A DNA stretch of 64,000 nucleotides from Bacillus sp. (in: firmicutes) (lineage in GTDB: Bacteria; Bacillota; Bacilli; Bacillales; Bacillaceae_J): positions 186,001 through 250,000 of the forward strand of contig DUSF01000035.1 in NCBI GenBank assembly GCA_012842745.1, in the 5' to 3' direction. Below the pieces are notes generated by a model, which did not search any database, was not told the DNA's origin, and saw nothing but the letters and a program-made list of their open reading frames with translations. The translations under genes and the position numbers were made by a program. Each line of letters begins with the position of its first letter. The first letter of the stretch is position 1. Positions 1 to 64,000 of the stretch are shown here, piece by piece.

Positions 1-375
1 TCGACAATGGAGCGCTTTGTTGCTTTCTTAATTGAGGAATATAAAGGTGCCTTCCCAACATGGTTAGCACCTGTTCAAGCAAAGGTCATCCCGGTTTCAA
101 GCGAAGTTCATCTTGACTATGCGAAGCAAGTTCAGGAAAAACTACAATTGGAAGGCTTCCGTGTTGAAATCGATGAGCGTGACGAAAAAATAGGCTATAA
201 AATCCGTGAAGCTCAAATGCAAAAGATTCCTTACATGCTTGTCGTTGGCGATAATGAAATTAAAGAAGAAAGCGTCAATGTCCGTAAATATGGTGAAAAC
301 AAATCTGAAACAGTTTCATTTGCAAAGTTTATGGAAGCACTAAAGGATGAAGTTGCACGAAAGGGTCATAGATAG
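1..375 (+). CDS. thrS: Threonyl-tRNA synthetase, C-terminal part (5' end outside window)
   Basis: Last 124 codons of cytoplasmic threonyl-tRNA synthetase, which charges tRNA-Thr; the catalytic core lies left of the window. What is visible is the alpha/beta anticodon-binding domain shared by class IIa synthetases: a [12 protein letters not shown] strand, the [15 protein letters not shown] helix region and the [12 protein letters not shown] strand. The frame is open from base 1 and ends at TAG, followed by a strong terminator. Position directly upstream of infC matches Bacillus gene order, so thrS (rather than thrZ) is likely. ProRS or HisRS tails are related folds but fit this segment less well. 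Confidence 0.93.
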
Positions 376-390
376 TAGAAAATAGTAGTG

Positions 391-424
391 AATAGGCTGA
401 TTCTGTAATAGAGCAGCCTATTTT
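391..424 (+). terminator. Rho-independent terminator of thrS
   Basis: Perfect 9-bp stem AATAGGCTG / CAGCCTATT with a 14-nt loop, running into TTTT, 16 bases after the thrS stop. Confidence 0.85.
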
Positions 425-499
425 GCAATAAAATACTTGCAACTTTTGGTTGTATCAGTTATTATTAACAGCGTTGTTAATAAATTAGTCTTTTGTATG

Positions 500-528
500 T
501 TGACATTAAAAATTTCTTATGCTACCAT
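500..528 (+). promoter_or_regulatory. Sigma-A promoter of the infC operon
   Basis: TTGACA at 500-505, 17-bp spacer, TACCAT at 523-528 preceded by TG at 520-521 (extended -10). Predicted transcription start near 535, about 200 nt before infC, leaving room for the regulatory leader. Confidence 0.75.
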
Positions 529-534
529 AAATAG

Positions 535-700
535 GTCAAATTGAATATTTCTTTGTGGAAAAAGTAGAGGCACCCGCTTCTCACCTAATTGACGCAAACG
601 TTGTTGATGGGTTTACACAGTCTCGGATGAATGAAGATCGTGAAACGTGGGTGTAGTATGTATGCCGACGTTTTTTTATGTAATCAAACGTCGCCCAAAC
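535..700 (+). promoter_or_regulatory. L20-type autoregulatory leader of infC-rpmI-rplT
   Basis: This fills most of the roughly 360-base gap between thrS and infC. A terminator-like hairpin (AACGT 644-648 with ACGTT 668-672, inner GG/CC pairs) is followed by seven T. An alternative perfect 8-bp stem, CGACGTTT 666-673 with AAACGTCG 686-693, uses the same bases, so the two folds exclude each other. In B. subtilis the equivalent leader binds ribosomal protein L20 and causes premature termination; the gene order here is the same. The L20 contact site was not identified base by base. Confidence 0.7.
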
Positions 701-734
701 GAAAAATTCAGTGAAAAAACCCTGGAGGTGGCTA

Positions 735-1256
735 ATTATTAGTAAAGACTTATTGATTAACGAGGAAATTCGCGCACGTGAAGTTCGACTCGTTGGTGCT
801 AATGGCGATCAAATCGGTATAAAGTCGAGAAACGAAGCTTTAGAAATGGCGCAAACCGCTAATTTAGATTTAGTGATGGTTGCTCCGAATGCAAAACCAC
901 CTGTTTGCCGTATCATGGATTATGGTAAATTCCGTTATGAGCAGCAGAAAAAAGATAAAGAAGCACGTAAAAATCAAAAGGTTATCAGTATTAAGGAAGT
1001 ACGTCTTAGCCCTACTATTGAAGAACATGATTTTAATACGAAACTTCGAAATGCAATCAAGTTTCTAGAAAAAGGCGATAAAGTAAAAGCTAGTATTCGT
1101 TTCAAAGGTCGTGCAATTACACATAAAGAAATCGGTCAAAGAGTTCTCGATCGTCTAGCTGAGCAATGTGCGGAAGTTAGCATCGTTGAACAAAAGCCAA
1201 AAATGGAAGGTCGCAGTATGTTTATCGTATTAGCACCTAAAACTGAAAATAAGTAA
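735..1256 (+). CDS. infC: Translation initiation factor IF-3 (ATT start)
   Basis: IF-3 binds the 30S subunit, prevents premature 70S formation and checks the start codon. The protein has the N-terminal domain ([14 protein letters not shown]), a basic linker rich in Lys ([13 protein letters not shown]) and the C-terminal domain with [14 protein letters not shown] and a closing FIVLAPK. The start is taken as ATT at 735, giving 173 residues beginning (M)[15 protein letters not shown] at 724-728 lies 6 bases upstream, whereas the in-frame GTG at 711 precedes that ribosome site and would place it inside the coding region. IF-3 genes classically use ATT, which lets IF-3 repress its own translation. 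First gene of infC-rpmI-rplT. Confidence 0.95.
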
Positions 1257-1292
1257 AAGTTATACAACCATGATTTTGAGGAGGAAAACCAA

Positions 1293-1490
1293 ATGCCAAA
1301 AATGAAAACTCATAGAGCTTCAGCAAAGCGTTTCAAAAAAACTGGAAGCGGCAAAGTGAAGCGTTCACATGCTTATACAAGCCACTTATTTGCAAATAAA
1401 GAACAAAAAGTAAAACGCAAGCTTCGCAAAGGTGCTTTAGTAAGTGCTGGTGACTATAAGCGCATTAAGCAAATGATTTCCAACTTATAA
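1293..1490 (+). CDS. rpmI: 50S ribosomal protein L35
   Basis: A 65-residue, very basic protein with the L35 signature at the N-terminus ([20 protein letters not shown]) and KLRKGALVS near the end. It is a structural protein of the large ribosomal subunit. GAGGAGG ribosome site 10 bases upstream of ATG. Second gene of the infC operon, 36 bp after infC and 81 bp before rplT, the invariant order in Bacillus. Confidence 0.97.
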
Positions 1491-1571
1491 TTTATAAGTG
1501 GAACAGTCATTTTAGCAGACTCGGGAAAAATAGCAGACTTATTTCAGACATAGATCTTAGGAGGGAATCAC

Positions 1572-1928
1572 ATGCCAAGAGTAAAAGGCGGTACAGTAAC
1601 GCGTCGTCGTCGTAAACGCGTATTAAAATTAGCAAAAGGTTATTTCGGTTCAAAACATACATTATTTAAAGTTGCGAAACAACAAGTAATGAAATCTTTA
1701 ATGTATGCTTATCGTGACCGTCGCCAAAAGAAGCGCGACTTCCGTAAGCTTTGGATTACACGTATCAATGCAGCTGCACGTTTGAATGGTCTTTCATACA
1801 GCCGCATGATGCACGGCTTAAAGGTTGCTGGTATCGAAATCAACCGCAAAATGTTAGCTGAACTTGCTGTAAGCGATGAAAAAGCATTCGCAGAATTAGC
1901 ATCAAAAGCAAAAGCAAGCATACAATAA
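1572..1928 (+). CDS. rplT: 50S ribosomal protein L20
   Basis: A 118-residue basic protein, full family length. The N-terminal tail [19 protein letters not shown] and the motifs [17 protein letters not shown] and [14 protein letters not shown] are diagnostic for L20, an early assembly protein of the 50S subunit that binds 23S rRNA. In Bacillus it is also the repressor of its own operon through the upstream leader. AGGAGG ribosome site precedes ATG; a strong terminator follows and closes the operon. Confidence 0.97.
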
Positions 1929-1936
1929 CTATCGTA

Positions 1937-1976
1937 AAAAAGGTCATTCCACTATTGTAGAGGGATGGCCTTTTTC
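1937..1976 (+). terminator. Terminator of infC-rpmI-rplT
   Basis: AAAAAGGTCATTCC at 1937-1950 pairs with GGGATGGCCTTTTT at 1962-1975, with two G.T pairs, and ends in T5. Confidence 0.85.
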
Positions 1977-1998
1977 GGTAATTGAGAGGAGCTACACT

Positions 1999-2274
1999 AT
2001 GAATATATATATATTAATCGGATATTTCATCATCATCAATATTACGGGGTTTATTTTAATGGGGGTCGATAAAAAGCGCTCACAAAAGGCGCAGTGGAGA
2101 ATACCGGAAATGAGATTTTGGACAATCGGACTCCTAGGTGGCGGCATTGGATTATACTTGGGGATGCAATCATACCATCATAAAACAAAGCACAAAACAT
2201 TTACCATTGGGATGCCACTCGTCATTTTAGTAAATATTTTGTGCTATGGGTATGCTCTATTCCTCGTGATTTAA
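1999..2274 (+). CDS. ysdA: DUF1294 small membrane protein (YsdA-like)
   Basis: A 91-residue protein with three hydrophobic segments (about residues 4-22, 40-57 and 73-90) and the DUF1294 core: MGVDKKRSQKAQWRIPE, then LLGGGIGLYLGM and HHKTKHKTF. These charged and glycine-rich elements are typical of the family, whose biochemical role is unknown. GAGAGGAGC ribosome site upstream of ATG. It follows the L20 terminator, as ysdA does in B. subtilis, and its last 18 bases overlap the 3' end of the convergent ysdB. Confidence 0.88.
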   Translation: MNIYILIGYFIIINITGFILMGVDKKRSQKAQWRIPEMRFWTIGLLGGGIGLYLGMQSYHHKTKHKTFTIGMPLVILVNILCYGYALFLVI

Positions 2275-2649
2275 AAAGTTGCGAATTGGATTTTTCCAAT
2301 CAATTCTTGCATTCGGATAATTTTTTTTGACCGCTTCCTCTATTTTTAAGAAATCTTTACGTTCTAGCCCCTGCAATTTATTCGTGTCTTTTGCCCAAAT
2401 AAAAATGGAGACAACATCGAACGCATTTTCAGTAGTTCCCAAATATTTTTCCCCTTCGAAAAGTACCCCTTTATACGTAATTAAAAAGTTTTTTCGAACA
2501 TTGTCACGGTCGTCCCAAAAATAAAATTGTTTTTGCTCATGGGCCAGCTCAAGCTTACGTTTTGGATTTAAGATATATTTGACAGTTTTCACAATAAGGA
2601 AAATAATTAATGCTAAAATTAGAAATCGAAAGAGGATGACAGTAAACAT
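2257..2649 (-). CDS. ysdB: YsdB-like membrane-anchored protein
   Basis: One N-terminal transmembrane helix (FTVILFRFLILALIIFLIV) followed by a soluble domain with FYFWDDRDNVRKNFLITYKG and ENAFDVVSIFIWAKD. By similarity and position it corresponds to B. subtilis YsdB, known as a sigma-W-pathway protein of uncertain function. The start at 2649 gives 130 residues, and an AGGGGG site sits 8 bases upstream; a longer frame to 2691 lacks such a site. Transcribed against its neighbours ysdA and the dUTPase gene. Confidence 0.8.
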   Translation of the reverse strand: MFTVILFRFLILALIIFLIVKTVKYILNPKRKLELAHEQKQFYFWDDRDNVRKNFLITYKGVLFEGEKYLGTTENAFDVVSIFIWAKDTNKLQGLERKDFLKIEEAVKKNYPNARIDWKNPIRNFLNHEE

Positions 2650-2808
2650 AACAAAACCCCCTAGTAAATTGCTAGTATCATTATTATACAATACGGTTCG
2701 GGGATATAGTTGGTTTCAATTAATGATAAATTTACACAGCAACATTATAGTTTAACTATGAATGCGTTTGTTATAATGGAGAATATGCACAAGGTAGGAG
2801 GATTCAAG

Positions 2809-3294
2809 ATGTTAACAAAATTATTCAGTCTTCAAAGAGAATTAGATCAGCGGATTGAAAAAGAGCACGGGCTTGAACAAGCCGATTTAATGGATAAAAA
2901 AATTATGGCGCTTTTAGTAGAGCTCGGTGAACTCGCCAATGAAACCCGCTGCTTTAAATTTTGGAGTAAAAAAGCAGCTGCCAAACGTGATGTCATTTTA
3001 GAGGAGTACGTCGATGGCATTCACTTTATTTTGTCAATAGGGCTTGAACTAGGCATTGAAGCCGATGTAAGCTTGAGCCTAGTAGATGAATACAGAGACT
3101 TAGTAGAACAATTCCAAGAAGTGTATGCAACTATCATCGATTTTCGCAGACAATTAACTTCAGAAAACTACCATAAAATTTTTAATGAATACATATTATT
3201 AGGTAAACTGCTCGGATTTTCAGCAGATGATATTGAAAAAGCATACAGAATGAAAAATGAAGTGAATCATAAGCGCCAAGATCAGGGATATTAA
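2809..3294 (+). CDS. Dimeric all-alpha dUTPase (dUTPase_2 family)
   Basis: Predicted to hydrolyse dUTP to dUMP and pyrophosphate, keeping uracil out of DNA and feeding dTMP synthesis. The all-alpha NTP pyrophosphatase signature is visible: [15 protein letters not shown] supplies the ExxE metal ligands, and [16 protein letters not shown] supplies the second acidic pair. 161 residues from ATG 2809, chosen because TAGGAGG lies 8 bases upstream; the frame is open further up to 2710 without such a site. Hexameric beta-type dUTPases are unrelated. It stands between ysdB and ysdC, an added gene compared with the order I recall for B. subtilis. Confidence 0.85.
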
Positions 3295-3340
3295 TGATAA
3301 TCGCCAAATTTTAAAAATTGGAAGGGAGTCTTTTATACAT

Positions 3341-4429
3341 ATGACAAAGCAATTGGATGAAACGTTGACAATGTTAAAGGATTTAACGGATGCAAAAGGA
3401 ATTCCTGGAGACGAGCGTGAAGCTCGGGAGGTTATGAAAAAATATATAGCTCCATATGCTGACGAAATGATTAGTGATAACCTAGGTAGCTTAATTGCCA
3501 AAAAGATAGGCAAAGAAGATGGTCCGAAAATCATGGTTGCCGGACATCTTGATGAAGTTGGTTTCATGGTGACGCAAATTACTGAGAAAGGTTTTCTAAG
3601 ATTCCAAACAGTTGGTGGCTGGTGGTCGCAAGTGATGCTGGCTCAACGTGTAACGGTGATGACGAAAAAAGGAAACATCACTGGCATCATCGGTTCAAAA
3701 CCGCCGCATATTTTGACTCCTGAAGCTCGTAAAAAGGTTGTTGATATTAAAGATATGTTTATTGATATTGGCGCGACAAGCAAGGAAGAAGCGATGGGAT
3801 GGGGTGTTTTGCCTGGTGATTCGATTGTTCCTTATTTTGAATTTACCGTTATGAATAACGAAAAAATGCTGCTTGCGAAAGCATGGGATAATCGCATTGG
3901 CTGTGCGATTGCGATTGATGTTTTAAAAAATTTAAAAGGTGTCGAACATCCAAATATAGTTTACGGTGTTGGCACCGTGCAAGAAGAGGTTGGGCTAAGA
4001 GGTGCAAAAACAGCAACAGCGCAAATTAAACCTGATATTGGTTTTGCGGTTGATGTTGGCATTGCGGGGGATACGCCTGGAGTTACTGAAAAAGAAGCTG
4101 TTAGTAAAATGGGAGCAGGGCCACAAATTATTTTATATGATGCATCGATTGTTTCCCATAAAGGATTGCGCGACTTTGTTGTTAGCATTGCTGAGGAACA
4201 TAACATTCCATATCAATTTGATTCTATGGCTGGCGGCGGAACGGATGCAGGCTCGATTCATATAACGGCAAATGGTGTGCCTGCTTTAGCGATTACAATT
4301 GCAACGCGTTACATCCACTCAAATGCGGCGATGCTTCACCGTGATGATTATGAAAATGCCGTAAAACTAATCGTGGAAGTCATTAAACAGTTAGATGCAA
4401 CTAAGGTAAAGGAAATCATTTTTGATTAA
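3341..4429 (+). CDS. ysdC: M42 family metallo-aminopeptidase YsdC
   Basis: Cytoplasmic two-metal aminopeptidase of the M42 (glutamyl aminopeptidase / former cellulase M) family, 362 residues, the normal length. Metal and catalytic residues are in place: [12 protein letters not shown] (His, Asp), [10 protein letters not shown] (bridging Asp), [12 protein letters not shown] (catalytic EE), FAVDVG (Asp) and RYIHSNAAM (His). The start ATG 3341 follows GGAAGGGAG. It probably trims peptides during turnover; the exact substrate cannot be read from sequence. Same position as ysdC of B. subtilis. Confidence 0.93.
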
Positions 4430-4440
4430 AAAACGCGAAC

Positions 4441-4484
4441 AAAAACGGGGTATCTTTATAACGTAAAGACCGCCCCGTTTTTGT
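4441..4484. terminator. Bidirectional terminator between ysdC and sspI
   Basis: Perfect 10-bp stem AAAAACGGGG (4441-4450) / CCCCGTTTTT (4473-4482). A-run on one side and T-run on the other, so it can end both the rightward ysdC and leftward sspI transcripts. Confidence 0.85.
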
Positions 4485-4489
4485 TTTGT

Positions 4490-4702
4490 TCACTGCTTTT
4501 GCAAGCCGGTTTTTAAGTTGCTGAGCATTTCTTCTTTTTCTTCCTCATTGGCATTTTGCCAAATTACTTCAAAAAGCACACCAAGCCCTGGCAGCATTTT
4601 TTCTTCTTGACTACGGATTGCATCGATAATGGTATCCTCTAGCTGTTCCTTTGTGTTATCGTGAACATTTTGAATAATTGCATGGCGAAGATTTAAATTC
4701 AT
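4490..4702 (-). CDS. sspI: Small acid-soluble spore protein I
   Basis: A 70-residue acidic protein with the SspI signature ([17 protein letters not shown], then [19 protein letters not shown]). SspI is a minor forespore protein packed into the spore core; it is not of the alpha/beta DNA-binding SASP type. AAAGGAG lies upstream of the ATG. It is a single-gene unit pointing left between ysdC and the methyltransferase gene, the same arrangement as in B. subtilis, and marks the organism as an endospore former. Confidence 0.95.
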
Positions 4703-4722
4703 TTATCGGCATCTCCTTTCAT

Positions 4723-4751
4723 TAAAATGTTTTTTCTATAAGGTTTCATTT
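4723..4751 (-). promoter_or_regulatory. Possible sigma-G promoter of sspI
   Basis: Reading leftwards: AAATG (bases 4751-4747) as -35, 17-bp spacer, CATTTTA (4729-4723) as -10, compared with the sigma-G pattern GHATR-N17/18-CATNHTA. One mismatch in the -35. SspI genes are made in the forespore under sigma-G. Confidence 0.45.
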
Positions 4752-4833
4752 ACTAGTTTCTACAAAATTAATTGGATTATGTAAAATTCCTAGTTATAAT
4801 GAATAGTGAAATGAGATGATGAGGTGGCATATG

Positions 4834-5589
4834 ATGATTAGCCGAATTGAATCGACACAAAATCCACGTGTGAAGCAGTGGAAAAAGCTACAAACAAAAA
4901 AAGAACGAAATAAAACTGGTTTGTTTTTAATAGAAGGAATGCATTTAATCGAGGAGGCATTGAAATATAAGGCTTTTATTAAAGAATTGATTGTGCGAGA
5001 GGGTACGGAATATTCCTTATTAGATGTGGGGAATATTGATATTTTTGAAGTGACTGAAGATATTATGAAGCATATTTCTGATACGGAAACACCGCAAGGG
5101 ATTGCTGCTGTATGTGGAATAGAAGGCCCGACACCAATCAATATCGCCACAGCTAAGCTTCTATTAGTTGATAATGTTCAAGACCCAGGCAATCTTGGCA
5201 CAATGATTCGCACAGCAGATGCGGTTGGAATGGATGCTGTTATTCTAGGGGAAGGCTGTGTAGATTTATATAATGGCAAGGTCATTCGGGCGACACAAGG
5301 CTCTTTATTCCATATTCCGATTATGGAAGGAAGCTTAGATGTATGGATCAAACGTCTAACTGCTATTGGTGTACCAGTGTTTGGCACCGCACTAGAAGGT
5401 GCACGCAATTATAAAGAAATTGAGCCAAAGAAGAATTTTGCCTTGCTTGTTGGCAATGAAGGAAAGGGCGTTGATCCTACATTATTAAAGCAAACGGACG
5501 AGAATCTTTATATCCCGATTTACGGCAAAGCTGAATCATTGAATGTGTCCATAGCAACAGGGATTCTTTTGTACCATTTACGTGGGTAA
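4834..5589 (+). CDS. ysgA: TrmH/SpoU-family rRNA 2'-O-methyltransferase
   Basis: SAM-dependent ribose methyltransferase of the SPOUT superfamily, probably acting on rRNA. N-terminal substrate-binding domain (RVKQWKKLQTKKERN, FLIEGMHLIEEAL) then the knotted SPOUT domain with the three SpoU motifs: VQDPGNLGTMIRTADA, LLVGNEGKGVD and IPIYGKAESLNVSIATGILLY. Start ATG 4834 gives 251 residues; GAGGTGG sits 7 bases upstream, and ATG 4831 one codon earlier is equally possible. Stands just before the pheS leader, as ysgA does in B. subtilis. Confidence 0.9.
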   Translation: MISRIESTQNPRVKQWKKLQTKKERNKTGLFLIEGMHLIEEALKYKAFIKELIVREGTEYSLLDVGNIDIFEVTEDIMKHISDTETPQGIAAVCGIEGPTPINIATAKLLLVDNVQDPGNLGTMIRTADAVGMDAVILGEGCVDLYNGKVIRATQGSLFHIPIMEGSLDVWIKRLTAIGVPVFGTALEGARNYKEIEPKKNFALLVGNEGKGVDPTLLKQTDENLYIPIYGKAESLNVSIATGILLYHLRG

Positions 5590-5602
5590 TTTTCAGAAAC
5601 GT

Positions 5603-5631
5603 TTGCCTCTTTCTTAAACATATACTATAAT
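5603..5631 (+). promoter_or_regulatory. Sigma-A promoter of pheST
   Basis: TTGCCT (5603-5608), 17-bp spacer, TATAAT (5626-5631). Transcription would start near 5638, right at the beginning of the T-box leader. Confidence 0.75.
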
Positions 5632-5637
5632 AGTAAA

Positions 5638-5940
5638 GAAAATTTTATAGACATAAGCTATGAAGGAACATAGTACGTTACCTCTCAACATGTAGGGAGA
5701 AGATGCCGTAGACTGCAAGCATCTTTATGATTGAAGTAGCCGAATTCACTCTGGAGCTGATACTTGGACCTGAAGATTGACCGGAATCACGAAAACTGGT
5801 CATTCCAAAAGTAAAGGTATTCCGGTTAGAAAACCGTTATTTGAATGAAGTGAACAGTACGTAATATGTGCTGTTAATTAGGGTGGTACCGCGAATGATA
5901 AGCTTTCGTCCCTTTATTGGGATTGAAGGCTTTTTTTATT
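5638..5940 (+). promoter_or_regulatory. T-box leader (tRNA-Phe sensing) of pheST
   Basis: The canonical T-box AGGGTGGTACCGCG lies at 5880-5893. It is followed by a terminator hairpin at 5900-5937 (AAGC-TTC-TCCC pairing with GGGA-GAA-GCTT) ending in T7. A stem I region with AGTAGCCGAATTCACT offers TTC (5745-5747) as the specifier, a Phe codon, which fits the gene downstream. Uncharged tRNA-Phe is expected to stabilise the antiterminator and allow pheST transcription. The leader accounts for the whole 380-base gap before pheS. Confidence 0.92.
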
Positions 5941-5971
5941 TTCTAAAAATTTAAGGAGGATCAAAATCACA

Positions 5972-7003
5972 ATGGAAGCACGATTAAAAGAACTGCAAAA
6001 AGAAGCTCTTCTAAAAGTGGAGCAGGCCGAGGATTTAAAAGCATTAAATGACATCCGTGTTGCTTATTTAGGAAAAAAAGGTCCGATTACAGAAGTATTA
6101 CGTGGCATGGGAAAATTATCGGAAGAGGAAAGGCCGATTATTGGGCAGCTAGCTAACGATGTTCGCGCCGCAATTCAAGAAAAATTGGAAGAAAAGCAGG
6201 AAAGATTTGAAAAACAGGAAGTTGAGAAAAAGCTGGCAATGGAAACCGTTGATGTAACGCTTCCAGGACGCCCAGTGCGCGCTGGCAACCATCATCCATT
6301 AACTGCTGTCATTGAAGAAATTGAGGATTTATTTATCGGTATGGGCTACCAAATTGCCGAAGGCCCTGAGGTGGAAACGGATTATTACAATTTTGAAGCG
6401 TTGAATCTGCCAAAAGGACATCCAGCACGGGATATGCAAGATTCCTTCTACATAACAGAAGAAATTTTACTGCGTACCCAAACATCTACAGTTCAGCCGA
6501 GAACTATGCATAAACATGAAGGCCGTGGACCTGTAAAAATCATTTGTCCAGGAAAAGTGTATCGTCGTGATAATGATGATGCCACCCATTCCCATCAGTT
6601 CATGCAAATTGAAGGCTTAGTTGTTGATGAAAATATTCGAATGAGCGACCTGAAAGGAACACTTGAAGTTTTTGCGAAAAAGATGTTTGGCGAAGACCGC
6701 AAAATTCGCCTTCGCCCAAGCTTTTTCCCTTTTACAGAGCCATCCGTTGAAATAGATGTTTCCTGTATGTGCGGCGGGCATGGCTGTTCCATCTGTAAGC
6801 AAACAGGCTGGATTGAAATTCTAGGTGCAGGTATGGTGCATCCGAATGTTCTTGAAATGGCTGGCTTTGATTCGAAAAAATACACAGGCTTTGCGTTCGG
6901 AATGGGGCCTGAGCGAATCGCGATGTTGAAATACGGCATTGATGATATCCGTCATTTCTATACGAATGATATCCGCTTTTTAAAACAATTTAAACGCGCA
7001 TAA
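5972..7003 (+). CDS. pheS: Phenylalanyl-tRNA synthetase alpha subunit
   Basis: Catalytic subunit of the heterotetrameric PheRS that charges tRNA-Phe. 343 residues with an N-terminal coiled-coil (about 1-90, rich in Glu/Lys) that binds tRNA and a class II core: motif 2 with [21 protein letters not shown], and motif 3 [17 protein letters not shown] near the C-terminus. AAGGAGG ribosome site before ATG. Co-transcribed with pheT 16 bp downstream, behind the Phe T-box. Confidence 0.98.
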
Positions 7004-7019
7004 TTAAGGGGGTTACAAC

Positions 7020-9446
7020 GTGTTAGTATCTTATAATTGGCTAAAAGACTATGTTGATATAAATGATATTTCAGCTGAAGACTTGGCAGAAAAGATTACG
7101 AAAGCCGGGATTGAAGTTGAACAAGTTGAGGTTTTGAATAAAGGGATTGAAGGTATTGTTGTTGGTCATGTCTTAGAATGTGTCAAACACCCTGAGGCTG
7201 ATAAGCTTAATATTTGTCAAGTTGACCTTGGCGAAGAGGAGCCAAAGCAAATTATTTGCGGGGCACCGAATGTGGCAGCAGGACAAAAGGTCATTGTTGC
7301 GAAAATCGGTGCTGTTCTTCCAGGAAATTTTAAAATTAAAAAAGCAAAGCTCCGTGGTGAGGTTTCCAATGGGATGATTTGCTCTTTACAAGAGCTTGGT
7401 ATTGAAACGAAATTTGTACCAAAAGAATATGCAACAGGAATTTTTGTTTTTCCATTTGATGTAGAGGTTGGTACAGACGCACTTGAATACTTAAATTTAA
7501 ACGATAAAGTGCTAGAGCTTAGCTTAACACCGAATCGTTCTGACGCCTTAAGCATGCTAGGTGTTGCCTATGAAGTTGCTGCCATTTTAGGACGTGAAGT
7601 AAAGCTGCCAAAACTAGTCATTACTGAAACGAAAGAAAAAGCTTCAGATTATATTAAAATTACGATTGATGCAAAGGAAGATTGTCCGTATTATGCTGCT
7701 CGTGTCGTAAAAGGCGTCAAAATTGCTCCATCACCGCTATGGATGCAAACTCGCTTAATGGCTGCTGGCATCCGCCCAATTAATAATGTAGTTGATATTA
7801 CAAACTATATTTTAATTGAATATGGCCAACCGTTACACGCCTTTGACTATGACCGTTTAGGATCAAAAGAAATTTTAGTAAGACGGGCAAAACAGGAAGA
7901 AAAATTTGTAACGCTTGACGACCAAGAACGAGCATTAAAAGATGACCAGCTTCTGATTACAAATGGTACAGAGCCTGTTGCTTTGGCAGGTGTAATGGGC
8001 GGTGCTGATTCTGAAGTACATGATGGTACCGTTAATGTTTTAATCGAAGCGGCCGTTTTTAATGGTCAAACAGTTCGCCGGGCATCAAAATATCATGCTC
8101 TTCGCAGTGAAGCAAGCACTCGTTTTGAAAAAGGTATAGACCCACTTCGTACAAAAGAAGCAGGTGATCGTGCCGCAGCATTAATGGCTGAACTTGCTGG
8201 TGGGGAAATTCTCGAAGGCGTTGTTGACGTCGATTATTTAGATACTACATCTATAAAAGTGACTGTATCAACGGAGCGCATTAACCAAGTTTTGGGAACT
8301 AGCATCACAACGGAGGAAGTAGGGCAAATATTTGCACGTTTGCAATTTGCCTACACAGAAAATAATGGTGAATTTACAGTAACAGCACCGTCAAGAAGAC
8401 GTGATATTGCGATTCCTGAAGATTTAATTGAGGAAGTGGCCCGCCTTTACGGCTATGATTATATTCCAACGACATTGCCAATCGGTGATGCAACACCTGG
8501 AAAATTATCTACTTATCAAGCTAAGCGCCGTAAGGTCCGCCGATTTTTAGAAGGAGCAGGATTGACTGAGGCTGTTACGTATTCACTAACAAGCTCCGAT
8601 AAAGTGGAATGGTATAAAGATGATACTACAAAAGCAACACCAATCCGCCTATCAATGCCAATGAGTGAAGAGCGCAGTACGTTACGCTTGAGTTTAGTGC
8701 CGCACTTACTTGAGGCAGTTGCTCATAACAATGCACGTCAAATCGCTGATGTAGCACTTTATGAAATTGGAAAAGTATATTTAATCCCTGAGAAAATTGA
8801 AGCAGAACAGCCAAATGAAAGAGAGAATTTGGCAGGTGCGATAACTGGATTATGGCACACCCATTCTTGGCAAGGGGAAAAGAAAGCTGTTGATTTCTTT
8901 GTAGCCAAAGGAATTCTTGAAGGCTTATTTGCCTTGCTTCGTTTGGATGGCCGTATAACCTTTGAACAAGGCAAGAAAGAAGGCCTTCATCCTGGACGGA
9001 CAGCAATCATAAAGTTGGACGATGAATATCTTGGTTTTGTCGGTCAAGTACATCCTGAAGAGCAAAAGGCGCTTGACCTTGCCCCAACATATGTATACGA
9101 AATTAACTTAGATAAACTATTGCGTGCAGATGCTCCGGAAATTAAATATGAAGCAATACCACGCTTCCCATCGATTACACGTGATATTGCTTTAGTAGTC
9201 GACGACAATGTTGTTGCAGGAAATATTCAAGCTGCTATAAAAGAAGCTGGCGGCAAGCTTCTTAAAGAAGTATCAATTTTTGATTTATACCAAGGTGAGC
9301 ATTTGGAAAAAGGCAAAAAATCACTTGCTTTCTCATTGCGTTATTTTGATCCAGAAAAAACATTAACAGATGAAGAAGTTGCTAAAGCACATGAACAAGT
9401 GTTAGAGGCTGTTGAAGAAAAAGTAGGTGCAGCCTTAAGAGGCTAA
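7020..9446 (+). CDS. pheT: Phenylalanyl-tRNA synthetase beta subunit
   Basis: 808-residue beta subunit of PheRS, full length. Domains in order: N-terminal EMAP/OB-like tRNA-binding domain (about 40-150, [13 protein letters not shown]), B3/B4 editing domain (about 210-400, with [13 protein letters not shown]), B5 domain, core-like domain ([13 protein letters not shown]) and a C-terminal ferredoxin-fold anticodon-binding domain ([15 protein letters not shown]). It edits Tyr-tRNA-Phe and binds the tRNA. GTG start at 7020 after AAGGGGG. Closed by a terminator. Confidence 0.97.
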
Positions 9447-9465
9447 GTACACTTTACTTTCCAAT

Positions 9466-9509
9466 AAAAAGAGCTAAGTTTGCATACTGCATCCTTTAGC
9501 TCTTTTTTT
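9466..9509. terminator. Terminator after pheT, shared with the HPr gene
   Basis: AAAAAGAGCTAAG (9466-9478) faces CTTTAGCTCTTTTT (9494-9507), giving A-run and T-run flanks. It can serve both pheT and the leftward HPr gene. Confidence 0.8.
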
Positions 9510-9547
9510 GTAAATATATTCTTTCATAATTATCGGATGGAGTATCA

Positions 9548-9817
9548 TTATTCTCCTAATCCTTCTGCTTTTAATGTTTCTTCAATTTCAGTATTTGCTT
9601 GTTCTTCATCAACACCATCACAGATAATTTTAATTTTTGTACCCTTTGGAATTCCAAGTGACATTATGCCCATGATTGACTTCAAATTCACTTTTTTATC
9701 CTCATACTCCAACATCACATCGCATGCAAATTTACTTGCAGCTTGAACAAGTAGTGTAGCTGGTCGTGCATGAATACCAGTTTCACTAGTTACCGTATAA
9801 GTTTTTTCAGTCATCAA
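9548..9817 (-). CDS. Phosphocarrier protein HPr (stand-alone copy)
   Basis: 89-residue HPr-fold protein. Both regulatory residues of true HPr are present: His15 in GIHARPA, the site phosphorylated by enzyme I, and Ser46 in NLKSIMG, the HPr kinase site used with CcpA. The paralogue Crh has Gln at position 15, so this is HPr-like rather than Crh-like. There is no enzyme I (ptsI) gene nearby; the gene stands between pheT and rnhC and points left. AAAGGGGA ribosome site upstream of ATG. Whether this is the main HPr or a second copy depends on the rest of the genome. Confidence 0.9.
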
Positions 9818-9912
9818 GTTATCCCCTTTATAAAAAGATACTATCGAAAGGAATTTATAGGGTAGTTTCCCCGAATAACGAACAAATCATTCTTTTAGGG
9901 GCAGAGAACAAT

Positions 9913-10884
9913 CTAGATAAAACGTTTTGCTTTCTCAGTATTGGCGAAATGAAGCTTAGCAACTTTTAATAACGCTGCTTCCCCATGTTTTTTAATGAAT
10001 TCAGCGGCTATCTTGTCTACTTTTGGCCCAGCTCCTTTTGGCAGCTCAAACCCAGCATAATCACTTAGCTTTTCAAACTCTTTGACAAATGCATATCGTG
10101 CAATTATCGAAGCTGCTGCTACAGCAATGTGAATACCTTCAGCTTTTGTGCTGAAATACACATTTTCCGATTTCCAAGGAATGTCTTTGCTATTTAAATA
10201 GCGGAAGAAAATGTTTGGCTCACAAAACTGATCAATTAAAATCCCGTCCAAATGATTTTCTGAATTTAATCTCCCAAGCACTTTGCTGATGGCTTGGTTA
10301 TGTAATAAAGCTTTGAGTTTGCCTTGATTCATTCCACTCTGTTCTAGTTCGTTGTACTTTTCATTTCTTAATATAAGTAAGCTATGCGGTATGATCGGGA
10401 TAATCTTTTCGGCAATCCTTGCGATTGCGCTATCATTTAAATCTTTCGAATCTTTTACTCCTAATTCTTTTAAAAGCTCAATTTGCTCACTTGACACAAA
10501 AGCGGCGACAACTGTGATTGGTCCGAAGTAATCACCAGTACCAACTTCATCTGAACCAATAATCGACAGCTGACTAATGTTTGCTGGCGGTAAATATATT
10601 CCTGTTTGTCGTCCAGAATTTGTCCTCCCCTTTTTTTGTATTCCGCTTTCAGTTGGTTTAGACAAACTAGAACTATGTTCATGCTGCCCCCATTTACTTG
10701 CTTCTACACTAGCCCCTTTTCCTTGGAATAACACTTTTCCAGATTTGTATGCAGTAATTGTACAACCACCTGATTTGGCAACAAATATACTGCCTGGCGG
10801 GTTTTGACTGACAATTGCCGATTTATAATAAAATTCCATTTCACCGATCAATTCTTTAGAAACGGTTAAAACCGTATTTGACAT
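9913..10884 (-). CDS. rnhC: Ribonuclease HIII
   Basis: Endonuclease that cuts the RNA strand of RNA-DNA hybrids, helping to remove R-loops and primers. 323 residues: an N-terminal TBP-like substrate-binding domain (about 1-90, with SGKVLFQGKGA) and the RNase H type 2 core beginning SIIGSDEVGTGDYFGP. Active-site acidic residues appear in GSDEVGTGD and LIDQF, with a late Asp in the C-terminal part. The SDEVGTGDYFGP form with N-terminal domain separates it from RNase HII. AAGGAG precedes the ATG. Divergent from zapA, as in B. subtilis. Confidence 0.94.
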   Translation of the reverse strand: MSNTVLTVSKELIGEMEFYYKSAIVSQNPPGSIFVAKSGGCTITAYKSGKVLFQGKGASVEASKWGQHEHSSSLSKPTESGIQKKGRTNSGRQTGIYLPPANISQLSIIGSDEVGTGDYFGPITVVAAFVSSEQIELLKELGVKDSKDLNDSAIARIAEKIIPIIPHSLLILRNEKYNELEQSGMNQGKLKALLHNQAISKVLGRLNSENHLDGILIDQFCEPNIFFRYLNSKDIPWKSENVYFSTKAEGIHIAVAAASIIARYAFVKEFEKLSDYAGFELPKGAGPKVDKIAAEFIKKHGEAALLKVAKLHFANTEKAKRFI

Positions 10885-11003
10885 CGCTAAATCTCCTTTT
10901 TTCGATTAATAATTTTGAAAAGGCTTATACATTCATGGTATCATTAAATAAAATTATTCGTGGTAATTTTTCAAAATTTTAGTATTTTATAGGGGGCCTT
11001 TGC

Positions 11004-11303
11004 TTGGTGTCTGAACAAAATAGAAAAAGAATTTCAGTCGATATATATGGTCACCAATATACAATAATAGGGGATGAAAACTCAAGCGATATTCGTTTAG
11101 TTGCCAGTATGGTTGATAGTAAAATGAAGGAAATTAGCCAATGTAATCCCTGTTTGGATACAAATAAACTGGCAATCTTGACGGCTGTAAATATTGTCAA
11201 TGATTATCTAAAACTAAAAGCAGAACACGATACATTAAAAAGAGATTATGAAAGCTTACTAATAAAACTTGAACAGAAAGAGGAAAAATTAAAAAATGGT
11301 TGA
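11004..11303 (+). CDS. zapA: Cell division protein ZapA
   Basis: Small FtsZ-associated protein that bundles FtsZ filaments and stabilises the Z ring. Typical features are the N-terminal VDIYGHQYTI strand and a C-terminal coiled-coil (about residues 60-98, KLKAEHDTLKRDYESLLIK). Start is TTG 11004 or GTG 11007; AGGGGG at 10991-10996 is 7 or 10 bases away, and homologues usually begin close to the GTG. The last 8 bases overlap the next gene, suggesting translational coupling. Confidence 0.9.
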   Translation: MVSEQNRKRISVDIYGHQYTIIGDENSSDIRLVASMVDSKMKEISQCNPCLDTNKLAILTAVNIVNDYLKLKAEHDTLKRDYESLLIKLEQKEEKLKNG

Positions 11304-11844
11304 TTTCATTTTACTTTTTGTCCTTGTAATCGGCTTTTTCATTGGCTTTAGACGTGGCTTCGTAATGCAAGTCGTTTACTTCGCTGGCTTTATTGCTTCA
11401 TTTGTCGTTGCTTATCTATATTCCGATGACTTAGCTCCTTATTTAAAGCTTTGGGTGCCGTTTCCAGCACCATCTAAAGATAGCGCGGTTTCATTATTAT
11501 TTGATACCTTTGATTTGGAAGCTGTTTACTTTCGGGCAGTCGCTTTTGCTGTCCTTTTTTTCGGTACAAAAATTGTAATGCATTTCGCTGGCTCAATGTT
11601 AAATTTTTTAGTTGATTTACCATTCTTGCGTACAATTAATGGCTGGCTAGGTGGGGCTTTAGGATTTGTTGAGGTGTATTTAATCATCTTCATCGTTCTT
11701 TATGTAGGTGCTTTAACACCAATTGATTCCGTACAGACGATGATGAATGATTCTTTATTGGCAAAAGGGATCATTGAGCACACGCCGATTGTATCTGGAA
11801 AGATTAAGGAACTTTGGTTTAACGCTGAAACAACATATTTTTAA
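11296..11844 (+). CDS. yshB: CvpA-family membrane protein (YshB-like)
   Basis: 182-residue integral membrane protein of the CvpA family with about four hydrophobic segments (residues 2-20, 24-44, 75-95 and 115-140). The N-terminal FFIGFRRGFVMQVVYFAGF pattern is typical. CvpA in E. coli is linked to colicin V export and envelope stress; the role of the Bacillus member is not established. It overlaps zapA by 8 bp and precedes polX, exactly as yshB does in B. subtilis. Confidence 0.88.
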   Translation: MVDFILLFVLVIGFFIGFRRGFVMQVVYFAGFIASFVVAYLYSDDLAPYLKLWVPFPAPSKDSAVSLLFDTFDLEAVYFRAVAFAVLFFGTKIVMHFAGSMLNFLVDLPFLRTINGWLGGALGFVEVYLIIFIVLYVGALTPIDSVQTMMNDSLLAKGIIEHTPIVSGKIKELWFNAETTYF

Positions 11845-11848
11845 TAAT

Positions 11849-11879
11849 CCTCCATGTTACAGGCATGGGGGTTTGTATT
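11849..11879 (+). terminator. Possible weak terminator after yshB
   Basis: CCTCCATG (11849-11856) pairs with CATGGGGG (11864-11871, one G.T pair), followed by a broken T-rich tract. Confidence 0.5.
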
Positions 11880-11905
11880 TTAAGGTTGAAAAGTAGGTGC
11901 TTATT

Positions 11906-13624
11906 TTGGAAATAAATAAAAAAGATATTATCAAAACGTTAGAAAAAATTGCGATTTATTTGGAGATAAAAGCGGAAAATCCTTTTAAAATATCTGCCTA
12001 TCGCAAAGCGGCGGCTGCTTTAGAAGCGGATAATCGCAGTTTAAGCGATAGTAATGATTTTTCAAAAATAAATGGGATTGGCAAAGGCACAGCTGCTGTC
12101 ATTCAGGAATTATTAGAAACAGGTAAATCGACGGTTTTAGAAGAACTAAAGGAACAAGTACCAAATGGATTATTGTCATTATTAAACTTGCCTGGCTTAG
12201 GTGGTAAAAAGATTGCAAAGCTATATCAGGAATTGAATGTGATTGATGTTGCATCATTAAAACAATGCTGTTTAGAAAATAAAGTTCAAAAGTTAGCGGG
12301 CTTTGGTAAAAAGACAGAGGAAAAAATTTTAGCTGCGATTGAGGATATTGGAAATCGCCCTGAGCGTTTACCGATATGGTATATGCTAGAGGTTCTTAAG
12401 GCAATTGAGGTGCAGCTCGCTAAAATGGGCGACATCATTCAGTTTTCACGGGCAGGCAGTCTGCGGAGAATGAAAGAAACAATCAAAGATTTGGATTTTA
12501 TTATCGCAACGCTACATCCAACATCAGTTCGAGAACAGCTTTTGCAGCTCGAAAATATCTCCGATGTAATCGCAAGCGGGGACACAAAAGTATCTGTAGT
12601 CTTGCATTATGACTATGATGTTTCGGTTGATTTTCGTTTAGTAGAGCCGAAAAGCTATGCTACAACATTACATCATTTTACAGGGTCTAAAGAGCATAAT
12701 GTAAAAATGCGTCAACTCGCAAAAGAGCGTGGCGAGAAAATCAGTGAATATGGTGTTGAAGTGCTTGAAACAGGGGAATTGTTGACATTTACGACGGAGG
12801 AAGAATTTTTTGAGCATTTTGGCATGCAATTTATTCCCCCGGAAATGAGGGAAGATGAAGGTGAGGTTGAAGCTGCTAGTAACGGGGAAATGACAGCAAT
12901 CTTAGTTACGGATATTAAAGGTGACCTTCATATGCATACAACATGGAGCGATGGAGCCTACTCCATTCAAGAAATGGTTGAAGCAGCTAGAAGAAAGGGA
13001 TACGCTTATATTGCGATAACAGATCATTCCCAATACTTAAAGGTTGCTAATGGTTTAACCGCTGAGCGTCTGCGCGAGCAACGAAAGGAAATTGACAGGT
13101 TGAATGAATTAGATGATGATATTACCATTCTTGCTGGAGTGGAAATGGACATTCTTCCAGACGCGACGCTTGATTTTGACGACGAAGTTTTAAAAGAAAT
13201 GGATCTTGTAATTGGTGCGATTCATTCAAGCTTTTCACAAGACCGTGATAAAATAATGAAGCGCCTAATCACTGCGTTAGAAAACAATCATGTCAACATA
13301 ATTGCCCACCCAACTGGGCGACTAATTGGGAAACGGCAAGGCTATGATGTTGATTTAGAGATGTTAATTGAGCTGGCAAAAAAGACGAATACAGCGCTAG
13401 AATGCAACGCTAACCCACACCGCTTAGATTTATCAGCAGAGTGGTTGAAAAAAGCGCAAGAATCGGGTGTGAAGCTAGTTATTAATACAGATGCCCATCA
13501 ACTTGAGATGCTAGAACATATGGAAATAGGGGTAGCAACAGCTAGAAGAGGCTGGATAAAAAAAGAGAATGTTATTAATACTTGGCCGATAGATGAACTA
13601 ATGAAATTTTTAAAGGGGGTCTGA
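11906..13624 (+). CDS. polX: DNA polymerase/3'-5' exonuclease PolX
   Basis: Family X DNA polymerase used in base-excision and gap repair. Order: helix-hairpin-helix region (about 1-150, GIGKGTAAVI and PGLGGKKIAKLY), nucleotidyltransferase core with catalytic Asp pair in RRMKETIKDLDFII and a third Asp in SVDFRLV, and a C-terminal PHP domain (from DLHMHTTWSDGAYS) that carries the metal-dependent 3'-5' exonuclease. Start TTG 11906 gives 572 residues and has AGGTG 6 bases upstream; a GTG at 11897 overlaps that site. The TGA stop lies inside a GGGGTC/GACCCC palindrome. Confidence 0.95.
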   Translation: MEINKKDIIKTLEKIAIYLEIKAENPFKISAYRKAAAALEADNRSLSDSNDFSKINGIGKGTAAVIQELLETGKSTVLEELKEQVPNGLLSLLNLPGLGGKKIAKLYQELNVIDVASLKQCCLENKVQKLAGFGKKTEEKILAAIEDIGNRPERLPIWYMLEVLKAIEVQLAKMGDIIQFSRAGSLRRMKETIKDLDFIIATLHPTSVREQLLQLENISDVIASGDTKVSVVLHYDYDVSVDFRLVEPKSYATTLHHFTGSKEHNVKMRQLAKERGEKISEYGVEVLETGELLTFTTEEEFFEHFGMQFIPPEMREDEGEVEAASNGEMTAILVTDIKGDLHMHTTWSDGAYSIQEMVEAARRKGYAYIAITDHSQYLKVANGLTAERLREQRKEIDRLNELDDDITILAGVEMDILPDATLDFDDEVLKEMDLVIGAIHSSFSQDRDKIMKRLITALENNHVNIIAHPTGRLIGKRQGYDVDLEMLIELAKKTNTALECNANPHRLDLSAEWLKKAQESGVKLVINTDAHQLEMLEHMEIGVATARRGWIKKENVINTWPIDELMKFLKGV

Positions 13625-13628
13625 CCCC
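13616..13628. repeat. GGGGTC-T-GACCCC palindrome across the polX stop codon
   Basis: Perfect 6-bp inverted repeat with a 1-base centre. It contributes the last codons of polX (Gly-Val-stop). The same arms occur between hemD and hemB, and the half-motif GGGGTCAG occurs twice between lonB and lonA. Confidence 0.7.
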
Positions 13629-13645
13629 GCAAATGGAGGTAAATT

Positions 13646-16003
13646 GTGAACAAACGAGTTCTTCGCATATTAGAGTTTGAAAAAATTAGGAAAGCTTTAA
13701 CGAAACATGCTGCCTCATCTTTAGGAAAAGAAAAGGCTGAGAGTTTAATGCCATCCTTTGATTTTGATGAAGTTGTAAAATGGCAGGAAGAAACTGATGA
13801 AGCAGCAAAAGTAGTAAGGCTAAAAGGACAAGCTCCTCTTGGCGGCATTTTTGATGTTCGTCCCAGTTTAAAAAGAGCGCAAATTGGTGGGGGTTTAAGT
13901 GCCAGTGAATTATTAGATATTGCAAGTACTATTTATGGTGGACGGCAAATAAAAAATTTCATTGAAGCCATGGTCGAAGATGGAGTCGAACTACCAATTT
14001 TAACGAGCTACATTGAAGAAATTATCCCATTAACAGATCTTGAACGACAAATAAAAAGTTGTATTGATGACCATGGTTATGTGATGGACGGTGCTAGTGA
14101 TAAATTGCGCAGCATCCGCCATACACTCAGGTCAGCAGAATCAAGAATACGTGAAAAATTAGAAAATATGACACGTTCTTCGTCCGCGCAAAAAATGCTG
14201 TCAGATGCGATTATTACGATTCGCAATGACCGCTTTGTCATTCCGGTAAAACAAGAGTACCGTAGTGCATATGGCGGAATCGTTCACGATCAGTCAGCTT
14301 CAGGGGCAACGCTTTTTATTGAGCCGCAGGCCGTTGTTGAACTTAACAATCAGCTTCAAGAAGCGAGGGCAAAAGAAAAACAAGAAGTAGAAAGAATTTT
14401 ACATGAACTGACCCAATTTGTTGCTGAAGAGGCAGAGCAGATGCTTCATAATGTGAAAATTTTAGCGGAAATAGATTTCATGTTTGCTAAAGCATTATAT
14501 GGACAGCAAATAAAAGCATCAAAGCCAAAGATGAATAATGAAGGTAAAATAAGATTATGGAAAGCTCGCCATCCACTTATAGATATAAAACAGGTTGTTC
14601 CAAACGATATTATACTTGGCGAAGAGTATTCCGCTATTGTCATTACCGGTCCAAATACTGGAGGTAAAACTGTTACATTAAAAACAATCGGCTTATTAAC
14701 ATTAATGGCGCAGGCTGGCCTGCAAATCCCAGCTCTTGATGGGTCTGAGATGACAGTGTTTACTAATGTATTTGCCGATATTGGTGATGAGCAATCAATT
14801 GAGCAAAGCCTAAGTACTTTCTCATCCCATATGATTAATATTGTTGAAATATTAAAACGAGTCGATGCTAGTAGCCTCGTTCTATTTGACGAATTAGGGG
14901 CGGGAACTGACCCGCAGGAAGGGGCCGCACTCGCGATTGCAATTCTAGATGATGTCTATAACCGTGGTGCCAAAGTAGTCGCTACTACTCACTATCCGGA
15001 ATTAAAAGCATATGGCTATAACCGTTCCGGTGTCATCAATGCCAGCGTGGAATTTGATGTTGAAACGCTAAGTCCAACTTATCGATTGCTCTTAGGGGTT
15101 CCCGGCAGAAGTAATGCCTTTGAAATTTCAAGTCGCTTAGGCCTTTCCAAGCATATTATCAATCATGCTAAAGGGTTCGTTAGCCAAGAAACAAACAAAG
15201 TTGAAAATATGATTGCATCATTAGAGGAATCTAGGAAAAAAGCAGAAGAAGACTGGAATGAAGCCGAAGCGACACGCAAGGATGCTGAACAGCTTCATAA
15301 AGAGCTACAAAAACAAATTATCGCCTTTTATGAAGAACGCGATAAAATTTTAGAAAAAGCCGAAGAAACAGCAAAAGAAGCCATCGATAAAGCAAAAGGT
15401 GAAGCGGAAGCGATCATTAGAGATTTAAGAAAAATGAAATATGATGCAGCTGTTGCCGTAAAAGAGCATGAATTAATTGAGGCGCGCAAAAAGCTTGAAG
15501 AAGCCGCACCAACGCTGCAAAAAAATAAAAAAGGCATCCAAAAACAAGTGACAAAGCAAAAGCTTCTTCCAGGGGATGAAGTAAAAGTCGTTAGCCTTGA
15601 CCAAAAGGGACATATAGTTGAAAAGATTAGCGACGATGAATATCAAGTGCAAATTGGCATCCTTAAAATGAAAGTGAAAGAAAAGGACCTTGAATATAGT
15701 AGCCGACCAACACCAGTTGCGTCAAAACCATTAGCGACGATTAGAGGGTCAGACCATCATGTAAAACCAGAGCTCGATCTTCGTGGCGAACGTTTTGAAG
15801 ATGCAATCCTTATAGTTGAAAAATATATCGATGATGCGCTTTTAGCAGGTTATCCAAGCGTCTCCATCATCCACGGCAAAGGAACAGGCGCACTCCGTAA
15901 AGGGGTGCACGACTTTTTGAAAAATCATCGCCATGTGAAAGCATACCGTCTCGGTGGCATCGCTGAAGGTGGAAGTGGCGCGACTTTCGTTGAGTTAAAA
16001 TAG
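13646..16003 (+). CDS. mutS2: Endonuclease MutS2
   Basis: MutS homologue lacking the mismatch-recognition domain. 785 residues: core/lever helices (about 1-310), ABC-type ATPase with Walker [12 protein letters not shown] and Walker [17 protein letters not shown], a long coiled-coil (about 515-630), a KOW-like segment and a C-terminal Smr domain ([29 protein letters not shown]) with endonuclease activity in other species. MutS2 is reported to suppress recombination and, in B. subtilis, to act on collided ribosomes. GTG start 13646 after TGGAGG. Follows polX as in B. subtilis. Confidence 0.96.
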
Positions 16004-16033
16004 TGATCCAAAAAATACAGGGAGAGGTCATTC

Positions 16034-16444
16034 ATGAATCATTTTTGGGAAAACAAATTTGTTTATACCGCTGCCCATTATAGTGTTGTTGTGTTATCAA
16101 TCGTGGTTTTTCTTTCCATTTTTGAACTCGTTACAAAGTACCGAAATATGGAACAAATCAAAGCGGGGAATCTTGCTGTTGCAATGGCAACGGGGGGGAA
16201 AATATTTGGAATAGCTAACATATTCCGATTTTCGATTCAGCATAATGATTCATTAGTTATGATGTTACTATGGGGCTTATATGGATTTATTTTACTTTTA
16301 ACAGGTTATTTTATTTTTGAATTTCTTACCCCGACCTTTAATATTGACAAAGAAATTGAAAAAGGAAACATAGCGGTTGGTTTTCTAGCAATGGTGATTT
16401 CGGTTGGATTATCTTATGTAATCGGCGCTAGTATTGTTGCTTGA
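16034..16444 (+). CDS. yshE: DUF350 membrane protein (YshE-like)
   Basis: 136-residue integral membrane protein with four predicted helices (about 12-34, 46-66 weakly hydrophobic, 78-100 and 112-134) and the DUF350 patterns KAGNLAVAMATGG and IEKGNIAVGFL, an internal repeat of the family. Function unknown. GGGAGAGG upstream of ATG. It follows mutS2 by 30 bp, as yshE does in B. subtilis, and is followed by a very small membrane peptide gene. Confidence 0.85.
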   Translation: MNHFWENKFVYTAAHYSVVVLSIVVFLSIFELVTKYRNMEQIKAGNLAVAMATGGKIFGIANIFRFSIQHNDSLVMMLLWGLYGFILLLTGYFIFEFLTPTFNIDKEIEKGNIAVGFLAMVISVGLSYVIGASIVA

Positions 16445-16464
16445 AGAAAGAGGGGATGAAGGGA

Positions 16465-16554
16465 ATGGATATGGAGAGGTTAGCTAAAATTTTAATGGTT
16501 GTATGTGGCCTTTTTCTTCTTATTGGGGTCATCTACTGGATACTTTATGCGTAA
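16465..16554 (+). CDS. Predicted 29-residue single-pass membrane peptide
   Basis: ATG 16465 to TAA 16554 encodes MDMERLAKILMVVCGLFLLI followed by GVIYWILYA: a short polar N-terminus and one transmembrane helix ending in aromatic residues. GAAAGAGGGGATGAAGGGA provides ribosome-site matches just upstream; the second ATG at 16471 is an alternative start. It lies 20 bases after the DUF350 gene and directly before a strong terminator, so it is the last gene of that transcript. No family was recognised; function unknown. Confidence 0.6.
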   Translation: MDMERLAKILMVVCGLFLLIGVIYWILYA

Positions 16555-16580
16555 AAACCACGGTAAAAGCCGTGGTTTTT
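16553..16580 (+). terminator. Terminator of the mutS2-yshE transcript
   Basis: AAAACCACGG (16554-16563) / CCGTGGTTTT (16570-16579), perfect 10-bp stem with a 6-nt loop and T-run. Confidence 0.9.
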
Positions 16581-16637
16581 ACATACTACCATAATAAATA
16601 GAATATATTTTACAAAAGCGTTCAAGGGGGTATGAAG

Positions 16638-18332
16638 ATGGACATCATTCTTGAAAGACAATGGCTTTGCCTATACCCTAAAGAAATTCCACACCATCTA
16701 AATTATGAAGAAAAACCGCTGTTTGCCTTTTTAGAGGAAGCTGCTTACGTCTCACCTGAAAAAAACGCCATCCACTTTTTAGGTAAAGAGCTTACGTACA
16801 AAGAGCTCTACGATGCGTCATTAAAAGTAGCCAATTATCTCCGAAGTTTAGGAGTAGAAAAAGGTGAGCGTGTTGCCATCATGCTGCCCAATTGCCCTCA
16901 AGCTGTAATCAGTTATTACGCGATTCTTTTTGCTGGTGGAATTGTTGTGCAAACGAATCCGCTCTACACCGAACGGGAACTGCAATTTCAACTGGAAGAT
17001 GCTGGAGCAAAATGGATTGTTTGTTTAGACCTCTTATATCCGAAAGTTGTAAAAGTGAAATCATCTACTAAAATTGAACAGATTATTGTGACTAGCATAG
17101 GCGACTATTTACCATTCCCCAAAAACATCATCTATCCCTTTATTCAAAAAAAGCAGCATGGAATAAAGGTGCAAATCGCTGACAATGGCGAAACAACGCA
17201 TCAATTTAAAAAAGCGTTAAAAAGTAGCAAAGCTGAAAAAATACCCCTCATAATAAACCCAAAAGAAGACATTGCCCTCATCCAATACACAGGTGGCACT
17301 ACAGGCCAAGCCAAAGGTGTTATGCTTACCCATTATAATCTTGTTGCCAATACAACAATGTGCATTCATTGGATGTATAAAATGAAAAAAGGAGAAGAAC
17401 GAATTTTGGGCATCCTTCCTTTCTTTCATGTGTTTGGCATGACTGTAGTGATGAACTTAGCCATCATGTTTGCCTCAAAAATGATCCTGCTCCCTAAATT
17501 TGATACCGTGGAAACATTAAAAGTGATTGAAAAACAAAAGCCAACAATCTTTCCGGGTGCACCAACAATCTTCATTGCCTTATTAAATCACCCCCATATT
17601 GCTGATTATGATCTTTCATCGCTTGATTCTTGTATAAGCGGTGCTGCTCCATTACCAATTGAAGTTCAAGAGAAATTTGAGGAAATAACAGGTGGAAAGC
17701 TCGTTGAAGGCTATGGTCTTACAGAAGCTTCACCAGTAACACATGCCAACTTTTTATGGGATATTCCTAGAGTCAAAGGAAGCATTGGCGTTCCTTGGCC
17801 AGATACGGATGCATTTATATTTTCTTCAGAAAAAAATGGTCCTGCTAATCCATATGAAATTGGTGAAATCGCCATTAAGGGTCCGCAAGTAATGAAAGGA
17901 TATTGGCAGCGTACTAACGAAACAGCCGCAAGTTTTTATAAAAATGAATGGCTGTTAACAGGTGACCTTGGCTATATGGACGAATACGGCTATTTTTATA
18001 TCGTTGACCGCAAAAAGGATCTAATTATTGCTGGTGGGTTTAATATTTATCCCCGTGAAATTGAAGAAGTATTGTATGAACATGAAGCTGTTATAGAAGC
18101 TGTTGTTATAGGGATTTCCGATGAATATCGGGGTGAAACGGTGAAAGCATATGTCGTTTTAAAAGATGATGAGTCCACTACAGCCGAACAGTTAGAAAAA
18201 CATTGCCGCCAATATTTAGCAGCTTATAAAGTCCCACATCTATTTGAATTCCGTAAAGAACTGCCGAAAACAGTGGTTGGAAAAATAATAAAGCGTAAAT
18301 TACAAGAGGAGGAAAATAAAAAAACTAAATAA
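16638..18332 (+). CDS. lcfA: Long-chain fatty acid-CoA ligase
   Basis: AMP-forming acyl-CoA synthetase that activates long-chain fatty acids for beta-oxidation. 564 residues from ATG 16638 (GGGGG lies 7 bases upstream; an ATG at 16632 is too close to it). The P-loop IQYTGGTTGQAKG, the adenine-binding GYGLTEASPV, the ATP-binding Asp in WLLTGDLGYMDE, the linker DRKKDLIIAGGFNIYP and the C-terminal Lys in PKTVVGKIIKRKL are all present. First of the lcfA-fadB-etfBA group; the TetR-type repressor gene fadR that follows lcfA in B. subtilis is missing here. Confidence 0.95.
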   Translation: MDIILERQWLCLYPKEIPHHLNYEEKPLFAFLEEAAYVSPEKNAIHFLGKELTYKELYDASLKVANYLRSLGVEKGERVAIMLPNCPQAVISYYAILFAGGIVVQTNPLYTERELQFQLEDAGAKWIVCLDLLYPKVVKVKSSTKIEQIIVTSIGDYLPFPKNIIYPFIQKKQHGIKVQIADNGETTHQFKKALKSSKAEKIPLIINPKEDIALIQYTGGTTGQAKGVMLTHYNLVANTTMCIHWMYKMKKGEERILGILPFFHVFGMTVVMNLAIMFASKMILLPKFDTVETLKVIEKQKPTIFPGAPTIFIALLNHPHIADYDLSSLDSCISGAAPLPIEVQEKFEEITGGKLVEGYGLTEASPVTHANFLWDIPRVKGSIGVPWPDTDAFIFSSEKNGPANPYEIGEIAIKGPQVMKGYWQRTNETAASFYKNEWLLTGDLGYMDEYGYFYIVDRKKDLIIAGGFNIYPREIEEVLYEHEAVIEAVVIGISDEYRGETVKAYVVLKDDESTTAEQLEKHCRQYLAAYKVPHLFEFRKELPKTVVGKIIKRKLQEEENKKTK

Positions 18333-18335
18333 TAG

Positions 18336-18383
18336 TTCAGTCAGCCGATTATTGGCCAAAGGAGTAATAATCGGCTGACTGAA
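18336..18383. repeat. 18-bp perfect inverted repeat after lcfA
   Basis: TTCAGTCAGCCGATTATT (18336-18353) and its exact complement (18366-18383) separated by 12 bases. It starts 4 bases after the lcfA stop. The following bases TCTAATACATT are not a T-run, so it is either an unusual terminator, a processing hairpin or a protein site. Confidence 0.85.
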
Positions 18384-18563
18384 TCTAATACATTACGGAT
18401 GTAAGAAATTTTCGAAAAATCAAACTAAATGTGCAGGAGAATTAAAATTAATAGAGAAATTATTAGCTATAGAATAATCAACTTCTAATTTACAGAATCA
18501 TTGCATAGGAATTAGTGGTGGACAAATTGTTTGTAAGAAATGGACAGGGGGGAAAGAAAGTAG

Positions 18564-19337
18564 ATGGATTTTTTTACTGTGGAAACGAATGAGTACATTG
18601 CTTTAATTACTTTGAATCGACCGCCTGCAAATGCTTTAGCATCTGAGGTTTTGCAAGAACTTTCACTTGTTTTAGATGAAGTTGAAAGGAATGATGATGT
18701 ACGGGTTCTTTTACTAAAAGGTGAAGGCAGATTTTTCTCGGCTGGTGCAGATATAAAAGAATTTACCGAGGTTGAATCAGAAGAAGGCTTCACAGAAATA
18801 TCAAAAAGAGGACAAGATGTTTTTAGCCGGATTGAAAACTTTTCAAAGCCCGTTATTGCCGTCATTCATGGTGCAGCGCTAGGCGGTGGATTAGAACTTG
18901 CGATGTCCTGCCATATTAGGTTGGCAAGTGAAAATGCAAAACTGGGTTTACCAGAGCTTACATTAGGAGTTGTTCCAGGATTTGCAGGAACGCAGCGCTT
19001 ACCGCGTTTAGTAGGAATACCAAAAGCAGCCGAAATGATGTTTACGAGCGAGCCGATTTCCGGGACAGAAGCGGCGGTCTTAGGGTTAGTGAATCATGCA
19101 TATCCGGAGGAAAGCTTATTTGATGAAGCAAATAAGCTAGCGCAAAAAATAGCGGCGAAGAGTCCAAATTCATTAAAAGCGGTTATTGAACTGTTACAAT
19201 TTGCAAAAGTTTCTTCATTTGGACAAGGGTCTGAACAAGAAGCAAAGCTATTTGGAGAGATTTTCATGTCGGAAGACGCAAAAGAAGGGGTTAGCGCATT
19301 CCTTGAAAAACGCTTTCCACAATTTAAAGGAAAATAA
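18564..19337 (+). CDS. fadB: Enoyl-CoA hydratase (crotonase family)
   Basis: Hydrates 2-enoyl-CoA in fatty-acid beta-oxidation. 257 residues, the usual single-domain crotonase length. Oxyanion-hole motifs: SAGADIKEF and IHGAALGGGLELAMSC; catalytic Glu region LPELTLGVVPGFAGTQRLPRLVG with both Glu positions. Start ATG 18564 has a purine-rich GGGGGGAAAG upstream at a rather long distance. Between lcfA and etfBA, as fadB in B. subtilis. Other crotonases share the fold, so the substrate is inferred from context. Confidence 0.92.
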   Translation: MDFFTVETNEYIALITLNRPPANALASEVLQELSLVLDEVERNDDVRVLLLKGEGRFFSAGADIKEFTEVESEEGFTEISKRGQDVFSRIENFSKPVIAVIHGAALGGGLELAMSCHIRLASENAKLGLPELTLGVVPGFAGTQRLPRLVGIPKAAEMMFTSEPISGTEAAVLGLVNHAYPEESLFDEANKLAQKIAAKSPNSLKAVIELLQFAKVSSFGQGSEQEAKLFGEIFMSEDAKEGVSAFLEKRFPQFKGK

Positions 19338-19362
19338 GAGCAACGTTTTTGCGCTCTAGAAC

Positions 19363-19376
19363 TGAGCGCTCGCTCA
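19363..19376. promoter_or_regulatory. Candidate TetR-type operator before etfB
   Basis: TGAGCG-CT-CGCTCA, a perfect 6-bp palindrome 52 bases upstream of etfB. The shape is like QacR/TetR-family operators; the regulator is not in the window and the B. subtilis FadR box (TGAATGA...TCATTCA) is different in sequence. Confidence 0.4.
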
Positions 19377-19428
19377 ACAAAAAATGATAAAATCCTACAA
19401 ATAATAACAATATAAGGAGGGAATTGTA

Positions 19429-20202
19429 ATGAATATTTATGTAATCATGAAAAGAACATTTGACACAGAAGAAAAAATTGTGATTGCTAATGGCAAGATT
19501 AGCGAGGATGGGGCAGAGTTTATTATCAACCCCTACGACGAATATGCGCTGGAAGAGGCAATTCAATTAAAGGAGAAGCATGGCGGTGAAGTAACAGTCG
19601 TGACTGTTGGCACTGAGGATTCAGAAAAAGAGCTGCGAACAGCCTTAGCAATGGGTGCAGACAAAGCGGTTTTAATCAATATTGAAGATGATATCGAAAA
19701 TGGTGATCAATATACAACCACAGCAGTTCTTGCTGAATATTTCAAGGACAAGGAGTTTGATATCATCCTTGGCGGCAATGTCGCGATTGATGGCGGTTCT
19801 GGACAAGTAGGCCCGCGATTAGCAGAAACCCTAAATATTAATTACGTAACAACGATTACGAAAATTGATGTTGACGGTACAAAAGCGACGATTGTGCGCG
19901 ATGTCGAAGGCGATAGCGAAACAATTGAAACAACATTACCAATCCTTGTAACAGCACAGCAAGGTTTAAATGAACCGCGCTATCCATCATTGCCTGGAAT
20001 AATGAAAGCGAAGAAAAAGCCTTTAGAAGAGCTTGAACTTGATGATTTAGACATTGACGAAGATGATGTGGAAGCAAAAACGAAAACACTTGAAATATAT
20101 TTACCACCTAAAAAAGAAGGCGGCAAAATTCTTGCAGGTGAGACAAGTGAGCAAGTAATAGAATTGGTGAAATTATTGCAAACAGAAGCAAAAGTAATTT
20201 AA
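19429..20202 (+). CDS. etfB: Electron transfer flavoprotein beta subunit
   Basis: Small subunit of the FAD/AMP-containing ETF that takes electrons from acyl-CoA dehydrogenases. 257 residues, full length. Features: N-terminal YVIMKRTFDTEEKIV, INPYDEYALEEAI, the VTVGTEDSEKELRTALAMGADKA nucleotide-binding part (split here by family pattern) and VTAQQGLNEPRYPSLPGIMKAKKKP, which holds the recognition-loop region. TAAGGAGGG ribosome site. Co-transcribed with etfA 15 bp downstream. Confidence 0.96.
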   Translation: MNIYVIMKRTFDTEEKIVIANGKISEDGAEFIINPYDEYALEEAIQLKEKHGGEVTVVTVGTEDSEKELRTALAMGADKAVLINIEDDIENGDQYTTTAVLAEYFKDKEFDIILGGNVAIDGGSGQVGPRLAETLNINYVTTITKIDVDGTKATIVRDVEGDSETIETTLPILVTAQQGLNEPRYPSLPGIMKAKKKPLEELELDDLDIDEDDVEAKTKTLEIYLPPKKEGGKILAGETSEQVIELVKLLQTEAKVI

Positions 20203-20217
20203 TTGGGGGGAGAAAAA

Positions 20218-21195
20218 ATGACTAGAAAAGTACTAGTAGTAGGGGAAGTTCGTGATGGCAATTTACGAAACGTTTCATATGAAGCAGTGGCAGCGGGAAA
20301 ACTAATTGCTGAGGGCGGGGAAGTTGTTGCTGTTTTAATAGGTGAAGCCGTTCAAAGTTTAGGGGAGGCGATGATTCAATACGGAGCAGACCGTGTTATC
20401 ACAGTAGAAAATGCCCAACTAAAAAATTACACAGCTGACGGCTATGCCCAAGCACTCCTTGCTGTTGTAAATGAAGAAAATCCAGGTGGCATTATCCTTG
20501 GCCATACAGCCCTTGGCAAAGATTTATCGCCGAAAATGGCAGCCAAGCTTAACTCAGGCCTAGTTTCAGATTGCGTAAATATTGAAGTTACAGGTGACAA
20601 TGTTATCTTTACACGTCCAATTTATTCTGGGAAGGCTTTTGAAAAGAAAATCGTCACAGATGGCATCATTTTTGCAACAATCCGCCCTAACAATATTGCA
20701 CCATTAGAAAAGGACGAAATACGTACAGGTGAAATCACTTCTCTAAACGTTGATGTTAAAGACTTACGCTCTGTCATTAAAGAAGTAGTCCGTAAAGCAT
20801 CAGAAGGCGTCGATCTTTCCGAGGCAAAAGTAGTTGTCGCTGGTGGCCGCGGTGTAAAAAGTGCAGAAGGCTTCGAGCTTCTGAAGGAATTAGCCAATTT
20901 ACTAGGCGGAGCAGTAGGGGCATCACGTGGTGCTTGTGATGCTGATTATTGTGACTATTCGCTGCAAATTGGACAGACAGGGAAAGTCGTTACCCCTGAT
21001 TTGTATATCGCCTGCGGCATCTCTGGTGCTATACAGCATCTAGCTGGAATGTCAAACTCAAAAGTGATTGTGGCGATTAACAAAGACCCTGAAGCCAATA
21101 TTTTTAATGTTGCTGATTATGGTATTGTCGGTGATTTATTCGAAGTTGTTCCATTACTAGTAGAAGAATTTAAAAAAATAAAAGTGAACGCCTAA
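20218..21195 (+). CDS. etfA: Electron transfer flavoprotein alpha subunit
   Basis: Large ETF subunit, 325 residues, which binds FAD and passes electrons to the quinone pool. The N-terminal domain starts TRKVLVVGEVRDGNLRN; the C-terminal FAD domain has VVAGGRGVKSAEGFELL, GASRGACDADYC and the FAD signature LYIACGISGAIQHLAGM with VAINKDPEANIF. Start ATG 20218 after GGGGGGAG, not the upstream in-frame codon. Ends the fatty-acid oxidation operon; a long imperfect hairpin follows. Confidence 0.96.
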   Translation: MTRKVLVVGEVRDGNLRNVSYEAVAAGKLIAEGGEVVAVLIGEAVQSLGEAMIQYGADRVITVENAQLKNYTADGYAQALLAVVNEENPGGIILGHTALGKDLSPKMAAKLNSGLVSDCVNIEVTGDNVIFTRPIYSGKAFEKKIVTDGIIFATIRPNNIAPLEKDEIRTGEITSLNVDVKDLRSVIKEVVRKASEGVDLSEAKVVVAGGRGVKSAEGFELLKELANLLGGAVGASRGACDADYCDYSLQIGQTGKVVTPDLYIACGISGAIQHLAGMSNSKVIVAINKDPEANIFNVADYGIVGDLFEVVPLLVEEFKKIKVNA

Positions 21196-21215
21196 ATTAG
21201 AATTTCCGAAAGGCA

Positions 21216-21256
21216 AAAGACGTGTGGTGGAAAACACTACATGTTCTTTTATTTCA
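21216..21256 (+). terminator. Probable terminator after etfA
   Basis: AAAGACGTGTGGTG faces CACTACATGTTCTTT around a GAAAA loop with several G.T pairs, then TTATTTC. Confidence 0.65.
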
Positions 21257-21348
21257 TAAAGTTAAATACCGGTGTTTCAAGGTGTAATATACTTTTAAAT
21301 AGGAAATATTAATTTAAGTGCAAATGATTCGCGTCAAATAACTTAAAA

Positions 21349-21357
21349 TGATATACT
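21349..21357 (+). promoter_or_regulatory. Extended -10 promoter of trxA
   Basis: TG-A-TATACT at 21349-21357, 42 bases before the trxA start. No good -35 was found, as expected for an extended -10 promoter. Confidence 0.6.
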
Positions 21358-21398
21358 CTTAATAAAATAAATAAAGCTTCTAAAAAGGAGGATAAAAA

Positions 21399-21713
21399 AT
21401 GGCAATAGTAAACGCTACAGATCAAAATTTTGCAACTGAAACAAGTGAAGGTGTAGTACTTGTGGACTTTTGGGCTCCTTGGTGTGGTCCTTGTAAAATG
21501 ATTGCTCCTGTGTTAGAGGAAGTCGATTCTGAATTAGGTGAAAAATTAAAGATTGTTAAAGTAGATGTTGATGAAAATCCAGATACCGCTGCTCAGTTTG
21601 GTGTCATGAGCATTCCAACCCTTTTAGTTTTTAAAGATGGAAACAAAATAGACCAATTTGTTGGTTTCCAACCTAAAGATGCACTTTTAGCAAGACTAGC
21701 TAACCATATTTAA
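21399..21713 (+). CDS. trxA: Thioredoxin
   Basis: Cytoplasmic dithiol reductase, 104 residues. Active site FWAPWCGPCKMIAP with the redox pair in CGPC, the buried Asp in LVDFWA, the cis-Pro in MSIPTLLVFKDG and GFQPKDAL near the end. AAAAGGAGG ribosome site. Monocistronic, with an extended -10 promoter upstream and a strong terminator 12 bases after the stop; located before uvrC as in B. subtilis. Confidence 0.98.
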   Translation: MAIVNATDQNFATETSEGVVLVDFWAPWCGPCKMIAPVLEEVDSELGEKLKIVKVDVDENPDTAAQFGVMSIPTLLVFKDGNKIDQFVGFQPKDALLARLANHI

Positions 21714-21725
21714 TGAAAATAGAAA

Positions 21726-21758
21726 AAATAAGCCAGGAAATTTTGGCTTATTTTTTTT
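21726..21758 (+). terminator. Terminator of trxA
   Basis: AATAAGCCA / TGGCTTATT stem with an 8-nt loop followed by T8. Confidence 0.9.
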
Positions 21759-21803
21759 ATCCCGTTATTAAAGTATAATTTGAATGGGATGGGGGTGATG
21801 GTG

Positions 21804-23591
21804 ATGACAAATCATCTGAAAGAAAAGCTAAGTCTGTTACCAGCTCAGCCGGGCTGTTACTTGATGAAAGATCGCCAAGGGACGATTATATATGTTGGAA
21901 AAGCAAAAATATTAAAAAATCGTGTCCGCTCTTATTTTACTGGCTCACATGATGGGAAGACATTGCGATTAGTGAATGAAATCGAGGATTTTGAATATAT
22001 TGTCACATCTTCAGATTTAGAAGCGTTGATTTTAGAAATGAATTTAATCAAACAGTATGATCCGAAATATAACATCATGCTTAAGGATGATAAAAGCTAT
22101 CCATATTTGAAAATAACGGCTGAAAAACATCCAAGGTTACTCACAACGCGGAATGTAAAAAAAGATAAAGGCAAGTACTTCGGTCCTTATGCCAATGTTG
22201 GGGCCGCTAATGAAACGAAAAAATTATTAGATCGCCTTTACCCTTTAAGAAAATGTTCAACCATTCCTGACCGCGTCTGCTTATATTATCATATGAATCA
22301 ATGCCTTGCTCCATGCGTAAAGGATGTATCGGATGCAGAAAATAAACAGCTCGTCGATGAAATAGTCAAATTTCTAAATGGCGGCTTTCAAGATATTAAA
22401 AAAAGTTTAGTAGAAAAAATGTATAAAGCGTCAGATGAACTTGATTTTGAGCGAGCAAAAGAATACCGCGACCAAATTGCCCATATTGAAGCGGTCATGG
22501 AAAAACAAAAGATGAACTTGAATGAGCTCATTGACCGCGACGTCTTTGGTTATACGTATGATAAAGGCTGGATGTGTGTTCAAGTATTCTTTGTACGACA
22601 GGGCAAGCTCATTGAACGTGATGTTTCTTTTTTTCCATTTTATAATGAGCCAGAAGAAGATTTTTTAACTTTTTTAGGGCAATTTTATTTAAAAAGCAAT
22701 CATCTTAAACCGAAAGAAATTTTTGTATCGGAAGAAATTAATGGTGAATACGCTGAAAAACTAGTAGAAGTAAAAGTCGTTCAACCGAAAAGAGGTAAGA
22801 AGAAAGATTTAGTAGATTTAGCGATAAAAAATGCGAAAATTGCTTTAAAGGAGAAATTTTCCCTTATCGAAAAAGACGAGGAAAGAACGATTAAAGCTGT
22901 GGAAAATCTCGGTCGGAAAATGGGCATTTCACCCCCGTATCGAATTGAGGCGTTTGACAATTCAAACATTCATGGAACAGATCCTGTTTCGGCAATGATT
23001 ATGTTTATTGATGGCAAGCCGGAAAAAAAGGAATACAGAAAATATAAAATTAAAGGTGTAGAAGGTCCAGATGATTACGCTTCGATGCGGGAGGTAACGC
23101 GGAGAAGGTATTCAAGATTGTTAAGGGAAAGTTTACCGCTCCCTGATTTAATTATCGTTGATGGAGGTAAAGGGCATATTCATGCTGTAAAGGATGTTCT
23201 CGAAAATGAGCTAGGTTTGGATTTGCCAATTTGCGGACTTGCCAAGGATGAAAAACATCGGACATCGGAATTGCTCTATGGTGACCCACCAGAAGTGATT
23301 CGTCTTGAGAGGAATAGTCAGGAGTTCTATTTACTGCAAAGAATACAAGATGAAGTGCATCGCTTTGCGATAACATTCCATCGCCAGCTTCGCGGAAAAA
23401 CAGCATTTAAATCAATTTTAGACGATATCCCAGGTGTTGGTGAGCAAAGAAAAAAGAAAATTTTACATCATTTTGGCTCTGTGAAAAAATTAAAAGAAGC
23501 ACCAATTGAAGAACTGCTGTCCATAAATATCCCCAAAAATGTTGCAGAAAATATTTATCGTTATTTACAGGAAAAGGTGTCGGAAGAATAA
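21804..23591 (+). CDS. uvrC: UvrABC excinuclease subunit C
   Basis: Nuclease subunit of nucleotide excision repair; it makes the two incisions beside a UvrB-bound lesion. 595 residues: GIY-YIG domain ([17 protein letters not shown], about 15-95), Cys-rich region ([15 protein letters not shown]), UvrB-binding UVR motif ([18 protein letters not shown]), RNase H-like endonuclease core ([20 protein letters not shown]) and C-terminal HhH pair ([20 protein letters not shown]). Start ATG 21804 is 6 bases after GGGGGTG; several earlier in-frame ATG/GTG codons overlap that site. Its stop lies inside the terminator hairpin. Confidence 0.97.
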
Positions 23592-23615
23592 TGCTCTTCG
23601 GACACCTATTTTTAT
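23575..23615 (+). terminator. Terminator overlapping the 3' end of uvrC
   Basis: AGGTGTCGGAAGA (23575-23587) pairs with TCTTCGGACACCT (23595-23607) with one G-G mismatch, then ATTTTTATT. The 5' arm encodes the last residues of UvrC. Confidence 0.8.
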
Positions 23616-24052
23616 TATTCCCATTGCACGGTAATGATTACGGTATTATCCCGCTTTTTTTGCTGCTCCATTGCTTCCGATTCTTTGCCTATCAAGTTTT
23701 GGACCTGCTCAGCTAAAAAACCAGCCTCAAGCTGATAAGAATAATCAACATTTCTCTCAAAGCGATTGGCAATTAATTCACTAGTAAGTTCAAAGATGAT
23801 TTCATCTTTATTTTCTTTAGCGACCGATAATATTCCAAGCCCAGACATTTCAAAAAAGTGAGTGATGTCCTCCAAAGTTTCCAAAGGGAATTTTCTAGCA
23901 AGATTTTTTCCACCCCAGTACAATATCGAATGATAATCCTTTCCAAGAAGATCCTTTAAAAAGGTTTCGCGAATTAATTCATAGCCAAAAGCAGGTATTG
24001 TCATTTGCGCTAATGTATCATTTATTTTTTCTTTCTGTTTTTTATTGAACAA
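23615..24052 (-). CDS. yslB: YslB-like DUF2507 protein
   Basis: 145-residue soluble protein of the DUF2507 family (MTIPAFGYELIRETFL, ILYWGGKNLARKFPL, SYQLEAGFLAEQVQ), which is distantly related to the V4R/BssC fold. Function is not established. Start is TTG at 24052, with GAAAGGGTGG about 7 bases upstream. It lies convergent with uvrC and upstream of sdhC, the position of yslB in B. subtilis. Confidence 0.88.
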   Translation of the reverse strand: MFNKKQKEKINDTLAQMTIPAFGYELIRETFLKDLLGKDYHSILYWGGKNLARKFPLETLEDITHFFEMSGLGILSVAKENKDEIIFELTSELIANRFERNVDYSYQLEAGFLAEQVQNLIGKESEAMEQQKKRDNTVIITVQWE

Positions 24053-24241
24053 TCGAAACCACCCTTTCTAAACATATTTTATACTTTTTATTGAAGTCTG
24101 CAACAAAACAATTTTTTAAAAGAATGCATAAAAAAGCGCATAATAATGTATGTTAGAAATATGGAATAAGTCGAAAACGGAGTTATTATGAAAAAAAATA
24201 CAAGAAAATGAATTTTTTGAATCTTTATTTCGTAGGTGTTC

Positions 24242-24270
24242 TTGACGTGTTTTGTAGATGAGAGTAAAAT
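24242..24270 (+). promoter_or_regulatory. Sigma-A promoter of sdhCAB
   Basis: TTGACG (24242-24247), 17-bp spacer, TAAAAT (24265-24270). Predicted start near 24277, giving a 5' leader of about 140 nt. The remaining bases between yslB and this promoter show no gene. Confidence 0.72.
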
Positions 24271-24289
24271 GAACATGTCACAGATTATT

Positions 24290-24331
24290 CAAAGAAGGTT
24301 CGCAAAATAGAATCATTCTTTGTAGTTTTTT
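24290..24331 (+). promoter_or_regulatory. Terminator-like hairpin in the sdhC leader
   Basis: CAAAGAAGGTTC (24290-24301), 8-nt loop, GAATC-A-TTCTTTG (24310-24322) with a single bulged A and one G.T pair; TAG then T6 (24326-24331). It begins about 13 nt after the predicted transcription start and about 85 nt before the sdhC start codon. It could be an attenuator or a 5' stabilising structure. Confidence 0.6.
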
Positions 24332-24415
24332 GCATGCGGGGAGGTAGGAAACTATCAATCTGTTCGGTACAATTTTATTTCAAAACTATGTAAAAGTATT
24401 AAAGGGGGGGCAAAA

Positions 24416-25045
24416 ATGGCAAAAGATCGTGAATTTTTAAACCGTAGACTCCATTCATTATTGGGGATTATTCCGGTCGGTCTATTTGTGGTTGAGCATT
24501 TAGTTGTGAATCATTTTGCAACTGACGGAGCATCTGCTTTTAACAAAGCAGCAGGATTTATGGGAACATTACCATTTGTCCATTTATTAGAGGTATTTTT
24601 AATTTTCTTACCATTACTATACCATGCAGTTTATGGGCTTTATGTTGCCTATTCTGCAAAAAACAATGTCAGCAAGTACGGTTATTTTAGAAACTGGATG
24701 TTCCTGCTACAACGTGTAACAGGTGTTATTACGCTAATTTTTGTAGTATGGCATGTATGGCAAACTCGACTTGCAGCAGCATTTGGCGCAGAAGTAAACT
24801 TTGACATGATGGCAAATATTTTAAGTAGCCCAGTTATGCTTATTTTCTATATTGTTGGTGTACTTTCAGCTGTATTCCATTTTGCAAACGGATTATGGTC
24901 ATTTATGGTAAGCTGGGGACTTACAATTACTCCTCGTTCTCAACAAGTATCTACGTATGTGTGTATGGTTGTTTTTGTTTTATTAGCAATTGTGTCACTA
25001 AGAGCTATCTTTGCATTTTTAGATCCACAATTAGCTAATCTGTAA
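24416..25045 (+). CDS. sdhC: Succinate dehydrogenase cytochrome b558 subunit
   Basis: Membrane anchor of Bacillus-type (type B) succinate:menaquinone reductase, 209 residues with five transmembrane helices. It carries two haems; candidate ligands are the conserved His in LHSLLGIIPVG, VVEHLVVNH, LLYHAVYGL, FVVWHVWQTR and AVFHFANGLW. It passes electrons from SdhB to menaquinone. AAGGGGGGG ribosome site. First gene of sdhCAB. Confidence 0.96.
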   Translation: MAKDREFLNRRLHSLLGIIPVGLFVVEHLVVNHFATDGASAFNKAAGFMGTLPFVHLLEVFLIFLPLLYHAVYGLYVAYSAKNNVSKYGYFRNWMFLLQRVTGVITLIFVVWHVWQTRLAAAFGAEVNFDMMANILSSPVMLIFYIVGVLSAVFHFANGLWSFMVSWGLTITPRSQQVSTYVCMVVFVLLAIVSLRAIFAFLDPQLANL

Positions 25046-25099
25046 TTTTAGTTCGTTCATTAAAGTTTCAGATCAAACCAAATCGGGGAGTGAGTTATT

Positions 25100-26884
25100 T
25101 TGAGTAATGGAAATCTTGTGATTGTCGGTGGCGGCTTAGCTGGTTTAATGGCTACTGTTAAAGCTGCTGAGGCAGGGGTTCGTGTTGATTTATTATCACT
25201 AGTACCTGTTAAGCGCTCTCACTCTGTATGTGCACAGGGTGGTATTAACGGTGCTGTTAATACAAAAGGTGAAGGTGATTCACCTTGGATCCATTTTGAT
25301 GATACAATTTATGGTGGTGACTTTTTAGCTAACCAGCCACCTGTTAAAGCGATGTGTGATGCAGCACCTGGTATTATTCATTTATTTGACCGTATGGGAG
25401 TTATGTTTAACCGCACTCCTGAAGGATTACTTGATTTCCGCCGTTTCGGTGGGACACAGCATCATCGTACAGCGTTTGCTGGTGCTACTACTGGTCAGCA
25501 GTTACTATATGCTTTAGATGAGCAAGTTCGTCGTCATGAAGTGGCAGGACTTGTTACGAAGTATGAAGGATGGGACATGCTCTCATTAATCCTTGATGAT
25601 AACGAGGAGTGCCGTGGCGTTGTTGCGCAAGATCAACGCTCTCATGAAATTAAAGCATTCAAAGCAGATGCCGTTATTTTGGCTACTGGCGGCCCTGGTA
25701 TTATCTTTGGTAAAACAACAAACTCAGTTATCAATACAGCTACAGCAGCATCTGCTGCATATCAGCAAGGTGTTTACTATGCGAATGGTGAGTTCATCCA
25801 AATTCACCCAACAGCGATTCCTGGTGATGATAAAAACCGCCTCATGAGTGAATCAGCTCGTGGTGAAGGTGGGCGTGTTTGGACTTATAAAGATGGTAAA
25901 CCATGGTATTTCCTAGAAGAAAAATACCCTGCATACGGAAACCTAGTACCACGTGATATTGCAACACGTGAAATTTTTGACGTGTGTGTAAATCAAAAGC
26001 TTGGAATCAATGGTGAAAACAGAGTTTATCTTGACCTTTCACATAAAGATCCAAAAGAGCTTGATATTAAGCTTGGTGGTATTATTGAAATTTATGAGAA
26101 GTTTACTGGTGATAATCCACGTAAAGTTCCAATGCAAATCTTCCCTGCTGTCCACTATTCAATGGGTGGAATGTGGGTAGACTATAACCAAATGACGAAT
26201 ATTCCAGGCTTATTTGCAGCTGGTGAGTGTGATTATTCACAACACGGTGGTAACCGTCTAGGAGCTAACTCATTACTATCAGCTATTTTTGGTGGTATGG
26301 TTGCAGGACCTAATGCGGTTGAATATATGAATAACCGTGCGAAAGCTACAGATTCTCTTCCGGAATCAGTATTTGAGAAACAAGTCCGTATTGAAGAGGA
26401 CAAGTTTAATAAATTAACATCAATGACGACTGGTTCAGAAAATGCGTATGTAATTGCAAAAGAACTAGGCGAATGGATGACTGATAATGTAACAGTTGTT
26501 CGTTATAATGATAAACTTCTTAAAACAGATGAAAAACTTCAAGAGTTACAAGAACGTTGGGAACAGATTAATATTAACGATACAGCTAAATGGAGCAACC
26601 AAGGTTTAATGTTTACACGTCAATTAAAGAATATGCTTCATCTTGCACGTGTAATCACAATCGGTGCATATAACCGTAACGAAAGCCGTGGAGCGCACTA
26701 TAAACCAGAATTCCCTGATCGTAACGATGAGGACTTCTTAAAGACAACAATGGCGAAATTCAATCCAGAAACAAATGCACCTGAGTTTTTCTATGAAGAA
26801 GTTGACATCTCGCTTATTAAACCACGTAAGCGCGACTATTCTTCGAAGCACGAAGTTGAAGAAAAGAAAGAGGAGGCAAAATAA
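25100..26884 (+). CDS. sdhA: Succinate dehydrogenase flavoprotein subunit
   Basis: 594-residue catalytic subunit with covalently bound FAD that oxidises succinate to fumarate. FAD-binding NLVIVGGGLAGLMA at the N-terminus; the FAD-linking His lies in RSHSVCAQGGINGAV. Substrate-site elements include HPTAIPGD, SESARGEGGRVW and HYSMGGMWVD; AAGECDYSQHGGNRLGANSL binds flavin near the end of that domain. TTG start 25100 after GGGGAGTGAG. Linked to sdhB by a 2-base gap. Confidence 0.97.
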   Translation: MSNGNLVIVGGGLAGLMATVKAAEAGVRVDLLSLVPVKRSHSVCAQGGINGAVNTKGEGDSPWIHFDDTIYGGDFLANQPPVKAMCDAAPGIIHLFDRMGVMFNRTPEGLLDFRRFGGTQHHRTAFAGATTGQQLLYALDEQVRRHEVAGLVTKYEGWDMLSLILDDNEECRGVVAQDQRSHEIKAFKADAVILATGGPGIIFGKTTNSVINTATAASAAYQQGVYYANGEFIQIHPTAIPGDDKNRLMSESARGEGGRVWTYKDGKPWYFLEEKYPAYGNLVPRDIATREIFDVCVNQKLGINGENRVYLDLSHKDPKELDIKLGGIIEIYEKFTGDNPRKVPMQIFPAVHYSMGGMWVDYNQMTNIPGLFAAGECDYSQHGGNRLGANSLLSAIFGGMVAGPNAVEYMNNRAKATDSLPESVFEKQVRIEEDKFNKLTSMTTGSENAYVIAKELGEWMTDNVTVVRYNDKLLKTDEKLQELQERWEQININDTAKWSNQGLMFTRQLKNMLHLARVITIGAYNRNESRGAHYKPEFPDRNDEDFLKTTMAKFNPETNAPEFFYEEVDISLIKPRKRDYSSKHEVEEKKEEAK

Positions 26885-26886
26885 TC

Positions 26887-27642
26887 ATGAGTGAAAAAAC
26901 AATTCGCTTAATTATATCACGTCAAGATTCACCAGATTCTGCCCCTTACCAACAAGAATTTGAAATTCCATATCGACCAAACATGAACGTTATTGGTTGT
27001 TTAATGGAAATCCAACGTAATCCTGTTACTTCTAAAGGGGAGAATGTAGCACCACCAACATGGGATATGAACTGTTTAGAGGAAGTTTGTGGTGCATGTT
27101 CAATGATTATTAATGGCAAGCCACGTCAATCATGTTCTGCACTGGTTGACCAGCTTGAACAACCAATCCGTTTAGAACCAATGCGTACATTCCCGATTAA
27201 TCGTGACTTACAGGTTGACCGTAGCCGTATGTTCGATTCATTAAAGAAAGTAAAAGCATGGATTCCGATTGATGGAACATATGACCTCGGACCTGGACCA
27301 AGAATGCCGGAAAGAAAGCGCCAATGGGCTTATGAATTAGCGAAATGTATGACATGTGGTGTTTGTATGGAAGCATGTCCAAACGTTAGTGACAAGGCTA
27401 ACTTTATTGGACCACAGCCTCTTGGTCAAGTTCGTCTATTCAATGCCCATCCAACAGGTGCAATGAATGCACCAGAGCGTTTAGAAGCACTAATGGGCGA
27501 TGGCGGACTTGCTAACTGCGGTAACTCTCAGAACTGTGTGCAGTCTTGTCCAAAAGGAATTCCAATTACAACTTCTATTGCAGCATTAAACCGTGACACA
27601 ACTGTCCAAATGTTTAGAAACTTCTTCGGAAGCGACAAATAA
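26887..27642 (+). CDS. sdhB: Succinate dehydrogenase iron-sulfur subunit
   Basis: 251-residue electron-transfer subunit. N-terminal [2Fe-2S] domain with NCLEEVCGACSM and RQSCSAL; C-terminal domain with KCMTCGVCMEACP for the [4Fe-4S] cluster and CGNSQNCVQSCPKGIP completing the [3Fe-4S] and [4Fe-4S] ligands. It bridges SdhA and SdhC. Last gene of sdhCAB, followed by a strong bidirectional terminator. Confidence 0.97.
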   Translation: MSEKTIRLIISRQDSPDSAPYQQEFEIPYRPNMNVIGCLMEIQRNPVTSKGENVAPPTWDMNCLEEVCGACSMIINGKPRQSCSALVDQLEQPIRLEPMRTFPINRDLQVDRSRMFDSLKKVKAWIPIDGTYDLGPGPRMPERKRQWAYELAKCMTCGVCMEACPNVSDKANFIGPQPLGQVRLFNAHPTGAMNAPERLEALMGDGGLANCGNSQNCVQSCPKGIPITTSIAALNRDTTVQMFRNFFGSDK

Positions 27643-27662
27643 TAGATTTATAAACATATATA

Positions 27663-27703
27663 AAATAAAATCCTCTAGCCAAAAGGCTAGAGGATTTTAT
27701 TTT
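27663..27703. terminator. Bidirectional terminator of sdhCAB and the transporter gene
   Basis: AAAATCCTCTAGCC (27667-27680) / GGCTAGAGGATTTT (27685-27698), perfect 14-bp stem with AAAA loop and A/T flanks in both directions. Confidence 0.92.
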
Positions 27704-27719
27704 TATTTGCTAAAACCTG

Positions 27720-28391
27720 TTACATATTTTCAGCGGTTTTAATAACCTTCTTACTATTAACTTCAATAGGTCCTTTAGCAATTAGTCCTAAAGGTTTTCC
27801 GACTGACAGTACGGTTCGGCCAAAGAAATTATTTAGAAATGTTGCACCTGCTAAATAAAATCCAAATAAAGAAATAGCGAACTCTGCATACGCGGCAATA
27901 GTAGCAAATAAATCATGGTTAATTCCAAGAGCTGAAAAGCCTAGTGAAAGGAATAATACATTAATAAGAACTAATAGTATCGTCATAATTAAATGAACTT
28001 CAAATGCAGCTACCATTATAAATAAAGAAATGAAAAAGTAACCAAAAAATGCAAATCCCAATTGTCTTGGATCGGCATTTACAGTTAATTCCCCAAACCA
28101 TCCTAAGCTAATTGCCCAGTGAGTTGCAACACCCATCCAAAATAAACCATAAACACCTAAAGCCATTGCACCAAAAGTATTATTATTTCTAAAATCAATT
28201 AATGAAGCCCAAAGTTGTGCAATAGCTCCGAGAAAAATTGCCCATGGTATTGCAAATTCTACCCCTGTTGTCCACCCCATTTTTTGTGAGGACGCTACAA
28301 ATGTTACTATTGCTAATCCGAAAACACCAAATGCTGTTGGATCAGCCATTTTTACCCTTCCTTCTGATACTACTGTTTCAACGCTCGCCAC
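27720..28391 (-). CDS. SatP/YaaH (GPR1/FUN34) family acetate/succinate transporter
   Basis: Predicted six-helix inner-membrane transporter of the acetate uptake family; E. coli SatP carries acetate and succinate with protons. The N-terminal ADPTAFGVFGLAIVTF corresponds to the family NPxPLGLxGF signature, and six hydrophobic stretches follow. GTG start at 28391 gives 223 residues and has GGGAAGGAG 7 bases upstream; the frame is open further up to 28466 without a ribosome site. It lies convergent with sdhCAB and downstream of an AraC regulator gene. Substrate is inferred from family and context. Confidence 0.85.
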   Translation of the reverse strand: MASVETVVSEGRVKMADPTAFGVFGLAIVTFVASSQKMGWTTGVEFAIPWAIFLGAIAQLWASLIDFRNNNTFGAMALGVYGLFWMGVATHWAISLGWFGELTVNADPRQLGFAFFGYFFISLFIMVAAFEVHLIMTILLVLINVLFLSLGFSALGINHDLFATIAAYAEFAISLFGFYLAGATFLNNFFGRTVLSVGKPLGLIAKGPIEVNSKKVIKTAENM

Positions 28392-28563
28392 TCTAACACT
28401 CCTTCCCTTTTCTAATATAATTTCAATATATAATTCGTTTTCATTATATATAACAAATTTATGCAAAGCCTTACAAAATATTGTCTTTGTATATCAAAAA
28501 AATGTCTAATTGTCCAAAAATAGGTACTTTTTTTGTAAGTAAAGTATAAATTTTATAATATAA

Positions 28564-28631
28564 CAAAATATTTCAATATAGTTATAAAATTATTACAAAT
28601 GCAAGAGCAAAATATTTCAATATAGTTATAA
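28564..28631. repeat. Two 24-bp direct repeats upstream of the transporter gene
   Basis: Identical 24-bp copies at 28564-28587 and 28608-28631 (core AAATATTTCAATATAG), 44 bp apart start to start, about four helical turns. They lie 173-240 bases upstream of the transporter start in a very AT-rich gap of about 310 bases that holds no gene. AraC-family proteins usually bind direct repeats, and an AraC-type gene stands next to them. Confidence 0.85.
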
Positions 28632-28660
28632 TAACGTAAACTATAAATATATAGAAAAAT

Positions 28661-28686
28661 AAAAAAAGGTTGGAAAAATCCAACCG
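28661..28686 (-). terminator. Terminator of the AraC-type gene
   Basis: Read leftwards: GGTTGGA, TTTT loop, TCCAACC, then T7 into TTTT. It isolates the regulator from the transporter gene downstream. Confidence 0.85.
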
Positions 28687-28704
28687 TTTGATACGTGCTT
28701 CAAG

Positions 28705-29904
28705 TTATTCATTTACAGTTATAATATGCTCTTCTCTGTATTCACTTGGGGACATTCCGGTTTGTTTTTTAAAGATTGAACTAAAATAATTTGGTGTATT
28801 AAAACCTACTTGTGCCGCAATTGACTCGATTGTGTCGTTTGTATTGGCAAGCAAATACTTTGCTCGTTTCACTCGAATATTTGTAACATACTCAACGAAA
28901 GAAACGCCAAGTTCTTTTTTGAATAAGCGGCTAAAATACGTGTGGCTTAGATGGACCTTATTTGCCACCTTTTTAATGGACAAGTCCTCGTGAAAATAGT
29001 TAGAAATATATTCGATACATTTTTGTAAATTTGTGTCTTTTGTTAATTCTTCATAAAAACAAAGTAAACTGCCATCACTAATGGCTTGTCCTAAAGCCTT
29101 CCTTGCTTCCCTATATGGTTGATTTAAATTTAATGGGTCATTATAAACAGAGCCTACACCGGCGTGTAAAGTGATGCTGTATTCCTTTTGAATTTCTTCG
29201 ATTAGCTTCAAGAGATAATAACGAATTTGATCCCATTCACGAATTGACTTATAAACATAAGGGATGTGAAAAAGCACTGCTAAATAACGAGGAAAAGAGA
29301 CAAAATATACGTCCTTTACCCAATGTGATAGATGGTTTTTTATATCTGAGCGAAGATGTGTACGTATTACACGTCTACCAGATTCATTCTCAATAAATTC
29401 TTGTGCAGCATTTGCCCCTTGTACAAGACAAACAATATTTGGAATACTTTCCATTTTGGAAAATGTTTGGTATTTTTCCAGTTCTTCCTCTGTTTTTACT
29501 TCGCCAAATAGTAGTCGTCTCAAAAACATCTCCCTTACAATCGGTAAATCTCCTAATCCTTCAACCGAAGTTTTTATAGCGTTAATAAATGCTTTTTTTC
29601 TTACAGGGTTTAACAATAATGAGTGGGCATGTAAGTTAACGGCAACAGGTGCTGTGTTTAAATTTTTCTCATTCATGATAATAATCAGTTTACTTTGTAA
29701 ATATCTTTTCCTAAGGTGATTAATTTTAATCCAGTCGAAAGATGCATTAATTTGAGCAACAATAATATCAATCATCGTATTACTTTGATCGTCCTCAGGC
29801 AATAATTTGTAGTGACCACTTAAGGCTTCATTAATCCAGTTTTCGAACTTTTCACGCGAGTTATGGTCCATGCCCACAACTTTAACGTTGTACATGCTAT
29901 ACAT
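28705..29904 (-). CDS. YesN-like AraC-family regulator with degenerate receiver
   Basis: 399-residue DNA-binding protein. C-terminal AraC domain (about 300-395) with both helix-turn-helix motifs: SIKKVANKVHLSHTYFSRLF and SIAAQVGFNTPNYFSSIF. The middle part (about 130-290) resembles the YesN/CdaR-type region (LHAGVGSVYNDPLNLNQPY). Residues 5-115 look like a receiver fold that lost its chemistry: a single Asp in VVGMDHNS, no phospho-Asp in MIDIIVAQI, and Asn for the conserved Lys in LLLNPV. It may therefore sense a ligand or partner instead of a kinase. ATG follows AGGGGAGG. Likely target: the adjacent transporter gene. Confidence 0.85.
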   Translation of the reverse strand: MYSMYNVKVVGMDHNSREKFENWINEALSGHYKLLPEDDQSNTMIDIIVAQINASFDWIKINHLRKRYLQSKLIIIMNEKNLNTAPVAVNLHAHSLLLNPVRKKAFINAIKTSVEGLGDLPIVREMFLRRLLFGEVKTEEELEKYQTFSKMESIPNIVCLVQGANAAQEFIENESGRRVIRTHLRSDIKNHLSHWVKDVYFVSFPRYLAVLFHIPYVYKSIREWDQIRYYLLKLIEEIQKEYSITLHAGVGSVYNDPLNLNQPYREARKALGQAISDGSLLCFYEELTKDTNLQKCIEYISNYFHEDLSIKKVANKVHLSHTYFSRLFKKELGVSFVEYVTNIRVKRAKYLLANTNDTIESIAAQVGFNTPNYFSSIFKKQTGMSPSEYREEHIITVNE

Positions 29905-30098
29905 GTTAATTGTCCTCCCCTAATTTACACCAGTTCCATAATATTAAATATTAATTATAATTTTTTACCAAGATTATTATACTAAATTTTTGAACGGTAT
30001 GTGACAATCTACTACATAAGTTGCAAAATTGTTCACAAATTTTGCAGTAATGAATTGGAATTTTATTAGCAATTTTTACGTTATTTGTACCTCTAAGT

Positions 30099-30127
30099 CA
30101 CAGACTCACTCCATTTTACATATGATA
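30099..30127 (+). promoter_or_regulatory. Sigma-K promoter of gerE
   Basis: CACA (30099-30102), 16-bp spacer, CATATGATA (30119-30127): an exact match to the sigma-K pattern mACm-N16-CATAnnnTA. gerE is transcribed by sigma-K in the mother cell of B. subtilis. Confidence 0.72.
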
Positions 30128-30188
30128 TCAAGACTAAATATATTCCCTTCAAACACAACTCATGCCCTGGTAAGGAGGGAAAAATTGA

Positions 30189-30413
30189 TTGAAGGAAAAT
30201 AACTACCAACCGAAGCCGCTACTTACAAAGAGAGAAAAAGAGGTATTTGAGCTTTTAGTACAGGACAAAACAACGAAAGAAATTGCAGAGGAGCTTTTTA
30301 TAAGTGAAAAAACAGTTCGTAACCATATTTCGAATGCCATGCAAAAGCTTGGAGTTAAGGGGCGCTCCCAAGCAGTCGTGGAACTCCTTAGAATGGGGGA
30401 ACTAGAACTATAG
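30189..30413 (+). CDS. gerE: Spore germination/coat regulator GerE
   Basis: 74-residue LuxR-type DNA-binding protein consisting of the HTH domain alone: LTKREKEVFELLVQDKTTKE, IAEELFISEKTVRNHISNAM and QKLGVKGRSQAVVELLRMGE. GerE is the last regulator of the mother-cell cascade and controls late coat genes. TTG start 30189 follows AAGGAGGG. Same length as B. subtilis GerE, and a clean sigma-K promoter lies upstream. Confidence 0.96.
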   Translation: MKENNYQPKPLLTKREKEVFELLVQDKTTKEIAEELFISEKTVRNHISNAMQKLGVKGRSQAVVELLRMGELEL

Positions 30414-30417
30414 TACG

Positions 30418-30456
30418 TGCCGGCTTTCATAATTGGGAGCCGGCATCGTTTCTTTC
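30418..30456 (+). terminator. Terminator of gerE
   Basis: TGCCGGCT (30418-30425) / AGCCGGCA (30438-30445), followed by TCGTTTCTTT. Confidence 0.75.
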
Positions 30457-30533
30457 AGTTTTTCCGATTTAATTATAACTATCCTTTTAATATAATGAAT
30501 AGTAACACGATTAGGAAAAAAGGGGCAGCGATT

Positions 30534-32036
30534 TTGAAAACTATTAATCTACTATCTTTATTAAGTGCAAAAGATGATCTGAATGCAATGAATTTTGCAA
30601 AATACATCGAACAATTTGGCATTAATCCTAAAATCAGAGCAGGCGAAATTGAAGATATTGAAGCGCTGGTTGATGAATTTATGAAAAGAGGAAATCAATT
30701 CGATATTCTCAACCATTATTATGTTGGATTTACGATTAAACAAATTGGGAAAGAATTTGACCTACTAAGAATCGGTGAGAATAGTATCATTAATATTGAG
30801 TTAAAGCTAATAAGTACGGAAGAGAAAATCATAAAGCAGCTTGTGCAAAATCAACATTATTTAAAATTTCTTGATGTTGATGTTTACAGTTTCACCTACA
30901 TTTCCGCAACAAAGAAACTCTATGCACTTGTCGGTCCGCAAGAAATCAAAGAAGTGGAATTTGAGGTTTTAATTGAAAAATTAAAAGAACAAATAATAAA
31001 AGAAATTGATGATCTTGATAATTTATTTGATCCAACCAATTATATAGTTTCGCCATTCAACTCAACTGATGCCTTCATTGAAGATAAGTATTTTCTAAGT
31101 GCGCAGCAGAGTACATTTAAAAGGGAAATTATCCAATTAACACCGATGGAACAGTCAATTTTTATTGCGATTAAAGGTGGATCTGGATCCGGAAAAACAC
31201 TGTTAACTTACGATATCGCAAAAGAATATATGAGACAGTCGAAAAAGGTGCTCATTTTTAATTGTGGAAAATTAAATAATGGACATGTTACATTGAAAAC
31301 TCACTATCATTGGTCAATTGAGGCGATTAGTAACTTTAGCGAATACGACGATCATTCAGAAATGGATATTGAGCAATATGAATTAATCATATTCGATGAA
31401 GCTCAAAGAATATATAAAAATAAATTTTTAAAATTAACAAATTTGCTTCAACAACTCAAAATCAAATGCATTTTTTCTTATGATCCTAACCAATGCCTTA
31501 CTGCGTTAGAAATTGAAAATAATATCCCTAAATTAATTGAGGAAACTTTAAATCCTTATCAATATGAATTAACAACAATCATTAGACATAACAAAGAAAT
31601 TCATGCGTTTATTAATAAGTTATTTGATTTATCAAAGCACGCCAAAATCGAGAATTATTCAGACATCAGTATTCAGTATTTTTCCTTGAAGGGTGCGACA
31701 ACAAGCTACTTACAATCATTACAAAAAGAGGGCTGGAAAGTCATTGATTACACCGAAACAAGGTATATTGAACACCCCGATAATGATCATATCATTACAA
31801 CAGGGGTAAATTCCCATGATGGAATCGGTCAAGAACTTGATTGTGTTGTGGCTGTCATTGATGAATCTTTTTATTACAAACCAAATCACAAGCTGTCCAC
31901 AAAAGATTTAGGGAAACAAATGTACTATCAGCCGACGCGAATGTTATATCAAAACATTAGTCGTACGAAAAAAAAGCTGCAAATTGTCATCTATAATAAT
32001 CCCGATGTTTTAGATGAGATTTTAAAGATTTTATAG
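30534..32036 (+). CDS. PD-(D/E)XK nuclease fused to DUF2075-like helicase/ATPase
   Basis: 500-residue two-part protein, not part of the core gene order. Residues 50-130 carry a PD-(D/E)XK-like pattern: Asp76 in KEFDLL and Glu89-x-Lys91 in NIELKL. Residues 205-490 are a superfamily 1-type ATPase: Walker A GGSGSGKT (215-222), Walker B LIIFDEAQ (284-291), an Arg motif TTIIRHN, GQELDCVVAVID (432-443) and Arg477 in NISRTKKKL. This matches the DUF2075 / Schlafen group 3 helicase-like family. TTG start 30534 has AAAGGGG upstream; a longer frame begins inside the gerE terminator. Codons look AT-richer than the neighbours. Function is inferred: DNA or RNA cleavage, perhaps antiphage. Confidence 0.75.
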   Translation: MKTINLLSLLSAKDDLNAMNFAKYIEQFGINPKIRAGEIEDIEALVDEFMKRGNQFDILNHYYVGFTIKQIGKEFDLLRIGENSIINIELKLISTEEKIIKQLVQNQHYLKFLDVDVYSFTYISATKKLYALVGPQEIKEVEFEVLIEKLKEQIIKEIDDLDNLFDPTNYIVSPFNSTDAFIEDKYFLSAQQSTFKREIIQLTPMEQSIFIAIKGGSGSGKTLLTYDIAKEYMRQSKKVLIFNCGKLNNGHVTLKTHYHWSIEAISNFSEYDDHSEMDIEQYELIIFDEAQRIYKNKFLKLTNLLQQLKIKCIFSYDPNQCLTALEIENNIPKLIEETLNPYQYELTTIIRHNKEIHAFINKLFDLSKHAKIENYSDISIQYFSLKGATTSYLQSLQKEGWKVIDYTETRYIEHPDNDHIITTGVNSHDGIGQELDCVVAVIDESFYYKPNHKLSTKDLGKQMYYQPTRMLYQNISRTKKKLQIVIYNNPDVLDEILKIL

Positions 32037-32108
32037 GTGATATGTCTGTTTTTCAAACCATATTATAAAAGTCGGCTTTACTTTGACATGGGATAATTGG
32101 GTTCATTG

Positions 32109-32117
32109 TGGTATAAT
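32109..32117 (+). promoter_or_regulatory. Extended -10 promoter of racE
   Basis: TG-G-TATAAT at 32109-32117, 70 bases before the racE start. A TTGACA at 32083 is 23 bp away, too far to be its -35. Confidence 0.6.
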
Positions 32118-32187
32118 ACTTCATTGGGAAATAATATTTAATATAAAATTGATTATAATTTTTATTACAAAATGGGGCGATTAAGCT

Positions 32188-32985
32188 TTGAATAGACCAA
32201 TTGGTGTAATTGATTCAGGTGTTGGTGGATTAACAGTTGCGAAAGAGATTATGAGACAGCTGCCAAAAGAAGAAATTATTTATTTAGGAGATACAGCACG
32301 TTGTCCTTACGGTTCAAGGCCTGTGGAAGAAGTCAAGAAATTTACGTGGGAATTAACTAATCATTTATTAAACTATAACATTAAAATGTTAGTTATTGCA
32401 TGTAATACAGCGACAGCACTTGTGTTAGACGATATAAGAGCTACCATTACTATACCTGTCGTAGGTGTTATCTATCCAGGGGCAAGAACAGCTCTAAAGG
32501 TAACGAAAAATAATCATATCGGTGTCATCGGAACCGTCGGCACGATTAGAAGCGGCTCTTATGAACAAGCCTTGAAAAGTATAAATCATCATGTGGAAGT
32601 AGAAAGTCTTGCCTGTCCATCATTTGTGCCGATTGTTGAAAGTGGCAATTATGAAGATGAAGATGCTAGAAATATTGTCAAGGAATCATTAGCGCCATTA
32701 AAAGTCCATGATATTGATACACTTATATTGGGGTGTACCCATTATCCAATCCTTCGACCTGTGATTCAACAAGTTATGGGTGAAAAAGTGAAACTGATTA
32801 GTTCTGGGGACGAAACTGCTAGGGAAGTTAGTACTCTTTTACATCATGCTAGTATGTTGGTTACTGAGGATAGAATACCAAATCATTTATTTTTAACAAC
32901 AGGGCCTAAGGAAATTTTTCAACATATTGCTTCAAGGGTATTTGAACACCCGATTGAAAATGTCCAATCGATTACATTATCATAA
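32188..32985 (+). CDS. racE: Glutamate racemase
   Basis: Interconverts L- and D-glutamate, supplying D-Glu for peptidoglycan. 265 residues, the normal length. N-terminal [19 protein letters not shown] and the two catalytic cysteines in [11 protein letters not shown] and [13 protein letters not shown], with [13 protein letters not shown] binding substrate. TTG start 32188 after GGGGCGATTAAG. Bacilli can have two copies; position before gerM and rph points to racE rather than yrpC. Confidence 0.95.
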
Positions 32986-32988
32986 ATG

Positions 32989-33012
32989 ACCTTCCTTTTC
33001 GGAAGGTTTTTC
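32989..33012 (+). terminator. Terminator of racE
   Basis: ACCTTCC / GGAAGGT stem with TTTTC loop, followed by TTTTCTTATTT. Confidence 0.8.
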
Positions 33013-33091
33013 TTATTTGTAAAAAAAATTCGGTCTAAAACTTGGCAATGCTCGTATATATGTAGTACAAACTGCTATTGGAGGGAGAATT

Positions 33092-34171
33092 ATGTTTAAA
33101 ATAAAAAAGAGCGGTTTACTAGCATCGATTATGGCCTTATCTACAGTTTTAGCAGGCTGTGCAATCGGTGGTGAACAAGCAATTCGCCAAATGGACACTC
33201 AAAAACCACAAGAAGTTACATATGTTGAAGAGGATGCATTAGATCAAAAAAATTCGTCAGCTGAACAAGTTGAAAATCAGGAAGAAAATGAAGCAGAGCA
33301 GACGGTATCAAGGGAACTGTATTTGTTAGACAAGAACGGCTTTGTAGTGCCACAGACGCTTCCCTTGCCAAAAACGAACGAAGTAGCAAAACAAGCATTG
33401 GAATATCTTGTTGAGGGTGGTCCGATTAGTGAATTACTACCTAACGGCTTCCGGGCTATTTTACCAGCTGGAACAATGGTAAATGGCGTAAATTTACAAA
33501 AAGACGGTACGCTTGTCGTCGATTTTTCAAAAGAGTTCTCAAATTATAATGCAGAAGATGAACTGAAAATATTACAAGCCCTTACTTATACTTTAACGCA
33601 ATTTGATACAGTGAATAAAGTGAAAATTCAAATTAATGGCTATGACCAAACGAACATGCCTGTAAACGGAACACCAATTAACGAAGGCACAAGCCGGGCA
33701 AATGGAATTAATTTTGATAACGGGGAAGTCGTCGATGTTGTGAATAGTAAAGCTGTTACGCTTTACTTTCTTGGGCAAAATGGGGACAACACATACTTTG
33801 TTCCTGTTACAAGACGAATTGGGAAAAATGATGATGCTTATGAAGCGACCGTAAAAGAATTAATTAAAGGACCAAATGTTGTATCCGGTTTGTACACGGA
33901 ACTTCATAAAGATATCGCGCTGTTAGAGAAGCCTTCTTACAAAGGTGGTGTACTCACATTAAATTTTAACGAAGGAATTCTTAGTAGCTTACAGGGTACG
34001 GCACTTTCAAAAAATATTTTAAATGAGCTTGTCTTATCGCTAACCGAGCATGCTGGTGTTGATGGTGTAGCGATAAAGGTAAATGGTATGGAAAAAGTAT
34101 TGAATGAACAAGGAGCAGAAATTGCGGCACCTGTTTTGAGACCAAAATCTGTGAATACAGGTAGTTTTTAG
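33092..34171 (+). CDS. gerM: Spore germination lipoprotein GerM
   Basis: 359-residue lipoprotein needed for sporulation and germination in B. subtilis. The signal peptide ends in the lipobox VLAGC (Cys at about residue 23), followed by an acidic linker (EENEAEQ). Two GerMN domains follow (about 75-195 and 220-340), each with the LPAGTMVNGVNLQKDGTLVVDFS type of pattern (second copy: GGVLTLNFNEGIL). GGAGGGAG ribosome site. Sits between racE and rph as in B. subtilis; sigma-E control is expected but no convincing promoter was found. Confidence 0.92.
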   Translation: MFKIKKSGLLASIMALSTVLAGCAIGGEQAIRQMDTQKPQEVTYVEEDALDQKNSSAEQVENQEENEAEQTVSRELYLLDKNGFVVPQTLPLPKTNEVAKQALEYLVEGGPISELLPNGFRAILPAGTMVNGVNLQKDGTLVVDFSKEFSNYNAEDELKILQALTYTLTQFDTVNKVKIQINGYDQTNMPVNGTPINEGTSRANGINFDNGEVVDVVNSKAVTLYFLGQNGDNTYFVPVTRRIGKNDDAYEATVKELIKGPNVVSGLYTELHKDIALLEKPSYKGGVLTLNFNEGILSSLQGTALSKNILNELVLSLTEHAGVDGVAIKVNGMEKVLNEQGAEIAAPVLRPKSVNTGSF

Positions 34172-34209
34172 CGGAGGAAATTTGCTATAATTAAATATAC
34201 TAACGGTGA

Positions 34210-34241
34210 GGGCTGGCTAACATTTGCCGCCTTTTTTGTTT
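34210..34241 (+). terminator. Probable terminator of gerM
   Basis: GGCTGGC (from about 34211), short loop, GCCGCC, then T6. Confidence 0.6.
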
Positions 34242-34309
34242 CTACTCCAGTTTAAATCATGGAAATAATGAACAAAGTAAATGAAGACATAATTTCAGGA
34301 GGGGTTTAG

Positions 34310-35053
34310 TTGAGAGTTGATGGGAGAAAGAAAGATGAATTAAGACCAATACATATTGACACAGGTTATTTGAAGCATCCTGAAGGATCTGTCTTAATAA
34401 CAGTCGGGGATACAAAAGTAATTTGTACAGCCAGCATTGAGGACCGTGTTCCGCCATTTTTACGCGGGCAAGGAAAAGGGTGGATTACTGCTGAATATTC
34501 AATGCTGCCAAGAGCAACAGACCAAAGAACGATGCGTGAATCAACGAAAGGCAAGGTTTCAGGTAGAACGATGGAAATTCAGCGTCTAATTGGCCGCGCC
34601 CTTCGCTCTGTTGTAAATCTTGACCTTGTCGGGGAGCGGACAATTTGGATTGACTGTGATGTCATTCAGGCTGATGGGGGAACGAGAACAGCTTCCATCT
34701 CAGGTTCTTTTGTGGCGATGACGCTTGCTCTTGGGAAAATGGTAGAGAGAAAGGAGAGTAAGGAATTTCCGATCAAAGCCTTTCTCGCTGCAACTTCGGT
34801 TGGAATTGACCCGGAATTTGGGGAAATATTAGACTTAAACTATATCGAAGATTCAAAAGCGAGTGTTGATATGAATATTGTCATGACAGGAGCTGGTGAA
34901 TTTGTTGAGCTTCAAGGAACAGGAGAGGAAGCTACTTTTTCAAAAAAACAGCTACAGCAATTACTGAACCTTGGGGAAAAGGGAGTCAATGAAATAATTG
35001 CACTCCAAAAGGTAGCACTGGGTGAATTAGCGAATAGAATAGGAGCGAAGTGA
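34310..35053 (+). CDS. rph: Ribonuclease PH
   Basis: Phosphorolytic 3'-5' exoribonuclease that trims tRNA precursor ends. 247 residues with the RNase PH start [15 protein letters not shown], the phosphate-binding region [13 protein letters not shown] and [15 protein letters not shown], and [17 protein letters not shown]. The RNase PH fold forms a hexameric ring. TTG start 34310 after CAGGAGGGG. The rdgB gene follows after 1 base, so they are co-translated. Confidence 0.95.
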
Positions 35054-35054
35054 T

Positions 35055-35648
35055 TTGAAAGATATTTTAATCGCCACTAAAAACAAAGGCAAAGTTAAAG
35101 AATTTGCCGCCTTATTTGCAGAAAAAGACATCGTTGTACATTCACTTTTAGATTTTCCAGACTCGCTTGATGTTGAAGAAACTGGGGATACATTTATTGA
35201 AAATGCGAAATTGAAAGCAGAAACAATTGCAAAACAGTTTAATAAAATTGTAATTGCTGATGATTCTGGCCTTTCTGTCGATGCGCTAGATGGCCGTCCG
35301 GGTGTTTTTTCCGCAAGGTATGCCGGAGAGCCAACGGACGATCAAGCCAATTTAGAAAAGGTTCTACGTGAATTACATGGTGTTCCTTCTGAAAAAAGAA
35401 CAGCAAGATTTCACTGTATTTTAGCGGTAGCGATTCCGAATGAGAAAACTAAAATATTCGAAGGAGCTTGTGAAGGCTATATTACAGAAGAACCGCTTGG
35501 AGAAAATGGCTTTGGCTATGATCCGATTTTTTACGTTCCCGATAGAAGGCAAACGATGGCGCAGCTATCGAATGATGAGAAGAATAAAATTAGTCACCGT
35601 GCCAATGCGATGAAACAGCTTCGTGAAAGCTGGGATACAATTTTTTAA
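35055..35648 (+). CDS. rdgB: XTP/dITP diphosphatase (RdgB/HAM1 family)
   Basis: Hydrolyses non-canonical purine nucleotides (dITP, XTP) to monophosphates, keeping them out of DNA and RNA. 197 residues with the HAM1 motifs [49 protein letters not shown] and [13 protein letters not shown] start 35055, nearly touching the rph stop; GGAGCGAAG is inside the end of rph. Corresponds to ysnA of B. subtilis. Confidence 0.94.
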
Positions 35649-35670
35649 TTAGATTAGATGGGAGAAAAGC

Positions 35671-36186
35671 ATGAAGGTTCTTATCGTAAGCGATAGCCAT
35701 GGATTAGAAAAAGAACTTGTCGCTTTGAAAAATAAATACAGTTCTGAAGTTGATGCGATGATTCATTGCGGGGATTCAGAATTATCGTTCGCCTCGAATG
35801 AAATTGCTGATTACATAGCTGTAAAGGGGAATTGTGATTATGACCGTAATTTTCTAAATGACCAGCTAGTTTCAATTAATGAAGTACCGTTTTACATTAC
35901 CCATGGACATTTGTATAATGTAAAAATGTCATTGCTAAACTTACGCTATCGTGCTGAAGAAGTCGGCGCAAAGATTGTGTGCTTTGGTCATTCTCACATT
36001 GCTGGTGCAGAATTGATTGATGATATTCTCTTTATTAATCCAGGGAGCATTTATCTACCAAGAGCTAGAAAAGAAAAAACATATGCTATATTAGAAGTTG
36101 ACGATTATAAAAATTGTGTTGTAAGATTTTTTAGTATTGATGGTATGGAAATACCAGCATTAATGGTAAAATGTAAAATAGGTTAG
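35671..36186 (+). CDS. ysnB: YfcE/MJ0936-family phosphodiesterase
   Basis: 171-residue calcineurin-like metallophosphoesterase. Metal ligands are visible in SDSHG, HCGDSE, KGNCD, THGH and CFGHSHIAG. E. coli YfcE cleaves phosphodiesters in vitro; the natural substrate is unknown. ATG follows GGGAGAAAAGC. Third gene of rph-rdgB-ysnB; a stem-loop overlaps its stop codon. Confidence 0.92.
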   Translation: MKVLIVSDSHGLEKELVALKNKYSSEVDAMIHCGDSELSFASNEIADYIAVKGNCDYDRNFLNDQLVSINEVPFYITHGHLYNVKMSLLNLRYRAEEVGAKIVCFGHSHIAGAELIDDILFINPGSIYLPRARKEKTYAILEVDDYKNCVVRFFSIDGMEIPALMVKCKIG

Positions 36187-36208
36187 GGAAAAAGTCTCTA
36201 ACCTATTC
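36177..36208 (+). terminator. Hairpin at the end of ysnB
   Basis: AATAGGTTAG (with the TAG stop) pairs with CTAACCTATT. No T-run follows, so termination is uncertain. Confidence 0.5.
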
Positions 36209-36218
36209 ATAAAAAATG

Positions 36219-36247
36219 TTGACACGGTAATTTGGATAGTATATATT
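36219..36247 (+). promoter_or_regulatory. Sigma-A promoter of the tRNA pair
   Basis: TTGACA (36219-36224), 17-bp spacer, TATATT (36242-36247), about 40 bases before the first tRNA. Confidence 0.8.
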
Positions 36248-36287
36248 AATATTTGTCGCTGATTGAAATGCTTAATTTCAACTAAAT

Positions 36288-36361
36288 GCGGGTGTAGTTT
36301 AATGGTAAAACTTCAGCCTTCCAAGCTGATGTCGTGGGTTCGATTCCCATCACCCGCTCCA
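36288..36361 (+). tRNA. tRNA-Gly (anticodon TCC)
   Basis: Acceptor arms GCGGGTG / CACCCGC, anticodon loop CTTCCAA giving TCC, TPsiC loop GGTTCGATTCC. Reads Gly GGA/GGG. The CCA end is encoded (TCCA at 36358-36361). Confidence 0.96.
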
Positions 36362-36378
36362 AATGAATTTCATACTAT

Positions 36379-36452
36379 GTCCCAGTAGCTCAGCCGGATA
36401 GAGCATACGCCTTCTAAGCGTACGGTCGGGAGTTCGAATCTCTCCTGGGACG
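36379..36452 (+). tRNA. tRNA-Arg (anticodon TCT)
   Basis: Acceptor arms GTCCCAG / CTGGGAC, anticodon stem TACGC / GCGTA with loop CTTCTAA giving TCT, and AGTTCGAATCT in the T arm. Reads Arg AGA/AGG. The discriminator G is followed by CTC, so CCA is not encoded and must be added by CCA-adding enzyme. 17 bases after tRNA-Gly. Confidence 0.95.
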
Positions 36453-36458
36453 CTCGGA

Positions 36459-36492
36459 AAAACTGTAGAAGGGTAATCTTCTACAGTTTTTT
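36459..36492 (+). terminator. Terminator of the tRNA pair
   Basis: AAAACTGTAGAAG / CTTCTACAGTTTT, perfect 13-bp stem with 6-nt loop, ending in T6. Confidence 0.92.
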
Positions 36493-36661
36493 GCTTATGT
36501 ACGCCCGGCATGGCATAAACATTATTTGATTATTATTTTTCACGAATTTAAAAGCATATTGTCCATGTAATTAGCTATTTTCTAAATTATTTCCATATAG
36601 AATTTAGTTGTCATAAAAATATTAAATTTTTTTATTTTCCATAATCATTGATAAATAAGGA

Positions 36662-36676
36662 TTGGAAACGCATTCA
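36662..36676 (+). promoter_or_regulatory. CcpA (cre) box upstream of ilvB
   Basis: TTGGAAACGCATTCA fits every position of the cre consensus WTGNAANCGNWNNCW. It is centred about 90 bases before the predicted start of transcription, a placement used for CcpA activation of ilv-leu in B. subtilis. The bases between the tRNA terminator and this box hold no gene. Confidence 0.7.
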
Positions 36677-36722
36677 GCCCACTCTCTTTATCGAAATTAT
36701 CTAATTATTATAAAAAAGAGGG

Positions 36723-36751
36723 TTGACTGTAATGAAAATACAGAGTAAGAT
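36723..36751 (+). promoter_or_regulatory. Sigma-A promoter of ilv-leu
   Basis: TTGACT (36723-36728), 17-bp spacer, TAAGAT (36746-36751); predicted transcription start near 36758. Confidence 0.65.
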
Positions 36752-36757
36752 AATGCT

Positions 36758-37080
36758 CAAATATGAAAAACGTTGACGAGGAAAAGTAATCTCAAGAACG
36801 GTATCTACAGAGAGCCGGTGGTGCTGGAAACCGGTGATACCCCTGATGGTGAACTCGCCTCTGAGTATCAATCTGAACGATTTCATGCTAGTAGGATTGG
36901 TCGAGTGTTTTAAATCACTCGTTACAAAAAAAGAGCGGAGCAATGTTGTATTTTGTTGTTCATTGTCGCTCATGAGGTAATGCTCTGAAAGGAGTATTGC
37001 AATTTAGGGTGGTATCGTGGAAAGTTAAACCTTTTCACCCCTTTGCTTTCGGGCTATTATGGGGTGAGAAGGTTTTTTGT
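36758..37080 (+). promoter_or_regulatory. T-box leader (tRNA-Leu sensing) of the ilv-leu operon
   Basis: T-box AGGGTGGTATCGTGG at 37006-37020, followed by a perfect 14-bp terminator stem AACCTTTTCACCCC (37028-37041) / GGGGTGAGAAGGTT (37061-37074) with T6. In stem I the sequence GGTGAACTCGCCT offers CTC (36854-36856), a Leu codon, as specifier. Uncharged tRNA-Leu should permit read-through into ilvB. The leader has the same specifier as the B. subtilis ilv-leu leader. Confidence 0.92.
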
Positions 37081-37154
37081 TTTTAGGGGTTAGGAACAAG
37101 TTAGAGTATTATAAAGATCCAAAGAAATTTTTACAAGAAGAAGGAGGCTTTTAT

Positions 37155-38876
37155 ATGAGTACCAATGTAAAAGCACAGGAGCAAAAAACAATTCCTCAAA
37201 CTATGAATGGCGGAAGAATGTTAGTGAAGGCTTTAAAAGCTGAGGGTGTTGAAGTCGTTTTTGGTTATCCGGGAGGTGCCGTATTACCAATTTATGATGA
37301 AATATATGATTCAGGGATCAACCACGTCTTAACAAGACATGAACAAGGTGCAATCCATGCTGCTGAAGGATATGCTCGTATTTCTGGGAAACCGGGGGTT
37401 TGTATTGCAACATCAGGCCCAGGAGCAACGAATATTATCACAGGCTTAGCTGATGCGATGATGGATTCATTACCTTTAGTTGTGTTTACCGGTCAAGTTG
37501 GAACGGGTGTGATTGGCTCAGATGCATTCCAAGAAGCAGATATTATCGGTATTACGATGCCAATTACAAAATATAGCTATCAAGTTCGTTCGACAGACGA
37601 ATTGCCGAAAGTAATCAAAGAAGCGTTCCATATCGCGAATTCTGGCCGTAAAGGACCTGTATTAATTGACATTCCGAAAGATGTAGCTGTAGCAACTGGA
37701 ATCTTTAACTACGATGAGATTGAAGTAAATATTCCAAGCTATCAACCAAACTACACTCCAAACCATTTCCAAATTAGAAAAGTTGTGGAAGCGGTAAGTT
37801 CAGCGAAAAAACCAGTGATTTTAGCTGGCGCAGGCGTTATTCATGCTAATGCCCATGAGGAACTAAGAGCATATGCAGAACAACAAAGCTTACCGGTAGT
37901 TAATACGTTGCTAGGACTAGGATCGTTCCCAGGCCGTCATGAACTATTTTTAGGTATGGGCGGTATGCACGGAACTTACACAGCTAATATGGCATTGTAC
38001 GAATCTGATTTACTCATTAATATTGGCTCTCGTTTTGATGACCGAATCACAGGGAATTTGGCGCATTTTGCACCAAATGCCAAAGTTGTTCATATTGACA
38101 TTGATCCTGCTGAAATTGGGAAAAATGTACCAACACAAATCCCTGTTGTTGCTGATGCGAAAGAAGCGTTAAAAGCATTGATTGGCGAAGATGGAGCAAA
38201 AGGTGATTTCTCAATTTGGCTTAAAAAGCTAAGAAATTGGAAGGAAGAATACCCGCTCGCTTATCGTACAGAAATAAATGTATTGAAGCCGCAGCGCTTA
38301 ATTGAATTAATCCATGAAATGACAAATGGAAATGCAATCGTTACGACAGATGTTGGACAGCATCAAATGTGGGCAGCGCAATACTATTCTTTTGAAAAGC
38401 CGAACAAATGGGTTACTTCTGGTGGTCTAGGAACAATGGGATTTGGCTTACCAGCAGCGCTTGGCGCCCAATTTGCGAGTCCAAATGATACGGTTGTTAG
38501 CATCGTCGGCGATGCTGGTTTCCAAATGACATTCCAAGAAATATCGGTTTTACAGGAAAAAAATCTCCCTGTAAAAATTGTGATTGTAAATAATAAAGCA
38601 TTGGGCATGGTACGCCAATGGCAAGAGCTGTTCTATGAAGAGCGTTATTCCCACTCGTTAATCCCTGAACAGCCTGATTTTGTAAAATTAGCGGATGCAT
38701 ATGGGATAAAAGGATTAAGAGCAACAAATGAAGCGGAGGCAAAAGCTGTTTTAAAAGAAGCTTTTGAACATAATGGCCCAGTTCTTTTAGATTTCCGTGT
38801 AGCACCAATGGAAAAAGTATATCCTATGGTTGCACCTGGAAAAGGAATTCATGAAATGGTAGGGGTGAAACAATGA
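37155..38876 (+). CDS. ilvB: Acetolactate synthase large subunit
   Basis: Thiamine-diphosphate enzyme that makes 2-acetolactate and 2-aceto-2-hydroxybutyrate, the first common step to Val, Leu and Ile. 573 residues from ATG 37155 (AAGGAGG upstream; the frame is open to 37077 through the T-box terminator). Motifs: [16 protein letters not shown], catalytic Glu in [20 protein letters not shown] region and the ThDP motif [12 protein letters not shown] with [12 protein letters not shown]. The form with a separate ilvH subunit marks the biosynthetic enzyme. Confidence 0.96.
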
Positions 38877-39397
38877 AGAGAATAGTAACAGCAACAGTAA
38901 ATAACCATCCAGGCGTTTTAAACCGCATTACAGGCTTATTTACAAGAAGAGACTACAATATTGAAAGCATTACTGTTGGAGTAACTGAAAATCCGTCAAT
39001 TTCAAGAATGACATTTATTGTGCATGTAGAAGATGAAGCAAGAGCTGAACAGCTGACAAAACAGCTTAATAAGCAAATTGACGTCATTAAAGTGCAAGAC
39101 ATTACAGATCAACCACGAATCGAAAGAGAGCTGGCTTTAATCAAAGTTATCAGCAATCCGCAAACACGAAATGAGTTAATGGGTATCATTAATCCTTTTA
39201 GAGCAAGCATTGTTGATGTTAGTCGAGATACATTGGTTGTCCAAGTTACAGGGGACAGCCAAAAAATTGAAGCATTAATTGAGCTTATTCGCCCATATGG
39301 CATTAAAGAAATTGCAAGAACTGGTACAACCGCTTTTGCTCGTGGTTTAATAAAGAGCAATGGCCAAGAAAATAAACAAAGCGCAATATCAAATTAA
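38873..39397 (+). CDS. ilvH: Acetolactate synthase small (regulatory) subunit
   Basis: 174-residue regulatory subunit that confers valine feedback inhibition. N-terminal ACT domain ([31 protein letters not shown]) and the C-terminal domain starting about residue 80 ([18 protein letters not shown]). Starts with an ATGA overlap of 4 bases with the ilvB stop, so translation is coupled. Confidence 0.96.
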
Positions 39398-39458
39398 GAA
39401 TTATTTCATTAATTCAATAAACTAAAAAAATTCAACGAAAAATTAAGGAGAGATTTAA

Positions 39459-42018
<2,560 letters not shown>

Positions 42019-42038
42019 CTCTGAAAGGAGGAGAAGCT

Positions 42039-43148
42039 TTGGAAATGAAGATTGCAGTATTACCTGGAGATGGAATTGGAAAAGAAATCGTAGCAGGGGC
42101 TATTAAAGTATTAGAAGTTGTTGCTGGACAGTTTAATCATCAATTTACTTTTGAATATGGTCGCATTGGCGGCGAAGCGATTGATGTTGACGGTACGCCG
42201 CTTCCAACAGCAACAATTGACCTTTGTAAAAACAGTGACGCTATCCTTCTTGGAGCTGTAGGCGGGCCGAAATGGGATCAAAATCCACCGGCAATGCGCC
42301 CAGAAGCAGGACTTTTAGCAATCCGTAAAGAGCTAGGCCTTTTTGCTAATTTACGTCCTGTTCAAGCATTCCAAAGTCTTGCAGATGCATCGACATTAAA
42401 GAAAGAAGTTATCGATGGCGTTGATTTAATGATTGTAAGGGAATTAACGGGTGGTATTTATTTCGGTACACCACGCGAGCGAAGAGAAGAAAATGGTCAA
42501 AAGGTAGTTGTTGACACACTTTCTTATACAAATGATGAAATTGAAAGAATTATTAGGAAAGCTTTTGAACTTGCGATGATTCGCGGTAAAAAAGTATTAT
42601 CTGTTGACAAAGCAAATGTACTAGAGTCTAGCCGAGTGTGGCGGGAAATTGCTAATGAAGTAGCGAAAGACTATCCAGAAGTTGAATTAGAGCATATGCT
42701 TGTTGATAACGCTGCTATGCAGTTAATTAGAAATCCGAGACAGTTTGACGTTATGGTCACTGAGAATATGTTTGGAGATATTTTAAGTGATGAAGCATCG
42801 ATGTTAACTGGATCACTTGGAATGCTTTCTTCTGCAAGCCTTTCAGCTGATGGTCCTGGCCTTTATGAGCCTGCTCATGGATCAGCTCCAGACATTGCTG
42901 GCCAAAATAAAGCAAATCCATTAGCAACGATTTTATCAGCAGCGATGATGTTGAAATATTCTTTTAACATGATTGATGAAGGCAATGCAATTGAACAAGC
43001 TGTTAACCAAGTATTAGAAAAAGGCTACAGAACAGCAGATATTTCAGAAGAAAATACGCGAATTTTATCAACTACTGAAATGGTTGAACAGGTAATTAAT
43101 GAAATAAGTGAAATTTGCAAAGCAAAACCGATGTCAGCCCAAGCTTAA
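42039..43148 (+). CDS. leuB: 3-isopropylmalate dehydrogenase
   Basis: NAD+-dependent oxidative decarboxylase, third step of leucine synthesis. 369 residues with the isocitrate/isopropylmalate dehydrogenase elements: [18 protein letters not shown], the substrate loop [11 protein letters not shown] and [19 protein letters not shown] with metal-binding Asp. TTG start 42039 follows AAAGGAGG by 6 bases; an ATG two codons later is too far. Between leuA and leuC. Confidence 0.96.
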
Positions 43149-43182
43149 CGGCTGACATCTATTTTTAAAGAGGAGGAGAAGT

Positions 43183-44601
43183 ATGGGGACGCCAAAAACG
43201 ATCATTGAGAAGGTTTGGGAAGCACATGAGGTCGTATCTGAACAAGGAAAGCCCTCATTATTATATATCGATTTGCACCTAGTTCATGAAGTAACATCAC
43301 CACAAGCATTTGAAGGCCTTCGCCTAAAAAACCGCAAACTAAGACGACCAGATTTAACATTTGCAACGATGGATCATAATGTACCAACAGATGACAAGTT
43401 TACGATTAAAGACGAAATTGCCAAAAAGCAAATTGATACTTTAAGTGAAAACTGTAAAGCATTTGGTGTAGAAATTGCAGATTTAAATAGTCCAGACCAA
43501 GGGATTGTCCATGTCATCGGTCCTGAGCTTGGTTTAACACAGCCCGGCAAAACAATCGTATGTGGGGATAGTCATACAGCGACACATGGTGCATTTGGTG
43601 CGCTAGCGTTCGGTATCGGTACTAGTGAAGTCGAGCATGTTATGGCAACGCAAACACTATGGCAAGTAAAACCAAAAACATTAAAGGTAGAAATTACCGG
43701 CAAATTACAACGAGGTGTAACCGCAAAGGATGTTATCTTAGCGTTTATTGCTAAGTATGGTGTTAATTTTGGGACAGGCCAAATTATCGAATATACTGGC
43801 GAAGCAATTCGTAGCATGACAATGGAAGAAAGAATGACGATTTGTAATATGTCAATTGAAGCGGGTGCTAAGGCGGGTTTAATCAGCCCAGATGAAACGA
43901 CCATTAATTACTTGCGAGGCAGAAAATATGCACCACAAGGCGAGGAGTTTGAAAAAGCAGCGGAAAAATGGTTGGCACTTGCAACAGATGAGGGTGCAAC
44001 ATACGACCAATCTGTGACAATGATCGGTGAGGAAATTGCACCGCAAGTAACATGGGGTACAAACCCGTCCATGGGTATTTCCGTAAATGCGACTGTTCCA
44101 TCACCAGAAGATTTCGAAAACGAATCTGACCAAAAAGCTGTTCGCCAAGCTTTAGAGTATATGGGACTTGAGCCAGGAGTGCCAATGACGGAAGTGGCTA
44201 TTCAGCACGCCTTTATTGGTTCTTGTACAAACTCTCGTTTAAGCGATCTACAGGCTGCTGCCAATATCGTTAAAGGTCGCAAAGTTGCTCCAGGTGTACG
44301 TGCACTAGTTGTTCCAGGCTCACAAAAGGTAAAAATCCAAGCAGAAGCAGAAGGGTTAGATAAAATTTTCCTTGATGCTGGTTTTGAATGGCGTGAAGCA
44401 GGCTGCAGTATGTGTCTAGGTATGAATCCTGATACAGTACCTGAGAAGGAGCGTTGTGCTTCAACATCTAACCGCAATTTTGAAGGACGTCAAGGAAAAG
44501 GGGCAAGAACACATCTTGTCAGCCCAGAAATGGCTGCTGCTGCAGCGATTGCCGGACATTTTGTTGATGTACGTACCTTTTTGAAAGAAACAGTGAAGTA
44601 G
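43183..44601 (+). CDS. leuC: 3-isopropylmalate dehydratase large subunit
   Basis: Aconitase-family enzyme that isomerises 2- to 3-isopropylmalate with LeuD. 472 residues. [4Fe-4S] cysteines are seen in IGSCTNSR and [12 protein letters not shown]; other conserved motifs are [36 protein letters not shown] and [27 protein letters not shown] ribosome site. 22 bp before leuD. Confidence 0.97.
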
Positions 44602-44623
44602 AGGCGAAAGGAGGATTTTAGAA

Positions 44624-45199
44624 ATGGAAGCAATTGTACTTCATACAGGAAAAGTAGCTGGTCTTGACCGTGTCAATGTTGATACAGACCAAATTATTCC
44701 AAAGCAATTTTTAAAACGAATTGAAAGAACAGGATTTGGACAATTTTTATTCTTTGATTGGCGTTTTAATAACGATGGAACAGAAAATGAAAGCTTCGAA
44801 TTAAATCGCCCAGAAAATAAAGGTGCTTCAATTCTTGTAGCTGGCCAAAACTTTGGCTGCGGTTCTTCAAGAGAGCATGCTCCTTGGGCATTAAATGACT
44901 ACGGTTTCCAAGTTGTGATTGCGCCATCGTTTGCCGATATTTTTTATAACAACTGCTTAAAAAATGGCATGTTACCAATCCGCTTAGAAGAAACAGTCGT
45001 AAAAGAATTATTACAAAAAGCAAATGCCGCAGATTTTGAATTAACAGTCGATCTTAAAAACCAAGTAGTTATGGATGGGGACAAGCGATATTCATTCGAA
45101 ATCGACCCATATTGGAAAGAACTGCTGCTAAATGGCTGGGATGAAATTGATGTAACATTAAAATATGCTGATGCAATTTCTGTTTATGAAGCAAAATAG
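44624..45199 (+). CDS. leuD: 3-isopropylmalate dehydratase small subunit
   Basis: 191-residue swivel-domain partner of LeuC. Contains [20 protein letters not shown] near the start, the catalytic-loop [17 protein letters not shown] and [17 protein letters not shown]. Last gene of ilvBHC-leuABCD; a hairpin made of AGGAAGCAGG repeats follows 2 bases after its stop. Confidence 0.97.
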
Positions 45200-45200
45200 A

Positions 45201-45234
45201 AGGAAGCAGGGGACGATTCTCCTGCTTCCTTTTG
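45201..45234 (+). repeat. AGGAAGCAGG inverted repeat, probable leu terminator
   Basis: AGGAAGCAGG (45201-45210) and CCTGCTTCCT (45221-45230), perfect 10-bp arms, then TTTT. A further GCAGGAAGCAGGAGAA copy follows at about 45243-45258. The same element occurs after engB. Confidence 0.8.
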
Positions 45235-45306
45235 TGTGCTTTGCAGGAAGCAGGAGAACATGCTAAACTAAAAAGCAAAATAATAGCTAGCATCGGGGCG
45301 ATTTTT

Positions 45307-46323
45307 ATGAAAAAAAAGAATGGAAATTCGAACAGCAAGATCATCCCCTTTCCTAACCTGGAAAATCGCCTCTTAGATAAAGGGATGGAGGCACTTAAGG
45401 AAAAGCGTTACAAAGAGGCGTTGCAAATTTTAAATCAATTCACCTCCTACAACAAAAATTATCCAGAAGTCGAAGTGGGAATCGCTGTTTGCTTATTAGA
45501 GCTTGGCTTATATGAAGATGCAAAGGAAAAGTGCGAACGTCTATTGAAACAAGATATTGGCGATTATTTTAATGTTCTCGAAATTTACATTACAATTTTA
45601 ATTCAGCTTAGTGAATATGATGAAGTAGTATCCATTTTAGAAGTGCTTTTTGAAGAAGAAAAAATCCCGGCCAATCATGCAAAAGAATTGTTTCATTTGT
45701 TGGAATTCGCAAGAAAAAGCAGCGATAATAAAATGGGTGTTGTTCGTCATAATGAAACAACAGCAGATGTAGAGAAGCTAGGATGTCAACTTGTTAACGG
45801 CAATATAAATGAACAGATGCAAGCTATTCAAAACATGAGAACAGCAGGAACTATTACTGAAATAATCGGTGATATAAAAAAAGTACTATTAGATCCTCGT
45901 GCCCATCCGATTGTTCAGTCAACGGCACTGCAATTACTAATGGAAAAAGAGATAAAAGCTAGCGTTGTAGTGAAGAAATTGAATCGTACTATAAAGGTGA
46001 ATCCTAGCACTCTTTTGAATATTTTTGAAGAGCCCTTTACGATTCAGGTTTTAAATCAATTAGAGGATGTGTTGGGCCATGAAAATCCAACACTGTTCGA
46101 AGCGGTGAAAGAAGCTTGGGAACGGTTTTTATTTGTTTTATTTCCGCTACAACCAGAGCCATTAGAAGTTATCGTTTGGGCGGGTGCATTACATAAATTT
46201 GGCCATCAGTTATTTGGAATGGATCTTTCCGACAGTGAAATAGAGGACCATTACGGTGTAGATATAGCTGAAATTAACAGAGCTATTCAACAAATTATGG
46301 AAGTGGACACAATCTTTCCATAA
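45307..46323 (+). CDS. ysoA: TPR-repeat protein YsoA
   Basis: 338-residue soluble protein. The N-terminal half (about 20-135) is made of tetratricopeptide-type helices (LLDKGMEALKEKRYKEALQI, VEVGIAVCLLELGLYEDAKE, ILIQLSEYDEVVSILEVLF); the rest is helical without a recognised domain. Start ATG 45307 follows TCGGGGCG; the open frame before it runs through a repeat hairpin. It lies between leuD and tig, as ysoA does in B. subtilis, with almost the same length. Role unknown; TPRs usually bind other proteins. Confidence 0.82.
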   Translation: MKKKNGNSNSKIIPFPNLENRLLDKGMEALKEKRYKEALQILNQFTSYNKNYPEVEVGIAVCLLELGLYEDAKEKCERLLKQDIGDYFNVLEIYITILIQLSEYDEVVSILEVLFEEEKIPANHAKELFHLLEFARKSSDNKMGVVRHNETTADVEKLGCQLVNGNINEQMQAIQNMRTAGTITEIIGDIKKVLLDPRAHPIVQSTALQLLMEKEIKASVVVKKLNRTIKVNPSTLLNIFEEPFTIQVLNQLEDVLGHENPTLFEAVKEAWERFLFVLFPLQPEPLEVIVWAGALHKFGHQLFGMDLSDSEIEDHYGVDIAEINRAIQQIMEVDTIFP

Positions 46324-46340
46324 AAGAATCTACACAATTA

Positions 46341-46370
46341 TTGTAACTTCTATTTTCTATAGTGTATAAT
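46341..46370 (+). promoter_or_regulatory. Sigma-A promoter of tig
   Basis: TTGTAA (46341-46346), 18-bp spacer, TATAAT (46365-46370), about 130 bases before the tig start codon. Confidence 0.6.
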
Positions 46371-46502
46371 GTAATGGTTATAATAGTGTCTTTTATACAT
46401 AACTGATCCTTTTCGGTAACATGATTTACAGAGGAACAAGTTTTAAATTTGTAAAAAGATTATTTATAAAAAGAGAATTAATTTTGTTGGAGGGAAATAT
46501 AC

Positions 46503-47789
46503 ATGTCTGCAAAATGGGAAAAGTTAGAAGGTAACCAAGGTATCTTAACAATTGAAGTTGATGCCCAAGAAGTTGACCAAGCATTAGATCAAGCGTTTAA
46601 GAAGGTTGTTAATAAAGTTAATGTACCAGGCTTCCGTAAAGGAAAAGTACCTCGCAAAATGTTCGAACAACGTTTTGGTGTTGAGGCACTTTATCAAGAT
46701 GCTTTGGATATTATGCTGCCAAATGCATATGGTAAAGCAGTTGATGAAACTGGGATTGAGCCAGTTGACTATCCGGAAATTGACGTAAAACAAATCGAAA
46801 AAGGAAAGAACATGATTTTTACGGCAACAGTAACTGTCAAGCCAGAAGTACAATTAGGCGAATATAAAGGTCTTGAGGTTCAAGAACAAGATACAACTGT
46901 CACAGACGAAGATGTGGATGCAGAATTAAAAAGTCAGCAAGAAAGAAATGCTGAATTAGTAGTAAAAGAAAATGGTGAAGTTGAAAACGGTGATACAGTA
47001 GTAATCGATTTTGAAGGCTTTGTTGATGGGGAAGCATTTGATGGCGGTCAAGCAGACAACTATAGTTTAATAATCGGTTCTGGTCAATTTATTCCAGGCT
47101 TTGAAGACCAAATTGTTGGCATGAAAGCTGGCGAAGAAAAGGATGTAAATGTAACATTCCCAGAAGAATATCATGCCCCTGATTTAGCAGGAAAACCTGC
47201 TGTATTCAAAGTAAATCTTCATGAAATTAAATACAAAGAGCTTCCAGAGTTAGATGATGAATTCGCAAAAGATGTTGATGATGAAGTTGAAACTTTAGCT
47301 GAATTAAAAGCTAAGCTAAAAGACCAGCTTCAAAAAGATAAAGAGCATCATGCAAAGCATGCAAAAGAAGATGCTGCTGTTGAAAAAGCAGTTGAAAATG
47401 CAACTGTTGATATTCCAGAAGCAATGATTAAATCTGAAATCGAACGGATGTTGAAAGAATTCGAACAACGTCTACAAATGCAAGGTTTAAATTTACAGCT
47501 TTATTACCAATTCTCTGGTCAAGGCGAAGGAGCGCTGCGTGAGCAAATGAAAGCCGATGCAGAAAAACGAGTAAAAACTAGCCTTGTATTAGAAGCAATC
47601 ATTGCTGCAGAAAATATTGAAGTATCTGAAGATGATATTAACGCAGAATATGAAAACATTGCGAATATGTATCAGACATCTGTCGAAGATGTTAAGAAGA
47701 TGTTTGGCGCGAACAATTATGTAGCAGAAGATTTAAAAATCAAAAAAGCAATTGATTTCCTTGTCGAGAATAGCAAGGCTATTGCATAA
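46503..47789 (+). CDS. tig: Trigger factor (ribosome-associated chaperone and prolyl isomerase)
   Basis: 428-residue chaperone that binds nascent chains at the ribosome exit. N-terminal ribosome-binding domain with the signature [24 protein letters not shown]-type prolyl isomerase domain (about 160-245: [36 protein letters not shown]) and a long helical C-terminal chaperone domain. TTGGAGGG ribosome site. Monocistronic, with terminator. Confidence 0.97.
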
Positions 47790-47801
47790 TATAGAACTAC
47801 T

Positions 47802-47837
47802 AAAAACAAGGCGCGAGCTAATCGTGCCTTGTTTTAC
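47802..47837 (+). terminator. Terminator of tig
   Basis: AAAACAAGGC / GCCTTGTTTT, 10-bp stem with a loop of about 13 nt. Confidence 0.85.
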
Positions 47838-48115
47838 AATCTCTAATCAAATTTTGAATAATGCTTTTTAATACTAATCTCCACCAAAAATGGTTATAAT
47901 AATGAAAAAAAGAGAGGAGATATATAGCATAGTTTACTATACAGTTTTCGTAAACACATACATATCATAATAATAGCAATACATAACGAAAGGCATATCA
48001 TTACCTGTTTTGTACCATAATGTGTTAAAATTTAAGAACATAATGAATTGAAAAATTGCAGTAAAAAATTACAGCATTGACTGAACGGTTATGAAAGAAA
48101 GTTTGGGGTGAATAT
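47838..48115 (+). promoter_or_regulatory. tig-clpX intergenic region with clpX promoter candidate
   Basis: AT-rich gap of about 280 bases without a credible gene. An extended -10 TG-T-TAAAAT lies at 48023-48031, 85 bases before clpX, and a second TATAAT at 47895-47900. Either could drive clpX; no CtsR operator was recognised. Confidence 0.45.
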
Positions 48116-49396
48116 ATGTTTAAATTTAATGATGAAAAAGGGCAATTGAAATGCTCTTTTTGTGGGAAAACCCAGGATCAAGTTCGAAAGCTTGTCGCTG
48201 GCCCAGGTGTATATATATGTGATGAATGTATTGAGCTTTGCACAGAAATTGTCGAGGAAGAGCTTGGCTCTGAGGAAGAAGTTGAATTTAAAGATGTGCC
48301 AAAGCCAAGGGAAATTCGCGAAATTCTTAATGATTATGTAATTGGACAGGAAGCGGCGAAAAAGTCATTGTCTGTTGCCGTTTATAACCATTACAAGCGT
48401 ATCAATTCCAATAGTAAGATTGATGATGTCGAGCTTTCAAAAAGTAATATTGTTATGATTGGCCCAACTGGTAGCGGGAAAACATTGCTTGCACAAACAT
48501 TAGCAAGAATTTTAAATGTACCGTTTGCCATCGCTGATGCAACATCCTTAACAGAGGCAGGCTATGTAGGAGAAGACGTTGAAAACATCTTGCTGAAATT
48601 AATTCAGGCTGCAGATTATGATGTTGAGAAAGCAGAAAAGGGTATTATTTACATTGATGAAATTGATAAAGTGGCTCGTAAATCGGAAAATCCATCAATT
48701 ACTCGTGATGTATCAGGTGAAGGTGTGCAGCAAGCCCTTTTGAAAATTTTAGAAGGCACAGTTGCCAGCGTTCCTCCGCAAGGTGGACGCAAGCATCCAC
48801 ATCAAGAATTCATTCAAATTGATACAACGAATATTTTATTCATTTGCGGCGGAGCATTTGATGGCATTGAGCAAATTATTAAAAGACGTTTAGGTAAAAA
48901 GATTATCGGTTTTGGTACAGACTCTAAACAGGAAGAAATTCCACAAAAGGAATTACTTTCTAAAGTATTGCCAGAAGACCTGCTCCGTTTTGGTTTAATA
49001 CCAGAATTTATTGGTCGCTTACCAGTTATGGCAACGTTAGAACAGCTAGATGAGGAAGCTCTTGTGGAAATTTTAACGAAGCCGAAAAATGCGTTGATAA
49101 AACAATATCAAAAAATGCTTGAATTGGATAATGTGGAGCTTGAATTTGAGGAAGATGCATTAAAGGAAATAGCGAAACGTGCAATCGAGAGAAAAACCGG
49201 AGCACGGGGATTGCGCTCCATTATTGAGAGTATTATGCTCGATGTCATGTATGACCTTCCATCAAGAGATGATATTGATAAATGCGCAATTACAGCAAAA
49301 ACAGTACGTAATGAAGAAGGCGCGCGTCTACATTTGAAAGATGGCAATGTCATCGAATTTGATAATAAAAAAGAAACACCACGAGAAAGTGCATAA
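48116..49396 (+). CDS. clpX: ATP-dependent Clp protease ATP-binding subunit ClpX
   Basis: AAA+ unfoldase that feeds substrates to ClpP. 426 residues: N-terminal C4 zinc-binding domain (CSFCGKTQ and [10 protein letters not shown]), Walker [17 protein letters not shown], pore loop [11 protein letters not shown], Walker [13 protein letters not shown], the IGF loop [11 protein letters not shown] for docking on ClpP and a C-terminal small domain with [14 protein letters not shown] after TTTGGGGTG. Followed by a terminator. Confidence 0.98.
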
Positions 49397-49438
49397 AAAA
49401 AGAGGTTGTCCTGATCTAGCAGGCAGCCTCTTTTTTTA
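49395..49438 (+). terminator. Terminator of clpX
   Basis: AAAGAGGTTGTC pairs with GGCAGCCTCTTT (one bulge, G.T pair), followed by T-run. Confidence 0.82.
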
Positions 49439-49495
49439 TAAAAATATACGTTCAGATTCACATTATTTTCCACCTTGTTTTTAAATAGCAAATTT

Positions 49496-49525
49496 GTTTA
49501 TTGCGGCTTCTGCACGGAGATACTA
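49496..49525 (+). promoter_or_regulatory. Sigma-F promoter of lonB
   Basis: GTTTA (49496-49500), 15-bp spacer, GGAGATACTA (49516-49525): every position fits the sigma-F pattern GYWTA-N15-GGNRANANTW. lonB is a forespore sigma-F gene in B. subtilis. Confidence 0.78.
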
Positions 49526-49573
49526 ACAATTAAATAGAAATACATAACTAACATAAAGTGCAGGAGGTAAAAC

Positions 49574-51268
49574 ATGGATTGGACATCTATTGCTTTGTTC
49601 GTTCAACTTTTCTTCGGTATCGTAATCGGGCTTTATTTCTGGAATCTTTTGCGCAATCAACGCACCCAAAAGGTTTCAATTGATAGAGAATCAAAAAAAG
49701 AAATGGAAGAACTCCAGAAACTTCGTTCGATATCATTATCCGAACCACTTGCAGAGAAGGTAAGACCAACATCGTTCAAAGATGTGATTGGCCAGGAAGA
49801 TGGAATAAGAGCTTTACGTGCAGCGATTTGTGGCCCTAACCCACAGCATGTCATCATTTATGGTCCCCCCGGTGTTGGAAAAACAGCAGCAGCGAGATTA
49901 GTTCTTGATGAAGCGAAAAAACAAAGACAAACACCGTTTAAAGAGGATGCTGTTTTCATTGAATTGGACGCAACAACGGCTAGGTTTGACGAACGCGGGA
50001 TTGCGGACCCATTAATCGGTTCTGTTCATGATCCAATTTATCAAGGCGCTGGGGCGATGGGACAAGCAGGTATTCCGCAGCCTAAGCAAGGTGCAGTTAC
50101 AAATGCGCATGGTGGCATTCTTTTTATAGATGAAATTGGTGAACTTCATCCTATTCAAATGAACAAGTTGTTGAAGGTGCTTGAGGATCGGAAAGTATTT
50201 TTGGAAAGTGCCTACTATAGTGCGGAAAATCAGCAAATTCCGATCCATATTCATGATATTTTCAAAAATGGTTTACCTGCAGATTTTCGAATGATAGGGG
50301 CGACGACAAGAACACCTGAAGAAATCCCCCCTGCCATTCGCTCGAGATGTATGGAAGTGTTTTTTCGTGAATTAGATCCCGAAGAAATTGCCAAAGTTGC
50401 TAGAAATGCGGCTAATAAAATAAAATTAGCAGTTTCTGATGCAGGGATTGAAATTGTTGCAAAATATGCGAAGAATGGCCGCGAAGCGGTTAATTTAATG
50501 CAAATTGCAGCGGGTCTAGCTATATCTGAGAATAAAAATGAAATATCGGAAAGAGAAATTGAATGGGTCATCCATTCGAGCCAATTGTCCCCCCGCTATG
50601 AAAAGAAAATTCATGAGGCACCAAAGGTTGGTCTAGTCAATGGTTTAGCAGTATTTGGACCAAATATGGGCGCCTTGTTAGAAATTGAGGTATCTGTTAT
50701 TCCAGCCCAGGATAAAGGGGGCATTAATATTACAGGAATTGTTGAAGAAGAAAGTATTGGTGGTCAAGGGAAATCAATTAGACGTAAAAGCATGGCAAAA
50801 GGATCAATTGAAAATGTTGTCACAGTGTTACGTTCAATGGGTGTAAAAGCAGCAGATTATGATATTCATGTTAATTTCCCTGGCGGTGTACCAGTTGATG
50901 GCCCATCTGCCGGCGTGGCCATGGCAACGGCTGTTTTCTCAGCTATTCATAAACAAACTGTTGAACATACAATCGCTTTTACTGGAGAAATCAGTGTCCA
51001 TGGAAATGTGAAGCCAGTAGGTGGTGTCGTTGCGAAGGTAAGGGCAGCTAAAAAAGCAGGTGCAAAAAAAGTGTTTATTCCGAAGGAAAACTACCAAAGC
51101 ATTCTTGATGAATTTGAAGGCATCGAAGTTGTACCTGTTAATCATTTGAACGAAGTGTTTACAGTTGTATTTCCACACTTTTTTGAAAATCAAGATGATC
51201 AAGAACGATATGGCGAAGCAGTACCAGCTGTAGGAGTAGAATTAAATCCTCCGCCTGCATCGATTTGA
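49574..51268 (+). CDS. lonB: Forespore ATP-dependent protease LonB
   Basis: 564-residue membrane-anchored Lon-type protease made in the forespore. N-terminal transmembrane helix (ALFVQLFFGIVIGLYFW), AAA+ module with Walker [16 protein letters not shown] and Walker B ILFIDEIGELH, and a C-terminal Lon protease domain with catalytic Ser in DGPSAGVAMATAVFS and Lys in PVGGVVAKVRAAKKAG. It lacks the long Lon N-terminal domain of LonA. CAGGAGG ribosome site. In B. subtilis it helps confine sigma-G activity. Confidence 0.95.
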   Translation: MDWTSIALFVQLFFGIVIGLYFWNLLRNQRTQKVSIDRESKKEMEELQKLRSISLSEPLAEKVRPTSFKDVIGQEDGIRALRAAICGPNPQHVIIYGPPGVGKTAAARLVLDEAKKQRQTPFKEDAVFIELDATTARFDERGIADPLIGSVHDPIYQGAGAMGQAGIPQPKQGAVTNAHGGILFIDEIGELHPIQMNKLLKVLEDRKVFLESAYYSAENQQIPIHIHDIFKNGLPADFRMIGATTRTPEEIPPAIRSRCMEVFFRELDPEEIAKVARNAANKIKLAVSDAGIEIVAKYAKNGREAVNLMQIAAGLAISENKNEISEREIEWVIHSSQLSPRYEKKIHEAPKVGLVNGLAVFGPNMGALLEIEVSVIPAQDKGGINITGIVEEESIGGQGKSIRRKSMAKGSIENVVTVLRSMGVKAADYDIHVNFPGGVPVDGPSAGVAMATAVFSAIHKQTVEHTIAFTGEISVHGNVKPVGGVVAKVRAAKKAGAKKVFIPKENYQSILDEFEGIEVVPVNHLNEVFTVVFPHFFENQDDQERYGEAVPAVGVELNPPPASI

Positions 51269-51325
51269 AGGGGTCAGATTCCTCTCCTGTATTTTTCGCA
51301 GGGGAGGGGTCAGCCTCTTTTTTCT
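51269..51325. repeat. GGGGTCAG / CCTCTCCTG repeat cluster between lonB and lonA
   Basis: Two copies of GGGGTCAG (51270-51277 and 51307-51314 region) flank an inverted repeat CCTCTCCTG ... CAGGGGAGG, and the segment ends in CCTCTTTTTT, so it may also terminate lonB. Arms match the palindromes at 13616 and 59104. Confidence 0.65.
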
Positions 51326-51342
51326 AAATTGCGGCATATCCA

Positions 51343-51372
51343 TAGACAATTATTCGTTAAATAAGATAGAAT
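51343..51372 (+). promoter_or_regulatory. Possible sigma-A promoter of lonA
   Basis: TAGACA (51343-51348), 18-bp spacer, TAGAAT (51367-51372), about 50 bases before lonA. Confidence 0.5.
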
Positions 51373-51420
51373 TGTAAAAAGATACAAAGGTAGCAGTTTC
51401 ACATTTGGAGGTAAAGTTAA

Positions 51421-53748
51421 ATGACGAAAAATACAGAGATGATCGTCCCCCTCCTTCCGTTGCGTGGTTTACTTGTATATCCAACGATGGTGCTTCATTT
51501 GGATGTCGGGCGAGAAAAGTCAGTACAGGCACTTGAAAAGGCTATGGTGGATGATCATCTAATCGTACTGGCTACTCAAAAAGAAGTAGGAATTAATGAC
51601 CCAGCGGAAGAGGATATTTTCGAAGTAGGAACCTTATCAAAAGTTAAACAAATGCTTAGGCTTCCGAATGGTACGATTCGAATCCTTGTTGAAGGCATAA
51701 ATCGAGCAAAGATTTTACAATATATTCAGGATGAAGAAACACTATTAGTGAAAGTTGAAAAGATAGAAGAGCCTGAAGATGCTAATTCAGAAGAAAGAGC
51801 ATTAATGAGGACCTTGCTTAGTCAATTCGAACAATACATAAAATTATCAAAAAAAGTCACGACAGAAACTTTTGCATCTGTCGCGGATATTCAGGGTCCG
51901 GGAAGGATGGCCGACATTATTGCATCAAATTTGTCTTTACAAATAAAAGAAAAGCAAGAAATTTTGGAGACGTTAGATGTCAAAGATCGCCTTGAAAAAA
52001 TGATTGTTTTAATCAATAACGAAAAAGAAATTTTGAACCTCGAAAAGAAAATAGGCCAACGAGTGAAGCGGTCAATCGAACGGACACAAAAGGAATATTA
52101 TCTTCGCGAGCAAATGAAAGCCATTCAAAAAGAATTAGGTGATAAAGAAGGAAAACTTGGTGAAGTTGAAACATTCAGGGAGAAAATCGAAAATGCCCAA
52201 ATGCCTGAGCGTGTTAAAGAAACAGTATTAAAAGAGCTGGAGCGGTTTGAGAAAATCCCAGCAAGCTCAGCTGAAAGTTCAGTCATCCGCACTTATATTG
52301 ATTGGCTCATTGCACTGCCATGGCATAAGGAAACGGTTGATAACTTGGATATTTATAATGCCGAAACAGTATTGGATGCTGACCACTATGGTTTAGAAAA
52401 GGTAAAAGAGCGGGTGTTGGAATATTTAGCTGTCCAAAAGCTGACGAAATCATTAAAAGGCCCGATTCTTTGTTTAGTTGGACCACCAGGTGTTGGAAAA
52501 ACCTCATTAGCTCGTTCAATTGCCAAGGCTTTAGGTAGAAGTTTCGTGCGTATTTCCCTTGGTGGGGTTCGTGATGAAGCGGAAATTCGTGGCCACCGTA
52601 GAACGTATGTAGGAGCGATGCCAGGAAGAATTATTCAAGGCATGAAAAAAGCCGGTACAATAAATCCTTTGTTTTTATTAGATGAAATTGATAAAATGGC
52701 AAATGATTTTCGTGGCGATCCTTCATCAGCGATGTTAGAGGTGTTGGACCCGGAACAAAATGCGAATTTCAGCGACCATTATATCGAAGAAGCATACGAT
52801 TTGTCCAAGGTCATGTTTATTGCAACAGCTAATAATATCGGTACAATTCCAGGCCCTTTGCGTGACCGTATGGAAATCATTTCTATTGCAGGCTATACAG
52901 AAGTAGAAAAACTCCATATTGCTAAGGATCATTTATTACCAAAACAAGTAAAAGCACATGGACTAGAAAAAGGAAAATTACAAATCCGAGATGATGCTTT
53001 ATTAAAAGTTATCCGTACATATACTCGCGAAGCTGGTGTCCGTGGTTTGGAACGGCAAATTGCTAATTTGTGCAGAAAAGCGGCGAAAATTATTGTTACT
53101 GATGAACAACGGAAAAGAATCATCATTACAGAAAAAAACCTTGAAGACTTTCTAGGAAAACCGCGCTTTCGCTATGGACATGCGGAGCTTCAAAATCAAG
53201 TCGGGGCGGCCACAGGACTTGCCTATACAACGGTCGGCGGGGATACATTATCAATTGAGGTATCCGTTATACCTGGAAAAGGTAGATTAACATTGACTGG
53301 GAAACTAGGCGATGTGATGAAAGAATCGGCTCAAGCTGCCTTTAGTTACATTCGTTCAAGAGCAAGTGAACTCAAAATTGACCCTGATTTTCATGAGAAA
53401 AATGATATTCATATTCATGTTCCAGAAGGGGCAATTCCGAAGGATGGACCTTCAGCAGGGATTACGATGGCAACCGCACTTGTATCGGCATTAACAGGCC
53501 TTGCTGTCCGTAAAGAAGTCGGAATGACTGGGGAAATTACGCTTAGAGGAAGAGTGTTGCCGATTGGTGGCTTAAAGGAAAAATCATTGGCCGCTCACCG
53601 TGCGGGGTTAAAAACGATTATAATTCCTAAAGAAAATGAAAAGGATTTAGAGGACATCCCTGAAAGTGTTAGAAATGACCTTACGTTTATACTAGTTGAG
53701 CACTTGGATGAAGTGTTAAAACATGCTTTAACAGGAGAGGGAAAATGA
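51421..53748 (+). CDS. lonA: ATP-dependent protease LonA
   Basis: 775-residue housekeeping Lon protease. N-terminal substrate-binding domain ([20 protein letters not shown], about 1-200), coiled region, AAA+ module with Walker [18 protein letters not shown] and Walker [15 protein letters not shown], and protease domain with catalytic Ser in [16 protein letters not shown] and Lys in [24 protein letters not shown] ribosome site. engB overlaps its last 4 bases. Confidence 0.98.
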
Positions 53749-54326
53749 AGGTAACAAAAGCAGAGATCGTAATCAGTGCTGTAAAGCCTGAACAATATCC
53801 AAATGACGCAATGCCAAACTTTGCTTTAGCAGGACGTTCTAATGTTGGAAAATCTTCTTTCATTAATAAAATGCTAAACCGTAAAAACTTAGCAAGAACA
53901 TCATCCAAACCTGGGAAAACACAAACATTAAATTTTTATAATATTAATGATGCCCTTTATTTTGTCGATGTTCCTGGCTATGGGTTTGCAAAGGTTTCGA
54001 AAAAAGATCGCGAAGCCTGGGGGAAAATGATCGAAACGTATTTAACAACAAGCGATAAGCTTCGAGCTGTAATCCAAATAGTCGATAGTAGGCACAAGCC
54101 GACAGAAGACGATAAATTAATGTACAGCTTTTGCAAGCATTATGAAATTCCTGTGATTCTTATTGCTACGAAAGCCGATAAAATACCAAAAGGCAAATGG
54201 GATAAGCATTTAAAAATTATTAAAGAAACATTGGATGTTGACCCAAATGACAGAGTGATTGTTTTTTCATCTGAAACGGGCAAGGGCAAAGACGAAGCCT
54301 GGGCAGCAATTCAATATTATATGTAA
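53745..54326 (+). CDS. engB: Ribosome biogenesis GTPase EngB (YsxC)
   Basis: Essential GTPase for 50S subunit assembly, 193 residues. G1 [17 protein letters not shown]3 [20 protein letters not shown] and G4 [15 protein letters not shown] are typical of the EngB/YsxC subfamily. ATGA overlap with lonA indicates coupling. A palindrome of the GGAAGCAGGGGA type starts one base after its stop. Confidence 0.97.
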
Positions 54327-54354
54327 GGAAGCAGGGGATGGTTCCCCTGCCTCC
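54327..54354. repeat. GGAAGCAGGGGA palindrome after engB
   Basis: GGAAGCAGGGGA, then TGG, then TTCCCCTGCCTCC: arms complementary except one position. Directly follows the engB stop and lies before the convergent membrane-protein gene. Confidence 0.75.
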
Positions 54355-54364
54355 GCATATCTTG

Positions 54365-54844
54365 CTATTTCTTATAGAGTACATACACCCCTAGGGCAAT
54401 CAAAACAACCGGCCAAAAATTTACCAACCATCCTACTGCTTCACCAATATATCTCATCCAACCAATCACACCGTCATAAAATAACCCTAACAGTGAAATA
54501 ACTAATAATAATATACCTACTATTTTTTTATGTCGAAGGACGAATGCAACCCCAATAATTAATGTATAAATAGCCCAATGCTCAGGCCAAAAAGAAAAAA
54601 GCTCCCGCCCATGAAAATGAATACCAAGCCCCGTTAAGATGACACCGGGAAATATACTTTGTTTTTCTTTTGCAACATAGGCTTGTAATAGGAAGGCAAT
54701 TCCGAGCATTAATATTAATGTAGGCCATGTAAAAATATTATCCAAAATGGGTATGTTTAGTTGGTCCATTAAAAAGTAAACACCTAAACCAATTAACATA
54801 ATACCTAGAAAAAAGCTTTGTTTTTTCATAATGGAAAACAACAC
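54365..54844 (-). CDS. Small polytopic membrane protein, LiaI/DUF5668-like
   Basis: 159-residue protein of several paired hydrophobic helices with repeats of the pattern LIGLGVYFLMD, TGLGIHFHG and ALGVYVLYKK, and WP pairs (TWPTLILMLG, FWPVVLIALG). This resembles the membrane part of LiaI/LiaF and DUF5668 proteins; function unknown. The TTG at 54844 lies 4 bases after AGGAG, while ATG 54829 (MKKQSFFLG) is farther away, so the start is uncertain. It is on the opposite strand to engB and hemA. Confidence 0.65.
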   Translation of the reverse strand: MLFSIMKKQSFFLGIMLIGLGVYFLMDQLNIPILDNIFTWPTLILMLGIAFLLQAYVAKEKQSIFPGVILTGLGIHFHGRELFSFWPEHWAIYTLIIGVAFVLRHKKIVGILLLVISLLGLFYDGVIGWMRYIGEAVGWLVNFWPVVLIALGVYVLYKK

Positions 54845-55027
54845 ACTCCTGTTAATAAACTGTCATGTACTTGATTAATCGCATTTCTTTTTGTTAAGAT
54901 ATTTTTAGAACTATGAATATGTCGAGATTTAGCTTTTGGTTACTTTTGGTTGCAGTATGAATTAATGATATCATAACGTTTTCATATACTGTTCATAATT
55001 TTTCAGTAAAATTTCATCAATATATGC

Positions 55028-55044
55028 TATTATAATTATATTGG
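55028..55044 (+). promoter_or_regulatory. hemA promoter -10 region with possible PerR half-site
   Basis: TATTATAAT around 55028-55036 (TGC before it gives an extended -10), about 70 bases before hemA. TTATAATTATATTGG overlaps it and matches 10 of 14 fixed positions of the Per box TTATAATNATTATAA. hemA is PerR-controlled in B. subtilis. Confidence 0.35.
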
Positions 55045-55103
55045 TATTTTTTCGACAAGAAACTACACTTGTTGATTGATTATAAATGCGGGGTGGAGTA
55101 ATA

Positions 55104-56465
55104 ATGCATGTTCTAAAAATAGGTTTGAATTATAAAACGGCCCCAGTGGAAATAAGAGAAAAACTAACATTTGATCCTTCTACGATGCAAGAAGCTCATC
55201 TAAAGCTAAGAGAGCAAAAAAGCGTCCTAGAAGATGTCATCATTTCTACTTGTAACCGAACGGAGATTTATGCTGTAGTTGAGCAAATTCATACCGGCCG
55301 GTATTATGTCATGGCCTTTTTGGCAGACTGGTTTAATTGTGAAATCGATGATTTCGCCCCATACTTATCGATATATGAAAATGAAGAAGCAATAGAACAT
55401 TTATTTCGCGTTACATGTGGTTTAGATTCTATGGTATTAGGCGAAACGCAAATTCTTGGACAAGTCCGCGACAGCTTTTTGCTTGCCCAAGAAATGAAAA
55501 CGACAGGGACTATTTTTAATGAACTGTTTAAAGAAGCAATTACTTTAGCAAAGAAGGCTCATAATGAAACGGAGATCGGCGAAAATGCTGTTTCAGTGAG
55601 CTATGCTGCGGTAGAGCTGGCCAAGAAAATTTTTGGAAATCTTGAAAATAAGCATGTTGTCATAGTTGGCGCTGGTAAGATGGGGGAACTCGCTGCCAAA
55701 AATCTTCACGGCAGTGGTGCTCATCATATTACAGTAATTAACCGCACTTTTGAAAAAGCAGAGGAATTAGCAAACCGCTTCAATGGACAGGCACAGTCTA
55801 TTGAAGAGTTAGCGCAGGTCCTTGTTGATGCTGATATTTTAATTAGCTCGACAGGCTCAAAAGATTTTGTAATTACAAAAGAAATGGTGGCCAATGTTGA
55901 AAAAAGACGGAAAGGTCGTCCGTTGTTTATGGTTGATATTGCAGTTCCGCGTGACCTTGACCCTGCTCTTGATGAGCTTGAAAATGTGTTCTTATATGAT
56001 ATCGATGATCTCCAAGGTGTTGTCGATGCGAATTTAGCGGAGCGTGAGAAAGCGGCCGCTATAATTAGTAAAATGATCGAGGTGCAAATGGCAGAATTCC
56101 AAACATGGCTTGGTACTTTAGGAGTTGTTCCAATCATTTCAGCCCTAAGGAAACGCGCACTTGCAATCCAAGCAGAAACGATGAATAGCATCGAAAGAAA
56201 AATGCCTAATTTAACTGACCGTGAAAAGCGATTATTAAATAAACATACAAAGAGCATTATTAACCAACTTCTTCGAGAGCCCATCAATAATGCCAAGGAA
56301 TTGGCTGCACAACCAAATGCGGAAGAATCTTTAAAGCTATTTATGAAGATATTTGATATTGGAGAAGATGTTCAAGAGGAAATCAATGCACAAAAGGAAC
56401 AGGAAAAAGTTGTCATACCCATTGAACGGGAAAAACAATGGTCCTATTCGGTAAAGAATATTTAA
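55104..56465 (+). CDS. hemA: Glutamyl-tRNA reductase
   Basis: First committed step of C5 tetrapyrrole synthesis: reduces Glu-tRNA to glutamate-1-semialdehyde. 453 residues. Catalytic Cys in [14 protein letters not shown]-terminal [34 protein letters not shown]-binding [17 protein letters not shown] and a C-terminal helical dimerisation domain. Start ATG 55104 follows GGGGTGGAG; the frame extends 6 codons upstream through that site. First of hemAXCDBL. Confidence 0.97.
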
Positions 56466-56511
56466 CTGTATTCAGCCTCTAAAAAGAACAATCTTAGAGA
56501 GGATTCAAAGG

Positions 56512-57345
56512 ATGCATACCTTTCAATTTGGTTGGATTTATGATGTTACGATAATAGTATACGCATGTAGTGTTTTAGGCTATTTTATAGATTTTTTACA
56601 AAACAACCGGAAGGCAAATAGAACTGCCTTCTGGTTGCTTGCTATTGTATGGGTTTTGCAATCTGTTTTTTTAGTTTCAAGAATGGTGGAAATGGGGCGG
56701 TTCCCCATCCTTACGATAGCGGAAGGCCTTTATTTTTATACATGGGTATTAGTGTCATTTTCACTCATTATTAATAAAGTGTTTCGAATTGACTTTATTG
56801 TTTTTTTTACAAATGTACTAGGTTTCATTATTATGACCCTGCATTTATTTGCCCCTGTGGAATATAAGCCTGACGTATTAGCAGCGCAGCTTATGTCTGA
56901 GTTATTAGTGATTCACATCACTATAGCGATTATTTCATACGGCGCTTTTTCTCTCTCTGCTATTTTTTCCATGATGTATGTCTTGCAATATCATATGATC
57001 AAGAAAAAAAAATGGGGCAGACGCTTGCGGCGCTTAGGTGATTTATCGAAGCTTGATCGGCTTTCATTTAGCTTTAACATGAGCGGGGTTCCCCTCTTGT
57101 TAATATCACTTATATTAGGGGTCATTTGGGCGTATATTTCAATCGACGATTTTAAATGGTATGATGCGAAGGCCGTCGGGTCCTTCACTGTTTTACTAGC
57201 ATATAGCGTTTATTTATATGTTCGAGTTGCGAAAGGGCTTCAAGGGAAAACGGTAGCACTATGGAATCTAGCGGCTTTTCTTATTCTTTTAGCAAACTTT
57301 TTTTTATCTAGTAGTTTATCACGTTTTCACTTTTGGTATGGTTAA
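56512..57345 (+). CDS. hemX: HemX, CcsA-like integral membrane protein
   Basis: 277-residue protein with about eight transmembrane helices of the cytochrome c assembly (CcsA/CcmC-like) family: MVEMGRFPILTIAEGLYFY and LSELLVIHITIAIISYGAFS-like segments with conserved His. In B. subtilis HemX lowers the amount of HemA protein. Between hemA and hemC, as in all Bacillus hem operons. Confidence 0.93.
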   Translation: MHTFQFGWIYDVTIIVYACSVLGYFIDFLQNNRKANRTAFWLLAIVWVLQSVFLVSRMVEMGRFPILTIAEGLYFYTWVLVSFSLIINKVFRIDFIVFFTNVLGFIIMTLHLFAPVEYKPDVLAAQLMSELLVIHITIAIISYGAFSLSAIFSMMYVLQYHMIKKKKWGRRLRRLGDLSKLDRLSFSFNMSGVPLLLISLILGVIWAYISIDDFKWYDAKAVGSFTVLLAYSVYLYVRVAKGLQGKTVALWNLAAFLILLANFFLSSSLSRFHFWYG

Positions 57346-57377
57346 TATAGATATTATAAATGGAGGAAAAATATAGA

Positions 57378-58316
57378 ATGCGAAAAATCATTGTAGGTTC
57401 GAGACAGAGTAAGCTTGCTTTAACACAGACAAACTGGTTTATCGAGCAAATGAAAGGCTTAGGGCTTCCATTTGAATTTGAGGTAAAAAAGATTGTGACA
57501 AAAGGTGATAAAATTCTTGATGTGACCCTTTCTAAAGTTGGTGGAAAAGGACTTTTTGTCAAAGAAATAGAACAAGCCATGTTGGATAAAGAAATTGATA
57601 TGGCTGTCCATAGCATGAAGGATATGCCTGCCGTTTTGCCAGAGGGCTTTACAATTGGTTGTATTCCAGCTCGCAAAGACCATCGTGATGCTTTTATATC
57701 AAAGGGGCATGTGAAGTTAAAAGACTTACCTTCAGGTAGCGTTATTGGGACAAGCAGCCTTAGGAGGGGTGCCCAGCTGTTGGCATATCGTCCTGATTTG
57801 AACATCAAGTGGATTCGCGGCAATATAGATACTCGTTTAGCAAAGTTAAATGATCCCGCTGAAGGCTTCGATGCGATTATTTTAGCGGCTGCAGGGCTTA
57901 TCCGCATGGGCTGGAGCGATGATACGGTAACAGAATATTTAGATATTGATGTCTCAGTACCAGCAATTGGCCAAGGGGCGCTAGCGATTGAATGTCGCGA
58001 AGATGATAGAGAAGTATTGGACCTTTTACTTAAATTACAAGACGAGAATACAGCAAAAGCAGTCGAGGCCGAGCGAGTATTCCTACATAAAATGGAAGGT
58101 GGCTGTCAAGTACCGATTGCTGGCTTTGCGGAAGTGTTGGAAGATGGAAGAATCAAACTTATTGCACTTGTCGCTTCACCTGATGGAAAAACAATTTTGA
58201 AAGAAGAGTTGGTTGGAACGGATGCCAAAAGTCTTGGTGAAGAAGCGGCGCATCGCTTAACCGAAAAAGGGGCAAAGGACATTATTGAAGCGGTCCAAAA
58301 GGAGAATGATCGATAA
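57378..58316 (+). CDS. hemC: Porphobilinogen deaminase (hydroxymethylbilane synthase)
   Basis: Joins four porphobilinogen units into hydroxymethylbilane. 312 residues. N-terminal [16 protein letters not shown], catalytic Asp in [13 protein letters not shown], Arg-rich [15 protein letters not shown] and RGNIDTRL, and the dipyrromethane-binding Cys in [15 protein letters not shown]. Start ATG 57378 after TGGAGG. Its TAA overlaps the hemD ATG. Confidence 0.97.
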
Positions 58317-59101
58317 TGCCTGCTAGTAGCAGCCCCCTTCAAGGTAAGCGTATTTTAGTAACACGCGCGAAGGAGCAGGCGGTATCTTTTTCAGAAAAAA
58401 TCGCTGAGCTTGGGGGAATTCCAATTGAAATTCCTTTAATTAAAATCCAGCCGCCTAAAAATACGGAGTTAATCAAACGAACACTGGAAAACATCTTGGC
58501 TTATGATTGGCTCGTATTGACAAGTGTCAATGGTGTTCACTATTTTTTTGATTTTCTTAAAAAATTTAACATTAGCTTTGACAAGGAAGCGTCTATGTGG
58601 CCGAAAATAGCGGTTGTTGGTAAAAAGACGTTAGAGGCCTTGGAAGAAAAGGGCTACACTGCGGACCTAATCCCTGAGAAATTTGTTGCTGAGGATTTAT
58701 TGGAAAAGCTGGTTGAAACCGTTGTCGCAGGTGAGACGCTCTTATTAGCAAGAGGGAATCTTGGCAGATTACTTTTACCAGAAAAGTTGGCTGAAATCGG
58801 GATAAAAGTGGATGACTTAGTCATCTATGAAACGGTCTTAAATATGGAGAAGCAAATGGAGCTTTTACATTTATTAAAAAACCACTCTATAGATATGATT
58901 ACATTTACAAGCTCTAGTACAGTAACAAATTTTGTAGCGCTTTTGCAAGGGACAAACTGGCAAGATTGGATGGATGATGTCCAAATTGTTTGTATCGGAC
59001 CAATTACGGAAAATACAGCTTTAGAAGCGGGAATAAAAGTGGACATTGTGGCCGAGGAATACACGATTGCAGGGCTTATTGATGCCATCATCAACCGTTA
59101 G
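58316..59101 (+). CDS. hemD: Uroporphyrinogen-III synthase
   Basis: Closes and inverts hydroxymethylbilane to uroporphyrinogen III. 261 residues with two alpha/beta lobes: [16 protein letters not shown] at the start, [43 protein letters not shown] and [15 protein letters not shown], the sparse motifs of this poorly conserved family. Start overlaps the hemC stop (TAATG); AAAGGAG lies within hemC. Confidence 0.93.
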
Positions 59102-59103
59102 GA

Positions 59104-59118
59104 GGGGTCCGAGACCCC
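59104..59118. repeat. GGGGTC-CGA-GACCCC palindrome between hemD and hemB
   Basis: Perfect 6-bp arms with a CGA loop, 2 bases after the hemD stop, inside the hem operon. Same arms as the palindrome across the polX stop. No T-run, so it should not terminate transcription. Confidence 0.75.
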
Positions 59119-59144
59119 ATAGTAAAAAAGGAGGTACAATTTTA

Positions 59145-60128
59145 ATGAATGATTTAAATTTCAAACGTCATCGCCGCCTACGGGCTAGTGAAGGCATTCG
59201 GTCAATGGTACGGGAAACTTATGTGCGAAAAGAAGATCTCATTTATCCGATTTTTGTAATTGAAGGAAATGATATTAAAAATGAAGTTCCATCAATGCCA
59301 GGCGTTTACCAGATATCATTAGATAATCTTGATGAAGAGGTGCAAACGGTTGTAAAACTTGGCATTCCATCGATTATTTTATTCGGGATCCCGACCGAAA
59401 AAGATGATGTAGGTACAGGTGCATATCATAACCACGGGATTGTGCAAGAGGCAACAAGACAAGTGAAAGAAAAGTATCCTGAATTGATTGTGATTGCCGA
59501 TACATGCTTATGTGAATTTACGAATCATGGTCATTGTGGTGTCATTGAAGAAGGTGATATTTTAAATGACCCATCGTTAAAATTGTTAACAAAAACAGCT
59601 ATCAGCCAGGCTGAAGCAGGCGCAGATATTATCGCACCGTCAAATATGATGGATGGCTTTGTAGCTGCAATCCGAAAAGGCTTAGATGAAGCTGGCTATG
59701 AGCATATTCCAATTATGTCTTATGCGGTTAAATATGCTTCCGCTTTCTATGGGCCATTCCGTGATGCGGCTGGAAGCGCACCACAATTTGGTGATCGCAA
59801 AACATATCAAATGGATCCAGCCAATCGCTTGGAAGCACTTCGTGAAGCTGAGTCTGACCTTGAAGAAGGAGCGGATTTCCTAATGGTGAAGCCAGCGCTA
59901 TCTTATTTGGATGTAATACGTGAGGTGAAGGACCGCTATAACGCTCCAATGGTAGCCTATAATGTGAGCGGGGAGTATGCGATGGTGAAAGCAGCCGCAC
60001 AAAACGGCTGGATTGATGAAAAGAGAATTGTGCTTGAATTATTAACAAGCATGAAACGTGCAGGCGCAGACCTTATTATTACTTATTTTGCAAAAGATGT
60101 AGCTGCATGGTTGAATGAAGAAAAGTAG
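59145..60128 (+). CDS. hemB: Delta-aminolevulinic acid dehydratase (porphobilinogen synthase)
   Basis: Condenses two 5-aminolevulinate molecules to porphobilinogen. 327 residues. Zn-binding cysteines in [14 protein letters not shown], first Schiff-base Lys in [17 protein letters not shown], second in [14 protein letters not shown]. The Cys-rich form indicates a zinc enzyme. Start ATG 59145 after AAAGGAGG; a longer in-frame stretch upstream runs through hemD and the palindrome. Confidence 0.97.
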
Positions 60129-60138
60129 GAGTGATAGG

Positions 60139-61425
60139 ATGAGAAGCTTTGAAAAATCGAAAGCAGCATTCAGTGAAGCTGTCCGTGTTATGCCTGGCGG
60201 AGTCAACAGTCCTGTTAGAGCATTTAAATCAGTTCAGATGGACCCAATTTTTATGGAACGCGGCAAAGGCTCAAAGCTGTATGATATTGATGGAAATGAA
60301 TATATTGATTACGTCCTTTCTTGGGGGCCGTTAATCCTTGGTCATGCCTATGATGAAATAGTCGAAGAGCTTAAAAAGGTAACAGAAAGCGGGACAAGCT
60401 TCGGAGCTCCAACAGAACTTGAGACAAAGCTGGCTCAACTTGTCATTGACCGTGTTCCATCGATAGAGGTTGTGCGCATGGTCAATTCAGGTACGGAGGC
60501 AACGATGAGCGCCCTTCGTCTTGCCCGTGGTTTCACTGGCCGCAATTTGATTATGAAGTTTGAAGGCTGCTATCACGGTCATGGCGATTCTTTATTAATT
60601 AAAGCTGGCTCAGGTGTTGCTACGTTAGGACTACCTGACAGCCCTGGTGTACCAGAATCAATCGCAAAAAATACAATCACAGTTCCTTATAATGATCTTG
60701 AGAGTGTTCAGTACGCCTTTGAGCAATATGGCAAAGACATTGCAGCTGTTATCGTTGAGCCTGTTGCTGGAAATATGGGATTTGTAAAGCCCTTACCTGG
60801 ATTTTTAGAAGGTCTCCGTGAAATTACAGAAAAGAATGGAACATTATTAATTTTTGATGAGGTTATGACGGGTTTCCGCGTCGGCTATAATTGTGCCCAA
60901 GGATATTTTGGCATCACACCGGATTTAACTTGTTTAGGAAAAGTAATCGGTGGTGGGCTTCCTGTTGGTGCATACGGTGGCAAGGCTGAAATCATGAATC
61001 AAATTGCGCCAAGCGGCCCTATTTATCAAGCAGGGACATTATCAGGCAACCCATTAGCGATGACAGCCGGTTATGAAACATTATCACGTTTAACACCAGA
61101 AACATATGCGGAGTTTGATAAAAAGGTTGCCCGCCTTTTAGAAGGTATAAAACGTGCTGCTGAAAAATATGAAATCCCTCATTATTGTGATGGTGTAGGG
61201 GCGATGCTAGGCTTCTTCTTCACAAATGAAAAAGTAGTTAATTTTGAAACAGCGAAGACTTCAGATTTGGATTTATTCGCGAAATACTACCGAGAAATGA
61301 TTGAACAAGGTGTATTTTTACCGCCTTCACAGTTCGAAGCTTATTTTTTATCTACGGCACATACTGACGAGGATATTGAAAAAACAATTGCCGCGGCAGA
61401 AGAAGCTTTTGCAAAATTAAAATAA
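60139..61425 (+). CDS. hemL: Glutamate-1-semialdehyde 2,1-aminomutase
   Basis: PLP enzyme making 5-aminolevulinate. 428 residues of aminotransferase class III. Motifs: [60 protein letters not shown] and the PLP Lys in [17 protein letters not shown]. Start ATG 60139 with AGGAGTGATAGG upstream. Last gene of the hem operon; strong terminator follows. Confidence 0.97.
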
Positions 61426-61440
61426 AAATGTAGAAGACTT

Positions 61441-61478
61441 TGCCTGCCAGCGCAATTTTTGCTGGCAGGCATTTTTTT
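61441..61478 (+). terminator. Terminator of hemAXCDBL
   Basis: TGCCTGCCAGC (61441-61451) / GCTGGCAGGCA (61461-61471), perfect 11-bp stem followed by T7. Confidence 0.93.
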
Positions 61479-61489
61479 GAGGAAATATT

Positions 61490-61612
61490 GAATTCGTGGA
61501 TATAATTTGAATTTCGTGGATAAAGCACCTGAATTCGTGGATATAATTTGAATTTCGTGGATAAAGCACCTGAATTCGTGGATATAATTTAAATTTCGTG
61601 GATAAAGCACCA
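61490..61612. repeat. Tandem repeat, three 41-bp units
   Basis: Units at 61490-61530, 61531-61571 and 61572-61612; only two bases differ in the third. Each unit is itself a doublet, GAATTCGTGGATATAATTT followed by GAATTTCGTGGATAAAGC plus ACCT, so GAATT(T)CGTGGATA occurs six times. It lies in the roughly 340-base gap between hemL and spoVID. Open frames on the minus strand here are repeat-driven (IHEI/YPRN patterns) and not taken as genes. Confidence 0.95.
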
Positions 61613-61762
61613 AATTTCAAAATGCCCATTTGTTAATCCGAAAATAATTCGCATAAATACGCTGGTCCCTACATAAATCTGTAATGTCATAGTAAAATTA
61701 TGGTTTCGAAAGGTGATGCTACTTTTTGAATAACCTCTAAACAAGAAGGGGGAGAAAGTTCA

Positions 61763-63004
61763 TTGACATTCAATCAAACATCTTCTATTCGGTTTTCGGT
61801 AGAAGAATCTGTATGGTTTAAAAAGGGACAGGAAGTGTCAGATGTAGTTTCTATGTCATTAGATCCTGAAATTTCAGTACAAGAACATGATAATTATATA
61901 TCAATACGAGGGTCATTAGTACTATCTGGAGAGTATCATCCACATGCTGGTGAACAAGAGGACGAAAATATTTTTTCACTTCGTGATACAGCTATATATA
62001 GAACAGTGGACGAGGTTGTCGAAAATGAAGGCAATATTCATAGTATGAAACACCGTTTTCCGATTGACATAACGATTCCGGCCAATCGAATTCGTAGTCT
62101 TGATGATGTATATGTGCTTATAGAAGCATTTGATTATGAAATACCCGAGCGCGGCAGATTGGAGTTAAAAGCGGATCTATGTATTAGCGGTATTACGAAT
62201 GAAAGGGAATCTTCAGCGGCTGAACGAAAACAAGATACAAATGCGCAAAATGCACTAAACGAGCAACAAGCTAGTGAGGATTACAATGTTAATGATATTG
62301 GCCTAGTCGAGGCTGAACGACAAGTAGAAGTTCCAATTGCTAATCAATACGAGGCAAATAATGGATCGTTAGTAGCTTCCTATGAACGCGAATTTGAAAA
62401 TAGTGCTGAGTATAAGTTCCCATCATTTTCAACGGAGGTCCGCAAAGAGGATATAGTGGAGGAGAATGCAGCAGATCTCAGGGATGAAGTAACAGGGGAG
62501 GTTGAAGTTAACCAAAATTTTGAAGACGTTTTAGAGGATCGACTAGCTGAAACGGAGGCCGAAGTAATAGATGAACCAGAATTAGAGGTGCCCGTTAACA
62601 TTTTTCCCAAAAAACTTTCACCGAACATCGGAATGAAAGGCCGTTCCGAGCAAACAGAACAAGGCTGGAATCCAAAAAACTTATACTCTCCACAACAAAC
62701 AACATATAATACTTTCGGTACTAAGGAAGTTGTCGAGGATAAAGAAACCGCAGCAGAAACAATCAATCGTTCTAAAAGAACAGAAAATGCACTGTATTTA
62801 ACAAAAATGCTTGCATCTGGTGGGGAAGAGGACTTTTCTAAATTACGACTTCGCATTGTCCAAAGCGGCGAAACAGTAGGGACAATTGCAGAAACGTATG
62901 ACATCTCAGTTAATCAAATTATCCGACTAAATGGATTAAATGATGAAATCTTAAAAGAAGGTCAAATTCTTTATATCCCTGAATATGCTGGAGTAGAAAA
63001 ATAG
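61763..63004 (+). CDS. spoVID: Spore coat assembly protein SpoVID
   Basis: 413-residue mother-cell protein that encases the spore with coat, working with SpoIVA and SafA. N-terminal domain (about 1-135: SSIRFSVEESVWFKKGQEV, DPEISVQEHDNYISIRGSLV), a long acidic, low-complexity middle (about 140-330) and a C-terminal LysM domain (about 365-410: LRIVQSGETVGTIAETYDIS, NQIIRLNGLNDEILKEGQIL). TTG start 61763 after AAGGGGGAG. The acidic middle part is variable in the family. Precedes ysxE as in B. subtilis. Confidence 0.93.
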   Translation: MTFNQTSSIRFSVEESVWFKKGQEVSDVVSMSLDPEISVQEHDNYISIRGSLVLSGEYHPHAGEQEDENIFSLRDTAIYRTVDEVVENEGNIHSMKHRFPIDITIPANRIRSLDDVYVLIEAFDYEIPERGRLELKADLCISGITNERESSAAERKQDTNAQNALNEQQASEDYNVNDIGLVEAERQVEVPIANQYEANNGSLVASYEREFENSAEYKFPSFSTEVRKEDIVEENAADLRDEVTGEVEVNQNFEDVLEDRLAETEAEVIDEPELEVPVNIFPKKLSPNIGMKGRSEQTEQGWNPKNLYSPQQTTYNTFGTKEVVEDKETAAETINRSKRTENALYLTKMLASGGEEDFSKLRLRIVQSGETVGTIAETYDISVNQIIRLNGLNDEILKEGQILYIPEYAGVEK

Positions 63005-63031
63005 AAGGCTTCCGTACGGAAGCCTTTTTAG
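63005..63031 (+). terminator. Terminator-like palindrome after spoVID
   Basis: AAGGCTTCCG TA CGGAAGCCTT (63005-63026), a perfect palindrome, then TTT. It may limit read-through into ysxE. Confidence 0.85.
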
Positions 63032-63060
63032 TTCATGGATATTGAACGAGGTGATTTATA

Positions 63061-64000
63061 TTGCGACAACAACCATATTATAGGATTTTAAACCGATATA
63101 GAATTGAACCAGACCATATCGAGGATTTTGGAAAGGTGAAAAAAATTATTTCGAAAAAAGGAGTTTTTGCTTTAAAAGAAGTTCAATTTTCGGAAGAGCA
63201 ACGCAAGCAATTTTTGTATGCTGTTCAAAGCCTCCATGGAAATGGTTATCGCCATGTGATTCCAATTTATTCAACAACAAATGGAAGTTATCTTTTAAGA
63301 GACAACCAAAGTGAATATTACTTAATGCCATGGCTTGAAACCTACCAATCAAACACTGATAACAGTTACAAAGATTTGCTTAGAGCAGCAGCTAAACTGC
63401 ATTCTTTAACAGAGACAAAAGGAGAAGTAAACCAGACATTTTTTCAATATTTTTATGAGAAATCAAAAACGAATATTGATCGGCGTAGGCTTGATTATGA
63501 ACGCTTTATTGAGAAATGTGAAAGAAAACAATATATGTCGCCTTTTGAGCTTCTTTATTGCACGCATTTTATGCAAATTATCCGAATGGAGGATTCAACT
63601 TTAAGGCAACTTGAAGATTGGTTTGATATAGTAAAGGAAAAAAAACAAGACCGAGTTGTGATTTGCCATGGAAATTTAGCACCAAAGCACTTACTCTATG
63701 ATGAAAATGGTCATAGTTTTCTCATAAACTTTGAGCGAACATTTGCTGCATCGCCAATCTATGACTTATTATATTTTTTTAGAAAACTACTTAATCACTA
63801 CCCACAAAAAGCATCCGCTGCATCAAATCAATATATACAATATATTAGGAACAATCCATTGACAGAGGATGAAAAATTATTATTATTTTATTATATGACG
63901 GAAACGAGCAAAATTCATAAGATTATTCATCAATACGAAACTGCCTCTTCTTTATCTGAACGAAACATGGTAACAAAATTGCAACGCGCCGTTTGGCAAA
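63061..64000 (+). CDS. ysxE: YsxE, CotS-like spore coat kinase-fold protein (3' end outside window)
   Basis: Open from TTG 63061 (GAGGTGAT upstream) to the window end, 313 codons, and clearly continuing. It resembles the aminoglycoside-phosphotransferase-fold coat proteins CotS/CotI/YsxE: catalytic-loop-like VVICHGNLAPKHLLYD and, in place of the usual metal-binding Asp, LINFERTFAASPIYDL. In related proteins this Asp is needed for phosphotransfer, so activity is doubtful. In B. subtilis YsxE is a SafA/SpoVID-linked coat protein. Found directly after spoVID. Confidence 0.85.
   Translation, partial: MRQQPYYRILNRYRIEPDHIEDFGKVKKIISKKGVFALKEVQFSEEQRKQFLYAVQSLHGNGYRHVIPIYSTTNGSYLLRDNQSEYYLMPWLETYQSNTDNSYKDLLRAAAKLHSLTETKGEVNQTFFQYFYEKSKTNIDRRRLDYERFIEKCERKQYMSPFELLYCTHFMQIIRMEDSTLRQLEDWFDIVKEKKQDRVVICHGNLAPKHLLYDENGHSFLINFERTFAASPIYDLLYFFRKLLNHYPQKASAASNQYIQYIRNNPLTEDEKLLLFYYMTETSKIHKIIHQYETASSLSERNMVTKLQRAVWQ

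What the first reader, a model, noticed from the sequence alone, without database searches (positions are those of the whole stretch)
30534..32036. Nuclease-helicase fusion between gerE and racE: candidate single-gene defence system
The 500-residue protein joins a PD-(D/E)XK-like nuclease pattern (Asp76, Glu89-x-Lys91) to a DUF2075/Schlafen-group-3-like ATPase with complete Walker A and B and an Arg motif. It sits as one extra gene with its own weak promoter inside a conserved sporulation/cell-wall region and looks AT-richer than its neighbours. From memory, the staphylococcal Nhi (nuclease-helicase immunity) protein is also a DUF2075-type nuclease-helicase that acts alone against phages. Similarity to Nhi itself was not tested.
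Basis: partly seen in the sequence, partly recalled or inferred. Interest (0 to 1): 0.7.

Follow-up and report, generated by a model that had tools for sequence, protein, structure and literature searches.

The report
Single-gene Nhi/AbiO-type phage-defence nuclease-helicase

Summary
ORF 30534-32036 (TTG start, 500 aa) matches the PADLOC models AbiO (E 1.6e-165) and Nhi (E 8e-159) over its whole length; the two models do not separate members of this family. An AlphaFold model of residues 1-160 (pLDDT 94) has the PD-(D/E)XK core, with E38, D76, E89-x-K91 and Q102 invariant or nearly so among 19-21 relatives. Residues 164-500 form a complete SF1 (Schlafen-group-3/RecD2/UvrD-like) helicase. The gene is a lone accessory insertion between the gerE terminator and racE. 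All five comparison genomes of its genus or family with gerE and racE at this site lack it there; two of the six close relatives have 87% and 78% copies at other loci. Synonymous divergence from the 87% copy (dS 0.65) is far below that of racE (dS 2.7), so the gene moved horizontally; dN/dS is about 0.1. About 3% of sampled Bacilli carry a member; others lie on plasmids and prophages. Most likely it is a single-gene anti-phage nuclease-helicase triggered during phage DNA replication, as reported for staphylococcal Nhi. No phage assay was possible. New member of a known kind; low interest.

The parts
30417..30446 (+). gerE transcription terminator, left boundary of the insertion
   Evidence: 13-pair stem with T tail; homology with the empty sites of relatives ends at about 30455
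30456..32166 (+). accessory insertion between gerE and racE; right edge uncertain, somewhere within 32037-32166
   Evidence: Homology to nhi-free relatives stops at 30455 and resumes at 32167 (G003); homology to nhi copies at other loci starts at 30457 and ends at the stop codon region
30491..30496 (+). candidate -10 element TATAAT of the nhi promoter
   Evidence: TATAAT aligns in window, L009, L010 and L011 upstream regions; consensus only, no -35 found
30534..32036 (+). Nhi/AbiO-family nuclease-helicase gene, TTG start, 500 aa
   Evidence: PADLOC AbiO E 1.6e-165, Nhi E 8.2e-159; N-terminus conserved in family; dN/dS about 0.1
30534..31013 (+). PD-(D/E)XK-type nuclease domain, residues 1-160 (E38, D76, E89, K91, Q102)
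31023..32033 (+). SF1 helicase domain, residues 164-500 (Q192, K221, D288-E289, S315-x-D317, R351, G432-Q-E434, R477)
   Evidence: Pfam PF09848 E 3.6e-11; invariant motifs; fold matches to SLFN11, RecD2, UvrD
30189..30413 (+). gerE-like sporulation regulator, left neighbour (context, not part of the system)
32188..32985 (+). racE glutamate racemase, right neighbour (context, not part of the system)
   Evidence: NCBIfam E 2e-127

Best explanation
This is a chromosomal member of the Nhi/AbiO family of single-gene anti-phage enzymes. SHOWN by computation: full-length family match, predicted PD-(D/E)XK nuclease fold with its catalytic residues conserved, complete SF1 helicase motifs, purifying selection, patchy distribution, and horizontal movement as a lone gene. 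INFERRED from the literature on staphylococcal Nhi: the protein is made from its own promoter, recognises a structure formed during phage DNA replication (ssDNA with phage SSB), unwinds the DNA with its helicase and nicks or degrades it with its nuclease, and so blocks phage replication.
For: PADLOC AbiO 549 bits and Nhi 527 bits over residues 1-500, the same two models being matched by nine other members. Pfam SLFN-g3_helicase above its cut-off. Invariant E38/D76/E89/K91/Q102/Y109 and SF1 motifs in 19 members, upheld in a second set of 21. Nuclease-domain model pLDDT 94; nearly all of its PDB matches are PD-(D/E)XK enzymes (ACE1/Cas4, Hjc, BpuSI, AddAB, Can2). Helicase matches SLFN11, RecD2 and UvrD, Z 16-19. 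Absent from the site in relatives; 13 of 399 Bacilli carry the family; 23 viral contigs and 83 plasmid records (some matches partial) carry relatives. dS to the closest copy 0.65 against 2.69 for racE. Literature: Nhi is a single-gene nuclease-helicase with DNA nicking and unwinding, linked to phage SSB (PMC12904381; PMC10732053).
Against: No phage assay exists for this protein. It is only about 30-50% identical to plasmid, prophage and many other Bacilli members, so specificity may differ. The SERP2475 sequence itself was not available for direct comparison, only the library model of the family. The gene is stably resident next to rnhC in several Ureibacillus-like genomes, which would also fit a host function.
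Confidence: 0.87

Rival explanations
1. It acts by abortive infection, as the AbiO name implies: activation damages host and phage DNA alike and kills the infected cell.
For: AbiO model scores slightly above Nhi for this protein (549 vs 527 bits). Another SSB-triggered nuclease-helicase, Hna, acts by abortive infection (PMC13381803).
Against: AbiO and Nhi models match all ten members tested with similar scores, so the score difference says nothing about outcome. Nhi is reported to protect without abortive infection (PMC11811056).
Confidence: 0.25
2. It is a host DNA-repair nuclease-helicase, not a defence gene.
For: Helicase half resembles RecD2 and UvrD; fixed next to rnhC in three Ureibacillus-like genomes; strong purifying selection.
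Against: Present as a full-length gene in only 4 of 61 relatives and 13 of 399 Bacilli; gained by horizontal transfer; carried by phages and plasmids.
Confidence: 0.06
3. It mainly restricts plasmids or competing prophages rather than lytic phages; prophage-borne members suggest superinfection exclusion.
For: Relatives in phage/prophage records and viral contigs.
Against: This copy is a lone chromosomal gene with no mobile-element genes beside it; characterised Nhi acts on staphylococcal phages (PMC12904381).
Confidence: 0.12

Closest known systems
Nhi (nuclease-helicase immunity, SERP2475), Staphylococcus epidermidis
   Same: Single gene; N-terminal PD-(D/E)XK-like nuclease plus SF1/DUF2075 helicase; full-length model match.
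   Different: Different host genus; isolated chromosomal insertion between housekeeping genes; trigger and target phages unknown. Direct sequence identity to SERP2475 not measured.
AbiO, Lactococcus
   Same: Full-length model match, best score of all PADLOC models.
   Different: AbiO is classed as abortive infection; here the outcome is unknown. The PADLOC models do not separate AbiO from Nhi.
pXO1-133 homologue family (Nhi of the Bacillus cereus group)
   Same: Assigned to Nhi in a survey (PMC11811056); a streptococcal prophage relative of this protein is annotated pXO1-133.
   Different: Those are plasmid-borne; this one is chromosomal. The plasmid was not fetched.
Schlafen group 3 / SLFN11 helicase domain
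   Same: Helicase fold (Foldseek E 2e-9; VIA Z 16.2, rmsd 3.9, 268 aligned).
   Different: The nuclease half is PD-(D/E)XK, not the Schlafen core domain.
Hna, Hachiman, Gabija
   Same: Nuclease plus helicase anti-phage logic; phage SSB as trigger for Hna and Hachiman (PMC13381803).
   Different: Hna has an N-terminal SF2 helicase with a C-terminal nuclease; Hachiman and Gabija need two genes.

Membership tests
Nhi | Full-length match to the Nhi protein model | tested here: met
   PDLC02372 E 8.2e-159, model positions 1-469 of 470
Nhi | PD-(D/E)XK-like nuclease domain with intact catalytic residues | tested here: met
   E38, D76, E89, K91, Q102 conserved; fold
Nhi | SF1/DUF2075 (Schlafen group 3) helicase domain with Walker A and B | tested here: met
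   PF09848 43.4 bits vs cut-off 24; motifs invariant; fold
Nhi | Works as a single gene | tested here: met
   Flanks are conserved housekeeping genes and neighbours differ between most copies, so there is no conserved partner gene; that it acts alone is inferred from this
Nhi | Anti-phage activity, DNA nicking and unwinding, dependence on phage SSB | not testable with these tools
   Needs bench work
AbiO | Full-length match to the AbiO protein model | tested here: met
   PDLC02350 E 1.6e-165, positions 1-467 of 468
AbiO | Abortive-infection phenotype | not testable with these tools
   Needs bench work
Host core DNA-repair helicase | Present at a conserved site in most relatives | tested here: not met
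   Full-length in 4 of 61 genomes including the own genome; missing from this site in G001, G002, G003, G005, G006

The most novel reading that the evidence does not exclude
This chromosomal Bacillaceae/Caryophanaceae clade of Nhi/AbiO proteins moves between chromosomal sites as a bare 1.6-kb gene-plus-promoter unit without recognisable transposase, terminal repeats or target duplication, and may use a different trigger from staphylococcal Nhi.
Probability: 0.15. Interest if true: 0.35.

Novelty: new member of a known kind. Interest (0 to 1): 0.2.

Why it matters
It adds a chromosomal Bacillaceae representative to a known defence family and gives a clear empty/occupied site comparison showing that such single-gene systems settle between conserved housekeeping genes. 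It also shows that the AbiO and Nhi database models describe one continuous family. For a specialist this is routine annotation.

Tried and rejected
Longer start at GTG 30417: rejected, since relatives start at the TTG-equivalent position and the extra frame overlaps the gerE terminator. Foreign origin from AT content: weak, because GC3 is normal. Transposon ends: no terminal inverted repeats or target-site duplication found around 30400-32250, and alignment of the right flank with empty sites did not exceed shuffled controls in any relative, so the right edge stays uncertain. A sequence search of the PDB found nothing useful. NCBIfam and PHROGs have no specific model for the protein. Fold searching the whole protein is dominated by the helicase, so the nuclease domain was modelled alone. 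The original Nhi paper (Cell Host Microbe 2022) is not in the library; reviews and citing papers were used. A check of L009's neighbour gene in the own genome found only a 50% homologue, so the reciprocal empty site was not pursued.

Full report
OBSERVATION. The open reading frame 30534-32036 encodes 500 residues from a TTG codon preceded by AAAAAAGGGG. The frame is open back to GTG 30417, but all close relatives share the N-terminus M(K/R)xINLxSL, which fixes the start at 30534. E38 and Q102, the other positions expected in a PD-(D/E)XK site, are also conserved.

IDENTITY. PADLOC-DB returns AbiO (E 1.6e-165) and Nhi (E 8.2e-159), each over the whole protein. Ten members, from Bacilli, Pantoea and a Helicobacter prophage, match both models with similar scores, so the two names cover one family. 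Pfam finds the Schlafen group 3 helicase domain above its cut-off. NCBIfam and PHROGs have no specific model.

STRUCTURE. The full-length AlphaFold model has mean pLDDT 85.3. Residues 1-160 alone reach 94.3 and show helix 36-51, strands 62-68, 73-81 and 84-91, helix 96-113 and strand 116-123, which is the alpha-beta-beta-beta-alpha-beta PD-(D/E)XK core; D76, E89 and K91 lie on the second and third strands. PDB matches are individually weak (best Foldseek E 4.5e-5; VIA Z up to 6.5) but nearly all are PD-(D/E)XK nucleases: ACE1/Cas4, Hjc resolvase, BpuSI, AddAB, Can2/Cdn1, bunyavirus endonuclease. The C-terminal two thirds match SF1 helicases: UvrD Z 19.1 (289 aligned, 4.1 A), RecD2 Z 16.6, SLFN11 Z 16.2.

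GENOMIC SETTING. The left neighbour is a gerE-like regulator with its own terminator (30417-30446), the right neighbour racE. In five comparison genomes of the same genus or family (G001, G002, G003, G005, G006) gerE and racE stand together without this gene. In the clearest case (G003) homology stops at 30455 and resumes at 32167, while homology to the nhi copy of Calidifontibacillus oryziterrae begins at 30457. Thus the left edge is defined to a base or two and the right edge lies within 32037-32166. C. oryziterrae and Schinkia azotoformans carry the gene at other, unrelated chromosomal sites. No transposon ends were found. In three Ureibacillus-like genomes the gene sits at one conserved site by rnhC, so it can also be inherited stably.

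HORIZONTAL MOVEMENT. The genomes most similar in racE and other core genes are G002 and G003, but the closest nhi is in G004. Third-position identity with G004 is 0.72 for nhi and 0.45-0.49 for six core genes. dS is 0.65 for nhi and 2.69, near saturation, for racE. The tree groups the window with G004 at high support (100/99). dN/dS of about 0.1 shows that the protein is kept functional.

DISTRIBUTION. 4 of 61 genomes, the own genome included, have a full-length gene; 13 of 399 sampled Bacilli have a family match. Relatives occur in 83 plasmid records, some of them partial, four phage records and 23 viral contigs.

MECHANISM. From published work, Nhi is a single-gene nuclease-helicase that nicks and unwinds DNA and whose activity depends on phage SSB; [quoted passage not shown] PMC10732053). 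It is described as non-abortive (PMC11811056). The same mode is the best guess here, but trigger, target and outcome are inferred only.

VERDICT. It is a new member of a known kind that standard defence-finding software would annotate.

Noticed in passing
L016 2500-3165 (genome G001): The same gerE-racE spacer in a same-genus genome holds a 12.8-copy tandem array of a 52-bp unit containing GGGTGTCAATCACCC; exact matches to a 29-base part of the unit occur only there in that genome; no Rfam match.
   Followed up: partly
window 5651-5916 and 36764-37045: Two T-box leaders; the second precedes the ilvB-like gene at 37077.
   Followed up: no
window 36288-36452: Two tRNA genes about 4 kb downstream of the insertion, not the insertion site.
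   Followed up: no
L057 3998-5479: A relative lies near a phage DNA transposase gene in a Helicobacter pullorum prophage record, so the family reaches Campylobacterota.
   Followed up: no
L011, L045, L047: nhi is adjacent to rnhC (RNase HIII) in three Ureibacillus-like genomes, two of them also sharing a LysM/CAP-domain gene on the other side.
   Followed up: partly
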